Notes under the pieces: generated by a model
Told to the model about the DNA's origin: nothing
Databases searched by the model: none
Seen by the model: only the letters and a program-made list of their open reading frames with translations
Position numbers and translations under genes: made by a program
In this document: piece after piece, positions 1 to 64,000 of the stretch
Layout of the letters: each line of letters opens with the position of its first letter
Position numbering within the stretch: the first letter of the stretch is position 1
Source of the DNA: Eublepharis macularius
Taxonomy: Eukaryota > Chordata > Lepidosauria > Squamata > Eublepharidae
Assembly (NCBI RefSeq): GCF_028583425.1
Contig: NC_072791.1
Coordinates: forward strand, 15,829,868-15,893,867
Direction of reading: 5' to 3'
DNA: 64,000 nucleotides

Positions 1-149
1 TGAAAATCTTGTGGCACCTGATTGAGGATATGATCCTAAAGCACATCTGTTAGGGAGTAAATCACATTGAACTCAGTGGGACTTACTTCTGAGAATACAT
101 ACTTATATACACACCCATTGACATGAATGGATTTAGAAGGATGTAGGGG

Positions 150-372
150 GTGTGTGTGCATAAAGTGCCATCAAGTCACTGCTGACTTATGGTGACTCCT
201 GCTGGGGTTTTCAAGGCCAGAGACAAACAGAGGTGATTTGCCATTGCCTGTCTCTGTGTAGTGACTTTTGTCTTCCTTGGTGTTTCCCATTCAAGTAGTA
301 TCCAGTGTAGACACTACTTAGTTTCCAAGATCTGAAGAGATTGGGCTAGCCTAGGCCATCCAGGTCTGTAGC
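150..372 (-). mobile_element. 5S-rRNA-derived SINE (5S-Sauria type)
   Basis: The right part, read on the minus strand, keeps the 5S rRNA promoter region (GATCT..AGAAGCTAAGCAG type, diverged), followed leftward by the GGCAATGGCAAATCACC body and the gagtgccatcaagtca tail. Transcription would run leftward. An old copy. Confidence 0.75.
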
Positions 373-399
373 AGACTTGTTAGTCATTACAGGCCCGTA

Positions 400-1140
400 A
401 GATTGCTTTTGTTTTGTTTTTGATAGTGTAGGTGTGCTAATTTTTATATATGTTGATTCATTTATATACGCTGATTGCGAGTCGTTTCACTTTTTAAACT
501 GTGCATGCATTGATCTTTATAGTGGCATCTTTGGGGGGTGGGGAGGAACCAGCCAGCTTGAAACACGTTGGTAAATCTTTAAAAACAAACAAAACCTTAT
601 GTTTCTTCCGCATATTTAGACAATAAAACTAGAGCACTGCCTGATTTTCCTGCTGCTGATAGATATACCTGATGTAAACTGCAGAAGCTTGATCCAACCA
701 GCAGATGTTAGGCTGTCAGCCAAGCAAAAATTAGAAGGGCGGGCAGGGCCACCATGCGGTAAGAGTCTTGGGACCCTCCTCCTGCACCCAACCCACCCAA
801 AGAATGTCAGTAGATAACATGCACATTTCAGTACATAGGACTGCAACATCACAAACATTTTGCATGCTTTAATGGGTAGTGTTGGAAGGTGATAAATTCA
901 TGAGATGGGCAAATTGGTTTCTTGTTTGACTGTAAGCCGATATCCTGAAAGTCAGAGGGGAAAGGTTAGGGAGGCACGACTTTGTCTGCCCACTATTAGG
1001 CAATGAGAACCAATACATTGGGGCTCCTCAGTCTTGTGCGACCTAGAGCAATTTACTCCTTTGCAACCGCCCTCCTCTTCCCATCTTTGCACTTTGTGGC
1101 TACAATCCAAAAGCTTTCTGCAGTCTCTCAGTTGTAAGGA
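400..1140. other. Intergenic stretch without recognised gene
   Basis: No splice-bounded exon or domain seen. AT-rich at 400-600, a polypurine run near 533-545, and otherwise plain sequence. Confidence 0.5.
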
Positions 1141-1147
1141 CCGATAC

Positions 1148-1290
1148 CGGAGAGGGGCTGTGGCTGAGTGGTAGAGTATCAGCTTGGCATGCAGAAGGTC
1201 CCAGCTTCACCCCGTGGCATCTCCAGTTAAAAGGGTCCAGGTAGTAGATTCTGTGAAAGACACCTACTCTAGGCCCCAGAGAGCTGCCGC
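1148..1290 (+). mobile_element. tRNA-headed SINE (MIR-like family)
   Basis: GGGGCTGTGGCTGAGTGG opens a tRNA-like head (A box), with GGTCCCAGCTTCACCCC as B box, followed by the aaagacacctactctaggcc body. The same family is seen at 48925-49142, 49640-50405 and 57778-57960. Confidence 0.7.
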
Positions 1291-1329
1291 CAATATTTAA
1301 CTACTTTAAATCCAATTATAATACTTATG

Positions 1330-1800
1330 GGTATTATAAGACTGGGTGGTGCATTTTAGCTCAGGACATAGTCAATAACTAGTAACTGCATACTGTTTAG
1401 AATGTGGAGGGTGAGGCCACAAATGAGCTCTGGGTTCCAACTGTCTTGGGAGGGGGGGGGAGATGAGGTGTGGAATGTTGTGAGCCCCAATCAGCCTGCA
1501 TATGCAAATGACCTTGAAAGGCTGGCCCAATCAGGGAAGAGTGGCTGAGCTGGCAGTGGGCGGGGGTGCAAGCAGGCAGCAGCCTGCCAGCCACTCAGGG
1601 AAGCAGTATCCCTTTGGGAAAACACATTTTACCCCTTTTTACCCCCTTAGAGGGCAAATTTCTTAAAATCCCTTCTTAGTGGGTTTTTGCATCATGAACG
1701 GAATGTTCTCCCCAAATTTCATGTTTCTAGGTCCTGGGGTTTGGGCTGTGCATTAATGAGTCAGTCAGGACTCTTGTCTTTATATATATAGACTAGCAAC
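1330..1800 (+). repeat. Dispersed repeat, inverted partner of 10985-11450
   Basis: About 450 bp matches, in reverse complement, the block at 10985-11450: shared landmarks are the octamer-like TATGCAAAT region, the GGCAGCAGCCTGCCAGCCA segment, TTTACCCC runs, and the CCCAAATTTCATGTTTCTAGG plus TGAGTCAGTCAGGAC end next to a TATATATA tract. Family not recognised. Confidence 0.75.
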
Positions 1801-1845
1801 AAAGCCCATTGTGGGAAAAAATACAATGGGCTCTAGAAAGGGGCA
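1800..1845. repeat. Inverted repeat AGCCCATTGT/ACAATGGGCT followed by CTAG
   Basis: AGCCCATTGT and ACAATGGGCT form a 10-bp stem immediately followed by CTAG. This recalls a Helitron 3' end, but the hairpin lies closer to CTAG than is usual, so the assignment is weak. Confidence 0.35.
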
Positions 1846-1849
1846 GATG

Positions 1850-2400
1850 GGCATTGCCTCCTGCTTCATGCCTGATCCTGGCTGGGTAAAGGTGGGGAGT
1901 GGGAATTGCCACCTGCTCCACTCCTGATCCTGGCCAGGGGGAAGTCGGGGCAGGTATTGCCACCTGCTTTGCTCCTGATCCCAGCCAGGTGACAGTGTGG
2001 AGCAGGCATTGCCACCTGTTCTACGCCTGATCCCAAAAGGGTGAAGGCGGGGGGGGGGAGGCATTGCAACCTGCTCCACGCCTGATCCCGATTGGGTGAA
2101 GGTCAGGGGGCGTGCATTTCCATCTCCTTTGCTCCTGATCCCGGCCAGGGCATTGCCACCTGCTCTACTTCTGATCTCAGCTGAGTACAGGCGGGGGGCA
2201 GGCATTGCCACCTGCTCCACTCCTGATCCTGGCTGTGTGAAGACGGGGGGCGGGAGGGTATTGCTTCCTGCTCCATGCCTGATCCTGGCTGGGTAAAGGT
2301 GGAGGTGGGAATTGCCACCTGCTCTGCTCCTGATCCTGGCCGGGTGATGGTGGGGTTGGGGGGGGCATTGCCACCTGCTCCTGATCCCGGCCTGGGTTTT
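1850..2400. repeat. Minisatellite, about 11 units of about 52 bp
   Basis: Eleven diverged tandem units, each with the core ATTGCCACCTGCTCC then ACTCCTGATCCTGGC and a G-rich spacer. Units differ by point changes and G-run length; one is shortened. The open frames on both strands are products of the periodicity, not genes. Confidence 0.95.
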
Positions 2401-2410
2401 CTGCCACGGC

Positions 2411-2425
2411 AGCGCCCTCTGGTGG
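2411..2425 (-). promoter_or_regulatory. CTCF-like binding site
   Basis: AGCGCCCTCTGGTGG, whose reverse complement CCACCAGAGGGCGCT matches the CTCF core consensus (CCASYAGRKGGCGCT) at every position. It adjoins the minisatellite. Occupancy is not shown. Confidence 0.6.
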
Positions 2426-2459
2426 TGCACCGGGGTAGGATGTCAGTCGTCTAGAACAT

Positions 2460-3470
2460 GCTTACTCTTATATAAAGAAGGATTTATTTCCTTCATTTAT
2501 ACCCAATCTTTCTCCTCTATGGAGACCCAAGGAGGGTGGAGAATTCAGCTGGCCAGTATTTTATATCCAAAGTTGCAAATGGCAGAAAGACAAGAGAGGG
2601 AGAAACTGTTACAGAGAGAGGCCAGGGCACCCAGTTTCTCATAGCATACGTGTGTGGCATCACAGAGCATGGGGCAGATAAAACAAGATCCAATCAGAAG
2701 ATTAATTGATCCAGTCGGAGTGGGTGGGGACCGCTCCCAACTGCAGACAGATGGATTGGCCAGGGAGAAAGAACTCCCATATAGTTTATGAGGCTTACCA
2801 AGCCCCAGGATAGAAGGCTGCTTGCCCAAGCCCTGAAATTCATGACATAAGCACTCCTGCTGCACTTACAAACATGTTGTGCTATGTGCCATAAGGGCGC
2901 ATGCAGTTTGTGCAATCTCTTCTCCCCTCGTTTGAGGGGGACGGGTTGTGGAAATCATGCCTGTGTGCAGCCAGATCGCATGTCATGTTGCAGGCAGGGA
3001 GGGTGTGTGTGTCTGCACATTGCACAGCTCACCGCATGGATCTATGCAGGGAAGTGGGAACCAGGCCAAAGGGTGTTGGGGAAACTACTCCGGTGTAAAT
3101 GCTATGAGCGAGAAATGCTATGGCGTCATAAGAAACTTGGTTCATTGGAAAATGCATAAAGGCTTCTAGGAGCCTGGGTATCTGCTTCAAGGGTGCAGCC
3201 TGTTGCATCTCTGTATGTTTCATTGCTTCGGCCTCGTATCTTTACAGTTAGCCTCTGATGTGGGCTGTTGCTTTGATGTGCTTCTGCAGTAAGTGTTAGA
3301 TCATTCAGTCCCAAAGCAGAGATGCAGCAAAATTTCATTCCCTAAAAGAAGGCATGCCCAGAATAGTGACTCACGCAGAAGCACGGCTTCTCTGAGGACA
3401 AGTCGTTTCCCTGTCTAATGCATTTCATCATACCCTTCCCTCCAAGAAACTTAGTGGGTGCATACATGAA
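2460..3470. other. Intergenic stretch without recognised gene
   Basis: Short open frames occur on both strands but have no domain, splice context or family resemblance. No clear repeat assigned. Confidence 0.45.
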
Positions 3471-3479
3471 TTTCCCTTT

Positions 3480-3628
3480 CTTGTTTTACCTGCACAACAT
3501 CATAAGATAGGTTAACAGAATGAATCTGACCCAGGGTCACCCAGCAAGTTTATGTGGCAGGGGATTTGAACCCAGGTCTGCAGGATCCTCGTCTGACGCT
3601 CTAACCACTACACTCCACTGGTCCTCCC
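3480..3628 (-). mobile_element. tRNA-derived SINE
   Basis: Minus-strand copy: GTAGTGGTTAGAGCGTCAG head and GGTTCAAATCCC B box, then the GGGTGACCCTGGGTCAG body. Family common throughout the window. Confidence 0.75.
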
Positions 3629-3739
3629 TTGGAGAATATGGCTGCATCTGAATGTCACAATGAACTGTAGTTTCTGCAATAGATATTGCTAGATCCAGGG
3701 GACAAATCCTTGTTTGGTTGTCTTGCCTTTCTCCCACCT

Positions 3740-3955
3740 CGAGAACCAGTGCTGGACTAAGACCTGGGAGACTCAGGTCCGAATCCCCACTCTTCCATGG
3801 AAACTTGCGGGGTGACCTTGGACTTAGCCATACACTCTCAGCCTAACCTACCTCAGAGGGTTGTTGTGAGGATAAAATGGAGGAGAGGAGAACGGTGTAA
3901 GCTGCTTCGAGTCCTCATTGGGGAAAAAGGAAGACTATAAATGAAGTCAATAATC
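3740..3955 (+). mobile_element. tRNA-derived SINE
   Basis: Plus-strand copy with AGGTCCGAATCCCCACTC B box, CAGAGGGTTGTTGTGAGGAT body and an AAATGAAGT-type tail. Lies just right of an opposite-facing copy. Confidence 0.8.
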
Positions 3956-4539
3956 TTGGTAGGGAAGACATTCAGAGGTGTATTGATTATATTTGCATCC
4001 TCACATTTGTTCCATCGTGGCATCAGATACATGGGTTTCCTGTGGAGTTTCCAGTCAAGCACTGATTAGGCCTGGATCGCCTTAGCTATAGCAAGATTGA
4101 CGTAGCAAAGCTCCAACATGGCATCCATGGGTACCAGGACACCTGCTCGTGGGTTTCCTGGCAACCATTTACTCCTACAAAACACCTATTTCCAAAAGCA
4201 AAGACCCAATCCTGGCTTTCCTCCACCTCCTTAGAGACCTTACCTTTATGTCTGCGGTGTGTAGCCATGGAGAAACAGCTGCCTCCATCCTAGGGGGATG
4301 CTTGACTTGCAATCCCCAAACATTTTGGCTTGGATTCTGTTAATGCGTTCAGTGCGTACTAGATAGTTACTCTTCTGCTAAAACTTCTGTTTCTGCAAGG
4401 GCCTATTGAAAGGTCTAATGGGAATGGAAGTTTTAATAGAATAGGAATTGCGCTGCGCGGCAGAGACTGTCTAGCGAGTGTGGAACTGGCTCGTCAGATC
4501 CAGGCCTTTATGACTGGCTTCAGTCCCCATGGCAGCCAT

Positions 4540-4700
4540 TTTGTCATAGAGTTGCTGGCAGCTGGGAGGGGGAAAGCCTTATATAGAGGCTTAATGTAGA
4601 AATGGGCAGCTGGAGCTTTCCATGTGATAGAAGTAAATGATGTCACCTGGTAAATAACATCCCATTAAGCCTCGATTAAAGGGACACACACTTTCTCTAC
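4540..4700. mobile_element. Short hAT-like MITE fragment (AACAGACCTGG-type family)
   Basis: Shares AAATAACATCCCATTAA and TTAAAGGGACA with copies at 23588-23739, 23928-24080, 37511-37627 and 37734-37892. Ends degraded. Confidence 0.5.
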
Positions 4701-4809
4701 AACCTCTGGTCTGTGAGTTATGACATCACAACAAACCATGATAATAGTCTTGAAATCCTATTTTGGGGACAAACGGTGAACCGTGGACAGTCAGCAAGCC
4801 AACAGGGTA

Positions 4810-5040
4810 TAGAGGTTGGAGTGAGTGACTAGAATCTGGGAGACTCAGGTTCGAATCCCCACCCAGCCACAGAAGATTGCTGGGTGCCCTTGGGCCATCG
4901 GTCACACACTCTCAGCCTAACTTACCTCACAAGGCTGTTGAGAGGATAAAATGGTGAAGAGGAGAACAACGTGCGCTGTTTTGGTTCCCCATTGGGAAGA
5001 AAGGCGGTGTGTAAATGAAGTAAATACATAAATAAAAAAA
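4810..5040 (+). mobile_element. tRNA-derived SINE
   Basis: CAGGTTCGAATCCCCACCC B box, conserved TTGCTGGGTGCCCTTGGG and AGGATAAAATGG segments, A-rich AAATACATAAATAAA tail. Confidence 0.85.
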
Positions 5041-5049
5041 GAGGGTCGA

Positions 5050-6880
5050 TCAAACTAAAATGTTTGATGGGACCTGCATTTATAAATCACCCTTGCCTGT
5101 GCCGATTGAATGCAGCTTGCTTTAAAAAGAAGCAATGGAGTCCTACCACCAAGCCTTTCCTCCTCGGCTGCTGAGCCTGTGCGCTTTCCCTTCAGAGTTA
5201 CGCATGACTTCATTTCCCTAACATTTTATAGAGATTGGCCTCTGGCCTGCCTTTTAGTCTTTGGGGAAATTCAAGCCTGGGAACAGCTCTCCACGATTGT
5301 CTTAGCCCATTAGGCCAATCAAAGCAGCTGTGCCAAGGGACTTCTGAAAATAGCACGGCAGGCAGAGTTCCATTTCTGAAACGGGTCTTGCAAAGGAGCC
5401 TTTTGCGTAAGTGGACAGGAATGGGCAAGGGTGGCAGAAGTCGAAAGAGACTGCCTGGCTGCGGGGCTGAGCTGTAACTTGCACAAAGATCACCGGCGTC
5501 TCCCAGAGAAATTTCTCCCAGCGAGACTTCATTTCCCCATCCTCTTGGCTTGTGTGTGTGTGCGTGTGTACACGCCTGTTGTGAGGTCCTCGCCCATTGC
5601 TGCTTCGCTGAACTGTTGCTGACCGACCCACTGATATAGCGGGTGATGTCATGAGCAGCCTGTGAAGGGAAGCAAACTGCAGCTTAGGAAACCGGAGTGA
5701 ACAGGAGGGTGTCTTCCTTTGCTGTAGACATCTCTCTGCTTTCCAGAACTGGAGACCCGGCCTCCTCTCTCCACCACTCATTTCTTGTGCATTAAGTGGA
5801 GCATCATGTCCTATGCTAGGGAAGCAAAAGCCACAGTGTTTCTCAGCTCATGCTTGGAAGGATGTTGTCAAATTGGAAAGGATTCAGGAGAGACCGACGA
5901 GGAGGGTATCCAAGGTTAGACGGAGGGTTGCGTGAGGCGAGGCGGCAGGAATAAGGTATGTTACTTGGGTGGGTGGTTTTCTTAAATGGCCCTATGAACA
6001 TGTGCCATGGGGCAACTTGGCACATTGCTGAACTTGAGGGGGGTTGCTAGGGAGATGGGTGTTAATGTCTAGGTAAGTTACGATGGAGTGTGGATACAAG
6101 TTGATGCATGAAGGATTCTGCAGGGAGCAAATTAGATGTTCAGCTGGCATTGAGCAGTGGCTAAGAGAGTGAATCGGGAATCTCACATCTGCTCATAAAC
6201 TCTTAGTGGTACTAAGCCACTCTGCACCTTGTTTGAAGTATGCAGCTGATAATACTGGTCTGCATTACAGAGCTGTTGTACGGATTAGTAATGTGTACGA
6301 AGTGAATGCCTTCAGCAGCCGGTGTAGGTTTTTCTGCTGCAGGGCAAACTCTGCTCCTCCCTCCCCTGCCTCCGCACTTCCAATGACACATAGACTTGAT
6401 TCCAAATCCAGTGTTTCATTTTCCTTCATCTCCAGACTTCAGGCATGATTTGGGCTTCTTAAAAAACTTTCGCCCCCATAGGCATGTTTATTCATTTTTA
6501 AAAATCTGCATTGTTTTTTTAAAAGCACTCCTTTTTTTTAATGAAACATTCCTCCGGGAGAGAGCGACTTCATAAAGGCCAGCCATTTAGCACTCTGCAT
6601 GCCTTATATCACAAATGCTAGTTGATTCCAACTATCCAAAGTTTGTACATCTGAAGGTAGATAGGTGCAGATCCCCCATTTGGGCTCACTGCCGACCCAG
6701 CGTGTGTCTGTTTCCTCCATAAAGCACTTTATAAATGCTAAGTGTGACTGCTACTGAATTAAAGAAACCTCAGTTGATTAACTGTCTGAATTTGAATTGA
6801 CTAGTTAACCAAAACTGTTTTTTCAATTAATAAAACTATAGTTTTTGAAAAATGAATCCTGCATTTTTCTGCAAGGTGCA
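5050..6880. other. Intergenic stretch without recognised gene
   Basis: Mostly unique sequence. A GT-rich microsatellite lies at about 5551-5572. The open frame at 5302-5781 (minus, 159 codons) has no recognisable domain and includes the microsatellite-coded THTHT run; I treat it as chance. The non-coding first exon of ZBTB1 could lie somewhere in 1-18,000, but I see no CpG island here. Confidence 0.4.
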
Positions 6881-6883
6881 TGC

Positions 6884-6884
<1 letters not shown>

Positions 6885-6949
<65 letters not shown>
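6885..6949. repeat. (TAG)n microsatellite
   Basis: About 21 uninterrupted AGT/TAG units; the poly-valine open frame across it is an artefact of the repeat. Confidence 0.97.
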
Positions 6950-6950
<1 letters not shown>

Positions 6951-7440
6951 AAGGTGCTAGAAAATGAACAAGTCAGGATCTTGTGGGATTTCAGAATTCA
7001 AACTGATCGGCACCTTGAACATAATACACCAGAAATAACAGTCGTGGAAAATCGAAAAGTCTGGATAATTGACATTGCAATTCCTGGGGATGCCAGAGTC
7101 GAAGAAAAAGAACAAGAAAAATGATTAAATATAGAGGTCTTGCAATAGAAACCACCTGACTATGGAAGAAGAATGCGACAGTAGTCCCCATTGTCATCGG
7201 GGCACTTGGAACCATTTTGAAAATTTTTGCAATTCATATGGAAAAACTGCAGCTTTCTGACATAACACCTACAGAACTGCAAAAGACGGCGCTACTTGGA
7301 ACAACGTACATATTACGCCGATATCTGGTTGATAATTAGGTCTCAGGCGGAAACCTGTGTCAGCTTAGCAAGGCCAATCAATAATAACATGTGACCTCTG
7401 CTTATTGAGGATTGTGTTTTGGATAATTCGAATAATAATA
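6950..7440 (+). mobile_element. R4/Dong-like LINE, 3' end
   Basis: The frame immediately after the microsatellite encodes ILWDFRIQTDRHLEH and IIDIAIPGDARVEEKEQEK, resembling the C terminus of R4/Dong-clade ORFs (WDFxIQTD... IDxAVPGDSR..EKE). A stop ends this frame after EKEQEK, but VVPIVIGALGTILKIF-like coding sequence continues in another frame, so it is broken. The 3' end runs into AATAATAATAATAA. Dong elements are known to insert in TAA repeats; here trinucleotide tracts flank both ends. Assignment from memory of the family. Confidence 0.65.
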
Positions 7441-8060
7441 ATAAGTCTGCTTTTCTCACTGAGATCTGAGGCAGATTACATACTGCAATTGAATACACTA
7501 TAATAAATAGCTAGGACATTCACAGCAAAAATACAATATGATCAACTGTTGGAACAGTCAGTGAAAACAGATACAAGAGGGTATGGTAGCAGCAAATTTG
7601 AAAACTAGCATAAAGCAGAACACAGAGAGGAAACCCTTCTAAATTAAATATATGTATGTGGTACAGACTTCTTAGAAGATGCTTTCCACCTGTGAGAGAG
7701 TGAGGGGGGGATTACTGACCGTCCCATCGGCTAAAGAAACTGCCAGCCCCTCCTGATTGTCCCATCAGCTAAAGAAGCTCACTTGGTGGGTACATGAGAG
7801 AGGGGCCTTTTCGGTAGCAGTCGCATGACTATGGAACAGCATCTTCCAGGGAGATGCGCCCAGCCCCTTCCCTCTCGCTCTCCAGGAGGCAGCTGAAGAT
7901 ATTTAGGACTGTTTTTAATTAACTTTGTGTTTATTGGCAAGCTTAAAACTGCTTTTAAACTTTGTTTTTATTCATTTTATGATTGTTTTTATTAATATCG
8001 TAGGTTGCCTTGAGTTCCTGCAGGGTAGAAAAGCAACTAATAAATACTTTAAACAAACAT
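7440..8060. mobile_element. L2-like LINE 3' fragments
   Basis: 7440-7660 resembles the minus-strand L2-like 3' end also at 27370-27700 (CTGAGATCTGAGGCAGATTACAT). 7720-8050 resembles a plus-strand ORF2 end plus 3' UTR (ATGACTATGGAACAGCATCTTCCAGGGAGATGCG, split here by family memory, then AGGAGGCAGCTGAAGA). Confidence 0.6.
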
Positions 8061-10980
8061 AAATACCTCTTCCCAGGTGATGCCAACCATCAGAAATTTT
8101 TACAGCTTACTTTGGGCGGGGATAAATGTTGCCTGGATGTGGCTTTGTAGTCAGTCAAAATGTTGGGTTTTTTTAAGCAATTCATTTAGGTAACTAGTTG
8201 ACTAAACGTTGCAGCTCTAATTACTCTGATGATGTTCTGAAAGCCTACTGAAATGGTGAGGGCTTTGTGACGGATCTCCAGTTCCTGCGGGTGCCGATAA
8301 CTCAGGATGGAGGTGGCTGAAGGGTTGTGGGCATCCAGGGGAGCCACTGTGGTTGTTAGATTGTGAGAGCTGGCTGTGGGAGGGAACCCTGTCTTCAAAC
8401 TCTCATTCTGATTTGAAGCTCACTCAGTTGACATCATCCTTCTTGCCTGGCCTAACATATCTCATGAATCTCTTTACGTAGATGTTTTATATGGAGGCCA
8501 GTGTTTAGGGCAGTGGCAAGAAAGTGGGCCTTGGCCAAAAGAAAGCTGGGTTCTGATCCCCCGCTTGGCCTTGAAACTTTGGAGAAGGCACTCTGTGTCT
8601 AACCCAGCCTCCAAGTTTCTTTTGAGAATAAAAACAGGGAAAACCTCAACTCTTTGGAGAAAGAGCTTGGTTATAAATGTGATAACGAAGAGCCAGAAAA
8701 GTAATTTTGCTACACGCAAGAAGCAAGTTAGCTAAGAGAAACCATCACGACTTTAAAGGTAATTTAAAAATTGGCAAATAGTTTCTAAAGGCCACAATGC
8801 AGACAGAAAGATATCCAGTTGGTCTCATCCTGGATATTGGGAGAACCTTTTGGGCTCTCTTCCCCACTTGCATTCGAATTCCGTCCTCCTTTCCTCTTCC
8901 AGAAGTAGCTGTGGTAGCATTAGGTGGGTACACCGAGGTTAACGCTAACTATGGCTAGTTCAAACCCAGTTCTACCTACTTTGGGTTGTAGCTAGCCATG
9001 GTTTGGTGCAGATACAACGCCAACTGTGCTTAGCTCTGAAAAGGTAAGGAAGGAAATTGGGTGGCAGGGGGAGGAGACAGGAACAGCACGCAGGTCTCCT
9101 TGGTTCACTTGATCATCTAACTATGGTTAGAAGATTGGGAAGTGTTATGACTTTACCGGGTCCAAGTATGAAATTCATCATTACCAAGACATAGTGATTT
9201 AGGCAAGTGCCTTCACCAAGGAAAATGGTACCTAGGCAAGAAACTCTCGAGTAGTCCAGTGGCCGACATCTTACCGTCTGTCCTGGATACAAAGAAAGCC
9301 CAAGTATTTATTTGCAGAGGGGACTTCTGATCCCTAGCCAAGGATTGTCAGGGCAGGACTTCGTGACCAGAAATGACACAAACCACTCTTGTGAACAAAC
9401 ATACATTGTTCAAAGCAGCATGAAGACTAAACCTGTTGGCTGTTAAAGCAATCCCATAATGTTACAGTTTGCAAGCTTGTCTGGAAACCCAAGAACCAGT
9501 TGTGAGGAGAACTTATTGGAGTCCAGAGGTCTGAGGTCTGAATAACAGTTGGGAATTACCTCAGACAGGGATTTGAGTACTTGCAGTTACCACTAAATGG
9601 TTCTGGGGGTTTCAAGATGGCGTCAGCCATATGGAAAGTTCTCAGGCTGCCCAAACTGGGCAGAGCTACTGAATTCTCAGAGCTTATTCTAACTGAGGGT
9701 GAATCAAGTATTTTTTTTTGTAACACAGTAAGTAGGTGAAGTGTTTCTGGATTGCAACAGGGATAACAACAGTCTGGCCAGTTGCAGATGTACTTAACAT
9801 AGCAGTCTGTTCCCAAAAGTCAGATTGAATTTCTAGAAATGAGAAAGAAAGGCCTTATTTGTTAGCGTGGTTAATTATGCCAACAAAATGGATGCCTGTG
9901 GGCAATTGTGAGGCGATTGGGGACAATTTGGAAATCCCACCTCCTCTCCCCAAATTCCCTCTCTAGGATTCAGTCTTCCTACCATTTTCTCCCTCAGCTG
10001 TCTATCCTTTCTAAAATGTGTTCAAGTCTTTCTGAGGCTGCTTTTTAATGGATTTTTTCCATTCTCCCCCCCCCTCCTCCACAAGTTAGTAGATACCCAT
10101 ATTTTGTCGAGGGGTTTTTTTTTCTGTTGATTTCATCACCCCCATTGGAGGACGGTGGCCAAATTTACGGTTAGCTACAGCGATGTGTTTGTATCGGACT
10201 GGCATTGTTCAAAACACATCATCTGTATTATCATGATTATCTTTACAACTGCCTTGTAAGGTAGACCATTATTATTATACCCGGGTTAAGAAGGGGGTGG
10301 CTTACCTAAGGCCACCTAGTAAATCTGTGGCTAGGATGAGTTTTGAAACACCATTGTTCTTCCCCTCACCCTTCCTCTAGTAGAGAACAAAGAATGTGTA
10401 TGTTTTCATGGGGCAGAAGAAAGTTAGCTGTTAGCCACTCTTGGTGAACATAGTTTCAAGTGGTTAGTCACGTGGGTCTCCAACAGAGAGCTAGATTTGA
10501 ATCCAGTAGCATCTAGACGTTTCCAGGGAATAAGTTTCAAGGGTCAATCTTGTTGATCTTCAAGGCGCTACTGGACTCAAAGCTTACTCTTCTTGGCTGT
10601 CAGTTTCTGCTCTGTACTATCATGAAACTCATACTTTGATATAGTTTCTGCCTGGTAAAAGAGATCACGGGCATAGCCAGTGATATGAATTTATACTGGT
10701 CCTTGTTAGGTACATGAGGGTTATCGTCTTTATCTTTGAAATAGGAGTTGAAAAGCATCTCTCTGATTACATTTTTATCCCATTTTCTCTTCAAGGAGCT
10801 CAGGGTTCTTCCCTACATTTTATCTTCACAACAATCCTGTGATGTAGGAGAAGGTGACTGGCCTGTGATTACTACTGGCCCTAGTAAGCATTGTGGCAGA
10901 GTGGAGATTTAAACCCTGGTTTGCCCAGTATGAGTCCAACACTAGTCCCTAACTATACCAAGACCTCCTTTGTTGGAGTC
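8060..10980. other. Intergenic stretch, scattered SINE fragments
   Basis: Degraded tRNA-SINE pieces at about 8500-8690 (+), 10220-10340 (-) and 10800-10960 (-), and a tail fragment of the 22701 repeat family at 10540-10582. The rest is plain sequence with no gene seen. Confidence 0.45.
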
Positions 10981-10984
10981 AATG

Positions 10985-11450
10985 TGGTGTTTATTTATCT
11001 TTTATCGATATATATAAAGACAAGTGTCCTGACTGACTCATCAGCGCTCAGCCCAAATCCCTGGACCTAGAAACATGAAATTTGGGGAGAACATTCCTTT
11101 CATGACGTGAACACCCACTAAGAAGGGATTTTTAAGAAATTCGCCCCCTGAGGAGGTAAAAAGGGGTAAAATGTGTTTTCCTAAAGGGATACAGCTTCCC
11201 TGTGTGGCTGGCAGGCTGCTGCCTGCTTGCACCCCCGCCCACTGCCAACTTGTCCACTCTTCCCTCATTGGGACTCACAACATTCCACACCTCATACCTC
11301 CCACCCCAGAGACAGTTGAAACCCAGAGGTTATTTGTATATGCGGCCTAATTGGTCCTCACCCCGAACATTCTAAACGGTATGCAGTTGCTATTGGGAGT
11401 CATTGACTACGTCCTGACGTAAAATGCACATCTCAGTCTTCCCTTAAAAG
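10985..11450 (-). repeat. Dispersed repeat, inverted partner of 1330-1800
   Basis: Begins beside a TATATATA tract with GTCCTGACTGACTCA and CCTAGAAACATGAAATTTGG, then GGGGTAAAATGTGTTTTCC and the GGCTGGCAGGCTGCTGCC segment, mirroring the copy 9.5 kb upstream. Confidence 0.75.
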
Positions 11451-11599
11451 TTCACTAGGGTTGCCAGTCTCCCTGTGGGGCCTGGCTACCCACAAACCAA
11501 AAAATGTTACATACCTATATTATAACTGGATTTAAAGTAGTTAGATATTGTAGTGAAGCCCAGGTATCAAGCTAGATTAAAATATTTCTCTGACACCTT

Positions 11600-13790
11600 T
11601 CCACCCAATTTGGGGTCCCCAAGGTGGTAAACATTAAAACATTTCAAACATTAAAAAGTTACAAACACACAACATAATTTAAAAAACAAACATCAGCATA
11701 GAAAAATACAGAAACGAGAAGGACTGATAAGAGTTAGTGAGGAAAAACGAAACAAAAGAAAGTCTTCAGCTGTGGTAGAAGACAACAATAGAGGGAGACA
11801 TATGAATCTCCTTGGGGAGGAGTTTCCAAAGTTTTGGTACCATGACTGAGAAGGTTGGGTTATCATCCATCCGACGTCAGATGGCCTCTGAAGATGACCA
11901 GAATGGTTAGGTAGATTCATATAAGAACAAACAGAGCGAGAATAGATGGAACAAGATGGGGCTGATATGATTCCCATGATCCATTTGCCATGATCCCATG
12001 ATCCATTTGCATTCCGGTTGCAGCATTCTGTAGCTTCCAGGCAGTCTTCAAGGGCAGCCCCATATAGATGACATTGCAGTAATCCAGTCTAGAAGTTAAC
12101 AGGACATGCACCACGGTGGCAAGATCTTTCCTGTCTAGGAATGGCTGCAGCTGGCTCACCAGCCAAAGCTGGAAAGAAGCCTCTGGCCACCACTGCCACC
12201 TGTTTAAGAGGAGACCTGGGTCCATCAGCACCCCCAGACTATGAACCTGCTCCTAGAGAGAGTGCAACTCCATCCAGAACACAAGATACACCAGTTCCTG
12301 GGTCAACCCTTCCCCCCACCAAAAGCATATCCATTTTTTCTGGACTAAGTTTCAGTTTGTTAGCCCTCATCCATCCTAAAACTATCAAAAAAATGGATGA
12401 GAGTGTGAAGAGATTACTAATTAAATTTGCAGATGACACCAAATCGGGAAGAGTAGCAAACGCCCTTGAAGATAGGGATAGAATTCAATGAGATCTGAAC
12501 ATACTGGAAAAGTGGACAGATTTGAATAAGCTGTGATTTAACATGGATAAGTGCCAATTTTTCCACCTGGGTAACAAAAATGCAAAGCATGCCTGCTGGA
12601 TGAGGGATACACTTCTGGGTTGCAGTGTGTGTGAACGAGATGTTGGAATATGGGTAGATGGGAAGCTAAATATGAGCAGTCAGTGTGCTGCAGCAGCAAA
12701 AAGGGCAAATGCAATCTTGGGGAATATCAACAAAGGCATAACATCTAAATCACAGGATGTCATTTCATTGTCCAACTATATACTGTGTTGGGCAGGCCCC
12801 ACTTGGAGTATTGTGAGCCGTTCTGGAGGCCTCATTTCAAAAAGGACGTGGACAAATTGGAACAGGTACAGAGGAGAGCAGCCAGGATGATCAGGGGCCT
12901 GGAGACGAAGCCCTATGAGGAACGACTGGGGGAACCAGTGCTCCGTTTGGAGAAGAGGATGTTGAGGGGAGACGTGATTGCTGTCTTTAAGTATTTAAAA
13001 GGTTGTCAGGGAAGGGGGGAGAGCTGTTCCTGTTGGCAACAGAGGATAGGACTTGAAACAATGGGTTTAAATTACAGGAGGGAAGGCAGTGGCTAGACAT
13101 TAGGAAAAACTTCTTTACATTAAGAATAATTCAGCAGTGGAATCGGCTACTTAGGGAAGTGGCGAGTTCCCTTTCAACGGCAGTCTTCAAGGAGCGGTTG
13201 GATGAATACTTGTCGGGGATGCTTTAAGCTGTTCCTGCATCGGGCAGGGGGTTGGACTAGATGGTCTGTAAGGCCCCTTCCAGCTCTACAGTTCTATGAT
13301 TCTACCTCCAGGCATCTGATCATAGTTTCCGCAGCCTCCCTGGGATCTTCTGGAAGGCTGAGATTGCTAAGTGTCATCTACATATTGGTGACAGCTCAAC
13401 CCAAATCTCCATATGACCTCTCCCAGCAGCTTCTTGTAGATGTTAAAAATCGTGGGGGACAAGATGGAACATGGCAGGACCCCACAAGCTAGAGGGCCAA
13501 GCAGCAATCCCCAGCAGCCCACTTTGAAACCTGCCTTTGGGGTAGGACGGTAACCGCTGCAAAATGGTGCTTTCCAACCCCAGCCCGGAAAGGCAGTCCA
13601 GAAGAATGCTATTGATCAAAGCCATTGAGAGGTCCAGGGGAATTAACAGGGTTGTGCTTCCTCTGCCCATCTCCCAGAGCAGGCCATCCATCAAAGCGGC
13701 CGAGGCAATTTCAGTCCCGTCATCAGGTCTGAAAACACACACTGGAAAGGATCCAAGCATTCTGCTTCATTCAGGAATCCCTGAAGTTTG
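11600..13790 (-). mobile_element. L2-like LINE ORF2 fragment, split by a CR1 insertion
   Basis: On the minus strand 13790-13307 encodes RT-like sequence (DLSMAL, SILLDCLSGLGLESTILQR, then GPAMFHLVPHDF). 12390-11900 continues with MRANKLKLSPEKMDMLLVGG, SQLQPFLDRKDLATVVHVLL and TSRLDYCNVIYMGLP, typical of L2/CR1-group ORF2. 11600-11900 is 3' UTR shared with 17495-17880 and 22590-23125. The frame is broken in several places. The reading resumes across the insertion as RCLE...WMRANKLKL, which fixes the insertion site. Confidence 0.8.
12391..13306 (+). mobile_element. CR1 LINE, 3' end of ORF2 and 3' UTR
   Basis: Encodes IKFADDTKSGRVANALEDRD, FNMDKCQFFHLGNKN, NMSSQCAAAAKRANAILG and RPHLEYCEPFWRPHFKKDVD in three different frames, then EQVQRRAARMIRGLE. 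The 3' end has the CR1 signature GGTTGGACTAGATGGTC and CTATGATTCTA. 5'-truncated as usual. It broke an older L2-like copy of opposite orientation. Confidence 0.9.
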
Positions 13791-14225
13791 TGTAATGATT
13801 AGAGTGTTGTGCTAAAATCAGGGATGGTGGTGGAAAGGGCCATCGAGTTGCAGGTGACGCATGGCAACCCCATAGGATTTTCAAGACAAGAGTTGTCTGA
13901 AGGGGGTTTGCCATTGCCTGTGTCTGCGCAGCAACCGTAGACATCCTTGGTGGTCCCCCTTCCAAGATGTAACCAGCACCGACTCTGCTTAGCTTCCAAG
14001 ATCTGACGAGATCCAGCTAGCGTGAGTCATCCGAGTCAGGGATAGCCAGGTTTAAATCTTCATTCTGCTATGAAGGTCACTGGGCAGCTTTGAGCCACTC
14101 CCACTCAGCCTGGCCTACCTCACTGTGTTGTCGTGACCATAAAATGGAGCAGGAGAGAGAGATGCATGCTGCCCCAACATGTTTGGAGAAAGGGTGGGGT
14201 CAAAATATACTTAATAAATAATAAG
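13785..14225 (+). mobile_element. tRNA-derived SINE interrupted by a 5S SINE
   Basis: Left part ATTAGAGTGTTGTGCTAAAAT, right part from 14044 (GGTTTAAATCTTCATTCTG B-box region through AATAAATAATAA). Separated by the 5S SINE at 13826-14035. Confidence 0.8.
13826..14035 (-). mobile_element. 5S-rRNA-derived SINE with 8-bp target duplication
   Basis: Flanked by TCAGGGAT at 13818-13825 and 14036-14043. On the minus strand the 5S head reads GATCTCGTCAGATCTTGGAA then GCTAAGCAGAGTCGG, followed by the CAGGCAATGGCAAACCCCC body. It landed in a tRNA SINE. Confidence 0.88.
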
Positions 14226-14229
14226 TATA

Positions 14230-16200
14230 AATCCCACAGGCCCACTCCCTCCCCCTTAAAGAATTATATGTAGCAACACAAGGGAAACAGAACTTTCCAA
14301 TTTCTGCTGTCACTTCTGTGGGGTGGTGGTGGAATAACTGATTAGTATCACCATGTTTGTTCTGTGGCCAACTTCAAAATATTTCTGGGTCAAGCTGATG
14401 TCTGTTTTCAAAGCATATGCTTTGACTGGAGTCGGAAATGGTGTGTGCTATGAAGTTTGTCTATGTGGTAGTGCACAGCTATTCTAAATTTGCTACAATA
14501 TGAGGCTCTCGCTGTATTGCGGATTTGGAGATCCCACATAATAGAAAACATGTTTCCCACCCACCCCCCTCCACAACAAAGTGCTTGTTCCCTGGTCACG
14601 TGATAGAGGAGCGGTGGCCCCATTCCCAGCTATGGGGTAATTAAAAACAAAACCAGCAGCCTGTTTAGCCAGAAAAACAGGCTGGTTACAAATCTCTGTC
14701 GTAACTTCGGATTTCAAGTATGCCAGCGCACCTCCCTTGAGATGAATGGACATGGGCATATTTTGCCCTAGTTTTACTCTTGAGTTATCTCTGGTGATGC
14801 CTCTGTTGCTATAGGGGGCTGTACCTAAATTAAACACACACCAGTACAGATTGTCAGTATGCACAAGCCTTAAGATGCCCTGGATTGCGTCTGTTTTCAA
14901 GCATAAAGAGGAACAGGGATGCAATACAAGGCCTTCGAGCTGGCCAGGCCAGATGTTGCATAATTCGCCAGACATAATATTTTGCCTGCCCCTGCTCTAG
15001 CCTGTCATAAAGCTTTAACACACACTAATTCTGAGCACATTTCTTTGCAAGTAAGAACCTAGCCGCGTGTTTCTCACCAGGTGAAAAACCCACGTGTAGC
15101 CAGGCTCTGCTTCTCGTGATTCTGGGGCCTGGGGCAAAAGTCCAGGATGGGGTCCCAGAAACATTGCACTTTCCCCCCACTTGGGCCAAGCAAGAAGTGA
15201 TCATCGCCCCGTATGAAGTGGTTGGGCGCCACCACTGCATGAAGGCAGCTGCTCAAGCCTCAGATGGGGAGGCCATGAATGACAGCAGGAGTCAGAAAAA
15301 AAATTCTCCCTTTCCTTGAAGGGGATTGTGGGTAAATCGCCTAACCGGCCTCCTGCCAATGGGAGGGGACATACGTGCCCCCCCTAACTCTGTGTCCATC
15401 CGACAGTTGGCCACCTTGCCCCTCAGGCCCACTGTATGTAGGCTGTTTTAATGTACTGGAATGTATTCCTGTGCTGCCAAATGTTTTATCTTTTTGCGTA
15501 TTTTATCTGATGTTATCCACCCCAAGCCCGTTTATAGGGAGAGTGGACTATACATTTAATAAATAAATCATGGGTGCCCCTTCCAATACGGGGCATGGAG
15601 CTGCTACCTCTGTTGGCTAAGACCGTCCCTGCCTGTGAATGCAAAAAGCTTCCCTCAGAGACAGCGGGAAAAGCTAATGTGTAGGCAAAGATGCCTGCAA
15701 TTGTTTCTCTCTGTTTACAGGCTAATTTTCCCTCCCCTTCCCAGCTTCAAAGGAAAAGGAGCTACAAAACAGAGAAAAATTATAGAAGTGGCCAAATGAG
15801 GACTCCTGTACCCCTGAATATTTGTCTATGATTCCTTTCCACCCAGGTGTGGACCTCTAACACCAGATCTAATATGAGGATGCTTCAGTTTGTATACCAC
15901 AATCCAGATTAGTACAAGATACCCGAAGTACAAAACAAGGATCAAAAGTATGTGCAGAATCAATAATTTGAGGCTATTTAATGGTGTGTATTTATATATA
16001 ATCTTCTGAGTAAAATAATATTTTAAAAACCTGAAATGAAACATCATACATATTTCCTCTTGTTTTCTGTTAACATCACACAAGCAAAAAACTAAATGAG
16101 ACTTCAGGATCAAGATAACTAGGCAGGCTGAGATTATGGGTTAAAATAACTATATGTAGGCCAGGCAAACCCTGAATCCTAGCCCCGCTTCCACCTTCTG
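14230..16200. other. Intergenic stretch; L2-like 3' tail at about 15415-15568
   Basis: 15415-15568 ends TATACATTTAATAAATAAATC and resembles the plus-strand L2-like 3' end. The minus-strand frame at 14493-14975 (160 codons) has no recognisable domain. Otherwise nothing assigned. Confidence 0.45.
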
Positions 16201-16209
16201 TCCTCTACT

Positions 16210-16423
16210 TAGGGTCTCCAGGTCCAGGTTGGGAAATTCCTAGAGATTTTGGGGGTGGGGCTTGGAATGGGCAGGGTTTGGGGAGGGGGCTCAGAATGGT
16301 ATAATGCCATAGAGTCCACCCTCCACAGCAGCCATTTTCTCCAGGGGGACTGATCTCTGTCACCTGGAGATCAGTTGTGATTCTGGGAGATCTCCAGCCA
16401 CCACCTGGAGGCTGGCAGCCCTA
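16210..16423. mobile_element. Non-autonomous hAT element (TAGGGTTGCCA termini)
   Basis: Ends TAGGGTCTCCA and TGGCAGCCCTA; flanking 8-bp duplication CCTCTACT at 16202-16209 and 16424-16431. Internal text (GGAAATTCC..GGAGAT, CCATTTTCTCCAGG, CTGGAGATCAGTTG) is shared with at least ten other copies here. Eight-bp duplication and short inverted ends place it in hAT. Confidence 0.9.
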
Positions 16424-16755
16424 CCTCTACTCCAGGGCAACTTGCAATAGGTAGAGTATGGCTACACAGGGCCTTGTTTTTCCACAGGGCAAGTTGAATG
16501 GATACCCAGGATCTAAAATGAAAGTATTGCCACAGAACTCGGACATCAGCATTGCAGAACCAAAGCCTTTGTTTTAGTTCCCATTGTTGCCATCCAGGGA
16601 TTACAGGGAAGGTCAGAGAATCTTCTTTCCCCTTTTCCTCCTCAAGTTCCCAGAGAACTACGATGGTTTACATCTCTACTTTTCTCTCTTTGGATGCTGC
16701 CACATGACAGGAGCTCTTCATAGGCTTCTTATTTCTGCCATACAAGCAGCCAACA

Positions 16756-16975
16756 GTTTTATTTCTTTATTTGCTTCATTTATTCCCTACCTTTCTCTAC
16801 AATGGGGCCCCAAAGTGGCTTACATCATTCTCTCTGCCATTTTGTCTTCACAACAACCCTGTGAGGTCGGTTAGGCTGAGAGTACATGATTGGTCCAAGG
16901 TCACCCAGCAGGCTTCCATGGCAGAGTGGGGATTGGAAACTCTCTCACAGATTCTAGCCTGGCAGTCTAATGCCG
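16756..16975 (-). mobile_element. tRNA-derived SINE
   Basis: Minus-strand copy with tail at left (CTTCATTTATTCCCTACC), then GGGGCCCCAAAGTGGC and AAGGTCACCCAGCAGGC. Confidence 0.85.
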
Positions 16976-17084
16976 CTGGCTTTGCCCTGCATTTTCCTTG
17001 CTCTAGTCCCTGGCAGCTTCCAGTTCCCCCTCCTCCTGCTAAAGTGCTTTCTTTTAAAATCAGTAATAGATGTATTGATGTCGA

Positions 17085-17290
17085 TAGTGGTGGAGAGTGC
17101 TGTCAAGTCATAGCTGACTTATGGAGACCCCTAGTGGAATTTTCAAGGCAAGAGACTAACACTGACCTGCCTCTGCAACCCTGGTCTTCATTGGAGGTCT
17201 CCCATCCAATTACTAACCAAGTTCCCACCCTGCTTAGCTTCTGAGATCTGATGAGATCAGGCTCACCTGGGCTAGCCAGGTCTGGGCACT
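17085..17290 (-). mobile_element. 5S-rRNA-derived SINE
   Basis: Near-complete: tail GGTGGAGAGTGCTGTCAAGT at left, 5S region at right reading GATCTCATCAGATCTCAGAA then GCTAAGCAGGG on the minus strand. One of the best-preserved copies in the window. Confidence 0.9.
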
Positions 17291-17494
17291 CCTGTCATTT
17301 ACACATGTAAAAAAATCCCAAAAAGTCTTTCAGTGGCACAGGCATTGGGGAATGGTGGCTGCAGGAGACTGAGTGCAAGGAAAACGGAGTGTCTTCCTGT
17401 CCACACAAACATACTTTGACTAAGATCTTCCTGAGGCAGGTTTACGAAAAGATCAAAGCAAAGTGTGGGGGGGGGGACTGGAAATTATATGAAT

Positions 17495-17880
17495 GCTTAA
17501 GATTTATATGTTGCCTTTCCATCCAAATAGGTGGCAAACATCAAGGCATTAAAAACATTTTAAGATATTAAAACAAAATTTTATATATAACTATATATAT
17601 AGGGCTGATAAGAGTTTACTAGGGATATGCCAAAAAAACCAGAAAAGTCTTCACCCGTTTGTGGAAGACAATGACGGAGGGAGACCGACAAATCTCCCTG
17701 GGGAGGAAATGTCAAAGTTTCAGCACCACGAACTCGAAGGCCCATTCCCAGGTTGCCACCTGTCTATCCTCATAAGATAGGGGCACCCAAAGCAAGGCCT
17801 CTGATGAGGATGGGAGTGGATGAGTAGGTTCCTATGGGAGAAGGTGGTTCTTAATGCTAGTTGGAAACTCGGAAAATGAC
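17495..17880 (-). mobile_element. L2-like LINE 3' UTR fragment
   Basis: Shares AAAAGTCTTCACC, GGAGGGAGACCGACAAATCTC and the GGTTGCCACCTG block with 22590-23125 and 11600-11900. Confidence 0.7.
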
Positions 17881-18073
17881 CGTACCTGTTCGGGAGTCAC
17901 GGTGGAGCAAAATAGCACTGTTGGCAACACTGTTAGATCAAAGAAGCACATGGCAAAGATGGATAACTTGCTGGGAGTCACCTTGTGGCAGGGGGTGATT
18001 CTTGTTTCAGTTCTCCAAACAAAGCTGACAGCTGTCTTTTTTTTCTTCCCCTCCCCCCCTTCTCTTTACGCAG

Positions 18074-20220
18074 GGCAGTGACTTAAGGCCAAGATGGCAA
18101 GAACCAGCCACAGCAATTATGTCCTGCAGCAGCTCAACAACCAAAGAGAGTGGGGCTTCCTCTGCGACTGTTGCATTGCTATCGATGACATTTACTTCCA
18201 GGCTCACAAAGCGGTCTTGGCTGCCTGCAGCTCTTACTTCCGGATGTTTTTCATGAGCCATCAGCACAGCATGGCCCAGCTGAATCTGAGCAACATGAAG
18301 ATCACAGCCGAATGCTTCGATCTCATTTTACAGTTTATGTATTTAGGGAAAATCATGACGGCCCCAGCCAACTTCGAGCAGTTTAAGTTGGCGATGAGCT
18401 CTCTGCAGCTCTACAACGTGCCGGAATGTTTAGAAGACATCCAAGATACCCACTCGCCCAGCTTGCGGTGCTCCTCTTCCGCTTCCAGCTCTCAGAATAG
18501 CAAGATGATCTTCGGTGTGCGGATGTATGAAGACACACCAGCTAGAAACGGGAGTGAAGCAAACAGGTGGGGTGTGGAGCCGCCAAGTTCAACGGTCAGC
18601 ACGTCCCATAGTAGGGAGGCTGACGAGGAAGCTTTGCAGCTGAGCCGTTTCCCCGAGCAACTCTTGGATGGTTGGAAAAGGAGTACTGTGCCCAAGCTCT
18701 CCAGCACCAAAGACCGGGTGTCCAACTCTCGGCGCTTTGGAAGAAGTTTCACCTGTGACGGTTGTGGCTTCAGTTTCAGCTGCGAAAGGCTATTGGACGA
18801 GCACATCATGTCATGCACTAACAGGCATTCCTATCAGAACTCCAAGTATTATGGGGCTGAAAAAAATGACTTCAGCGAGGGAGAGTCTGCTTCTAAAACA
18901 CCGTCTTCTCAATCGGACAAACATAAAGGAAACACGAGCCAAGGCGAGGATGGGTCTTTATCTCCAGCCTCCAATGTCACAAGCCGAAAAGGCAGTGCTG
19001 TCTCATTGGAACCTTCGAGCGAAGAGCGAAGCAGAGCCACAGAGAGGAAAAGAATTATCGTCAAGATGGAGCCAGCCGACAACCCGATTGATGACCTGAA
19101 AGAGTTTAACATCATTAAAGTGACAGATGGCAACGAATCCACCGACAATGATGAGCTCGATGATGACGAGACGGTTTACAGGTACTACATTGAGGAAGAG
19201 GTCAATGAAAACAGGAGGGTAAGAAAAGCTCTCTTAAAAGCCCAAGTGCCTACTGACGAAGAAGATAAGAAATACATGAGAAGTACGAGACTCCTGAATA
19301 ACAAAGTCAGTGCTGCTAAGGAGGATTCCGAAAACGCGTCCTGCGAACTGTGCGGGCTGACAATCACAGAAGAGGACCTCTCTTCGCATTACTTATCCAA
19401 ACACATAGAGAATATATGCGCATGTGGGAAGTGTGGTCAGATATTAGTCAAAGGCCGGCAGTTGCAGGACCATGCGCAGACATGCGGAGAACCCCAAGAC
19501 CTGACAACGAATGGTTTAAGAAATAACGAGGAGAAACTTGACTTGGAAGAAAACTCAGAGGAACAATCCGAAATGCGAGAGATGATGTACGTGGACATGC
19601 TGGATGAGTTTGGAGATGGCCATTTCCAGATGAACAGTCTTCCGAAAAAACAGCTGTACAGAGAGTCCGCCTGCCCTTTTCGGTGTCCTAACTGCAGCCA
19701 ACGTTTTGAAACAGAAAGCTTAGTGGTTGAGCACATGTCCAGCTGCCTAGAGCAAGATCTGTTCAAGAATGCCATGATGGAAGAGAATGAAAGGGATCAT
19801 CGCCGCAAACATTTCTGTAGCCTTTGTGGGAAAGGATTTTATCAGCGCTGTCACTTGCGGGAACACTATACTGTGCACACCAAGGAAAAACAGTTTGTTT
19901 GCCAGACGTGCGGGAAGCAGTTTCTACGAGAACGCCAGCTGCGTCTTCACAACGACATGCACAAAGGCATGGCCAGGTACGTCTGCTCCATTTGTGACCA
20001 GGGAAACTTTCGGAAACATGATCACGTGAGACACATGATATCCCACCTGTCAGCCGGAGAGACTATCTGCCAGGTCTGCTTTCAGATTTTCCCCAATAAT
20101 GAACAATTGGAACAACATATGGATGTTCACCTCTACACCTGTGGTGTTTGCGGAGCTAAATTTAATTTGAGAAAAGACATGAGATCTCACTATAATGCTA
20201 AGCATTTGAAACGAACATAA
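18074..20220 (+). CDS. ZBTB1: ZBTB1, BTB/POZ and C2H2 zinc-finger transcription factor (coding exon)
   Basis: Single uninterrupted frame from the ATG at 18094 to the stop ending at 20220, 708 codons; the human protein is about 713. The exon opens after a long pyrimidine tract ending in CAG at 18071-18073, so about 20 bases of 5' UTR precede the ATG. The BTB domain fills roughly residues 1-115 ([25 protein letters not shown]). Eight C2H2-type fingers are readable: one near 219-245, one near 417-440, and six packed from about 529 to the end (for example [10 protein letters not shown] and [10 protein letters not shown]). A sumoylation-type site, IIVKMEP, has its lysine at 324, matching a SUMO site known in the human protein. 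The family represses transcription in the nucleus and is needed for lymphocyte development and replication-stress responses (established knowledge). The coding region in one exon is usual for this gene. The upstream non-coding exon was not found. The long match to the remembered human sequence makes the identity near certain. Confidence 0.97.
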
Positions 20221-20673
20221 GCGCCAAACGAATCATTGAGCACAAAACAGAGCACCAAAGCAAGCCGCCGGTATCGTGGAAATGAAATTAAACAGCACAT
20301 CATCATTTAGCATCTTTAAAGTACCTTGATAAACCAACATTGAAAAGCGCCAATTTTTTTCACTCTTTGCCTCATGTCAGTTTATTTCTTTTCCTTCTTG
20401 CTTTCGAATCAAATCATTCTTTTTTAAATGCTGGATTTTAAAGGCTCACTGTCGTGTTACTCCCTCACTGACTTTTATTAAACAGCTTTTTGGTTCCACT
20501 GACGTAGGGCGGTTGCTTTCATCTTTCCATGTGTCTTTTTCTTCATGTGAAAAGCTTAGGCTTTAATTAAAGTGCAAGGGTAGCACACTGCTAAGGAAGA
20601 ACCATTGGCAACGATCACAAAAGCTTAGGCCTGCTGAAGTAAGTGGTTTGTTTATTTTTGCTTCTCTTACATG
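20221..20673 (+). other. ZBTB1: ZBTB1 3' UTR (proximal part)
   Basis: Unique sequence follows the ZBTB1 stop. ATTAAA hexamers at 20477-20482 and 20566-20571 could be poly(A) signals, but neither is decisive and mammalian ZBTB1 has a long 3' UTR. If transcription goes past 20674, the message would include the palindromic hAT element that begins there. Confidence 0.5.
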
Positions 20674-20923
20674 CAGGGCTTTTTTTCTGGGAAAAGAGGT
20701 GGTGGAACTCAGTGGGTTGCCCTTGGAGAAAATGGTCACATGGCTGGTGGCCCCGCCCCCTGATCTCCAGACAGAGGGGAGTTTAGATTAGATCCAGTAG
20801 TGTGGAGGGCAATCTGAACTCCCCTCTGTCTGGAGATCAGGGGGCGGGGCCACCGGCCATGTGACCATTTTCAAGAGGTTCCAGAACTCCGTTCCACCGC
20901 ATTCCAGCTGAAAAAAAGCCCTG
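20674..20923. mobile_element. Palindromic non-autonomous hAT (CAGGGCTTTTTTTC termini)
   Basis: Flanked by the exact duplication CTTACATG at 20666-20673 and 20924-20931. Ends CAGGGCTTTTTTTC and GAAAAAAAGCCCTG. Two long arms (GAAAATGGTCACATGGC.. and GGCCATGTGACCATTTTC, with CTGATCTCCAGACAGAGGGG mirrored) make most of the 250 bp self-complementary. Lies 454 bp past the ZBTB1 stop. Confidence 0.93.
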
Positions 20924-20931
20924 CTTACATG

Positions 20932-22330
20932 TATTGACATCTTGATATCATTCACATCTCCGTTTCCACAGAACAGTTCCTTCACCCATTTATTTCTGCA
21001 AAACTAACTTGGAAAGAACACGAGGAGGGGAAAAACTATACATCTGTGGGAATCTCTGGCTACATAGCCATATGATACGGTTTCTTAATAATAATAACAA
21101 CAACAACATTTGATTTATATACTGCCTTTCAGGATGACTTAACTCACACACAGAGCAGTTTATAAAGTATGTTACTATTATTCCCGCAACAATCTTAATG
21201 TGATTTTATGTGGCATGGAATCACTATATATAACGGTAAACGGTTTGGCCCCTGTGCGGATATCATAAGAACTGCATGGCTGCCCACAAGTAGGTCGGGA
21301 TCTGCTTGCTTGGTGGACTCCCTAAGTATACAGAAAAATCCGGTTTTGTAAATTCACCAAGAAAAGAAGAGAGAAAATCCTCAAAAAGCACCCTGCTGAT
21401 GAAAGAATATGTTCCAGGAACATGGAATGTTAGGAGAAACTGAGTGTCAGTGAAAGGGTAAATGTGGAGGGACAAAATTCGCCCAATGAAGGATTGGGCG
21501 AATTTTGTCCAAGGATTTATCGAATCCTGAAGGGACCGATACTGAGGATGCAGCAGGATTTCTTAATTATTCCCGCTTTGGGCGCTCAGTTGATCATTAT
21601 ACCCTAATGGTAAAGGGGGTGAACACAAGAAACCGATGTACACTGAAATAATACTGTTGGTCTATCAGAGTTTCTTTCGCCTACTCTTAATGATGGTGGC
21701 TCTCTCTCTCATATCATCTACTGCCAGATCTTTTTAATGATTGAATTGAGCACCTTCTGCTTGCAAAGCAGATGCTGTGCTGCTGAGCCCCAGTTGTTTC
21801 CCTAGGCTCTTTCCAATCCTGAAAGCAACAAAACTACAGATGAGGCAGGAATTCTGCGTACTTTGCGGATTCCCCTGGTGTGCAGAAAAATAGTTGTCCA
21901 ATTTGGGGCGGGGCAGAATCTCCAAAAATGATTGGCTGAGGAATGAGTATACGCAAGAGACACAGAATATCAAGAGCAAGTTAAAAGGGGGGGAAAAAAG
22001 AATGAAATGGAGAAATTGGCTTGCTTAAGTCCCTCAGAACTCTGCAGAGGGAGATTTAGGTTGTGTGGGATAGGATTTCCAAACAGTTTACTCTCCTGCC
22101 CTGATTCCTCGTGACCCTGCCCCCAGCTTGTCCCCTCTTAATAGCATAGGGGTTGCGTCCTGTACTAAGTAGTAGAGCAGCTCAAGGAAGTTTACCACAG
22201 AAAGGAGGAATCCGCAAGATTGCCCCTTCACATAAAAGACCCTCCCCCTCCCCCAACAACAGATAGACTGAGGGATGAGTATTTGGGCTGCCCTCAGGTT
22301 TTATTTTATTTAGCGAAAATATTTCTAAGT
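20932..22330. other. Downstream of ZBTB1: mostly unassigned sequence
   Basis: A short SINE tail lies at 21085-21180. Two diverged similar stretches (about 21300-21440 and 21860-21980, both with CAGAAAAAT and AAAATCCTC/GAATCTCC-like text) may be an old duplication. Contains the hairpin at 21470. Confidence 0.45.
21470..21510. repeat. Perfect 18-bp hairpin, 5-base loop
   Basis: GGACAAAATTCGCCCAAT at 21470-21487 and its exact reverse complement at 21493-21510, loop GAAGG. Not part of any repeat family I recognise. Confidence 0.9.
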
Positions 22331-22331
22331 C

Positions 22332-22590
22332 AGTTTGAGAGCCAGTTCGGTGTAGTGGTTAAGAACGGCAGGCCTCTAATCTGGAGAGCCAGGTTTGATT
22401 CCCCACTCCTCCACTTGAAGCCAGCTGGGTGACCTTGGGTCAGTCACAGCTCTCTCAGAGCTCTCTCAGCCCCACGCACCTCATAGGGTGATTGTTGTGG
22501 GGATAATAATAGCACACTTTGTAAACCGCTCTGAGTGGGTGTTAAGTTGTCCTGAAGGGCGGTATATAAATCGAATGTTATTATTTATTA
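22332..22590 (+). mobile_element. tRNA-derived SINE, full length
   Basis: GAGAGCCAGTTCGGTGTAGT head, GGTTTGATTCCCCACTCC B box, tail AGGGCGGTATATAAATCG. A distinct subfamily with the AGCTCTCTCAGAGCTCTCTC segment, as at 26528-26790, 41740-41960 and 43430-43680. Confidence 0.9.
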
Positions 22591-23125
22591 TCCCCCCCCT
22601 AACTTAGGATCCCCAAGGCAGCAAACAATAAAAACATTAAAAGAATCTGAAAAAAACATGCCTGCAGATATAACAACCATTAACGATCATTAAAGTACAT
22701 CTGACGAAGAGAACTGAGATTCTCGAAAGCTTATGCTACAATAAAGTTGGTTAGTCTTAAAGGTGCTACTGGACTCTTTTTGATTTTGCTACTACTGACT
22801 AACACGGCTAACTCCTCGGCATAAAGTACATATAAAACAACTGCTAAAAATAAATAAAACGTTGACATGAATGGAAAGGAAGATCAATGAGGGAATGCCA
22901 GAAAAACAGAAAAGTCTTCACCTGCTGGCTAAAGATAAAGGGCGACAGACGAATCTCTCGGCAGGGAGTGCAGTAGTTTTGGTGTCATGACCGAAGAAGA
23001 GGCCCTTTCTCAGGTTACCACCTGCCTGGCCTAGAAGGCGGTCTGCCTGAAGCAGGGCCTCTGGAGATGACTGTAGCGGTTGGGTAAGTTCATACGGGAG
23101 TGGGTGGTCATGTTGCCCTCGTGTA
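22590..23125 (-). mobile_element. L2-like LINE 3' region, split by a short repeat
   Basis: Left part 22590-22700, right part 22832-23125 (GAAAAGTCTTCACCTGCTGG, GACCGAAGAAGAGGCCC). Interrupted by the element at 22701-22821. Confidence 0.7.
22701..22821 (+). mobile_element. 121-bp retroposon-like repeat with hammerhead-like 5' end
   Basis: Flanked by the 10-bp duplication TAAAGTACAT at 22691-22700 and 22822-22831. It starts exactly with CTGACGA, then one base, then the stem GAGAA/TTCTC (22709-22713 with 22720-22724), then GAAA, then AGC/GCT. The rest (GGTGCTACTGGACTC, GACTAACACGGC) is a common amniote dispersed repeat. Related pieces at 10540, 37201, 51440 and 54040. Confidence 0.8.
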
Positions 23126-23129
23126 TCTT

Positions 23130-23587
23130 AGCCACCTGATGAGTGCAGATACGGAGGCCTTTGTCTGTTCACAGCCTTGTCCCCAGTCAGCAAACATGAA
23201 TGGAGGGAAAGTATAGGGAGAGGAGGGGAGGACAGAGACCAAGCCCCCTCCCCACCCTCCAACCTCAGTGCTCCTTACAGCAGCTTCCCCATGGGGATGC
23301 ATTTAAGAATAATAGCATCTAAAGAACTGTCGGTCATTTTCCTGGCTTTATTGATGACAACTCTGAAATCCAGGCCCTACAACTGTGGGGACCCACGACA
23401 ACATCTAGCAGGTTCTTTTTCAGCTTGCTTTTTATTTATCCCCTGGGCTGTTTCCACACAGGGCCGAATTTAAGGGGCTGACAAGGAACAAAGCTGAAAA
23501 CTATCTGCAGCCTAATGCGGTGGAATCCCCCATTTGATAGTCACCTTAAAACGGCAGAAGATTTACGGTGGTGCCACCAGATGCTGC
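23130..23587. other. Intergenic stretch without recognised gene
   Basis: Nothing recognised beyond short chance open frames. Confidence 0.4.
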
Positions 23588-24080
23588 TAGGGTAACCAAC
23601 AGGCCTGTAGAAAAATGCACTGGCGCTCTAATAGAGGTTTAATGGGCTGCTATTTATTTCCATGCCACGAAATGCTTCAAGCAGCTGATTTCTGCACATT
23701 AAAGGGACAGGACTACCCCTGATCTGTTGGCAAAACCTAGAAGGTCGTCACAAAATACCAGAATATACCCTGCCTCTCAGTGCAGGCCAAGTAATGCTTT
23801 TAAAGATCACCTTGCAAGAAAAGTGCAGGACAGAGGCTTGGCTCCATGTATTTAAGAGATTTCGATGCTACCTCTCCAGTCTCGCTTGAGGTGGCTGGGT
23901 TTTACAGCACCTGGCTGTAGGTTTACCAGCAGGCCTGGGGGGAAATGTCCTGGCCCTTCAATAGAGACAATGTGTGGCGATGGAAAGCTGAAACCCATGG
24001 CATGAAGGTAAATAACATCACCCGGTAATTAATATCCCATTAAAGGGACAGGACCCTTTCCCCCCAGCCCTGTGGGCAAC
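23588..24080. mobile_element. Two hAT-like MITE copies (23588-23739, 23928-24080)
   Basis: First copy runs TAGGGTAACCAACAGGCCTG to CTGTTGGCAAAACCTA; second TAGGTTTACCAGCAGGCCTG to CTGTGGGCAAC. Both carry TTAAAGGGACAGGAC. No clean duplication found. A 25-28-bp tandem duplication (GGCAACTTTATTTGCAAG) follows at 24074-24116. Confidence 0.6.
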
Positions 24081-24250
24081 TTTATTTGCAAGTCAGGTGG
24101 CAACTTTATTTGCAAGCCAAATAACTTCTTAATCTACCAGCAGACTATCTTTTGTCTTTAAGCAGCAAAACAGATGACCAATAGCCCTTGATTTTATGTT
24201 ACAGAAGTCTGTTTTAAAGCCTTCATTACAATGTTTTGGACAGGTGAGCG

Positions 24251-24265
24251 AGCGCCATCTGGTGG
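24251..24265 (-). promoter_or_regulatory. CTCF-like binding site
   Basis: AGCGCCATCTGGTGG; reverse complement CCACCAGATGGCGCT fits the CTCF core. Same orientation as the site at 2411, so the two bracket ZBTB1 in tandem rather than convergently. Confidence 0.6.
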
Positions 24266-24299
24266 CTAATTTAAAACAGGCATACTTCGGCAGCCACAG

Positions 24300-24940
24300 A
24301 AATTGGAAAGGTTTGAAAGTTGCAAGCTCTGTACCAAAAGCGTCTTACTTGATTGAATAACTTCTTAATGAGTAATTTTGCAGATGGCATTTAGACAGTG
24401 CTTTAAATGCCAGTCAACTGGGCCAGCCAGCTGGTGTCTGAATTGTGGAAGAGCTAGTGTCCTTTTTCCTTTTCCCTTCTGCTGTGCAAGTTTGCGTTTG
24501 GTATGATGTAGGCAGTCCATATGGATGATGGGTCTCCCCTTTCCTCATGTGTAAGAGGGAAGAAGTGCATTAGTCAGGCAATGCACAGAATTTCCATATC
24601 CTCCAAGACATAGCCTGCAAGATGAAAAAGAGGGTTCTCCACCATGTAAAATCGCTGGCCGGCCCAGTTAAGGAATATTCTGAGCTCCTATGACTAATTA
24701 TTATTGTTTGGTGGTGGCAGAAAGTGCCATTAAGTCATCATCATCATATCTTTTATTGGCATAATAAAAAAAGAATGACATCTACATTCAATAGGAGGTT
24801 AAGATCATATATATAAAACGAAAACAAAAAAAACCCCATAAAATTAGCATAAAACCTCATTTTACAGCATATTTGGATTTGATTTTAAGTGTTCCCTCAA
24901 AAAATCTTGCGACTTTTCTAGTAATTTCTGCCACCAAATC
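24300..24940. other. Intergenic stretch without recognised gene
   Basis: A 5S SINE tail piece sits at 24705-24740 (its partner resumes near 25063), followed by an L2-like tail at 24741-25010. Confidence 0.45.
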
Positions 24941-25062
24941 ACTCAGGGCTGTAACCCGCCCTGAGCCCGCTCGTGGGGAGGGCGGGCTTTAAATGAAAGC
25001 AAGCAAGCAATAAGAACCGACAACTGATCACAGTATTCTGAGGAACCATTATCTGGGGAAGA

Positions 25063-25232
25063 CTCAAGCTGGTTTATGGCAACCCCTGCTGGAGTTTATA
25101 AGGCAAGAGGTGGTTTGCCATTGCCTACCTCTGCAACCCTGGTCTTTGCTGGTGGCCTCCCATCCAGTTATTAACCAAGGCTGGCCCCTGCTTAGCTTTG
25201 TGGATCTGATGAGATCAGCCTTGCCTGGGCTT
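25063..25232 (-). mobile_element. 5S-rRNA-derived SINE (split copy)
   Basis: GGTTTGCCATTGCCTACCTC body and a degraded 5S head ending GATCTGATGAGATCAGCC. Its tail appears at 24705-24740, so an L2-like fragment probably inserted in between. Confidence 0.7.
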
Positions 25233-25234
25233 TT

Positions 25235-25640
25235 ATTATTTATTTCTATCATTTATAGCCAACCTACTCACTGAGACTCAAGGTGGGTTACACCCTATAA
25301 GTCAAATGCAGTCGACAACCAGTAAACAGTGCAGAAGAGTTTGGACTGCAGAAATCTGAAACCAAACAAAAATCTGAAACGGAGGTGAAACAAAGCATAA
25401 GCATTTAAGCACAACACGTTAAGCGATGCAGAAATTATGTAATCGGAGCATACTTATGGCAACAGACAGAATATAGCAGTATGGTCCACAGTCCCTGTCC
25501 CTTTACCAAAGCATCTTTCTGAACTGTTTCATTACAGTGCAGCCCTATTACCTATGGAAAAAAGCCCTCCGTGAAAGAGAAAGGTCTTTATGCCCACAAT
25601 TCATGTTTGCACATCCTGTAAAATACATGGTAGTCAATTG
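25235..25640 (-). mobile_element. L2-like LINE 3' fragment
   Basis: CACTGAGACTCAAGGTGGGTTACA start and GCAGAAATCTGAAAC text match the fragments at 27370-27780 and 42595-43000. Confidence 0.65.
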
Positions 25641-26365
25641 GGTGGTTAAGAAGCATCTTGCTTGCTGTTAAACTAGTCTATAAAAGCTGACTGCATGGTT
25701 GGCAGGTTGCATTTGGCCCAGTATGTCACAGATTTTACTGGTCTGATGTACAGAAGGATTCCGGCAACTGACAACCTTTGGGGCAAATTTGCGCTGCACC
25801 CAGATAACTGAATAAAGAAGTAAAATAAATTTTGGAGGAATGGCATGAGGTCTTGGCAGCAGGCCAGGGTAGAAGAGGTTGGAAACTCGGCTTGAAAAAT
25901 TGCCAAATTCTCAACTCGCTTCTGTATATATTCCTTTAAATAGCAACTTAATACACCACTGTTATCCCATAGCCTGAAAAGTTTCACCAGATGATGTCTC
26001 AATAGAGCTAAAGTTCTTCCTTCTTTCCACTATTTCTTAACCATGCCTGGGGCTTGCTGGTCCTTCTCTTGCATGGTGTTCTTCCTGGAGGGAGGAGGTA
26101 GAAGTTTCTAGTAGCCTTTGGCTCATGTTAGAGGCTAGAGCTATGCTCCTGAATCTATAATTACAGGGCTTCTGAAGTGATCCTTCCACGATATGGCTGC
26201 GGCACTTTAATGAAGTGGCCTTAACTTCAATTTTCTTAATCTGAGAGATCATTTTCCACAGAGCCTTGGCTGCTAAGCAAATGCCGCATAACTCATGCAT
26301 GCAGTAGAGGATTCTGGGACATGTGTTGAGTTCATACGGCACTGACGAGGATTTTATGGCCTCAG
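25640..26365. other. Intergenic stretch without recognised gene
   Basis: Minus-strand frames of about 100 codons at 25673-26002 and 26037-26342 have no recognisable domain or splice context. Confidence 0.4.
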
Positions 26366-26369
26366 CGTC

Positions 26370-26790
26370 GCTTTATCTGAACTGAATTTATTAATTTGTA
26401 CTCTGCCTTTCCCCTCAGTGCGGACCTAGTGGGACTTACATCATCAGTCATCTCATCCATTTTATTCTCATAACAACTTTGTGAGGTAGATTAGGCTGAG
26501 AGTGTACGACTGGCAAAAGTCGTGCAGTAAGCTATAATAACATTCGATTTTGATTTATATACCGCCCTTCAGGACAACTTAAAGCCCACTCAGAGTGGTT
26601 TACAAAGTGTGTTGTTGTTATCCCCAAAACAATCACCCTGTGAGGTAGGTGGGGCTGAGAGAGCTCTGAGAGAGCTGTGACTGACCCCAGGTCACCCAGC
26701 TGGCTTCAAGCGGAGGAATGAGGAATCAAACCCAGACTTCCAGATTAGAGTCCGGCTGCTCTTAACCACTACACCAAACTGGTTCTCACT
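26370..26790 (-). mobile_element. Two tandem tRNA-derived SINEs, both minus
   Basis: 26370-26527 (general subfamily) and 26528-26790 (the AGAGAGCTCTGAGAGAGCTG subfamily, head GTTTGGTGTAGTGGTTAAGA on the minus strand). Confidence 0.85.
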
Positions 26791-27369
26791 CACTATCATG
26801 TTTCCCTTACAGCAGACAAAATTCATGGTCTTCATTAGTATCTTAAAAGATGGAGAAATTCAACCTCCCCCATCACGGTTGACCTGTATGATAGGAAAAG
26901 CACCCTTATTGAAATCCTGGCTGCCGTGAAACTATTAAATGCATAAAGCTTGTCTGGAGAAAAGGTAACCTTAGTTCTAGCTTTATCCTATGCCTGTTTC
27001 TGAACAAAGTAGTTCTTCCTGTGTGAACTACTATGAACTTTTATTGAAACAAATGATAATAATTTCTGCCAGAGGAGCCCTCAAGACAAACCTGGCAGCA
27101 CTCATATCTATCTGAGCAGCTTTGTTCTGGGTTTTAATGATTGCTTTAAAGCTCCCTATGCCATCTTTTATGGCAGAGCTGTCAGGTTGCCCCTTGGACA
27201 ATATACCTTTAAGTCCACATTCTTCTGGTTTCTCCATCTTCCTGGTTCTGCTGTTCGTAAGTAGGGAGTCTTGCATGTTTCTGCAGTCGGAGAAGTCAGA
27301 CCAAGAAACAAGGAAGTGAGCAAATATGTTGGCCTCTTCTCCACTTTATTGGTACTTTAAAATTTTTCA

Positions 27370-27850
27370 TTTTTATTTTATATTATTTATAGTCTACCTC
27401 ACTAAGACCCAAGGCAGATTATACAGTGTAAGTCAATATGATCAACAGCGGGGACATTCAATAAATAGTACAATAGGGTACGGATTGTAGAAATTTGAAA
27501 GCGAGCATCGATCTGACTACAGGCTTAAAACACTGCAGAAACAAATCATAAGTGATTCTAATTTCTAAGGCAAGATATACTGTAAACAACGCAGAAAGTG
27601 GATTGCAAAGACAATGCAATAAAAGCAAGAGGATTTCTACAACGGATATTGCAGTAGACTACAGTCCCATTCCATTATAAAGCACCCTCCTGATCTGGTC
27701 CAGATTATACTATGGTTCTAATCCCTTTATAAAAATACCCTCTTGGAATTACAATTTGGCACATTCTGCAGAACGACAGAGGCACGGAAGGCCGCCTCAC
27801 CTCCTTGGGCAGGCCGTTCCACGTGGTGCCAGAGAGAGATTGGGGAGGCC
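27370..27850 (-). mobile_element. L2-like LINE 3' fragment
   Basis: TATAGTCTACCTCACTAAGA, GGCAGATTATACAGTGTAAG and TTGGGCAGGCCGTTCCACGT match the family's 3' region. Confidence 0.7.
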
Positions 27851-27903
27851 CAGTTTCAAGCCCCCATTGCCATGAAGCACATTGGAGAAACCTTGGGACA
27901 ATC

Positions 27904-28163
27904 CAGGGCTTTTTTTCAGGGGGAACGCGAGGGAACGGAGTTCCGGCACCTCTTGAAAATGGTCACATGGCTGGTGGCCCCGCCCCCTGATCTCCAGACA
28001 GAGGGGAGTTGAGATTGCCCTATGTGCTGCTGAGCGGCACGGAGGGCAATCTGAACTCCCCTCTGTCTGGAGATCAGGGGGCGGGGCCACCGGCCATGTG
28101 ACCATTTTCTCTGAGGGCAACCCACTGAGTTCCGCCACCTCTTTTCCCAGAAAAAAAAGCCTG
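27904..28163. mobile_element. Palindromic non-autonomous hAT
   Basis: Flanked by GGACAATC at 27896-27903 and 28164-28171. Arms mirror as in the 20674 copy; the right end is slightly eroded (GCCTG). Confidence 0.93.
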
Positions 28164-28179
28164 GGACAATCAGTCTCTC

Positions 28180-29310
28180 TCAATCTAATCTACTTCGCAG
28201 GGTTGTTTCGAGGATAAAATGGAGAAGGGGAGAAAGAAATATACCACGTTGAATTCCTTGAAAAACGAGTAGGATCAAAGGATCATCATCATAAATGAGT
28301 AAATGCTTCCCAATCTTGTTCAATTTTTACCTTTCAAAGTTTCCCACCACTTTTTATCTGCCTTTGCTCCACAAGATAAAATCATAGTCACAAAAATGCA
28401 GTTATTAAGAAACAAACCTTTAAAAGAGTATGTCCTTTAGAGGACCCATACCTGGCATGGTGAGTGACACTAATGTCCCATAAGGGGTTCTCGGCATATG
28501 GTGGTGGAGAGTGCCCTCAAGTCATAGCTGACTTATAGTTACTCACAAAAAGCATTTGTAATTTATCATAATATGTTTTGGTGCACTCTCCCAATAGGGA
28601 TAGCACACAAATGCAATTGTGTACAAGGGTTTTTCTTTTTCTTCAGACAATGCACAATGAGCTCATTGTAAAAAACACGCTTTGCACATCATTGGAAACA
28701 AAAAGCATGGCAGGGTTTTTAGAAACAAGCTACATATTAATACCAGTAGGAAGGCTATCCAGCAAGGATAATAGGTATTAAGTTGTGAATATATGAACAT
28801 AACAATTGCCTTGAAGGAACAGACCAAGATCTATCTAGTGCAACATTCTGATTCCAGCAGAAAACTAGATGCCCTCGCTAAGCTCACAAACAAGTAATGA
28901 AAGCCTCCTTTGTTTATCCTCGGCATCTGGCATTCAGGCGTATACTGCCTTTAAACATGGAGGCTTTGTTTAGTCATGAAGGTCAATAGCTATGGATATT
29001 CTCCATATATTTGTGCAATATTCCCTTCTTTTAAAACAAAAATCTCTCTAAAACTAGTGCTTATTGCCAGGACTTCTTCAGAATTTCTGCCACTCAAGAG
29101 TTTGAAGAAAACTTTTTTGGAATGGATTCAGTTTATTGGGACAGGAACTCCTTTGCTGTTAATTTCCGAATGGAACAAATTCTAGTTTGGGGGAAGTGTT
29201 TTTAATCTCTTCATCTGCCATGAGGAAAGCGCATGGTATGGCTGTGTGGTGATTTTGTTTGCAAAGCACTGTACTAGTAAATGCTTTTTTGAGGGAGAGG
29301 GAACCAGTTA
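28180..29310. other. Intergenic stretch, SINE and CR1 pieces
   Basis: tRNA-SINE 3' part at 28180-28270; 5S SINE tail at 28500-28545; a minus-strand CR1/L3-like 3' end at 28790-28950 (GAACATAACAATTGCCTTG). No gene seen. Confidence 0.45.
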
Positions 29311-29318
29311 GTTGTATA

Positions 29319-29563
29319 CAGGGCTTTTTTTCTGGGGAAAGAGGTGGTGGAACTCGGTGGGTTGCCCTCATAGAAAATGGTCACATGGCTGGTGGCCCCG
29401 CCCCCTGATCTCCAGACAGGGGAGTTTAGATTGTGGCGCAGAGGGCGATCTAAACTCCCCTCTGCCTGGAGATCAGGGGGCGGGGCCACCAGCCATGTGA
29501 CCATTTTCAAGAGGAACTCTGTTCCACCACGTTCCAGCTGAAAAAAAGCCCTGGTTGTATATA
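29319..29563. mobile_element. Palindromic non-autonomous hAT
   Basis: Exact duplication GTTGTATA at 29311-29318 and 29564-29571; complete CAGGGCTTTTTTTC termini. Confidence 0.94.
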
Positions 29564-29574
29564 GTTTAACTAAT

Positions 29575-32160
29575 GAAGATTTGTAAACCTTGATTAAAAG
29601 CCAACAGCAGTCAATGCACATGGCTTTATCCTGAAGACAAAGTCTGATATTCTGTGAAAACTGAATATTTTGGTCATAGTAAAAATATGAATGAATACCA
29701 GTTTTTTACAAGTATGCATGAATTTTCTGCTGAAGTATTGGTTAAAAATTTTTCTTTTGCAGAGGTAAGAGTGCAGTCCTAAACAAAGTTACACCCTCCT
29801 AAGCCCATTGAAATCCGTTCAACTCTGTTTGGGATGACCCATTGTGTTGCTTTTCGTATTAGCAGAACAAACAACAATCTGGAGTGATTTCAAGAGTGGT
29901 CAGTGTATAAAAATACACAACCACAGAGCTCCTCGGACCTATGCCATTTCTCTCTGGAGGGAGAGCTTCCTTTGAAACGTGCAGCCACGAAACACATCTA
30001 CTGGTGTACTTTGGCACCAACAAAACATACTTGGAAATTATTTTAGTCTGGTTCCTAGATTTATGAAGAGCTGTCATCAAAAACCCCAATTACACTTTGT
30101 TTCAACCTCCCAAAGATACCCTCACCTAGTTATTTCTTTATCCAACATCCACCCGAGGCTCATGATGTGCCTTCCAAACCACCCTGTTCTCCAGATTACC
30201 CTCCCTACTACCTCCAACCTTGCTCGCACACTTCCTGTTTTCTGTTCCCTAACCTAAGGGTAGGTATGCTTTTTAGGCTGACACCATCTATATAATTCTG
30301 CCTCCTTTGTATGGCTCTGAGTTGAACGCTGGCCGAGAGCCCTCAAAAGCTGGCAGTGACCCAGATGTGGCCATGTCTGCACCACTTAATAGCTCCCAGT
30401 AGAGTTGCCAAGCTCCAGGTGGAGCCTGGAGATTTCCCAGAATTACAACTCATCTCCAGACTACAGAGATCAATTCCCCTGGAGAAAATGGCTGGAGGGT
30501 GGACCCTATGACATTATACTCTGCTGAGGTCCCTCCCCTTCACAGCTCCATCACCCACAGGGTCTATTATCTAAATCTCCAGGAATTTCTTAAGTCAGAG
30601 TGGACAACTTTACTTTTCAATCCACTAGCTAGTGCTGCAGTCCGGTGGGCATATGCTCCTGACAAATTGTTAAACAGCTTAACGGCTGGATGACAAATAC
30701 CCACAGGCTACTGTGACCCAGCCCCTCTGCCCGAAATCTCCCCTTAAAACCCAGCCCATTTCTGGCCTCCTCTCTATATACTTGGTGGCGTCAGAAAAAT
30801 ATGCAGATTGGCTAAATGATGAAACTGTGGCAATGAAGTAATTTATGAACAAGTTGGATGCATTATATAGTAAATGACAGACCAGCCTAGCCCTTTAAAA
30901 CAACCTCAGGGGACAACCCGTCCCTTTTCCGTCTCTGACGTGAGCCTTCTGTTGCCAAAAGAGGAAAGATAGAGAGCTGCGCAAGATTTTTTTTCCCCTT
31001 AAGGTGCCTTTCATTAAATTATTTCTTACACACAAGATCCCAACAAACTGGAGGACTAAGTGCTTTTCCTTTCTGGTTTATCTCCAGCGGGTGTGAGAAG
31101 GAATTCTAACACTGCGACCAAAAAAGGTTAAATTCCTTTCCAGCTCTTTGCTTGCTCAAAGGCGGTATTTGACATTTAGCTGAATTTATATAACTTGCAA
31201 ACAGTGACATGGTGGCTGAGAATCTGAGCTGAACCCTTAAACTCAAACTGAAAAGATATCACTTGCACATCTTTTTCACTTTGCCAGCTGCTCCTTTCCT
31301 CTCTGACGCTCGACATTACCCCCCCCCCCCGTCCCTTTTTGCTGTATACAGCCCCCAGCCCACCTCGGCCTTCAGACCTTTCAGATACGACTTCTTGTAT
31401 TCCCCCTGCACTACCAAGTCTGAATGCCAAGATACTGGCATGGGGCAGAGAAAGGAGGATGCCAGAGGAAAACTGACCAAGTGAAGGCGGTTTCAGAAAC
31501 TCATAGGCATTGTTTTGAAAATCCACAGTCCTTTAGAGAAAGAAAAGTTTTCTCCATATGCTTGTAAGATGTTTGTACAAGTTGTTGCTGTGAGGGGGGG
31601 GGGAGTCCAATTCAAAGGCTCAAAAACTCATGTTAGATAGAAATGTGGGGGGCGGTTAATCAGGATCAGGAACATTTCTTAGGGACAGAAGGACAAAGTC
31701 CTTATCAAGGGACTGTGTGTGTTCCTCCTGTTTCCAGGTATTGTCTTCCCTTGATCCCATTTGCTCTAATTTGCCTTGTTTTCTTCAGTAAAAAAGATTC
31801 ATCTGCTTCTAGCCTAGCATGGGGTCATTTTGATGACGCTAGGAAATTTACAAGTTAAGCATGAAAGCAATGGCCTTCCCATGCTGTTTGTCTCCAGCAC
31901 TGGTTATTCAGAGGCACACTGTTGCTGAACATAAGATTCTATGCAGCTATCATAGTTAGTAAGCTATAGTGCAAAATGTCCTTTCTCCAAATGTACAGTC
32001 CCTTCTCTGTTGCCCCATTTTTCTCCAAGAATCTACACTCCTCATATTGCATTGCCCTATCTTTGCTCAAACACATCTACTTTTTTCAACAATGATGCCC
32101 TCCATGGATCTTCTGCTCTAGGACTGGTCAAGGTTAAGCTCCTGCTGCCCCCTACATTTG
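29575..32160. other. Intergenic stretch without recognised gene
   Basis: A truncated TAGGGTTGCCA-type hAT copy at about 30403-30590 (GAGTTGCCAAGCTCCAGG start). A C-run at 31321-31330. Otherwise unassigned. Confidence 0.45.
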
Positions 32161-32167
32161 TCTGCAT

Positions 32168-32334
32168 TGGTAGTGGAGAGTGCTCTCAAGTCAGAGTTGA
32201 CTTATGGCAACCCCTGGCGAGATATTCATGGCAAGAGACTAACAGAGGGGCTTTGCCATTGCCTGCCTCTGCAACCCTGGTCTTCATTGGAGGTCTCCCA
32301 TCCAATTACTAACCAAGGCCAACCCTGCTTAGCT
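32168..32334 (-). mobile_element. 5S-rRNA-derived SINE, truncated in the 5S head
   Basis: GTAGTGGAGAGTGCTCTCAA tail through CCCTGCTTAGC; the rest of the 5S region is missing. Confidence 0.85.
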
Positions 32335-32719
32335 GCATTATTACATACCTTCCCCCAGTCTGGATCTATTTTTTTAAAGGTGGAACTCAAATCTACTGAG
32401 ATGGTGCACCATAAGCCTTATAAATGTAAGCCTTTTTGTGTTTGTACGGTTATAAAATTTATTTAACAAGATGAATGCATTCAGGGATCTGTTCAAATGC
32501 AACTTTTTGACTTCATGCATTTTCCAGGGCTGCTCTGTGACTCTGGAAAGTTTTTGGTTTGCTTACTGAGAGTAATGAGAATTCTGTTAAATAACTCCCC
32601 TTCTTCCAGCTACCAACTGCCACCGGAAAAGGAGGCTCTCCTTCATTCTGCCTGGGCCAAGGCTTCACTAAAATTATATTTTGATTGATATTTGTATTTC
32701 TTACGAAATTCTACTTATC

Positions 32720-33885
32720 ACAGGGTGATACCATCCTTTTTTCAAGTTCACAGCAGCATACCTGTTTCTCCCCTACCTCATTTTATTTTCACAGCAACCC
32801 TGCGAGGTAGATTATGCTGAAATCAATTGTTCCCACATCCCCCAGTCAGCATCATGAATCTAGGTCTCCCTCGTCTGGCATTCTAACCACTATGGTGTCG
32901 GAAATTACTTCGTGAACTCTTTTTGAGGGGATATTTGATGTGTCTTCATGGCCACCCAGTTACAAAATCTTCATCAGGTTAATTTGTTTAACAGTTAGGG
33001 ACTTTCCTTTCTGATAAACCTTGTATGGAGGACAAATTCCAAAAGATTTAGAGGCAGAGCCTGGACAGGGCCTTCAGAGGTTATAATGCCATAGAATCCA
33101 GGCTCTGAAGTTGCCATTTTTTCCAGGGAAATTGATCTCTGGAAATTAACTGCAATTCCAGAACACCCGGCCCTACCTGGAGACTGGCAACCCTCTCCAA
33201 AGATCATAATTCCAGAAGGGAATTATCTACACAAAAAGCTTATACAAGAACTTTTTAAAAAATTCTTTAAAGTGCCACGATTCCTGTTTGTTTTTAAATG
33301 CGTCTGCAGCTGTCAAAAGGGTCTTTGCCCCCTTACTAACACATTTATTGTGGCTTTCATGACCCAGAGACCATGTCAGCAGATGCATGAAATATTAGCT
33401 TTTCTGTGTTGAAAAATCTCTGGTGTGTGCCTAAACATGTCTGTGATTTCTGAAACAAGCAGAAAAGGGGAGCCTGGGAGGTAGCGGGGTTCAAACCCCA
33501 AAAGGGAAAGCCTTCTTCAGGTATAAGCCTGGGTAAAGTAGAGGACATTTGAAGCTCTCTGTGCGTGTGGAGAAAAAGGGATTGTGGGTTGTGACCAGAA
33601 CCCTCCTGAAGTAAAAGTTTGATGTAACCTAATGAGGAGCTGGAAAGGTCCAAAGGCAAACGTTTTAAAAACAGGAACAAAATATTACAGGTGTCAAATC
33701 ACCCTTTGGGGGAGGGGGGAAGACTCCATTTAGAACCCACATTCTGCCATGGAAGCCGGATGGGAGACCTTGGGCCTATCTCACAGGGTTGTTGTGAGGA
33801 TAAAAATGGAAGCGAATGGAAGCCGTTCTGGGAACCCATTGGGAAGAAAGGCGGGGTGTGCGTGAGGTAAATAAACGTTTATTAA
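32720..33885. repeat. SINE and hAT fragments upstream of HSPA2
   Basis: tRNA SINE (-) at 32720-32900; truncated TAGGGTTGCCA-type hAT at 33036-33195; a repeat with TCTTCAGG and a GGGGTTCAAACCCC stem at 33485-33525; tRNA SINE (+) at 33720-33885 ending GTAAATAAACG. The HSPA2 flank begins after it. Confidence 0.6.
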
Positions 33886-34070
33886 CAGTCCTTTCGTGAC
33901 AAGCCAGTCTAGACATGCTCAAGCACAGCCTGTCGAGTCAGCTGAGCTGACGACAAAACTTTCTCCTCGTCTGAGGTAACACCGCCCCCTCCCCCTCCGA
34001 ATCTTCCGGCTGCCGTTAGAAGCAAGTAGAAGGCGCTCGAGCTTAACCTGACGCGCAAGAGCGCTGCTCT

Positions 34071-34330
34071 ATTTGCATAACTGCCGCCCAGAAGGCGTCT
34101 CACGCCCGCCCAGATCGCAGCCCCTGCAAATCCCATTGGCTGTCTATGACATCAATCCTTCTCCACCGTGCTGGCCTCCTCTGGAAGTTTCTGGCCGGGA
34201 CGAGGAGCAGAGGCGTGGCCGTCAGGGAAGCGGGCGGAAGCGATTGGCCGGAGGTCCGAAAACGACGACGCGATTGGACGGGCTCATTCTGGCAGGTTCC
34301 AGAAGCGGGGGCGCGCCGCGGCTATAAAAG
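34071..34330 (+). promoter_or_regulatory. HSPA2: HSPA2 promoter: octamer, CCAAT boxes, heat-shock elements, TATA box
   Basis: Read 5' to 3': octamer ATTTGCAT at 34071-34078; inverted CCAAT (ATTGG) at 34135-34139, 34243-34247 and 34273-34277; a weaker heat-shock element, GAAgtTTC with a CTC before it, near 34178-34191; a four-unit element TTCtgGCAggTTCcaGAA at 34287-34304 with one mismatched unit; TATAAAAG at 34323-34330. Transcription should start near 34353-34358. Alternating TTC/GAA units at 5-bp spacing are the binding site of HSF trimers, and NF-Y binds the CCAAT boxes, an arrangement typical of stress-inducible Hsp70 genes. Occupancy is inferred. Confidence 0.85.
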
Positions 34331-34464
34331 CTGAACTACTGCGACGGCAACGGCAGATCGCGCCTGACTTTCGAGCCGAAGGAGCGGGCAGCAGCTGAGA
34401 GGATTTGATAGACGGTTTCTCGGCGCGGCTTCTGAGAAGCTCTTCTGACCGCGTAGCAGCAACC

Positions 34465-36357
34465 ATGTCGGGCAAGGCGCCTGCCATAGGCATCGACTTG
34501 GGCACCACGTACTCCTGCGTGGGGGTCTTCCAGCATGGGAAGGTGGAGATCATCGCCAACGACCAAGGCAACCGCACCACGCCCAGCTACGTGGCCTTCA
34601 CGGACACCGAGCGCCTCATCGGGGATGCAGCCAAGAACCAGGTGGCCATGAACCCCAACAACACCATCTTTGACGCCAAGCGCCTCATCGGCCGCAAATT
34701 CGACGACCCCACCGTCCAGTCGGACATGAAGCACTGGCCTTTCCGGGTGGTCAGCGAGGGGGGCAAACCCAAAGTGCAGGTGGAGTACAAGGGAGAGGTG
34801 AAGGACTTTTTCCCAGAGGAGATCTCCTCCATGGTCCTGACCAAGATGAAGGAGATTGCTGAAGCCTACCTGGGGCGCAAGGTGCAGAGCGCTGTCATCA
34901 CCGTGCCGGCTTACTTCAATGACTCCCAGCGCCAAGCCACCAAAGATGCAGGCACCATCACCGGGCTCAATGTCCTGCGCATCATCAACGAGCCCACAGC
35001 AGCAGCCATTGCCTACGGCTTGGATAAAAAGGGCAGCGGTGGTGGGGAGAAGAATGTGCTGATCTTTGACCTGGGTGGTGGCACTTTTGACGTCTCCATC
35101 TTGACCATTGAGGACGGCATCTTTGAGGTGAAGTCGACGGCTGGGGACACTCACCTGGGTGGTGAGGACTTTGACAACCGGATGGTGAGCCACTTTGTGG
35201 AGGAGTTCAAGCGCAAGCACAAGCGTGACATTGCTGGCAACAAGCGGGCTGTCCGGCGGCTCCGCACAGCCTGCGAGAGGGCCAAGCGCACCCTCAGCTC
35301 CTCCACCCAAGCCTCCATCGAGATCGACTCCTTGTTTGATGGGATTGACTTCTACACGTCTATCACCCGGGCCCGCTTTGAGGAGCTCAACGCCGACCTC
35401 TTCCGGGGCACTCTGGAGCCTGTGGAAAAGGCCTTGCGGGATGCCAAGCTAGACAAAGGGCAGATCAATGAGATTGTGCTGGTGGGAGGCTCCACTCGGA
35501 TCCCCAAGATCCAGAAGCTGCTGCAGGATTTTTTCAACGGCAAAGAGCTCAACAAGAGCATCAATCCTGATGAAGCTGTGGCCTATGGCGCAGCTGTGCA
35601 GGCTGCTATCCTGATGGGTGACAAGTCTGAGAATGTTCAAGATCTGCTGCTGCTTGATGTTGCCCCCTTGTCCCTGGGCATCGAGACAGCTGGTGGGGTG
35701 ATGACAGCTTTGATCAAGCGCAACACCACTATTCCCACCAAGCAGACACAGACCTTCACCACCTATTCAGACAACCAGAGCAGCGTCCTTGTGCAGGTGT
35801 ATGAGGGCGAGAGGGCCATGACCAAGGACAATAACCTGCTGGGCAAGTTTGACCTGACAGGGATCCCACCAGCTCCCCGTGGTGTCCCCCAGATCGAGGT
35901 CACATTTGACATAGATGCCAATGGGATCCTCAATGTCACAGCTGTGGATAAGAGCACTGGCAAAGAGAACAAGATTACCATTACAAATGACAAGGGCCGC
36001 CTCAGCAAAGATGACATCGACCGTATGGTGCAGGAAGCAGAGAGGTACAAGGCCGAAGATGAGGCCAATCGGGAGCGGGTGGTCGCCAAGAACGCCCTGG
36101 AATCTTACGCCTACAACGTAAAGCAGACAGTGGAAGACGAAAAGCTGAAAGGCAAGATTGGGGACCAGGACAAGCAGAGGGTCCTGGAGAAGTGCCAAGA
36201 GGTGATCAGCTGGCTGGATCGCAACCAGATGGCCGAGAAGGAAGAGTTTGAGCACAAGCAAAAGGAGTTGGAGAAGCTTTGCAACCCCATCATGACCAAA
36301 TTGTACCAGGGGGCTGGAGCAGCAGGTGGTGGGCCCACCATTGAAGAAGTGGACTAG
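34465..36357 (+). CDS. HSPA2: HSPA2, cytosolic Hsp70 chaperone (intronless)
   Basis: Start chosen at 34465 (aaccATGtcgggc, good Kozak context), giving 630 residues; the frame is open 20 codons further upstream, but that stretch is 5' UTR downstream of the TATA box. Hsp70 signatures are present: IDLGTTYS at residues 10-17, [11 protein letters not shown] near 201-211 and [13 protein letters not shown] at 338-350. The interdomain linker [13 protein letters not shown] and the C-terminal EEVD (627-630), which binds TPR co-chaperones, are also present. It hydrolyses ATP to fold client proteins with J-domain partners and exchange factors. The N terminus ([17 protein letters not shown]) and the site downstream of ZBTB1 fit HSPA2 rather than HSPA1 or HSPA8; chicken inducible HSP70 is the ortholog at this locus (established knowledge). 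The glycine-rich tail before EEVD is about nine residues shorter than in human HSPA2. The coding sequence is much more GC-rich than its flanks, as expected of an intronless CpG-island gene. Confidence 0.96.
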
Positions 36358-36755
36358 ATTGCTTTGGACTGGACTGTGGGAGCAATTTCACCCTGCTCTT
36401 CTGTTACTGCCATTCAGTCAGTGCCATTACTGGAGGGGTTTTCCTGCGGGAGGGTGTGGGAGCAGGTCCTAATTTGCTCTCTGCTGTACCTGGGAATACA
36501 CAGCCAGCTAAGTTTGTTGCCGATAGCGTTTGTTTTACTATTCAGATGCCCATGCTATTCGGTAGATTTGTTTCTTATGTTCACTGTTCTTAAAAATGCA
36601 CTTGAGCATTACCATTGAAAGGGGGTGGAGGGAAGAAACATTTCAAGAGAGCATGGAAAATGTTATGCATACAAAATATCTTTAAAGTTTTTGGAAACTC
36701 TTGGTCTGGTTTATTTTGAAATTTTGGTAATAAAAGTTCCTTGAAGCAAAACAAA
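36358..36755 (+). other. HSPA2: HSPA2 3' UTR with poly(A) signal
   Basis: Unique sequence after the stop, with AATAAA at 36729-36734 about 370 bases downstream. Cleavage is expected within 10-30 bases of it. No repeat interrupts this stretch. Confidence 0.8.
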
Positions 36756-36759
36756 GCTC

Positions 36760-38350
36760 TCTTATTTCTAAAAATAAGTTTACTTTTAATGGGATAGAAG
36801 AGTAGAGATTATGGGTTTAGTGATGCTAAGAGCTGTGATAGAAAATGAGGCCAAGTGTTTGCACTTCCACTGTAGAAACTAATTGCCAGCATCTCTTGAA
36901 AATCCTGAAATGCTGGTCTTCTCAGGCAAAGCACCTCTGCTTATAGTCTACTTCAATAAGCTCTACCTGTTGGTAAAGATAGAATTCCTAAAATGGGAAA
37001 GTGGAGGGAATGGGGTTGAATTTTTCATATAGGTTTATTAAAGTTTCTTTTTTATGCCACTAACTGCTGTGACAACAGGCAGTAATTCATTTGCATCTTG
37101 TTCTTCAACAGGCAAAGCTTTTCCTGTGTTATGTTTCTATGCTCTGCCGATTTGCTTAAGAATTGCCTGTCCTGCAAATTTAAAGGCACAGGAGTAGAAA
37201 AGAATAAGAGTCCAGGAGCACCTATAAGACTAACAAAATTTGTGGTAGGGTAGGAGCTTTCGTGAGTCACAGCTCACTTCTTTAGAGTATCTGAAGGCAG
37301 GCGGGTTCTCAGAAAAAAGTGATCATACTCTTTTTACTAGCAAGTGGGATTGGGTTCTCCAGGTTTTTTTTAAAAAAAGTTAGTAGTACTAATTGTTTTG
37401 AACACTGTGGTTGGGCTTCCAAAATTAATACCATCACAACTCTCCCAAGCTGCAATTAGTTTTGCTGTGGGTGGGCAGAGGCAGATACAGCATTGAGGGA
37501 GGGGGGGGTCGGCTTGCCAACAGACCTGGAGAAAAATGCCCTGTCCTTTTAATGGACTGTGTACTCCCTCCATGCCATGAAAAGCAAGTTGTGGGATGCT
37601 TTAATCTCCAGATCTGTTGGCAACCCTGGAAGCTGCAGAATTATAACACAAGATCTGGGGCACTGATAAAAAACTTTCTTGTCACTCTTGGCAGGCTACC
37701 TGCAAGAAAAGGGTAGATAGGTTTTTACAGCTATAGGATTGCCAGCACTGCAGACTTGGAGAAAAAAAGTCCTGTCTCTTTAACACAGGCTAGTATGTGG
37801 GAAAGGGCAGCTCTTTTCTTGGCATGCAGGTAAATATTCTCTGGTGAGCAACACCCAATTAAGCATGGGAGAAACATCCTCTTTAAGATCTGTTGTGGGG
37901 GAAAGGACACAACAGAAAACAACTGAATTGAAGCATGAGATTGGTCTTATTCACAGCTGTTCCACATCATGTCTTGTTTGGACCTTACTTTAAATCTCCC
38001 AAGTCAACTAGCTTGAAAATGGGGGATTCAGGATTAAAATAGTGTTAAAAATGGCTGCTGTTGTCAACCACACTCAGATCCCAGTAGTTTTCTTTTGGAG
38101 TCTGCAACTAACTGGATTCTAAAAAGCAGAGGAGTTAAACAATTTCATGACTTCACATGGTGGCCTGCCTTTGTAATTAGTTAACTGTGTAATTAAACCA
38201 GTTCAGTAGCTGACACCAGCATAAAAACAGTTGGGTGGTGCAGATGTCAGCACTCTGATTTGATATCTTTATCTGGCTAAGCAAATGGAGCCTGGTCGGC
38301 ACAAGCAAACCCAAACAATGTGTTATGAAAATACCTTCCCGTGTGATTTC
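36760..38350. repeat. Repeat-bearing intergenic sequence
   Basis: Minus-strand relative of the 22701 repeat at 37201-37290; two hAT-like MITE copies at 37511-37627 (GCCAACAGACCTGGAG to CTGTTGGCAACCCTGG) and 37734-37892. Confidence 0.6.
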
Positions 38351-40990
38351 AGTTTAATTATGAGGGAGCAGCTTGATGATATGCACACCCAGAATTCTTG
38401 GAAAATAAGTTTCTGAAAATTGCTTACTATGCCCATCAAAGCATTCTGGTTCTTGCGTACACTTACGGACCAGTCCCTTAGGCATGTATGCTTGAGGCTT
38501 AAAGTTCCACTGATTTCCTTTGGGCTTACTCTCCTGATAAAAGTGAATTGGGGAGCAGTCTTCCCAGCAGCTCGTTGTGCTTTGTTTTGAACTGATCTGC
38601 CTCATCATTGCACAGGAGTATATTTGCTGATCATATCTGAACCGTTTTTGTGTGAGAGGGTACAAGTAACTGAAATGGTCATGAGGTTGGGATGTTCCAA
38701 CTGTGGACAATCTTTTAGAGGGGACGGGAAGCAAAGCGAAAAGGAGAGTGGATTTTACGGCTAGGTGTGGTATGCTAACTTGCTTTTTTGATTCTGACCC
38801 CTTAATTGGAAAACTTCCTTCCCTGCAGAAGTTCAGGATCTTTTTGTTGTGGTAGAGAGCACATTCCATTCTGCAGCCTATTATTCCACCTGTCTTTTGA
38901 ACTGTGCTTTGCTTTAGTGATGACTGCAAGATCTGAGCACCCAAAAAGAAATATTGAAAGGGGCTGATGCCCATAAAGTATGGATATCATCCCTGAGCTA
39001 TTACTTCACTTCTCTGGGCTTGGAGGATTTGTCTTTCACCCACAGCCAGTTTGTAATATATTATTGGTAGGCCTGCTTTCACAAGCACAGCACGATACTC
39101 AATAGAAAGGAACTCCAGAAACTGTAGCAAAGCAAGAGGATGGTGCAGCTTGGAGCGCTTGGACTTATTTGCTTGGAAGTAAATCCTACAGATTCCAAAG
39201 GGACTGACTTCCTGGTAAACATGCATGGGATCATAGCCTTATATAATCACTGACTGAGTCTGAATCCCCATGTACCTATTCCAAAGTTGGCCTGCTTTGT
39301 GGGAGTCGTTTAAGAAGGGCCTTACTTAGTAAACGTGTTTTCTGAGAGTGTGATTGGACTTGTAGCAATGTGGATGGGGGTTAGTAGCTAAAAAGAAAGA
39401 ATACAATGACATTGAATTGACCACTTTCTAAAGGCTGTTGCTTTAAACAAAGATTTCCCTTGAAAAGAGCCTGGCCTCTGGCCTCCGTGAGTGATTTAAG
39501 ATTAATGTGGCAATGAGTACTGGAGATTGGAATGAGTGTTGACAGAAGGAATCAAGATGCAGATTGTGAACAAATAGGCCAAGAGTCGATCTCCACACTT
39601 CATGTCTTAACTTGATCAGTGCTTCTTCCCCTTGCTTATATCACAAATACGATTTAAATGTACCTGCAGAATTTTTTTCCTATTGCCTTTATACCTTTTA
39701 AATAATAGTAATAATAATAACTGCGCTTATATACCACTCTTCTAGACAGATTAGTGTCCCACCTAGAGCAGTGAACAAGTTATCCCCGCAATACAGCTGG
39801 GGAGCTGGAGCTGAGAGGAATGGCTCACCCAAGGCCACCATCGAACCAGTTAGAGGTATGGCTGTAGTCTAGTTCATAACTACTAGCTAAGCTCCTCTGA
39901 TGGAAGTATGAGCAAGTATTAAAGCACATGTACCAAATATTTTTCAGTTCCTTTCTTCTTGGAGGGCTACTGGATGCAAAAGAGAACAGGTTCCTATATC
40001 CTTAAAGGTGTGTGTGTGGGGGGGGGGGTGTCCTGCAGGGCTGGAAAAAGCTGCACTTGTCAAAATTCTCTCCTGCTATAAAACGTAGGGTTCTGCCTGG
40101 CTTTGCATCTGGTGACCTTAAGCAAGATGGTGGAAAGGAAGGAAAGCCTAAAAGTGTGATTGTATAGCACAACCTGTAGATTACTCCCCATTTCTCCCCC
40201 CCACCACCACAAACGTCCATGATCCTCTACTTGTTGAATCTTTGAAGGTCACAAAAGAGACTTGGGAGAATCCTGAATTTTAAGCCCAACAAGATGTATA
40301 GTCTATTTGGTGGACATTTTAGAAATTTTCTTGAGTCTTTCACTACACATCTGCAGGTGGCTTCAGTCAATTCAGATCACCAAAAGATCTCAGCCTAGTT
40401 AGGTTGTGGTAGCAGAATTTCCTGCGTTGTTTCCCAAGCTGGGCTGAGGTCTTTAAACAGTTAGAAAAGGGACAAAATTGGGTGGGGACCAGTTCAAATC
40501 CTCACTAGATTCTGCCAACCACATGGGCCTGTCTTGCTTGATACACAGTGCTAGCCTTGGGTTTGCCAAATTGTGTTCATGCTTTAAGGCCTATCGTGAA
40601 AAGAAAATCTTTAATGTGTGAAGTGGCCCTATAGAGTGGCAGTAATGGTGTGAAATGGAATGGCTCTTACTTCTACTCTGCTCTTCCCAGTATATCAATT
40701 TGGAATATTCTTACAAGAACCTAAAAATTCTGGTGTTTGGGCAGAACAGTCCTGGGATGGATGGAGGGGAGGGGGCAGGAAAAATTCCAGCCTTGATACG
40801 TTCCTCTTTTTCTGCCGGCCAGGCCCTCATGAAAATAATTTGGAGGAACATGCGCAGCAGCAATCCCAAGCATTATCTGTTGTCCCTCACTTTAAAAGAG
40901 TTTTTGAGAGAGAAAATGCTGAGCCATTTCCCTTTGGCAAAGTGATGCTTCCAGAGGGAAGCAGTCTGTGAGGGAAGGAAGCCCCCTCCC
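38350..40990. other. Intergenic stretch without recognised gene
   Basis: Contains the longest unexplained open frame (38354-38974, minus, 206 codons), which shows no domain or splice context. A degraded tRNA SINE (-) lies at 39705-39900 and a G-run at 40017-40028. Confidence 0.4.
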
Positions 40991-41029
40991 CTCAGCTACT
41001 TTCACCACAAAAGGGTTCAGGGCAGCAGC

Positions 41030-41445
41030 CGATTCTCCGTTTTATCCTCATAGCTATCCTGTGAGGTGGGTTAGGCTGAGAGAAGATCATCCAACGAGCG
41101 TCCATGACAGAGCGGGGATTAAAACCTGAGTCTCCTAGATCCTGTCTCACACTCAAACCACTGCACCACACTGGCCAATCTGCCCCATGCAAAAAGCATG
41201 CAACAGCCGCAAAGGCCAGGGTGGTGTAGTGGTTACAGTGTCACACAAGCATCTGGGAGACCAGTTCAAATCCTCACTCCTGCCATGGAGGCTTGCTGAA
41301 CGACCTTGGGCCAGTGACACACTCTCAACCCGACTTACCTCACAGGTTTGTTGTGAGGATAAGATAGAGGAGAGAAGATTGATGTAAGCCACTTTGGGTC
41401 CCCACTGGGGAGAAAAGCGCAGTATAAATGACATAAACAATCCCC
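41030..41445. mobile_element. Inverted pair of tRNA-derived SINEs
   Basis: Minus copy at 41030-41180 and plus copy at 41215-41445, head to head with about 35 bp between. The plus copy has the CAGTTCAAATCCTCACTCC B box and an AAATGACATAAAC tail. Confidence 0.85.
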
Positions 41446-41697
41446 TCAGCTCCCCTTGTTAGAGGCGCTACAGGTACTTCATAGAATAAGCCCTCCCACT
41501 TTCTCCCTATAATTATCCAACACAATCTCCCACTTCTGTTTGGCTTGATAACTGAAGGGAAGATCCATGTTAAAAAATGGTACACCTTTATCAGTTGCTC
41601 ACCTGGGCAGCAATAACATGAAGTTCTGGCCTCTGTGCCCCTACTGGGCAGTCATGTGGTTGACCACTGTGGGAAATGGGATCTGATCTAACAGGAC

Positions 41698-41765
41698 ACT
41701 GTAGCCAGTGATACTACTACTACTACTACTACTACTATTCTACTAATAGTAGTAGTACTACTACT
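41698..41765. repeat. Inverted (ACT)n/(AGT)n microsatellite
   Basis: ACT units flip to AGT and back to ACT within about 65 bp, giving a small trinucleotide palindrome next to a SINE tail. Confidence 0.9.
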
Positions 41766-41960
41766 CCTATTTGATTTATATACCACCCTTCAGGACAACT
41801 TAACGCCCACTCAGAGTGGTTTACAAAGTATGTTATTATTATCCCCACAACAACCACCCTATGAGGTAAGTGGGGCTGAGAGAGCTCTGAGAGAGCTGTG
41901 ACTGACCCAAGGTCACCCAGCTGGCTTCAAGCAAAGGAGTGGGGAATCCAGAGAGCTGAT
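41766..41960 (-). mobile_element. tRNA-derived SINE
   Basis: TTGATTTATATACCACCC tail and GAGAGCTCTGAGAGAGCTG segment; the tRNA head is cut short near 41955. Confidence 0.85.
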
Positions 41961-42594
41961 ACCATTCTCCCCTCTCCAAAAGATTTCGGACCAGATCCGG
42001 AAGGATGAGTGTATATTTGCATCTGAGACAACACATAGTAAAGCCCTCATGTGGAGTTTTTTGGTCCATATATGAGAATTTGCCCACATCTGGCGACACT
42101 GCTGTCAACTCAGATCTGAGCAGTGCACGTTGGGAAATAAGCTTTGCTATTTTCGGTGCAGCGTGCTTCCGAGGAAGTGGGCTGAGGATAGTGGCCAGCG
42201 TGAGAGGAGACAAGAGAAATGCTTAATGCTAAGAATTTGAGGGTGACACGCCTAGAATGGAATGAGAACAGATGAAGTTATGCTGCTGGCCATTTCCGAG
42301 CATTATCTTAAAAGGAGGTTTCTGTGTGCTTGCAAGACAGCACAAAGACCTCAGGCCCATCTTTAGCCCTTGTTTTTTCAAGAGCAGGAAATTGGATTTC
42401 AGTTGCCACAAACCTTTCATCGTTGAGCCAAGTCCGTCACACAATTCCTTTAGGAGAGCAATAAAACATCTCCGAGAAAATGATGCTAAGTACGCACAAG
42501 AGAACGTCTACCATTCCTACACTTCCACATTTCTGGCAAAACTCAGAATCTTTCTGACACTTAATAAGAGAAATGACAAATGCATTAAGTGATA

Positions 42595-43000
42595 GGAATT
42601 TTATTTATTTATTCATTCATTCATTCATTCATTTATTTATTTATATTCCGCCTTTCTCACTGAGACTCAAGGTGGATTACATAGTGTGAGATCAGTACAA
42701 TCAGTGGCAAGGACAAGGGCAGGCATTTCCATACAGTGTCAAGAACATTTCCATAAATGATGTCATGGGGTAAATGAATACAAGTTTACAAAGACATAGC
42801 ATTTGCAAAGATCCAATACAGGGTTGAAGGATTGCTGAAACAGAACGTAAGCAATTCTAGGACTGACATTAAACAACATGAAGCACAGGTAGTGTATAGG
42901 AGTACGTATTTAAAGCAACAGATAATACGTAAGGCAACATAATGGTGAAGTCTGTGGTTCCTAACTCATTAGCGAAACGTCTGGAATCCCTTTCCTACAA
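42595..43000 (-). mobile_element. L2-like LINE 3' end
   Basis: Starts after a (TTCA)n tract at 42610-42640 with ATATTCCGCCTTTCTCACTG, then AAGGTGGATTACATAGTGTG. Minus orientation. Confidence 0.75.
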
Positions 43001-43429
43001 TACTGCCCTCTTAGTTGAGAAAAAGGCCTTTTGGGAATAATAATGGGAATAATATTCCCCTTTATACAACTATATTTGCTACTGAGGACATCATTTAAAA
43101 TATTTAAAATATTTATATCCTGCCTTATTGCTTTGGAGTCAAGGTAGCTAATCATGAAGAATTATTTGCTATCCAATATGTACAGCCACATTAACCGTAT
43201 GGCTATGTTGCATAATTGCAGGGACTCTTAATAGAGTGAAAAAGGCCACTGAGGAATTGTAGATTTGAGAAAGAGAGAGAGAACTTTTTCACCACCTACA
43301 TATTCTTTTTATAACTTGCATCTCTTTTAATAGCTTTTTCAAAAATAAACTGACACGTGTTCCTGTATCTCTCCTTCAGTCAGGCCGCACCGCTAAGCTT
43401 ATGAAATGAAATTCTTCTTCTAAAATTAA

Positions 43430-43680
43430 GAATTTAATAACAACAACAACATTCAGTTTATATACCGCCCTTCAGGACAACTTAATGCCCACTCAGAGTG
43501 GTTCACAAAGTATGTTGTTGTTGTTGTTGTTGTTGTTATTATCCCTGTGAGGTGGGTGGGGCTGAGAGAGCTGTGACTGACCCAAGGTCACCCAGCTGGC
43601 TTCAAATGGAGGAGTGGGCAATCCAACTCGCTTCTCCAGATTAGAGTCCTGCGCTCTTAACCACTACACCAAACTGAGCA
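43430..43680 (-). mobile_element. tRNA-derived SINE with internal (GTT)n
   Basis: AGTTTATATACCGCCCTTC tail through CACTACACCAAACTGAG head; eight GTT units expand at 43513-43537. Confidence 0.85.
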
Positions 43681-43689
43681 ATGGACTAA

Positions 43690-44530
43690 AATAAATTTTA
43701 CTTAAGTAACAAATTGGAAGCATTAGGCTGCCTACAGCCATTTATTTTCACTTAATCTCACTAAGTTCCCCTCCATACTGCAGCATCTGTCTAGCGTGGC
43801 TTTTCTCCATACAGGTCCCACGATCTTCCAGCCTAACATTTTGGGTATCCAAAGAGGATTCCCGTCTCCTCTTTTCAACAGTGGAAAAACTGGCTGGATC
43901 TGACCCATTTAAAAAGCCTGTATGCCATTCAGCTGTGCGGAGGGTACTCCTCCAATGCATCTGCTCAAGTGGCGGCACACTGCGGTCTAGTGTTTGAACC
44001 ACATGCCGGTAAGCAGGCAGATGTCCGGTGTTCAATGCCTCTGATTCTTTCCAAATCTAGGATTTTATTTCCCCCTCCGGTCAGTGGGCTTACTAGTACA
44101 GCAGAACCCTATTAACTTTACATTTTGCTAGACTGCAATTAGCAAAATATGAACAGAACTCCGAGATTACGAGCGCTTCGTAGATGCAGTTGTCGAGCGG
44201 CAGGTGATGTTTCAGTTTTGCCCAGTGGGCACCTGCAAGTTAGGCAAATGCTGGCACAATGGAGTCATAATTTGTTTTCTCTTTGATGTTCTTTTTGAAA
44301 CCAACACATGAAAAGGACTACAGAACACCTGGGAATTAAAGGGTGCGATCACAGAGGAATATTGTTTGCAATTAATCCGGGCCTTGGAGCAATTCTCCTT
44401 CATTTCAAAGGGGCCTATGCAATTTGCAAGCAGCAAATGGGTACATCTCTTGAGGCAAAGAGAAACGTTTATGAATTCTTCATGGTGGGTTTTTGAGAAT
44501 AGTGAATTTTGAGGGGGATGAGGATTGAAG
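43690..44530. other. Intergenic stretch; 95-codon open frame of unknown origin
   Basis: Minus frame 44035-43748 (FLNGSDPASFSTVEKRRR, LEDRGTCMEKSHARQM) is not in any repeat I recognise; composition is protein-like, but no splice sites or homolog could be shown. Confidence 0.3.
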
Positions 44531-44539
44531 CCATTGTGG

Positions 44540-44720
44540 TAGGGTTGCCAGTCTCCAGGTGAGGCCTGGAGATCACCTGGCATTGCAACTGATTTCCAGA
44601 CTACAGAGATCAGTTCTCTTGGAGAAAAAGACTGCTTTTGAGGGTGGACTCTGTGGCATTATACCTCGTTGAGCTCCCTCCCCGTGCTCCATCCCTGTCA
44701 ACCTGGAGTTGGCAACCCTA
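44540..44720. mobile_element. Non-autonomous hAT (TAGGGTTGCCA family)
   Basis: TAGGGTTGCCAGTCTCCAGG to GAGTTGGCAACCCTA, complete termini; the 8-bp flanks do not match clearly. Confidence 0.8.
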
Positions 44721-45045
44721 GGTATGGTAGATAAAATGTTGGATTTGGCCCAGGGAGAAACATATTTCTTTTATGTCATCCTTCCTCTGAGGTTCCAGTC
44801 CTTCCTCATGTCCAAACAAAGCATACAGGTTCAGTTTTTAAACAAATCACGGGTCCAAACACAGAATTTCAGGCACATTTTGTTTGAAGGTGAAATTTAC
44901 AGAAGAAAAATGGAGACAGACAGATTCCATCTATTTGGGGAAGCATGACACAGGGAATGGGAGCAACTGCCAATACATTGCATTGATTAGGGAATAGAGC
45001 CAAAATGTCACAGGCTGGGCGAATTGACTTATTTTAATAGACAGG

Positions 45046-45217
45046 TAAAAGGTAAAGGTAGTCCCCTGTTCAAGCACCGAGTCATTACTGACCCATGGGG
45101 GGATGTCGCATCACAACGTTTTCTTGGCAGACTTTTTACGGGGTGGTTTGCCACTGCCTTCCCCAGTCATCTACACTTTACTCCCAGGAAACTGGGTACT
45201 CATTTTACCGACCTCGT
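45046..45217. mobile_element. SINE of the AAAGGTAGTCCCCTG family
   Basis: GGTAAAGGTAGTCCCCTGTT, CTGACCCATGGGGGGATG, ACGGGGTGGTTTGCCACTGC and CTGGGTACTCATTTTACCGA are hallmarks of a squamate SINE; the tRNA-like end is missing. Confidence 0.7.
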
Positions 45218-45219
45218 AG

Positions 45220-46080
45220 GGAACAATAAAAAAAAATCTTTTTTTTCTTTTGCAGGTTTCACTTTCACTGTCTTGAATGTGGTTGGAAACCTGTGGACAG
45301 AGACTTGCACATGGGAACCTGGGAGTCCCAGCTGCTGAGCAATGTGTTCTCTCTGTGGTTCTTAGCAAATTCGTTGTGCTTCACTGTGAACTCAGCAAAA
45401 CGGGATTTTAAAAACAAAATATCAACGAGAATTCTAAATACCCCATGCACTATATACACCGTAAATGGTGACGACTCTGGAACGGCACTGAAGCAAATCC
45501 CAAGCTAGGGATACAGAGCCAAGCCACTCATACGCACAGGATGAATTTTAATAACGATTCCTTGTGGCACTTTATTAATGTTGTTTACTAGAATGACCAC
45601 AAAGCAAATTCCCAGCAACATCAAAATAGCTGGCACCACCTGAAATTAAAAAAAAAATTAAAATCAGCAAAGAAGCAGATTGAAAAGCTTTCATTAGTGC
45701 AAGCCGCTGGGGTTTCATATGTCCTATACAGAAGCTTTCTTCTCTAAATTGCACCAGGCACTAATTGAACACTCCAGCTTTCCTGCTGTGAGGTCCAGCG
45801 AATGTTGCTCCCAGCCACCAACTTCAGCCCCGAGAATTCTACCGACCGGTGGCTGCGGCTTTGATGTTGCAGAAGTTAGTCTTCCTTGTTGCTTGACATT
45901 CTATAACCAAACCTGTTAAAGCCGCTTCACACATGGTGATTTGTAAGGTGTGTGCCCCCAGGCTGATAAATGCTTTTGACTGAAAACGCAGCAGTGGGAA
46001 CAGTGGCCTCCATGTTGCTGCTATGGAACAGTGATGGTGGAAGGGATTGATGTGCAGAGCGGGTGGGGAAAGCGACACAC
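45220..46080. other. Intergenic stretch without recognised gene
   Basis: Unassigned; no exon-like open frame. Confidence 0.4.
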
Positions 46081-46084
46081 TGAA

Positions 46085-46440
46085 GGGCAGTATTGTGTAC
46101 TGGTTAGAACGTCAGACTAGGATCTCCTGCCTGGGTGACTCTGGCAGTTCGCCTCCCGACCTGTACCGTGTGGTTGATTACAGTTGCTGCATTTTAAGCT
46201 CATTAGACCCCATGTTGTGACTTTAATTGTGTTTTAATTGTGCTTTGATGGTATTTATTGTGTATTGTTTGTTCTGGTTGTATCCCGCCCTGAGCCCGCT
46301 TGAGAGGAGGACGGGCTAAATATTCAATATAATAAATAAATAAAAATAAAATAAAATCCCCACTCTGTCATGGAAGCTGGTTGGGTGAGAATAAAAGGAG
46401 GAGAGGAATGGCGTAAGCCACTTTGTCCCCGTTGTCTTCC
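46085..46440 (+). mobile_element. tRNA SINE interrupted by an L2-like tail
   Basis: SINE left part 46085-46160, right part from about 46355 (TCCCCACTCTGTCATGGAAG). Between them is an L2-like 3' end ending in ATAATAAATAAATAAAAATAAA. Confidence 0.7.
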
Positions 46441-46539
46441 CACTGCTTCTCCCCTGTACTCCCCCAGCCAGTCAGCATGGAGACTGTAAAAACAGTGGGA
46501 GCCCACAAATGGGGGAAATGCTGGAAAAGCCTATATCCA

Positions 46540-47215
46540 AAAATGTATATAAATATTTATAAATAGATTTCAGGTAAAGTGCAAAGTGTAAAAGTGCTAT
46601 GCCCTAATATAAACGCAGTATTATAAACACAGTCTTATAAATAATTTCAGAGAATCCACATATATAAATAGATATACAAAAATGTCTATATACAAGAATA
46701 TTATAAAAAGGTAAAGGCAACGGCCTGAAAGTCCGGAAAGTCAAGTAGACATAAGTCCAGCGGCACAACTCAGAGTGATGCCTGTTCTCTTATCTTCCCA
46801 AGGCGTGTAGACGAGATGATACTCCTGAAGATTACATGAAGGTATCCAGCAGGTAAGTATATGTAGATACAATTCGAACTTGTCTTTCTGTATTCTCTTT
46901 ATAGGTGAATCCAAGTCGAACTGGAATTGATGTAGACCCAACAAGAAACCGGTTATAGAAAACTTGTTTCATAAGGAAAACTTCATCAGGGGTCATACAA
47001 CTGTTCCACCTCAAATCAACACACTTGAACTCTCCTGAGTGTCTGCTGCGGCGCAGTCGGAATCTCGGCCGTGTGCGCAAACAAGGGGTTCCCAGTCTGC
47101 TATGTTTGCCGGGAAATGGTACGCTGGCCTTTGAGTGTATGTATTGCAAGGAACAGCTAAACTTACCAGGTTTGCAGCTGTATAATGCATAAATGGTCAT
47201 TAGTGCCTGATAGGG
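46540..47215 (-). mobile_element. Unclassified retroelement-like repeat with hammerhead-like fold
   Basis: Read on the minus strand: 46994-46935 carries GACCC-CTGATGA...GAAA-CAAG...CTTG-TT-GGGTC, then several hundred bases with TTATATATG/TTTATAAATATT repeats. Hammerhead motifs of this kind are known in Penelope-like elements and retrozymes; no coding part is seen, so the class stays open. Confidence 0.45.
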
Positions 47216-47229
47216 ACGTCAGGAATTCA

Positions 47230-47945
47230 AGCGTGTTGCCCAAATAGGAAGTCTCCTTAATTGGTTGGGGGAATTAGCATTAAAGAGACAAGCGACAGGG
47301 GGTAACTAGGAGTCTCCACCAATGTTTACAGGGATTATTCCCTTAGAAAACTCTCAAATAAGGCAGGTAGATGTTCAACAAGAAAGTTTTTTTTATTAAA
47401 GAAAATTAAAAGGCAAACATACAGAAGAGCACACACAACATGCATACAAGACTAACTAGGAAAAGCAGGGAGGAAACGGAGAGAAAGCAGTTTAAGGGAG
47501 TGCGATAATTACCAGTCTCGAAGATAGGAGGGGTCCACAGAGGCAGTAGTGAAAACAACCAGCGTTTCATGGCAGGAAGAAGAGTCTCAAATAAACTTGA
47601 GGGTGGGTGTATGGATCCAGAACACACACAGCACATGGCTGGGAAGCCCAGTTATATGGTGAAACGTTCCCTGGTGCAAGCTTGGTGTTTTGCTCTCAAA
47701 AACAATGGCTTAATGGTTTGTCTGGAGGCAGAACAATAAGTTGGGAGAGGTTTGATGGTTCCTATCTGGGATCGACTATAGGTGAAAATATTGCTTAACG
47801 GCCTGGTAAGCACTGGGTGGGAACGCTACCAGATTTGCTGAATAGCTGTGATTAGGATCAGTGGGTGAGGGGGAAATATAGCAGGGCGTTGATGGAATTA
47901 GACAAGAGTTTTCTCAGGAAACCTCATTATCTCTGTCTCTCTCCT
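47230..47945. other. Unassigned repeat-like stretch
   Basis: AT-rich left end with TTTTTTTTATTAAAG near 47387-47400 and no coding signal. It could be a non-coding end of an old element, but no paired terminal repeats were found. Confidence 0.3.
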
Positions 47946-47946
47946 A

Positions 47947-48400
47947 GGGTTGCAAGGTCCCCTTATCCTCCTGGTGGGAAGTGGGAGACCTGGCACTCAC
48001 CTTTCTTGTGGTGTTTGTGTGTGTGCGTGCATAGCGCATGCTTGCTCTCAGGCTGTGTGATGACATCACTTCTGGGAAGTGACGTCATCACATAGGGCAT
48101 CGTGCTGCCCTGCGAGTGCTCTCATGCTTCACAGCGGGCTGATTTCAGCCTATTAGGTGCCGAATCGGGCCTGTTTGGGGCCTAAATTGGCCCACTGTGA
48201 AGTGCAGGAGCTCTCCAGGGCCCTCCTGGCAGCACTCCCGTGCTCTGCAGTGGGCCAAATCATGCTAGTTTGGGGCCCAAATTGGCCCACTGCAAAGTGC
48301 AGGAGCATGCTGCACCGCCTGCGAGCATGCTCTGGCACATGCATTCTCCCGCCTCCCCCCACCCCCTGCCAGCCAGGTACCAGCCAGGACTGGTAACCCT
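47947..48400. mobile_element. Non-autonomous hAT-like element with internal duplication
   Basis: TAGGGTTGCAAGG at left and GACTGGTAACCCTA at right. Internally a roughly 110-bp unit (AAATTGGCCCACTG..AAGTGCAGGAGC) occurs twice. Holds TGATGACATCAC (48058-48069) facing GTGACGTCATCA (48079-48090). Target duplication unclear. Confidence 0.65.
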
Positions 48401-48669
48401 AGTCTCTCATGAGCGTGGAAGGGCTGTCAGTCAGTCAACCAACTCTGACTCATGTTCTAGTAGTTTTCCAGGCTCCTGCCCAGCTGGCATCTGTTCTGGT
48501 CCAGGCCGTGCCTTGGACTTATGAGGGGCATTTATGATATTCCATCCATAAAGTGCCCCCTTAGTGTGAGGAAGGGGTCTGATTGCTAACAAGCGGGCTG
48601 CAGATGATGTCGACCCAAGAAAAGGAAAGCCTTTTTTTAACCCTGCATTTATTTCAGATCTGTCGAAAA

Positions 48670-48838
48670 TGGGAAACAAAAATGTGGAGTGGAATAACCA
48701 TAACATCAAATGTGTTACTGGAGAGACCCCTAGATAAAGAGGCCTTTGCTCTCTCTGGACTGGGCTGGAGTAACCATTATACCAAATATGCTACAGAAGA
48801 AACCCCCAAGAGAACAGAGGCCTTTGCTACATGATAAT
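48670..48838. repeat. Diverged tandem pair of about 68-bp units
   Basis: Two neighbouring units share GGAGT..ACCATAACATCAAATGTG/ACCATTATACCAAATATG and GAGGCCTTTGCT endings. Confidence 0.65.
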
Positions 48839-48924
48839 TATTTGGAAATAACTTCTTTTTCCTGGGCTGCTTTAAAATGCTTCCAGAGAGCATGGAGCTA
48901 GACAGTGTGCTGTGCTTGTGATCG

Positions 48925-49142
48925 CAGGTCAAAAGAAGAACACGCAGACAACGCTGCCTTATACTAAACGGGCCCATCAGTACAGCCAGTATGGCACGTT
49001 GACAGGCCAGGCTCTCTAGGGTCTTCGGCAAGATCTTTCACACCATCGAGTGCCTGGTCCTTTTTAAGTGGAGGTGCCAGGGACTGAACCTGGGACCTTC
49101 TACATGAAAAGCAGAGGCTCTTCCACTGAGCCACAGCCCCTC
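48925..49142 (-). mobile_element. tRNA-headed SINE (MIR-like family)
   Basis: Minus-strand head at right: GGGGCTGTGGCTCAGTGGAA, B box GGTCCCAGGTTCAGTCCC; body AAAGATCTTGCCGAAGACCC. Confidence 0.8.
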
Positions 49143-49639
49143 CCTAAGAACATGGCATTTAGGTCACAGAGGTGCGGGAAACAATCTAGGGACTTTTACC
49201 CCAGCTCGGCACATTCCTTTTTGTGCCAAGCCTATCCATCTTCCTCATACCGAAAAGCAAAACGCTGCAGCAGGAACATTGTATGCTGTGAGTCGGCAGT
49301 GGAAAAGTACAGGGGAGCTGCTCAGAATACGCTGTCTATGGGATGTTCTCCGTTTCTATTCCTGAGGGGTGGAACTGCTTATAGGGAATGGGAGGGGGGG
49401 ATTGGCAGGAGAACTGCCTGGCAGAGAAATACAGGGACTAGCAGCTGCTGTGCTGGGAATGAATTTAACCCTGCAGAGATCACAGGCTAAAGATTGTTGA
49501 GTGCTCGTCTAACCTTGGAAGCCAGGGCTGTTGTCAGCAGAGGGACCTGCCCTTTCGAGTGAAGCTCAGAATCCAAGAAGTGGATTCAGGACACCACATG
49601 AAAGCCATTTCTCAATGTCCTATCTTCTGTTGCATGAAA

Positions 49640-50405
49640 ACATGAAACTGCCTTGTGCTGAGTCAGACGCATCAGGGCCGGTGTTGTCTACTCAGGCTGG
49701 CAGCCGTTCTCCAGGGTCTCAGGGGGCGGTCTTTCACATCACCTCCTACCTGATCTTTTAAACTGGGGATTGATTTCTTCATTACAATGAAGAAATCAGA
49801 AGGAGATTGAGACTCGAAAGAGCAGCTGTGAGGGAGCTAGAGAAGATCCTTAAAGGTGTCTCTCTGGGAACCAAGATCAAGATAATCCAAATGATGGTAT
49901 TCCCTGTTGCCATGTATGGATGTGAAAGTTGGATGGTGAAGAAGGCTGACAGGAAGAAAATGGATTCATTTGAAATGTGGTGCTGGAGGAGAGTTTTGCA
50001 GATACCATGGACGGCTAAAAAGACAAATAAGTGGGTTCTAGATCTAATCAAGCCGGAATTCTCCCTAGAAGCTAAAATGACAAAACTGAGGCTACCATAC
50101 TTTGCTCACATCATGAGAAGACAAGGTTCTATGGAAATGTCAATAATGCTAGGAAAAGTGGGAGGCAGTAGGAAAAGAGGAAGACCTAAAACGAGATGGC
50201 TTGACTCAATAAAAGAAGCCACATCCTCGAGTTTGCAGGGTCTGAGCAAGTCTGTTAATGATAGGACATTTTGGAGGTCTGTCACTTATAGGATCACCTT
50301 AGGTTAGAGGCAACTTGACAGCACATAACACACACACACTGGGGATTGAATCTGGGACCTTCTGCCAGCCAAGCAGATGCCCTACTCCCCAAAGGACTCG
50401 TGCTA
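49640..50405 (-). mobile_element. tRNA-headed SINE split by BovB
   Basis: Body at 49640-49773 (CTGCCTTGTGCTGAGTCAGA, CTCCAGGGTCTCAGG), head at 50350-50405 (ATCTGGGACCTTCTGCCAGC). The BovB insertion repeats 12 bp of it. Confidence 0.85.
49774..50337 (+). mobile_element. BovB/RTE LINE, ORF2 C terminus
   Basis: Flanked by ACTGGGGATTGA at 49762-49773 and 50338-50349. An open frame to 50307 encodes RAAVRELEKILKGVSLGTKI, VFPVAMYGCESWMVKKADR, FEMWCWRRVLQIPWTAKKT and GRPKTRWLDSIKEATSSS, the classic BovB RT/C-terminal region. 3' end CAACTTGACAGCACATAACA. A 5'-truncated but little-decayed copy. Confidence 0.95.
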
Positions 50406-50465
50406 TGAGGTCGTCTCCTGTCCAGGCCCAGTCTAACTGGGGTTCATCATTAAATGCTTTCAGAC

Positions 50466-50693
50466 TATGGTTGCCAGCTCCAACTTGGGAAATTCCTGGA
50501 GATCTGGGGGGTAAAACCTGGAGAAACCTGGAGAAAGTGGGGTTTGGGGAGCAAAAGAACGTTGGCATGGCATCATTCCATAGATTCTACCCCCAAAGTA
50601 GCCATTTTCTCCAGATGAACTGATCTCTGTGGTTTGGAGACCAGTTGTAATTCTGGGAGATCTCCAGCCACTACCTGGAGGATGGCAACCCTA
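50466..50693. mobile_element. Non-autonomous hAT (TAGGGTTGCCA family)
   Basis: Exact duplication TTTCAGAC at 50458-50465 and 50694-50701; ends TATGGTTGCCA and TGGCAACCCTA. Contains a small internal repeat of GGAGAAACCT. Confidence 0.94.
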
Positions 50694-50701
50694 TTTCAGA
50701 C

Positions 50702-51858
50702 CTATAGGATTGGGGTGAGGCAAGAAGGCAGCAGAAAGGAGGGAACAGGGCCAATAAAGTCAGGTAGCAGCCCTATTGTTATTGCAGATCCTGAGGCATA
50801 AACTCTGAAGATCCTCAGGAAAGACATGTTTATTTGCTCTTCAGAGGAGGTAAGCTGCCCCTCCTTTCCTGGCCAGTCAGAAGAAAAACTGGTAACGGTG
50901 CCTTTGGGCAAGTGACTAATTATCTCCATTCTCCACCCGTGAAATAAGAACATTATTTTTTTCTCTCTTGGTGTACTTTGAGCCAGAGCTTAGAGCTAAC
51001 GTGCTACCTTCTCCTGGGTGTTGGGAAGCAAGACAAGAGGCGAGGCTCAGAGCTGCAACCAAGTCTGAGACTTTCTTGAGCCTTGCTCAAATGCACAAGA
51101 ATTCTCTTAAGCATGTACAGAGTGCCTTTCCCCTCAGCATTAGCAAGAAGCGGGAATTGTGACACCGGGAATTAGGATTGTGGATGGCTGTGCGTCTCAT
51201 AGTCAGCAATTGTCAGAGTCAGTAAGGTGCAGGAGTTACAGCCTTGAGGACAAAGGATTGTTTTCTCACTACAGATGCTAATTTTCTGCATTTCTGCCCC
51301 TGCTCTAATCAGACTAATTACAATTTCACATTGTATCTCCACATCCTATCTTATTTCTTTGCAATACCCCTCCCACCTTCTCACTGGGATAAAAAGATCT
51401 CCATTCTTACACATATCTGATAAGGGGGGGGGGCTTCCTCTCAAAATCTTGTTGGTCTTTCAGGTGCTACCGGACTCAAATCTTGCTAATCCTGCGTGGG
51501 GAGACCGGTGTTCAAATTTGTACTTATACAACCACACAGGTTGTTATGATAATATAAGGAGGAAGCTCTGTGTGGAGAACTCCCTGAAGGAAAGGTGAGA
51601 ATATGCAAATGTCATGACAAATATTAATCAATATTATGAGCTACCACCACAGACTGAACTTTTCTTCTGCCTTGTCCTCAGCACAATGCACCTTAGCTGA
51701 GAAAGTTCACGGGTCTGTGGCCTGATTTACACATTACATAATACACATAGTATAGCTTGGAGTTCCCACTCTGTGGAACAGGTGTCATTTGTGTGTTCTC
51801 AGTTCCCATGTGTGTAGTGCTCAATCTGCCATGTTTAAAGAAATCAACAGGAGTGTTA
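50702..51858. other. Intergenic stretch without recognised gene
   Basis: A tail of the 22701 repeat family at 51440-51490 (AATCTTGTTGGTCTTTCAGG). Otherwise unassigned. Confidence 0.4.
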
Positions 51859-51866
51859 CACAGAGG

Positions 51867-52507
51867 CAGGGCTTTTTTCCAGCATCTCTTGAAAATGGTC
51901 ACATGGCCGGTGGACCCGTCCCCTGATCTCCAGACAGAGGGGAGTTTAGCTCACCCTCTGCGCAGCAGCTCGGAGGGCGATCTAAACACCCCTCTGTCTG
52001 GAGATCAGGGGGCGAGGCCACCGGCCATGTGACCATTTTCGCTGAGGGCGATTTAAACTTTAAAGTTTAAACTTTAAAGTTACTGAGGGCAATTTAAACT
52101 TTAAAAAACTCCCCCCTTGTTCCAGCTGACCCAAAGTGATGTCATTGCGCGGTCTAGGGTTACCAGCCTCCAGGTAGTGGCTGGAGATCTCCTGGAATTA
52201 CAACCTGTCTCCAGGCCACAAAGATCAGTTCACCTGGAGAAAATGGCTACTTTTGGGGGTGGACTGTATGGAATTATGCCATGCCAAAGCCCTTTCCCTC
52301 CTCAAACCCCATTTTCTCCAGGTTTCACCCTTGAGATCTCCAAGAATTCCCCAACTTGGAGCTGGCAACCCTAGCACAGTCCCAGGAACGTGCGCGCACT
52401 TTGCGCATGCGTACGTGGTACCAGGGGCACTACCTCCCGCCAGGAGTTGCCCCCGTGCTGGCAACCCACTGAGTTCCACCACCTCTTTTCCCAGAAAAAA
52501 AGCCCTG
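51867..52507. mobile_element. Composite hAT: CAGGGCTTTTTT element carrying a TAGGGTT element
   Basis: Outer ends CAGGGCTTTTTT and AAAAAAAGCCCTG, flanks CACAGAGG (51859-51866) and CATGGAGG (52508-52515), six of eight matching. Inside, 52155-52373 is a second hAT (TAGGGTTACCA to TGGCAACCCTA) with flanks GCGCGGTC and GCACAGTC, whose two differences are CpG-decay-like. A palindromic AAACTTTAAAGTTTAAACTT tract lies at about 52057-52080. Confidence 0.85.
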
Positions 52508-53029
52508 CATGGAGGGCATAGACGTAGCCATGGAGGAAAAGGCTTCCTGCTTAGAAACCAGGACTTCCAGGCAGGTCTAGCCTGCCTCTCTCTCATTTTA
52601 CAAAATGGTGCCCTGGACTGTTCTGAAGAGGAATGAGAATGTCATTTGCTTCAAAGCCAAATAGCTAGATTGCAATTCCCAAGAAGCACAAACAGGTGAT
52701 GGGGATATCTTTCTTTATCTGCACTATCTCTATCTCTTTAAAATAAAATCTTTTTAAGGATCTCCTTTTCTGAAGCTCTGCCGCCTCCATAATGCTGGGG
52801 CCAGCCCTGTTTCCAAATCCGCTTCTCTTCTTGTCCTTGATAGATATGCAGCATCGTTGCCAAACCCCTGAAATATCTCAGGCAGCTTGTGTAATAGCAA
52901 TGGCAGACACAATGTGCACAATGCTATTGTCAAAAAAAGGTCACAGAGTACAAGCAAAGAAATGGGCAGGCCTCAGAGTTGGCCTGGCAGTGTTAGATAC
53001 AGCTAAATCACCAGCAATCCTATTTAGTC

Positions 53030-53470
53030 ATACCCCTATTTAGTTATACCCCACCTTTCTTTCCAATGGGGATGCAAAGTGGCTCAACGTCATCGTTCTC
53101 TCCTCTATTTATCTTCACGACGACCCTGGGAGGTAGGTTTGGCTGAGACAGCGTAACTAGCCCAAGGTCAACCAAACAAGTTTCACAGCTAAGCTGGGTC
53201 TAGGGTTGCCAGCCTCCAGGTAGTGGCTGGAGATCTCCCGGAATTACAACTGGTCTCCAGGTCACAGAGATCAGTTCACCTGGAGAATATGTCTACTTTG
53301 GGGGGTGGACTTTATGGAACTATGCCATGCTAAGGTTCTTTCGCTCCCCAAACCCCACTTTCTCCAGGTTTCACCACTCAGATCTCCAGGAATTTCCCAG
53401 CTTGGAGCTGGCAACCCTAGCTGGGTCTCCCAGATATTAGTCTGACAATCTAACCACTATGCCTCTCTGT
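53030..53470 (-). mobile_element. tRNA-derived SINE interrupted by hAT
   Basis: Tail and body at 53030-53200, head at 53428-53470 (GTCTGACAATCTAACCACTA). Confidence 0.85.
53201..53419. mobile_element. Non-autonomous hAT (TAGGGTTGCCA family), nested in SINE
   Basis: Exact duplication GCTGGGTC at 53193-53200 and 53420-53427; complete termini TAGGGTTGCCA and TGGCAACCCTA. Confidence 0.96.
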
Positions 53471-53595
53471 TAAAAAAGATTGCCTGTTGCAAGGATATGC
53501 CAAAAAGCTGGGTAGATTTTTTTTGCTAAATAAATAAGTCATAGGATGTGACACTGGAGTCCTTTCCTTGCAACATATACATATATTCCACATTT

Positions 53596-53770
53596 TGGAG
53601 AGCAGGGTCGGCCTGGGTCAATAATTGGATGGGAGACCTCCAACGAAGACCAGGGTTGCAGGGGCAGGCAATGGTAAACCACCTCTGTGAGTTTCTTGCC
53701 ATGAACCCTGCCCCGGGGGGGGGGGCGTCGCCATAAATCAGCTATGACTTGAGGGCACTATCCACCACCA
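53596..53770 (+). mobile_element. 5S-rRNA-derived SINE, plus strand
   Basis: AGCAGGGTCGGCCTGGGTCA, TTGGATGGGAGACCTCCAAC (the 5S C-box side), then GGCAATGGTAAACCACCTC and the GACTTGAGGGCACTATCCAC tail. 5S head truncated at its 5' end. Confidence 0.9.
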
Positions 53771-53799
53771 GAAAAAAAAATTAGACTTTCTTCTGAGTT

Positions 53800-54360
53800 A
53801 GTGCAATGTACTGGTTGGAGTGCTAGACTAAGATCCAAGAAACTCATGTTCGAATCCCTTGAATCCCTGAGTGAATACACTCGCCTACCTCACAGGGTTG
53901 TTGTGAAAAAAAACAGAGGTGAAGTCTCAGGTAGGTGGTCTTGTTGGTCTAATGTACAACAGCAGGATTTGAGTCCTGTGGTGTCTTTGAGATCAACAAG
54001 ATTTTCAGGGTAGACGCTTCAGAGAACTCCCTTCAGGTGTTTGAAAATCTTGTAGGTCTCTAAGGTGCTACTGGACTGAAGAATGGTGTTGTAAGCCGGT
54101 TTGGGTTCTACACTGGGGAGAAAGGCAGAGTAAATTAGGGTTGCCAGCTCCGGTTTGGGAATTTCCTGGAGATTAAGAGATGGAGCCAGGGAAGGGCAGG
54201 GTTTGAGAAGGAGAGGGACCTCAGCAGTAATGCCATAGAGCCCACCCTCCACAGCAGCCATTTTCTCTGTGGTCTGGAGCTAAGTTGTAATTCCAGGAGA
54301 TCTCCAGGTCCCGACTCCCACCTGGAGGTTGGCACCCGAAATGAAGAGTAAATAAATAAT
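53800..54360. mobile_element. tRNA SINE with 22701-family repeat and hAT inside
   Basis: SINE (+) 53800-53925 and 54086-54135; a 22701-family fragment in between (53935-54085); hAT copy at 54136 to about 54344 with GAGTAAAT on both sides. Confidence 0.7.
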
Positions 54361-54518
54361 GCCCCTGCAAAGCCTTGGGGAGTGTGCACTTAAATCTTTG
54401 TTTCAAAGGGGGCATTTTGGAAAGCACAGCAAGCTGCTCCGGCCGGAATAACAAATCTCTTCCAATGCAAAGCTGCTAAACCATCAGGAGTCCGGACGTT
54501 TCAACCAACGGCTGCATT

Positions 54519-54616
54519 GCATGATGGGACTTGTAGTCTTTAGCCGGGGCACCAGCCGTTGTATTCAAAGGCGAGGGAACGGTTGCTAGGACGCCGTCAG
54601 TAAACAGCGCTTCATC
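54519..54616 (+). promoter_or_regulatory. PPP1R36: Promoter/5' UTR of PPP1R36-like gene with ZNF143-like and RFX-like motifs
   Basis: GCATGATGGGACTTGTAGT at 54519-54537 is the reverse complement of the ZNF143/Staf promoter element (ACTACAAnTCCCAnnATGC type). GTTGCTAGGAC at 54582-54592 resembles an RFX X-box half-site. No TATA box is seen. ZNF143 sites mark TATA-less promoters, and RFX factors drive ciliary and testis genes; that this gene is so controlled is inference. The transcription start is not defined. Confidence 0.6.
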
Positions 54617-54664
54617 ATGGCGCAGTACATTTTTCTGGAATTGCCCAAGGGGCCTCCGGTTCCC
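54617..54664 (+). CDS. PPP1R36: PPP1R36-like, coding exon 1
   Basis: ATG at 54617 opens 16 codons (MAQYIFLELPKGPPVP) and meets a consensus donor, CCC|GTAAGT, at 54665, leaving phase 0. It follows a promoter-like stretch and starts a run of four exons whose phases agree, which is the main reason to believe it. PPP1R36 encodes a protein phosphatase 1 regulatory subunit linked in the literature to autophagy during spermatogenesis. The gene name rests mainly on position (downstream of HSPA2, same strand, as in human) and on the tryptophan-rich start of exon 2; I could not align it to a reference. Confidence 0.72.
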
Positions 54665-54786
54665 GTAAGTCTCTATTGCTGGAAGTGCAGTGGCAATAAA
54701 GGCTTAGCTTAAGAGCGGCTGCTCTTTTGCAGCGGCGAGGGTATGCCTCTGTCGGCCAGGAAAAGGCGGGTGGAGGGGTTGCCCCA

Positions 54787-55270
54787 GGGCTTGCCAACTC
54801 AAGGTTGGGGCACTCCGGGAGACTTGGGGGTGGAGGGGGGATCTAAGTAGGGCATAATGCCATATAGTCCACCTGCCAAAGCAACCATAGGTAATGCACA
54901 GAAATGAACCCATATAATAATGCTATAGACGGTGCACTCCAAATAGGGTTGCCAGCTCCAGGTTGGAAAATTCCTGGAGATTTTTGGGGGCGGGGCCTGA
55001 AGAGGGTGGGGTTTGAGGAGGGGAAGGGCCTCAGTGGGGTATAATTCCATAGAGTTCACCCTTTAAAGCAGCCGTTTTCTCCAGGGGAACTGCTCTCTGT
55101 TGCCTGGAGATCAGTTGTAATTCCGGGAGATCTCCAGCTGTCACCTGGAGGCTGGCAAGCCTAACTCCAAAGCGACCATTTTCTCCAGGGGGAGCTGATG
55201 TCTGGGGCTTGGAGATGTTGTAATTCCAGGAGATCTCCAGGCCCCACCTGGAGGATGGCAACCCTAGCAC
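54787..55270. mobile_element. PPP1R36: Nested TAGGGTT-family hAT copies in intron 1
   Basis: Inner copy 54944-55163 with exact duplication ACTCCAAA (54936-54943 and 55164-55171). It lies inside an older copy whose halves are 54787-54943 and 55164-55266. Confidence 0.88.
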
Positions 55271-55483
55271 TTGGAAGTAACGAATTTTATTTTTCTGGCG
55301 GATGATGTGGAAGATTTTCGTGAATTAAATGTCATTGGGTGGACACAGCCGACTTGGGCTTATCCATGCAAGAATTTTTTTTTAATTACAGTTTATTTGG
55401 GACCACTTGCTGTTGTTACTAATAATATTATAATAGTATATTACACCATCCCTGTGCATGGTGCTTTACAGAACACAAATTAG

Positions 55484-55967
55484 GGTTGCCAAATCTGGCT
55501 TGGGAATAGAGTTGCCAACCTCCAGGTGGGGCCTAGAGATCTCCTGGAATTACAACTGAATTCCAGACAACAGAGATCAGTTCCCTGGGGGAAATGGCTG
55601 CTTTGTAGGAGGCTGGTATTATATGCATTATCTATAGCATTATTTATGGGTTTATTATCTATGCATTAGCTACCTATTATACCCCACTGAGGCCCCTCAC
55701 CTCCCGAAATCTCTCTCCGGGCTTTACTCGCCCCAAATCTCCAGAAATTTCCCAGCTTGGAGTTGGCAACCCTACTTTGGAACTTTCTGGAGATTTGGGA
55801 GCATAGCCTGTGGATGGCAGGGTTTGGCGAGCAGCGGAGAATAATGCTAGAGAGCCCCCCCCCTTCCAAAGCAGCCATTTTCTCCACAGGAACTGATCTC
55901 TGTTGTCTGGAGATCAGTTGTAGTCCTGGGAGATCTCCAGGACCCACCTGGAGGCTGGCAACCTAAT
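55484..55967. mobile_element. PPP1R36: Nested TAGGGTT-family hAT copies in intron 1
   Basis: Outer copy starts TAGGGTTGCCAAATCTGGC; the inner copy (about 55509-55774) has flanks CTTGGGAA and CTTTGGAA (7 of 8). Confidence 0.85.
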
Positions 55968-56210
55968 AGGTTCTCTGTTTGACATATGGAGGGCAAGTAA
56001 AAAGGGAGGGAAGGAGAGGCAAGGCAGAGTTAAGCTGGGGATGAACAGGCATTCCTTCCAGTTATGAGTCTAGGCTTAATTTTTTGTGGGAGTGCGTGCC
56101 AAAAATTTCATGGAAAGGGAATTTTTGAGGAGGGGTTTGAAGAAAGTAAGACAACCAAATGACACCAGAAATGTTGTTCTAAAACACTTGAAAAATAGGT
56201 GGTTTGAAAT

Positions 56211-57010
56211 ATACAATCACAACCTCCTGGTTGCCAATCAAAACATTTGGAAATACACAACCCAAAAATCCCAAGTGACAAGAAAGTCTGAAATCAGCAA
56301 GCGTATCTAGTGAGATTTACTTAATGCGTAACCTGCAAAATAGCTTCAAATAATTTCAAATAATATACAGGTAAACAGGGTTCATACATGAGAAATACAA
56401 TATGAAGAACAAGAGCAAACAATGTTACATGTGCACAATGGCAGGGTCAAAATAAAGTCTACTATACAATAAATCCAAGTGGTGGTTCCAGTGGTAATGA
56501 AGGGCAGGGTTCTTCCACAGTCACAAAGGACTGGGTCTCCTCCTCTGCGCTACGGGTTTCAGCCAGCAGGATTTCCAATACCCGTTTTGTTGGTCAATTC
56601 ATCAGGCTAATATTCCAACTGGATAGTCGCCACACAGTTCATAATCTTACTTGACCCAAATCTTCATCAATCAATCATCAATTACCCTGTTTATTGATGG
56701 TTGTTGTGGGTTTTCCGGGCTGTATTGCCGTGGTCTTGGCATTGTAGTTCCTGACGTTTCGCCAGCAGCTGTGGCTGGCATCTTCAGAGGTGTAGCACCA
56801 ATTTTCCGGCAATACAGCCCGGAAAACCCACAACAACCATCGTTCTCCGGCCGTGAAAGCCTTCGACAATACCTGTATATTATTTGAAATTATTTGAAGC
56901 TATTTTGCAGGTTACGCATTAAGTAAATCTCACTAGATACGCTTGCTGATTTCAGACTTTCTTGTCACTTGGGATTTTTTGGTTGTGTATTTCCTTGTCT
57001 AGACCCAGTG
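56211..57010. mobile_element. PPP1R36: Long inverted repeat with nested hairpin repeat in intron 1
   Basis: Outer arms of about 120 bp, 56255-56372 and 56870-56990, are near-exact reverse complements (AAATCTCACTAGATACGCTT / AAGCGTATCTAGTGAGATTT). Inside, 56700-56850 is a known amniote repeat type with its own inverted ends (GTTGTGGGTTTTCCGGGCTG) and a hammerhead-like core at 56752-56790. A TCATCAGG motif is at 56598-56605. Confidence 0.75.
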
Positions 57011-57336
57011 AGCCCATTTTTGTCTTTTGCAATCAAAACATTTGAGCAATAAATCATCCTAGTCCTATTACATTGCTTATTATATCATTTTTGCTATTTG
57101 ATTACACCAGGAGTCCCCAATGTGTTGCCCATGGGTGCTTTGGTACTCACCGACACCTTTCTTGACACCCATCAAGTGGTTTAGGCAGTGGGTGGGGCTG
57201 GATCCAGCAGGCTTCCGATGGGCTATGTAGATTAAAATAAGGTTGTTTTAGTGGCAACTGCCACCACAGCTTTTTGTTTTATTCTGTCTTACCCCTATTT
57301 CCTAGTTTATTTCTTAATTACCACTCGTCTTCCTGC

Positions 57337-57548
57337 TAGGGTTGACAGCCTCCAGGTAGTGGCTGGCGATCTTCCGGAATTACAACTGATCTCCAGGTGA
57401 TAGAGATCAGTTCCCCTAGAGAAAATGGCTGGTTTGGAGTGTGGAATCTTTGGCCATTCTGAGGCCCCTCCACTCCCCAAACCCTGCCCTCTCCAGGCTC
57501 CACCCCCCGAATCTCCAGGAATTTCCCAAACTGGACCTGGCCACCCTA
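57337..57548. mobile_element. PPP1R36: Non-autonomous hAT (TAGGGTT family) in intron 1
   Basis: TAGGGTTGACA to TGGCCACCCTA; flanks CTTCCTGC and CTCCCTGG (6 of 8). Confidence 0.85.
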
Positions 57549-57777
57549 CTCCCTGGGCTTGGGCTTCCTCTGTGTATGTGGCTGCATCTCTGATGGCGGC
57601 CATTTGGTGGTTGGCTCCACCTCCAGCGGCTGCCATTTTGTAATTGCTTCCATTCTTCTGTGTTGGAATTCAAAAGGTGCCCACAAGCATGAAAAGGCTG
57701 GGGACCTCTGTTTTACACTGTGTAAATCCTCCTTTAGTCTCATTGAGCAAGCCAGAGTATAAATAAAGTGATGCTTT

Positions 57778-57960
57778 GCCTACAGGGGGTCCCAGGTTCA
57801 ATCTCGGACATCTGAAAAGGCGTTTCGGGGAACTGGTGAAAGACCTTTCTCTGTCTGAGGCTCTGGAGAGCTGTTGCTGTTGAAAGCAGACAGCACTATC
57901 ACAGTTGACTGCTGGCCCGACCCAGTTAAAAGGCAGCATCATTTATTGTGCCACGGGGAC
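57778..57960 (+). mobile_element. tRNA-headed SINE (MIR-like), 5'-truncated
   Basis: GGGTCCCAGGTTCAATCTC B box, GAAAGACCTTTCTCTGTCTG and CTCTGGAGAGCTGTTGC body. Confidence 0.75.
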
Positions 57961-58071
57961 GGGGTTCTCTCAGCCAACACCAGATACTTCTGATCTCTCG
58001 ATCTGCAAATCTAATATGGAAGCTGTAGGCTTAAATCAATATCTTAAAAACTGTCTTTTCAACAATTGCAG

Positions 58072-58136
58072 TTGACAAAAGCAACCCCTGGGTTGTGGTA
58101 CTGGAGAGACGACACCAAATCTCTGGACTTTGCTAG
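58072..58136 (+). CDS. PPP1R36: PPP1R36-like, coding exon 2
   Basis: Acceptor CAATTGCAG ends at 58071 and donor TTTGCTAG|GTGAGG follows 58136. The 65 bases continue the exon 1 frame as LTKATPGLWYWRDDTKSLDFA and leave two bases (AG). The WYWRDD segment is the most family-like part of the gene seen here. The intron before it (54665-58071) is filled with hAT copies and the inverted-repeat element at 56211-57010. Confidence 0.75.
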
Positions 58137-58139
58137 GTG

Positions 58140-59225
58140 AGGACTCAGCAAAATATCTGTATATTTCTCTGCTTTTCTAGATGTGCAAAGGTGAAAGTTA
58201 AGACTGTTCGGCTCACTTTCTTTGCGGTGATCCCAGCAGTATATTTTCCTCTCCAGGGTCAAGTTTGAGGGCAGCAGGGGGTGGGGGTGGTGCGGCAAGC
58301 AAAGGATTAGAGAATGATACTGCTGGGTAGTTCTATGTTGTTTAATGTATCAGGCTTAGAATTGCTTATGCTCTGTTTCAGCACTTCTTCAACTCTGTAT
58401 TGGATGTCTGCTGGTTTTAAATCTTTGCAAATTCTCACTCATAGACCCTAGCGCCTTGTTTATGGAAAGGTCCTTAAAACTGACTGTACTGAGTCACACT
58501 ATAATCCATCTTGAGTCTCAGCGAGAAAGGCGGTCTACAGATAACATGCATAAATGAATAAAATAAATCTACCCGTTGCAAAGTCAGATGCAATTGCTTG
58601 TTGAGGGACATGTTTCGAAGCAACCAGGCTGTTTCTTCCACGTGGCGGTTTTCCTGTGCTTTAGCTTCCAAACGGACTTATTTGGGGGCCAGGCGTCCAC
58701 ACGAGGTCATGCTCTACTCTGATCATCACTTTCCCAAGCCTGCTTTCCTCCCATCTCTTTTGGAAGGCTGCAGTCCAAGCATTTTAGCCCACCATCTGGA
58801 CAAAAAAGCGCACATTTTCAAAGATTTGGCCTACGTTAGTGACAATTTCCTGCAGTCAGCCCCTCGTGGCTGCCATTTCCCCAACAATAACACTGGAGGG
58901 CTTTAAAAAAAAAATAACTGCTGTAAAAATATTTTTTAAAAAGCCCTCCAGTAGCACAGCAGGGGAAAATGCAGAGAAAACAGTGGGTATAAGGGGTGAA
59001 GGGAGGAAAGTGCAGAAAACTCCCACACAGAAGCTCTACTGATGGCTTACACGTGCATCTGCATTCACAGTAATGAAGAGAGAAACATCACTGAGCAGTG
59101 GCAGCTCTTTCTCTCTCTGTTGTGGGGCTGACAGCAGAGGGGCAAACTATGTAACTTTCACTAAACTCCTTGGAAGATGAGCAGGATAAAAATGAGATAG
59201 ATGCAATTTAGAGAGCTTGCAGCCA
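58140..59225. other. PPP1R36: Intron 2, unassigned part
   Basis: No repeat assigned except an L2-like 3' tail at about 58500-58568. No extra exon seen. Confidence 0.4.
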
Positions 59226-59227
59226 TA

Positions 59228-59750
59228 TGTGTGTGTTATCTGCCGTCAAGGCGCTTCTGACCTATTGGCGACCCTATGAATAAAAGACTCCAAAACGTCC
59301 TCTCCTTAACAGACTTGCTCAGATCCTGTAAACTGGAGGATGTGGCTTCTTTTATTGAGTCAAGCCATCTCATTTCAGGCCTTCCACTTTTCCTAGCATT
59401 ATGGACTTTTCCAGAGAATTTTGTCTTCTCATGATGTGAGCAAAGTATGATAGCCTCAGTTTTGTCATTTTAGCTTCTAGGGAGAATTCTGGCTTGATTT
59501 CATCTAGTACCCACTTACTTGTCTTTTTAGCTGTCCATGGTATCTGCAAAACTCTCCTCCAGCACCACATTTTAAATGAATTCATTTTCTTCCTGTCAGC
59601 TTTCTTCATCATCCAACTTTCACATCCATACATAGTAATGGGGAATATCATAGTTTGGATTCTCTTGATCTTGGTCCCCAGAGAGACATTTTTATCTTTA
59701 AGGATCTTTTCTAGTTCCCTCACAGCTGCTCTTCCAAGGGCAGCAATACA
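59228..59750 (-). mobile_element. BovB/RTE LINE, ORF2 C terminus
   Basis: Minus-strand frame encodes RELEKILKDKNVSLGTKIKR, MYGCESWMMKKADRKKMNSF and PWTAKKTSKWVLDEIKPEFS; 3' end at left (TGTGTGTTATCTGCCGTCAA). Close relative of the 49774 copy. Only one side of a target duplication could be guessed. Confidence 0.93.
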
Positions 59751-59984
59751 TCAATAATAATTTGGGGGGGGGGGTGTCTCCAGGCCCTGCCTGGTGGTTG
59801 GCAACCCTAATTGCCCCATTGGAGGACACTTGCAGCCCCCAGACAAGCTCACCTGGGTAGCAGGAAGGCTGAAAATGGTTTCAGTTTGATCAGGTAGCAA
59901 TCTTACTTTACTAATAAAACAAGGTTTGTGTGTAAATGAATGCTCAACTGCTAAAACAAAGTTGTTGTTTTTTAAATATTCTAG

Positions 59985-60071
59985 TGCCTTCCCTGACCCA
60001 GAGCCCAAGGAGAAAGTGAAGAAAGGCAAAGCCATCCACTTTCAGGATCCAGGTGCTAAAGCGCCTGATAG
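59985..60071 (+). CDS. PPP1R36: PPP1R36-like, coding exon 3
   Basis: Acceptor (pyrimidine-rich tract, then TATTCTAG) ends at 59984; the donor is GATAG|GTATTT after 60071. Joined in phase it reads S-AFPDPEPKEKVKKGKAIHF and on through QDPGAKAPD, again leaving AG. The segment is charged and basic, with no recognisable domain. A minus-strand BovB fragment occupies much of the preceding intron. Confidence 0.75.
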
Positions 60072-60688
60072 GTATTTCTGTTTTATTTGCCTCTTGTTTA
60101 TTTGCTTCCATTCCCTGCTATTTGAGGCTCCCAAGGCAGCTAAAGATACTATTAATTTGAGGGTGCCATTCTCTCCTGGGGCATGGCAACGTTCTGCGCT
60201 GGCACCCCACCCCAACCCCAGTTCTCATGAAGCCCTTCTGGTTGTTCCCATCACCTTTCATCCAGTGACGCTCCCCTGACTGCTGATAATGGGGTAGTGA
60301 AAGCCTGAATGATGTGATACATTGTTTGTGAAACAATTCCCGGGTGCACAGGGGTCTTGAGTGGGGCTGGGACAGCCCCTTAAACCCTACACTATTTTCC
60401 TGACTTGAAATGGCCTCAGAGGAAGCACTATTTTCTCCATTGAGGAATCTTACATATACTGATGGGCGACTAAGTTTTCCTAGCGGGACCGATAGGAGCT
60501 TCCTTATACAAACCGAGCTGAAATAATTTCTGTAGTCTTTGGAGGACTGCTTCTTTCTTAACAAAATTTGGGTGACCCAGATAAGGAACCAGTCTCCCAT
60601 ATGCTAGCCCCAGAATTGCCTCTGGTTGTTCCTCTAAAGAAATGGAACTTGAAATCATTCCCTACCCTCACCTTTATCTTCTCTGCAG

Positions 60689-60807
60689 ACAAACTCCTAG
60701 TGTTTTCCGGGATATGTTAGTTGCCAGAACTTGTCTCCGGGATGATAAAGTGCCTCGGCCTCCAAAGCGAGGGCAGCAGGAGTTGATTACACTGGAAGAT
60801 GTTAAAT
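60689..60807 (+). CDS. PPP1R36: PPP1R36-like, coding exon 4
   Basis: Acceptor CTTCTCTGCAG ends at 60688; donor GTTAAAT|GTGAGT follows 60807, leaving phase 1. The encoded segment runs from RQTPSVFRDMLVARTCLRDD to ELITLEDVK. About 106 residues are encoded by exons 1-4, so most of the protein (human about 420 residues) must lie beyond the window or in an exon I could not find in 60,808-64,000. Four consecutive exons with consensus splice sites and matching phases are strong evidence for a real gene even if the name is wrong. Confidence 0.78.
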
Positions 60808-61061
60808 GTGAGTAAACGTAAGTGTTGTTTGTGCTGAAGGAACAGAATGGTTGATTTTGTTGACAATATTGAGCATATCTGTGATGATTGATTTCAGAGG
60901 TTGCTGATCCAGAGTTATCAAGAATCAGCCCCCCCCTCCCTTTATATGACTTGGGTCTAGCCATACCAAACCTAAAGTATTTAGGCTATGTAAATAGGGG
61001 GTAGTGGTGTTTATTAAGGGTCGGAATTGTAAACAAATAGCAGATTTTAATTTCCTCATGT

Positions 61062-61432
61062 GGCCATTTTCTCCAGGTGAACTGATCTTTGTGGTCTGGA
61101 GACAGGTTGTAATTCTGGGAGATCTCCAGCCACTACCTGGAGGCTGGCAACCCTAGACCGTGCAATGACATCACTTTGGGTCAGCTGGAACAAGGGGGGA
61201 GTTTTTTAAAGTTTAAATCGCCCTCAGCGAAAATGGTCACATGGCCGGTCGCCCCTCCCCCTGATCTCCAGACAGAGGAGAGTGTAGATTGCCCTCCGTG
61301 CCACTCCAGCATGGAGGGCGATCTCAACTCCCCTCTGTCTGGAGATCAGGGGGCGGGGTCACCAGCCATGTGACCATTTTCAAGAGGTGCTGGAACAACA
61401 TTCCACCGCGTTCCAGCTGAAAAAAAGCCCTG
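61062..61432. mobile_element. Second copy of the composite hAT, inverted and truncated
   Basis: 61062-61155 is part of a TAGGGTT hAT ending GGCAACCCTAG; then ACCGTGCAATGACATCAC and GGGTCAGCTGGAACAAGGGG; then the palindromic CAGGGCTTTTTT arms ending GCCCTG at 61432. The inner-outer junction is the same as in 51867-52507. Confidence 0.85.
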
Positions 61433-61689
61433 GCTGGATGCAATAACCCTGCAGGCCTCTGCCCATAGGTTCAGAACTCCTATGGTTTATAAAATTAAGC
61501 ACAATGTGAACATTGTAGAAAAACTAGATACAGAGAAGAACTTTTCTCTGTCTCCCATAATTCTGAAATTTCATTATCTAAATCCCCTGGTGATGCAGTA
61601 GAGGTTCCGAGGCTCTGCTTGACAGCAGTTGCCAACTGGCCGAAAGCAAACAAATTGAAATCGAGCTCAAACATGATGTAAGTCACGCT

Positions 61690-62730
61690 GGTTAGAAAAG
61701 CAGAGATCTTGAAGGATATTGTGCTTCCGACCTTTGATGGGGTTCAGCTGATGCTGGTTGACTCAGTTAAGAGCCGAGAGGGGTCGTACTAGACCCAGCA
61801 CTGCTGTTAGAGAAGCAAGTAAATGCAGCTGCAAAAAAGGCCTTCTTATAACTCAGACTAGCCTAGAAGATGGCCCTCTACCTTGATGTGGCCAATCTGG
61901 CCACCTGGATTCACGCCACGGTAACATTGAGACTAGACTACTGTAATGTACTCTGCATAGGCCTCCCCTCAAAGCTGACTCAGAGACTCAAGCTGGTGCA
62001 GAACGCTGCAGCTCATTTACTCGCAGGAGTAGTGTGTAGTCTTTCCATTGGCTTCCCATCGCTTACTGGGCTCAGTTCAAGGTCATGGCTATCATATTCA
62101 AAGCCCTTCATGGGCTCGACTCCTTTTATCTGTGTGACCACCTCTCCCTTATGTTCCGCCACGGGAGCTTTGCTCACTGGGACAGGGCCTTCTGCAGATT
62201 CCGCCCCACAGTTGGGCAAAATCAGCAGCTTCCTGCACACGTGCTTTCTCCGTGGTAGCCCCCACCTTATGGAATGGTCTGCCTGAGGGAACCAGGAAAG
62301 CTCCCCCTCCCCTGGCTTTTTGCAAACTATGCAAAACTGAATTGTTCAGGGAGGGCTTTCTACCCAGATGACTGTGTTGCAAAAAGTCGCTCCGAGAGAT
62401 GTGTTGGTAGGGACAGTGGCTGTATGCTACTTACTGTCTGCTGATGTAGATGAGCCTACAAAGAAGAATCCTCATTGCTAAATGTGCCATGTAAATTAGT
62501 TATGCTTAGTTTTGAAAGATTTCATCTATGTATTGGCTTTATGCTTGTTTTTTTCAAATTTACTGCTACCATACCCGATTGTCTCTCTTTCACTGAATGT
62601 CCTAACTGTTGTTCATTATCGTACTTTGCTCAGTGATTGTCCTAACGGTTGATTATATTGTATTTTCGTGTGTACTGTGTTACTTGCATTAGATTTCAGT
62701 CAGAAAGGCGGACTATAAATAATAGTAGTA
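61690..62730 (+). mobile_element. L2-like LINE ORF2 3' end and 3' UTR
   Basis: Encodes TLRLDYCNVLCIGLPSKLTQ and RLKLVQNAAAHLLAG, then degraded sequence ending in the CTTATGGAATGGTCTGCCTG region and a GGCGGACTATAAATAATAG 3' end. Frames shift several times. Confidence 0.85.
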
Positions 62731-62781
62731 GTAATAACAATATACAGTCCAAAGTTTTTGTAAGGAATTTACTGACATAAG

Positions 62782-63238
62782 CAGGGCCGGCGTGCCCACT
62801 GAGGCAGGTCCGTCCCCCGCCTCAAGTGCTGAGGTGCCAAAGGAGGTGCTGGAGGGGGCACTGGGGGCAGGGGGGCACACAGTGGAGCTGGCGTGCCTGG
62901 CCTGTAGCTGCTGAGGCCTGCCAGCCCCGTGCTGCCACCGCCGCCGCCTCCAACACCCAGCCAGGTGCAGCAGCCGTGGGCCAGGCATGGTAGGTATCCA
63001 GGGTGGTGTGTGGAACCTCCCCAGCCACCCGCCGTGCCCTACTGGGAGCGCAGGCAGCCTCCGTGTGCCATCCCAGCTGCCCGCCGGCCAATGGGGCCAG
63101 CTTGCTGTGTGATGACATCACACGCAGTGACGTCATCATGTATTCCGGGGGACGTGCACGCATGCACTCCATGCATGTACTCCATGCGCGCACATGTAGG
63201 GGCAGCTGCGGGGGCCAGAAATCCTGGCGCCGCCCCTG
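62782..63238. mobile_element. Non-autonomous hAT (CAGGGCCGGCG termini), GC-rich
   Basis: Exact duplication GACATAAG at 62774-62781 and 63239-63246. Ends CAGGGCCGGCGTGCC and GGCGCCGCCCCTG. 457 bp, CpG-rich, with TGATGACATCAC (63110-63121) facing GTGACGTCATCA (63127-63138). It cut the sequence just after an L2-like 3' end. Confidence 0.95.
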
Positions 63239-63289
63239 GACATAAGAGGTCGTGAGGGCCATCGGGTAAGGAACTTTTCAAAGGGGATT

Positions 63290-63530
63290 CGACGGATTTC
63301 TCCCTTATGAATTTATCAGCAACTGCTAGCCATGATAGGTCAGTGGAACCTTCATGTACAGAGGCAGTGTATCTCCAAATACCAGAAGCTAGATACAAAC
63401 CACATGGCATAGCTGTTGAATTCACCCCCTGCTTGCGGGCTTCCTGGAGGTATATCATGAACCACTGTCAGGCACAAGATGCTGGACTGGATGGGTCTTT
63501 GGTCTGGTCCAGCTGGGTCCCCTTATGTTT
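63290..63530 (+). mobile_element. CR1/L3-like LINE 3' end
   Basis: GATGCTGGACTGGATGGGTC then TTTGGTCTGGTCCAGCTGGG and CTTATGTTTT are the family's 3' signature; the same family is seen reversed at 28790-28950. Confidence 0.75.
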
Positions 63531-63534
63531 TTAA

Positions 63535-64000
63535 TTGAAAAAATACCAAAGTTAAAATGACCAAAATTTCACGAGCCGGCATCAAAAGGCAATCTAGCAG
63601 AAACCATTTAACACTCAAAAGGAACAATGAGACATAACCAGCTGGGCTGGTTTATAAATACAGAAGCAGCATAGTAGAAACAGCAAAGCTGAAATAACAT
63701 TTTTGTTCCCTCCTAGAATGATCCTTTACATCTGTCTCTTATTATCCCACCCATTAGCCTTCCAGAAACTATCAGACAAGAGCAGGAAAGATGCCTGCTG
63801 AAGCAGGGAGCTTAACAGGGAGCCCAGCAAAAGAGACAAGCCACATATCCTAGCGGGCACTCAGGAGGACAGCCTCTTACTACTTAACAGTCTGTATCCC
63901 ACCAATTGGCCGAGCAAAACTTGAACCCTTCCTCTGGCCTAAGGAGACGGAACAGCCACTTAGTTGGAGAAAGGCTCCTTGGGCAACAAAAACATCCCCT
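63535..64000. other. Window end, unassigned intronic sequence
   Basis: No further PPP1R36 exon or repeat recognised. Confidence 0.4.

Follow-up and report, generated by a model that had tools for sequence, protein, structure and literature searches.

Probable relics of minimal Penelope-type hammerheads in short insertions of the Eublepharis macularius genome

Penelope-like elements (PLEs) can carry minimal type I hammerheads, for which the founding papers are reportedly those of Cervera and de la Pena (2014) and Lunse et al. (2017). Minimal type I motifs in PLEs are described in the available parts of PMC6155905, PMC7761336, PMC7229834, PMC6466107 and PMC8490949. As far as the accessible text of the first four goes, these hammerheads have nearly no helix III and no loop contacts and are found in pLTRs or dispersed, features shared with the motifs described here, and they are thought to act as dimers. 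Animal retrozymes resemble the motifs described here in being non-coding and in containing a type I hammerhead, but they consist of tandem units of ~150-300 bp (330-350 bp in axolotl), whereas none occur at the loci in question, and their hammerheads are mostly canonical with loop contacts (PMC7229834, PMC7761336, available parts).

PAc, a Poseidon-type PLE of the green anole Anolis carolinensis, contains a hammerhead that overlaps the start of its ORF. In the accessible parts of PMC11167929 the ORF begins at stem II, C3 and G8 of the hammerhead precede the start codon, and the cut lies 26 nt past that codon. Cleavage occurred only with the protein present; it was abolished by either C3G or G8C and partly restored in the double mutant. 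The same text reports that insertion in vitro proceeded without a need for cleavage and that none of the RNA reads had an end at the cut site. Reverse transcription starts inside the RNA, mainly at +111-118 of the ORF, and the tail corresponds to the sequence lying between two such starts. Each of the two DNA strands is cut and extended, and extension of both was observed in vitro (PMC11167929, available parts). The bdelloid elements Pen1-Pen6_Av display head-to-head inverted pLTRs, a 31-bp tail and target duplications of 8-10 bp (PMC3846280, available parts).

The window considered here is a single stretch of 64,000 nucleotides (64 kb) of Eublepharis macularius DNA, analysed over its whole length. 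It contains a BTB/C2H2 zinc-finger gene (18082-20217, plus strand) and an HSPA2-like gene (34399-36354, plus strand), the best solved relative of which is HSPA2 (5fpn). We take this pair to resemble the ZBTB1-HSPA2 neighbourhood of amniotes. Opposite the HSPA2-like gene, on the minus strand at 34339-36387, two ORFs match Pfam NAD-GH, presumably a spurious family of antisense HSP70 frames. A tRNA-Glu (TTC) is located at 49068-49140 (minus strand) by both ARAGORN and Rfam, and a weak tRNA-like match at 1154-1225 (plus strand) by Rfam only. The window also contains a degenerate GC-rich minisatellite with a ~52-bp unit (1850-2381) and, at 55075-55266, a tandem pair of ~103-bp units with many CTCCAGG/CCTGGAG inverted motifs.

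A sequence-only reading of this DNA had picked out three hammerhead-like motifs, and re-reading the window bore out both their positions and their letters. The motifs lie within three short insertions, referred to as A, B and C, and in each of them one extra base is found between the core and helix II. In a canonical hammerhead helix II directly abuts the core with no extra base, and the three motifs are therefore not filed as canonical hammerheads. The letters of the core (CUGANGA) and of GAAA are intact in A and C and not in B, which reads CUAAAGA. This deviation had been recorded as CTAAAGA for a copy at 37201, correctly, and it means that the core of B has lost G5. As G5 is essential for hammerhead activity, active ribozymes at all three sites are ruled out.

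The three motifs are most probably relics of minimal type I PLE-type hammerheads, contained in short pLTR insertions that would belong to two Penelope-like families. This reading is well supported by comparison for C, and for A and B it is probable from the shared layout and the anatomy of the insertions. The minimal PLE form proposed from the sequence alone thus stands for C by its position relative to PAc and stands as probable for A and B by layout; it does not extend to the core of B. The accompanying comparison with retrozymes is unsupported, because no tandem arrays overlap the three loci.

The layout occurs more often than chance would give. Exactly three sites in the 64-kb window combine CT[AG]ANGA with a single spacer base, a stem of five or more pairs and GAAA, whereas the mean of 300 Markov-resampled windows is 0.057 and none of the 300 reaches three. 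The strict CTGANGA pattern is seen twice against a mean of 0.037, and again none of the 300 resampled windows reaches two. Since the search pattern was itself derived from the three sites, an outside control from viral contigs was added, consisting of 43 stretches (31 + 12, some of them near-duplicates) chosen on the core letters only. None of the 43 has a stem of at least five pairs, the maximum being four with the first pair forced by the pattern, and these core matches are for that reason judged to be chance. Allowing longer loops raises the expected number to 0.16 for a one-base spacer; a further site with a two-base spacer (4234, minus strand) surfaced in this way and is taken as chance. 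The family A patterns and the family C pattern gave no stretches when searched in other sequence collections. It is very improbable that the hammerhead likeness as a whole arose by chance in ordinary repeats. Such an origin would sit well with the short core, with a pattern chosen after the sites had been seen and with the missing Rfam match, but it is opposed by the counts above and by the matching places that the three sites occupy within their insertions, as well as by the positional agreement of C with PAc.

Copy C provides the closest link to a described element. Its direct part (56696-56806, minus strand) runs from 25 nt upstream of an ATG (56781-56779) through ORF position +86. The hammerhead-like motif (56750-56790, minus strand) reads CCT-CTGAAGA-T-GCCAGC...GCTGGC-GAAA-CGTC-AGG. 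Helix I is formed from CCT/AGG (3 bp), the core lies at 56787-56781, the extra T at 56780 and GAAA at 56760-56757, and helix II (56779-56774/56766-56761) comprises the 6 bp of GCCAGC/GCTGGC. The extra core base is the T (U in RNA) of the ATG, so that the hammerhead overlaps the start of the ORF. The sequence-only reading had flagged the additional base as non-canonical; it is present in all three motifs, and for family C the caveat is answered by its identity as the U of AUG. The frame that starts at this ATG is open for 29 codons in the direct part, and for 39 when it is extended into the opposite strand of the inverted arm described below. By the hammerhead rule the presumed cut falls after 56753, which is after +29 of the ORF and 26 nt past the start codon. 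In both respects, the ORF starting at stem II and a predicted cut 26 nt past the start codon, C is like PAc as described in the accessible parts of PMC11167929. The agreement is one of positions (PMC11167929, available parts); C itself is a short insert that lacks the remainder of the ORF.

The direct part of C is preceded by an inverted arm (56807-56872, plus strand) that covers sense positions +52 to +116/117. The first 35 nt of the arm form a perfect, head-to-head inverted repeat of 56696-56730. The insertion has two ends, at +86 in the direct copy and at +116/117 in the inverted arm, leaving a tail of ~31 nt; the corresponding reverse-transcription starts of PAc lie mainly at +111-118 (PMC11167929, available parts). 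The insertion is flanked by a target-site duplication that reads, on the minus strand, AATATACAG on the high-coordinate side (56873-56881) and AATAAACAG on the low-coordinate side (56687-56695). The two sides agree at 8 of 9 positions, or 9 of 10 when shifted by one base, a score found in 3.6% of 2000 random boundary pairs. With its ~31-nt tail, 35-nt perfect inverted repeat and 9-bp duplication, C is a small example of the anatomy of the Pen_Av elements. Pen1-Pen6_Av are inserts of full or long elements, however, and the word hammerhead is absent from PMC3846280.

Two routes to such an arm can be considered. Self-priming on an antisense template has been proposed for head-to-head pLTRs with palindromes at their junction (PMC3846280, available parts), and it is a possible, if less probable, origin of the inverted arms compared with priming from both ends of the cut target. 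The two arms of C end at different sense positions (+86 and +116/117) beside a target duplication, which fits independent priming, and PAc extends both strands in vitro (PMC11167929, available parts). Priming from both ends is probably how the arms arose.

Copy A is a 121-bp insertion (22701-22821, plus strand) flanked on both sides by a perfect 10-bp direct repeat, TAAAGTACAT, at 22691-22700 on the left and 22822-22831 on the right. All 10 positions match, and an equal score occurs in 0.3% of 2000 random boundary pairs; this duplication is thus the stronger of the two, and both A (10/10) and C (8/9) fall within the ~8-10 bp of PLE target duplications. The hammerhead-like motif of A (22701-22732, plus strand) has the core CTGACGA at 22701-22707, the extra A at 22708 and GAAA at 22725-22728. 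Helix II pairs GAGAA with TTCTC (22709-22713/22720-22724, 5 bp), helix I reaches 3 bp by using the flank, and the motif does not overlap an ATG. Because A is bounded by the perfect duplication the element starts at the core, as the sequence-only reading had it, although its exact start may shift by as much as 3 nt, the duplication having CAT as its last letters. That reading had also supposed the 5' end to be set at this point. The end is real, but the idea that it was produced by ribozyme cleavage is rejected, as the hammerhead rule places the presumed cut 32 nt inside the element, after 22732. The ends of A and C both differ from the cut site, which is consistent with an insertion that does not need cleavage, as for PAc (PMC11167929, available parts).

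Family A, to which copies A and B belong, differs from PAc in having no such ORF start (PMC11167929, available parts). No ATG-started open frame crosses A or B, and a coding role for the family is on that account unsupported; A does have one frame that, past a first stop, stays open over 39 codons.

When the 3' end of A (GGCA, 22812-22821) is placed before its own core (22701-22736), a helix I of five pairs forms with ATGCT, against three with the flank. This pairing is possibly a split hammerhead or possibly a coincidence. Under the first alternative family A would be a ~121-bp non-coding parasite of PLEs with its hammerhead divided between two ends, the 5' end holding the core and the 3' end supplying GGCA for helix I, a reading we hold to be doubtful. 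Were it true, the ribozyme would form only in tandem or circular RNA, and every insertion would be a circularly permuted copy in which the ribozyme is crippled.

Copy B (37189-37286, minus strand, ends approximate) matches A at 77 of the 100 columns of their alignment. Its motif at 37285 (minus strand) consists of CTAAAGA, the extra A, GTGAG/CTCAC and GAAA, with no helix I. Three further copies of family A have decayed hammerheads. D1 (51419-51499, plus strand) is found with E 4.1e-4 from B and 0.0095 from A; D2 (10533-10600, plus strand; nhmmer E 0.097 and 0.13) and E (53949-54034, minus strand; nhmmer E 0.04 and 0.23), the latter with a long tail end, are weak matches alone. These five copies, A, B, D1, D2 and E, are the rows of the family A profile, which gave no matches at E 0.01 in 50 randomised windows. 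Inverted arms stand in front of D2 (10487-10517, minus strand, E 0.0018) and in front of E (54042-54078, plus strand, E 5.4e-8), each value being obtained with a profile that excluded the stretch concerned. Head-to-head inverted arms are hence present in three of the six copies of both families (C, D2 and E). The target duplications of B, D1, D2 and E are not significant.

No alignment is obtained between families A and C. The distance from the first base of the core to the end of the element is 121 in A and ~97 in B, and in C it is 92 and, in the inverted arm, 122/123. We infer that family A is likewise a PLE, mainly because these core-to-end distances and the inverted arms agree with C.

The pairing of helix II can be compared between A and B. 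All five pairs are kept, and two of them carry double changes (A-T to T-A and A-T to G-C). Among simulations at 20-27% divergence in which all five pairs survive, 0.6-2.3% show at least two double changes; the observed count comes from one pair of copies (A and B). The compensated pairs lean slightly towards a paired RNA in the source elements. The sequence-only reading had argued from stems that differ yet still pair at all three loci; the two double changes between A and B agree with this, but C is not homologous by column, so its different stem lies outside strict covariation.

These observations bear on a second interpretation, in which C is a PLE relic while family A (A, B, D1, D2 and E) is an unrelated SINE-like repeat with a stem-loop that merely resembles a hammerhead. 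The failure of family A to align with C, its lack of an ATG-started frame and the presence of readable stems in only two copies, one of them with a broken core, would all suit such a repeat. It would leave aside the core, one-base spacer and GAAA that the family has in common with C, the similar core-to-end distances, the inverted arms at D2 and E that recall that of C, and the compensated changes in helix II; we regard it as unlikely. Two Penelope-like families, each with its own hammerhead relic, is the reading retained below.

A scan with Rfam hammerhead models, suggested by the sequence-only reading, came out negative. The whole window contains no match at the gathering score, and no hammerhead was reported at E up to 10 over 20000-64000, 56730-56820 and 22680-22780, B being covered only by the first of these ranges. 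Folding of single strands gives z values of -1.70 for C, -0.72 and -0.51 for two lengths of A and -0.41 for B, none significantly stabler than shuffles. In the lowest-energy fold of C, UCAG is paired to part of the core and the extra U to the G that opens GAAA; the full helix II is missing from the corresponding fold of B. These predicted single-strand folds speak against a free-standing hammerhead. Two strands of C folded together give -35.5 kcal/mol compared with -14.5 for one, an energy set aside because the predicted pairing does not correspond to the double hammerhead.

A living element would have the fold at the start of its RNA; in family C it would span the ORF start codon. Its parts would be the core CUGANGA followed by the extra base, helix II and GAAA, together with a short helix I and a helix III reduced to a 2-bp palindrome (ACGU or AGCU). 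Alone it would probably be poorly active; assistance may come from another copy on a tandem RNA or from the protein of the element, as in PAc. A live element may use it to cut tandem PLE RNA near the start of the ORF, slowly. Target-primed reverse transcription would begin at an internal point of the RNA, ~90-125 nt downstream of the core. Starts from both cut DNA ends would give the short or long tail ends together with the head-to-head arms of C, D2 and E.

The present copies are a different matter. Four of the six, taken over both families, have a broken core or fold, and A, B, C, D1, D2 and E are decayed and most likely inert. Amniotes do possess ultraconserved intronic hammerheads, as cited in the available parts of PMC7229834, and the core and stem are kept in A and C; adoption of the copies by the host as ribozymes under selection is nevertheless scarcely credible given the four broken copies, the missing Rfam match and the 77% identity of A and B, in which constraint is not apparent.

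The ORF of a PLE encodes a telomerase-like reverse transcriptase and a GIY-YIG endonuclease. The window has 111 listed ORFs of 90 aa or more, and the 10 that were examined contain neither domain. An ORF of this kind is not expected in short pLTR inserts, and the direct part of C holds its first 29 codons only. Copy C is close to what is already known. Family A was not found in the openly readable literature among the matches listed, and a text search of that literature with the letters of the element listed matches with unrelated titles; the family may well be catalogued already in subscription papers, Repbase or Dfam.

The probable remnants of PLE hammerheads and the scars of their insertion, namely tail ends, inverted arms and target duplications, can be read straight from the genome sequence. 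In one family the odd extra base of the core acquires a reason, as it supplies the U of the start codon. Should family A be borne out across the genome, many insertions could serve to test which RNA ends are used, and with that whether ribozyme cleavage has a part in transposition, which PAc did not need for insertion in vitro.
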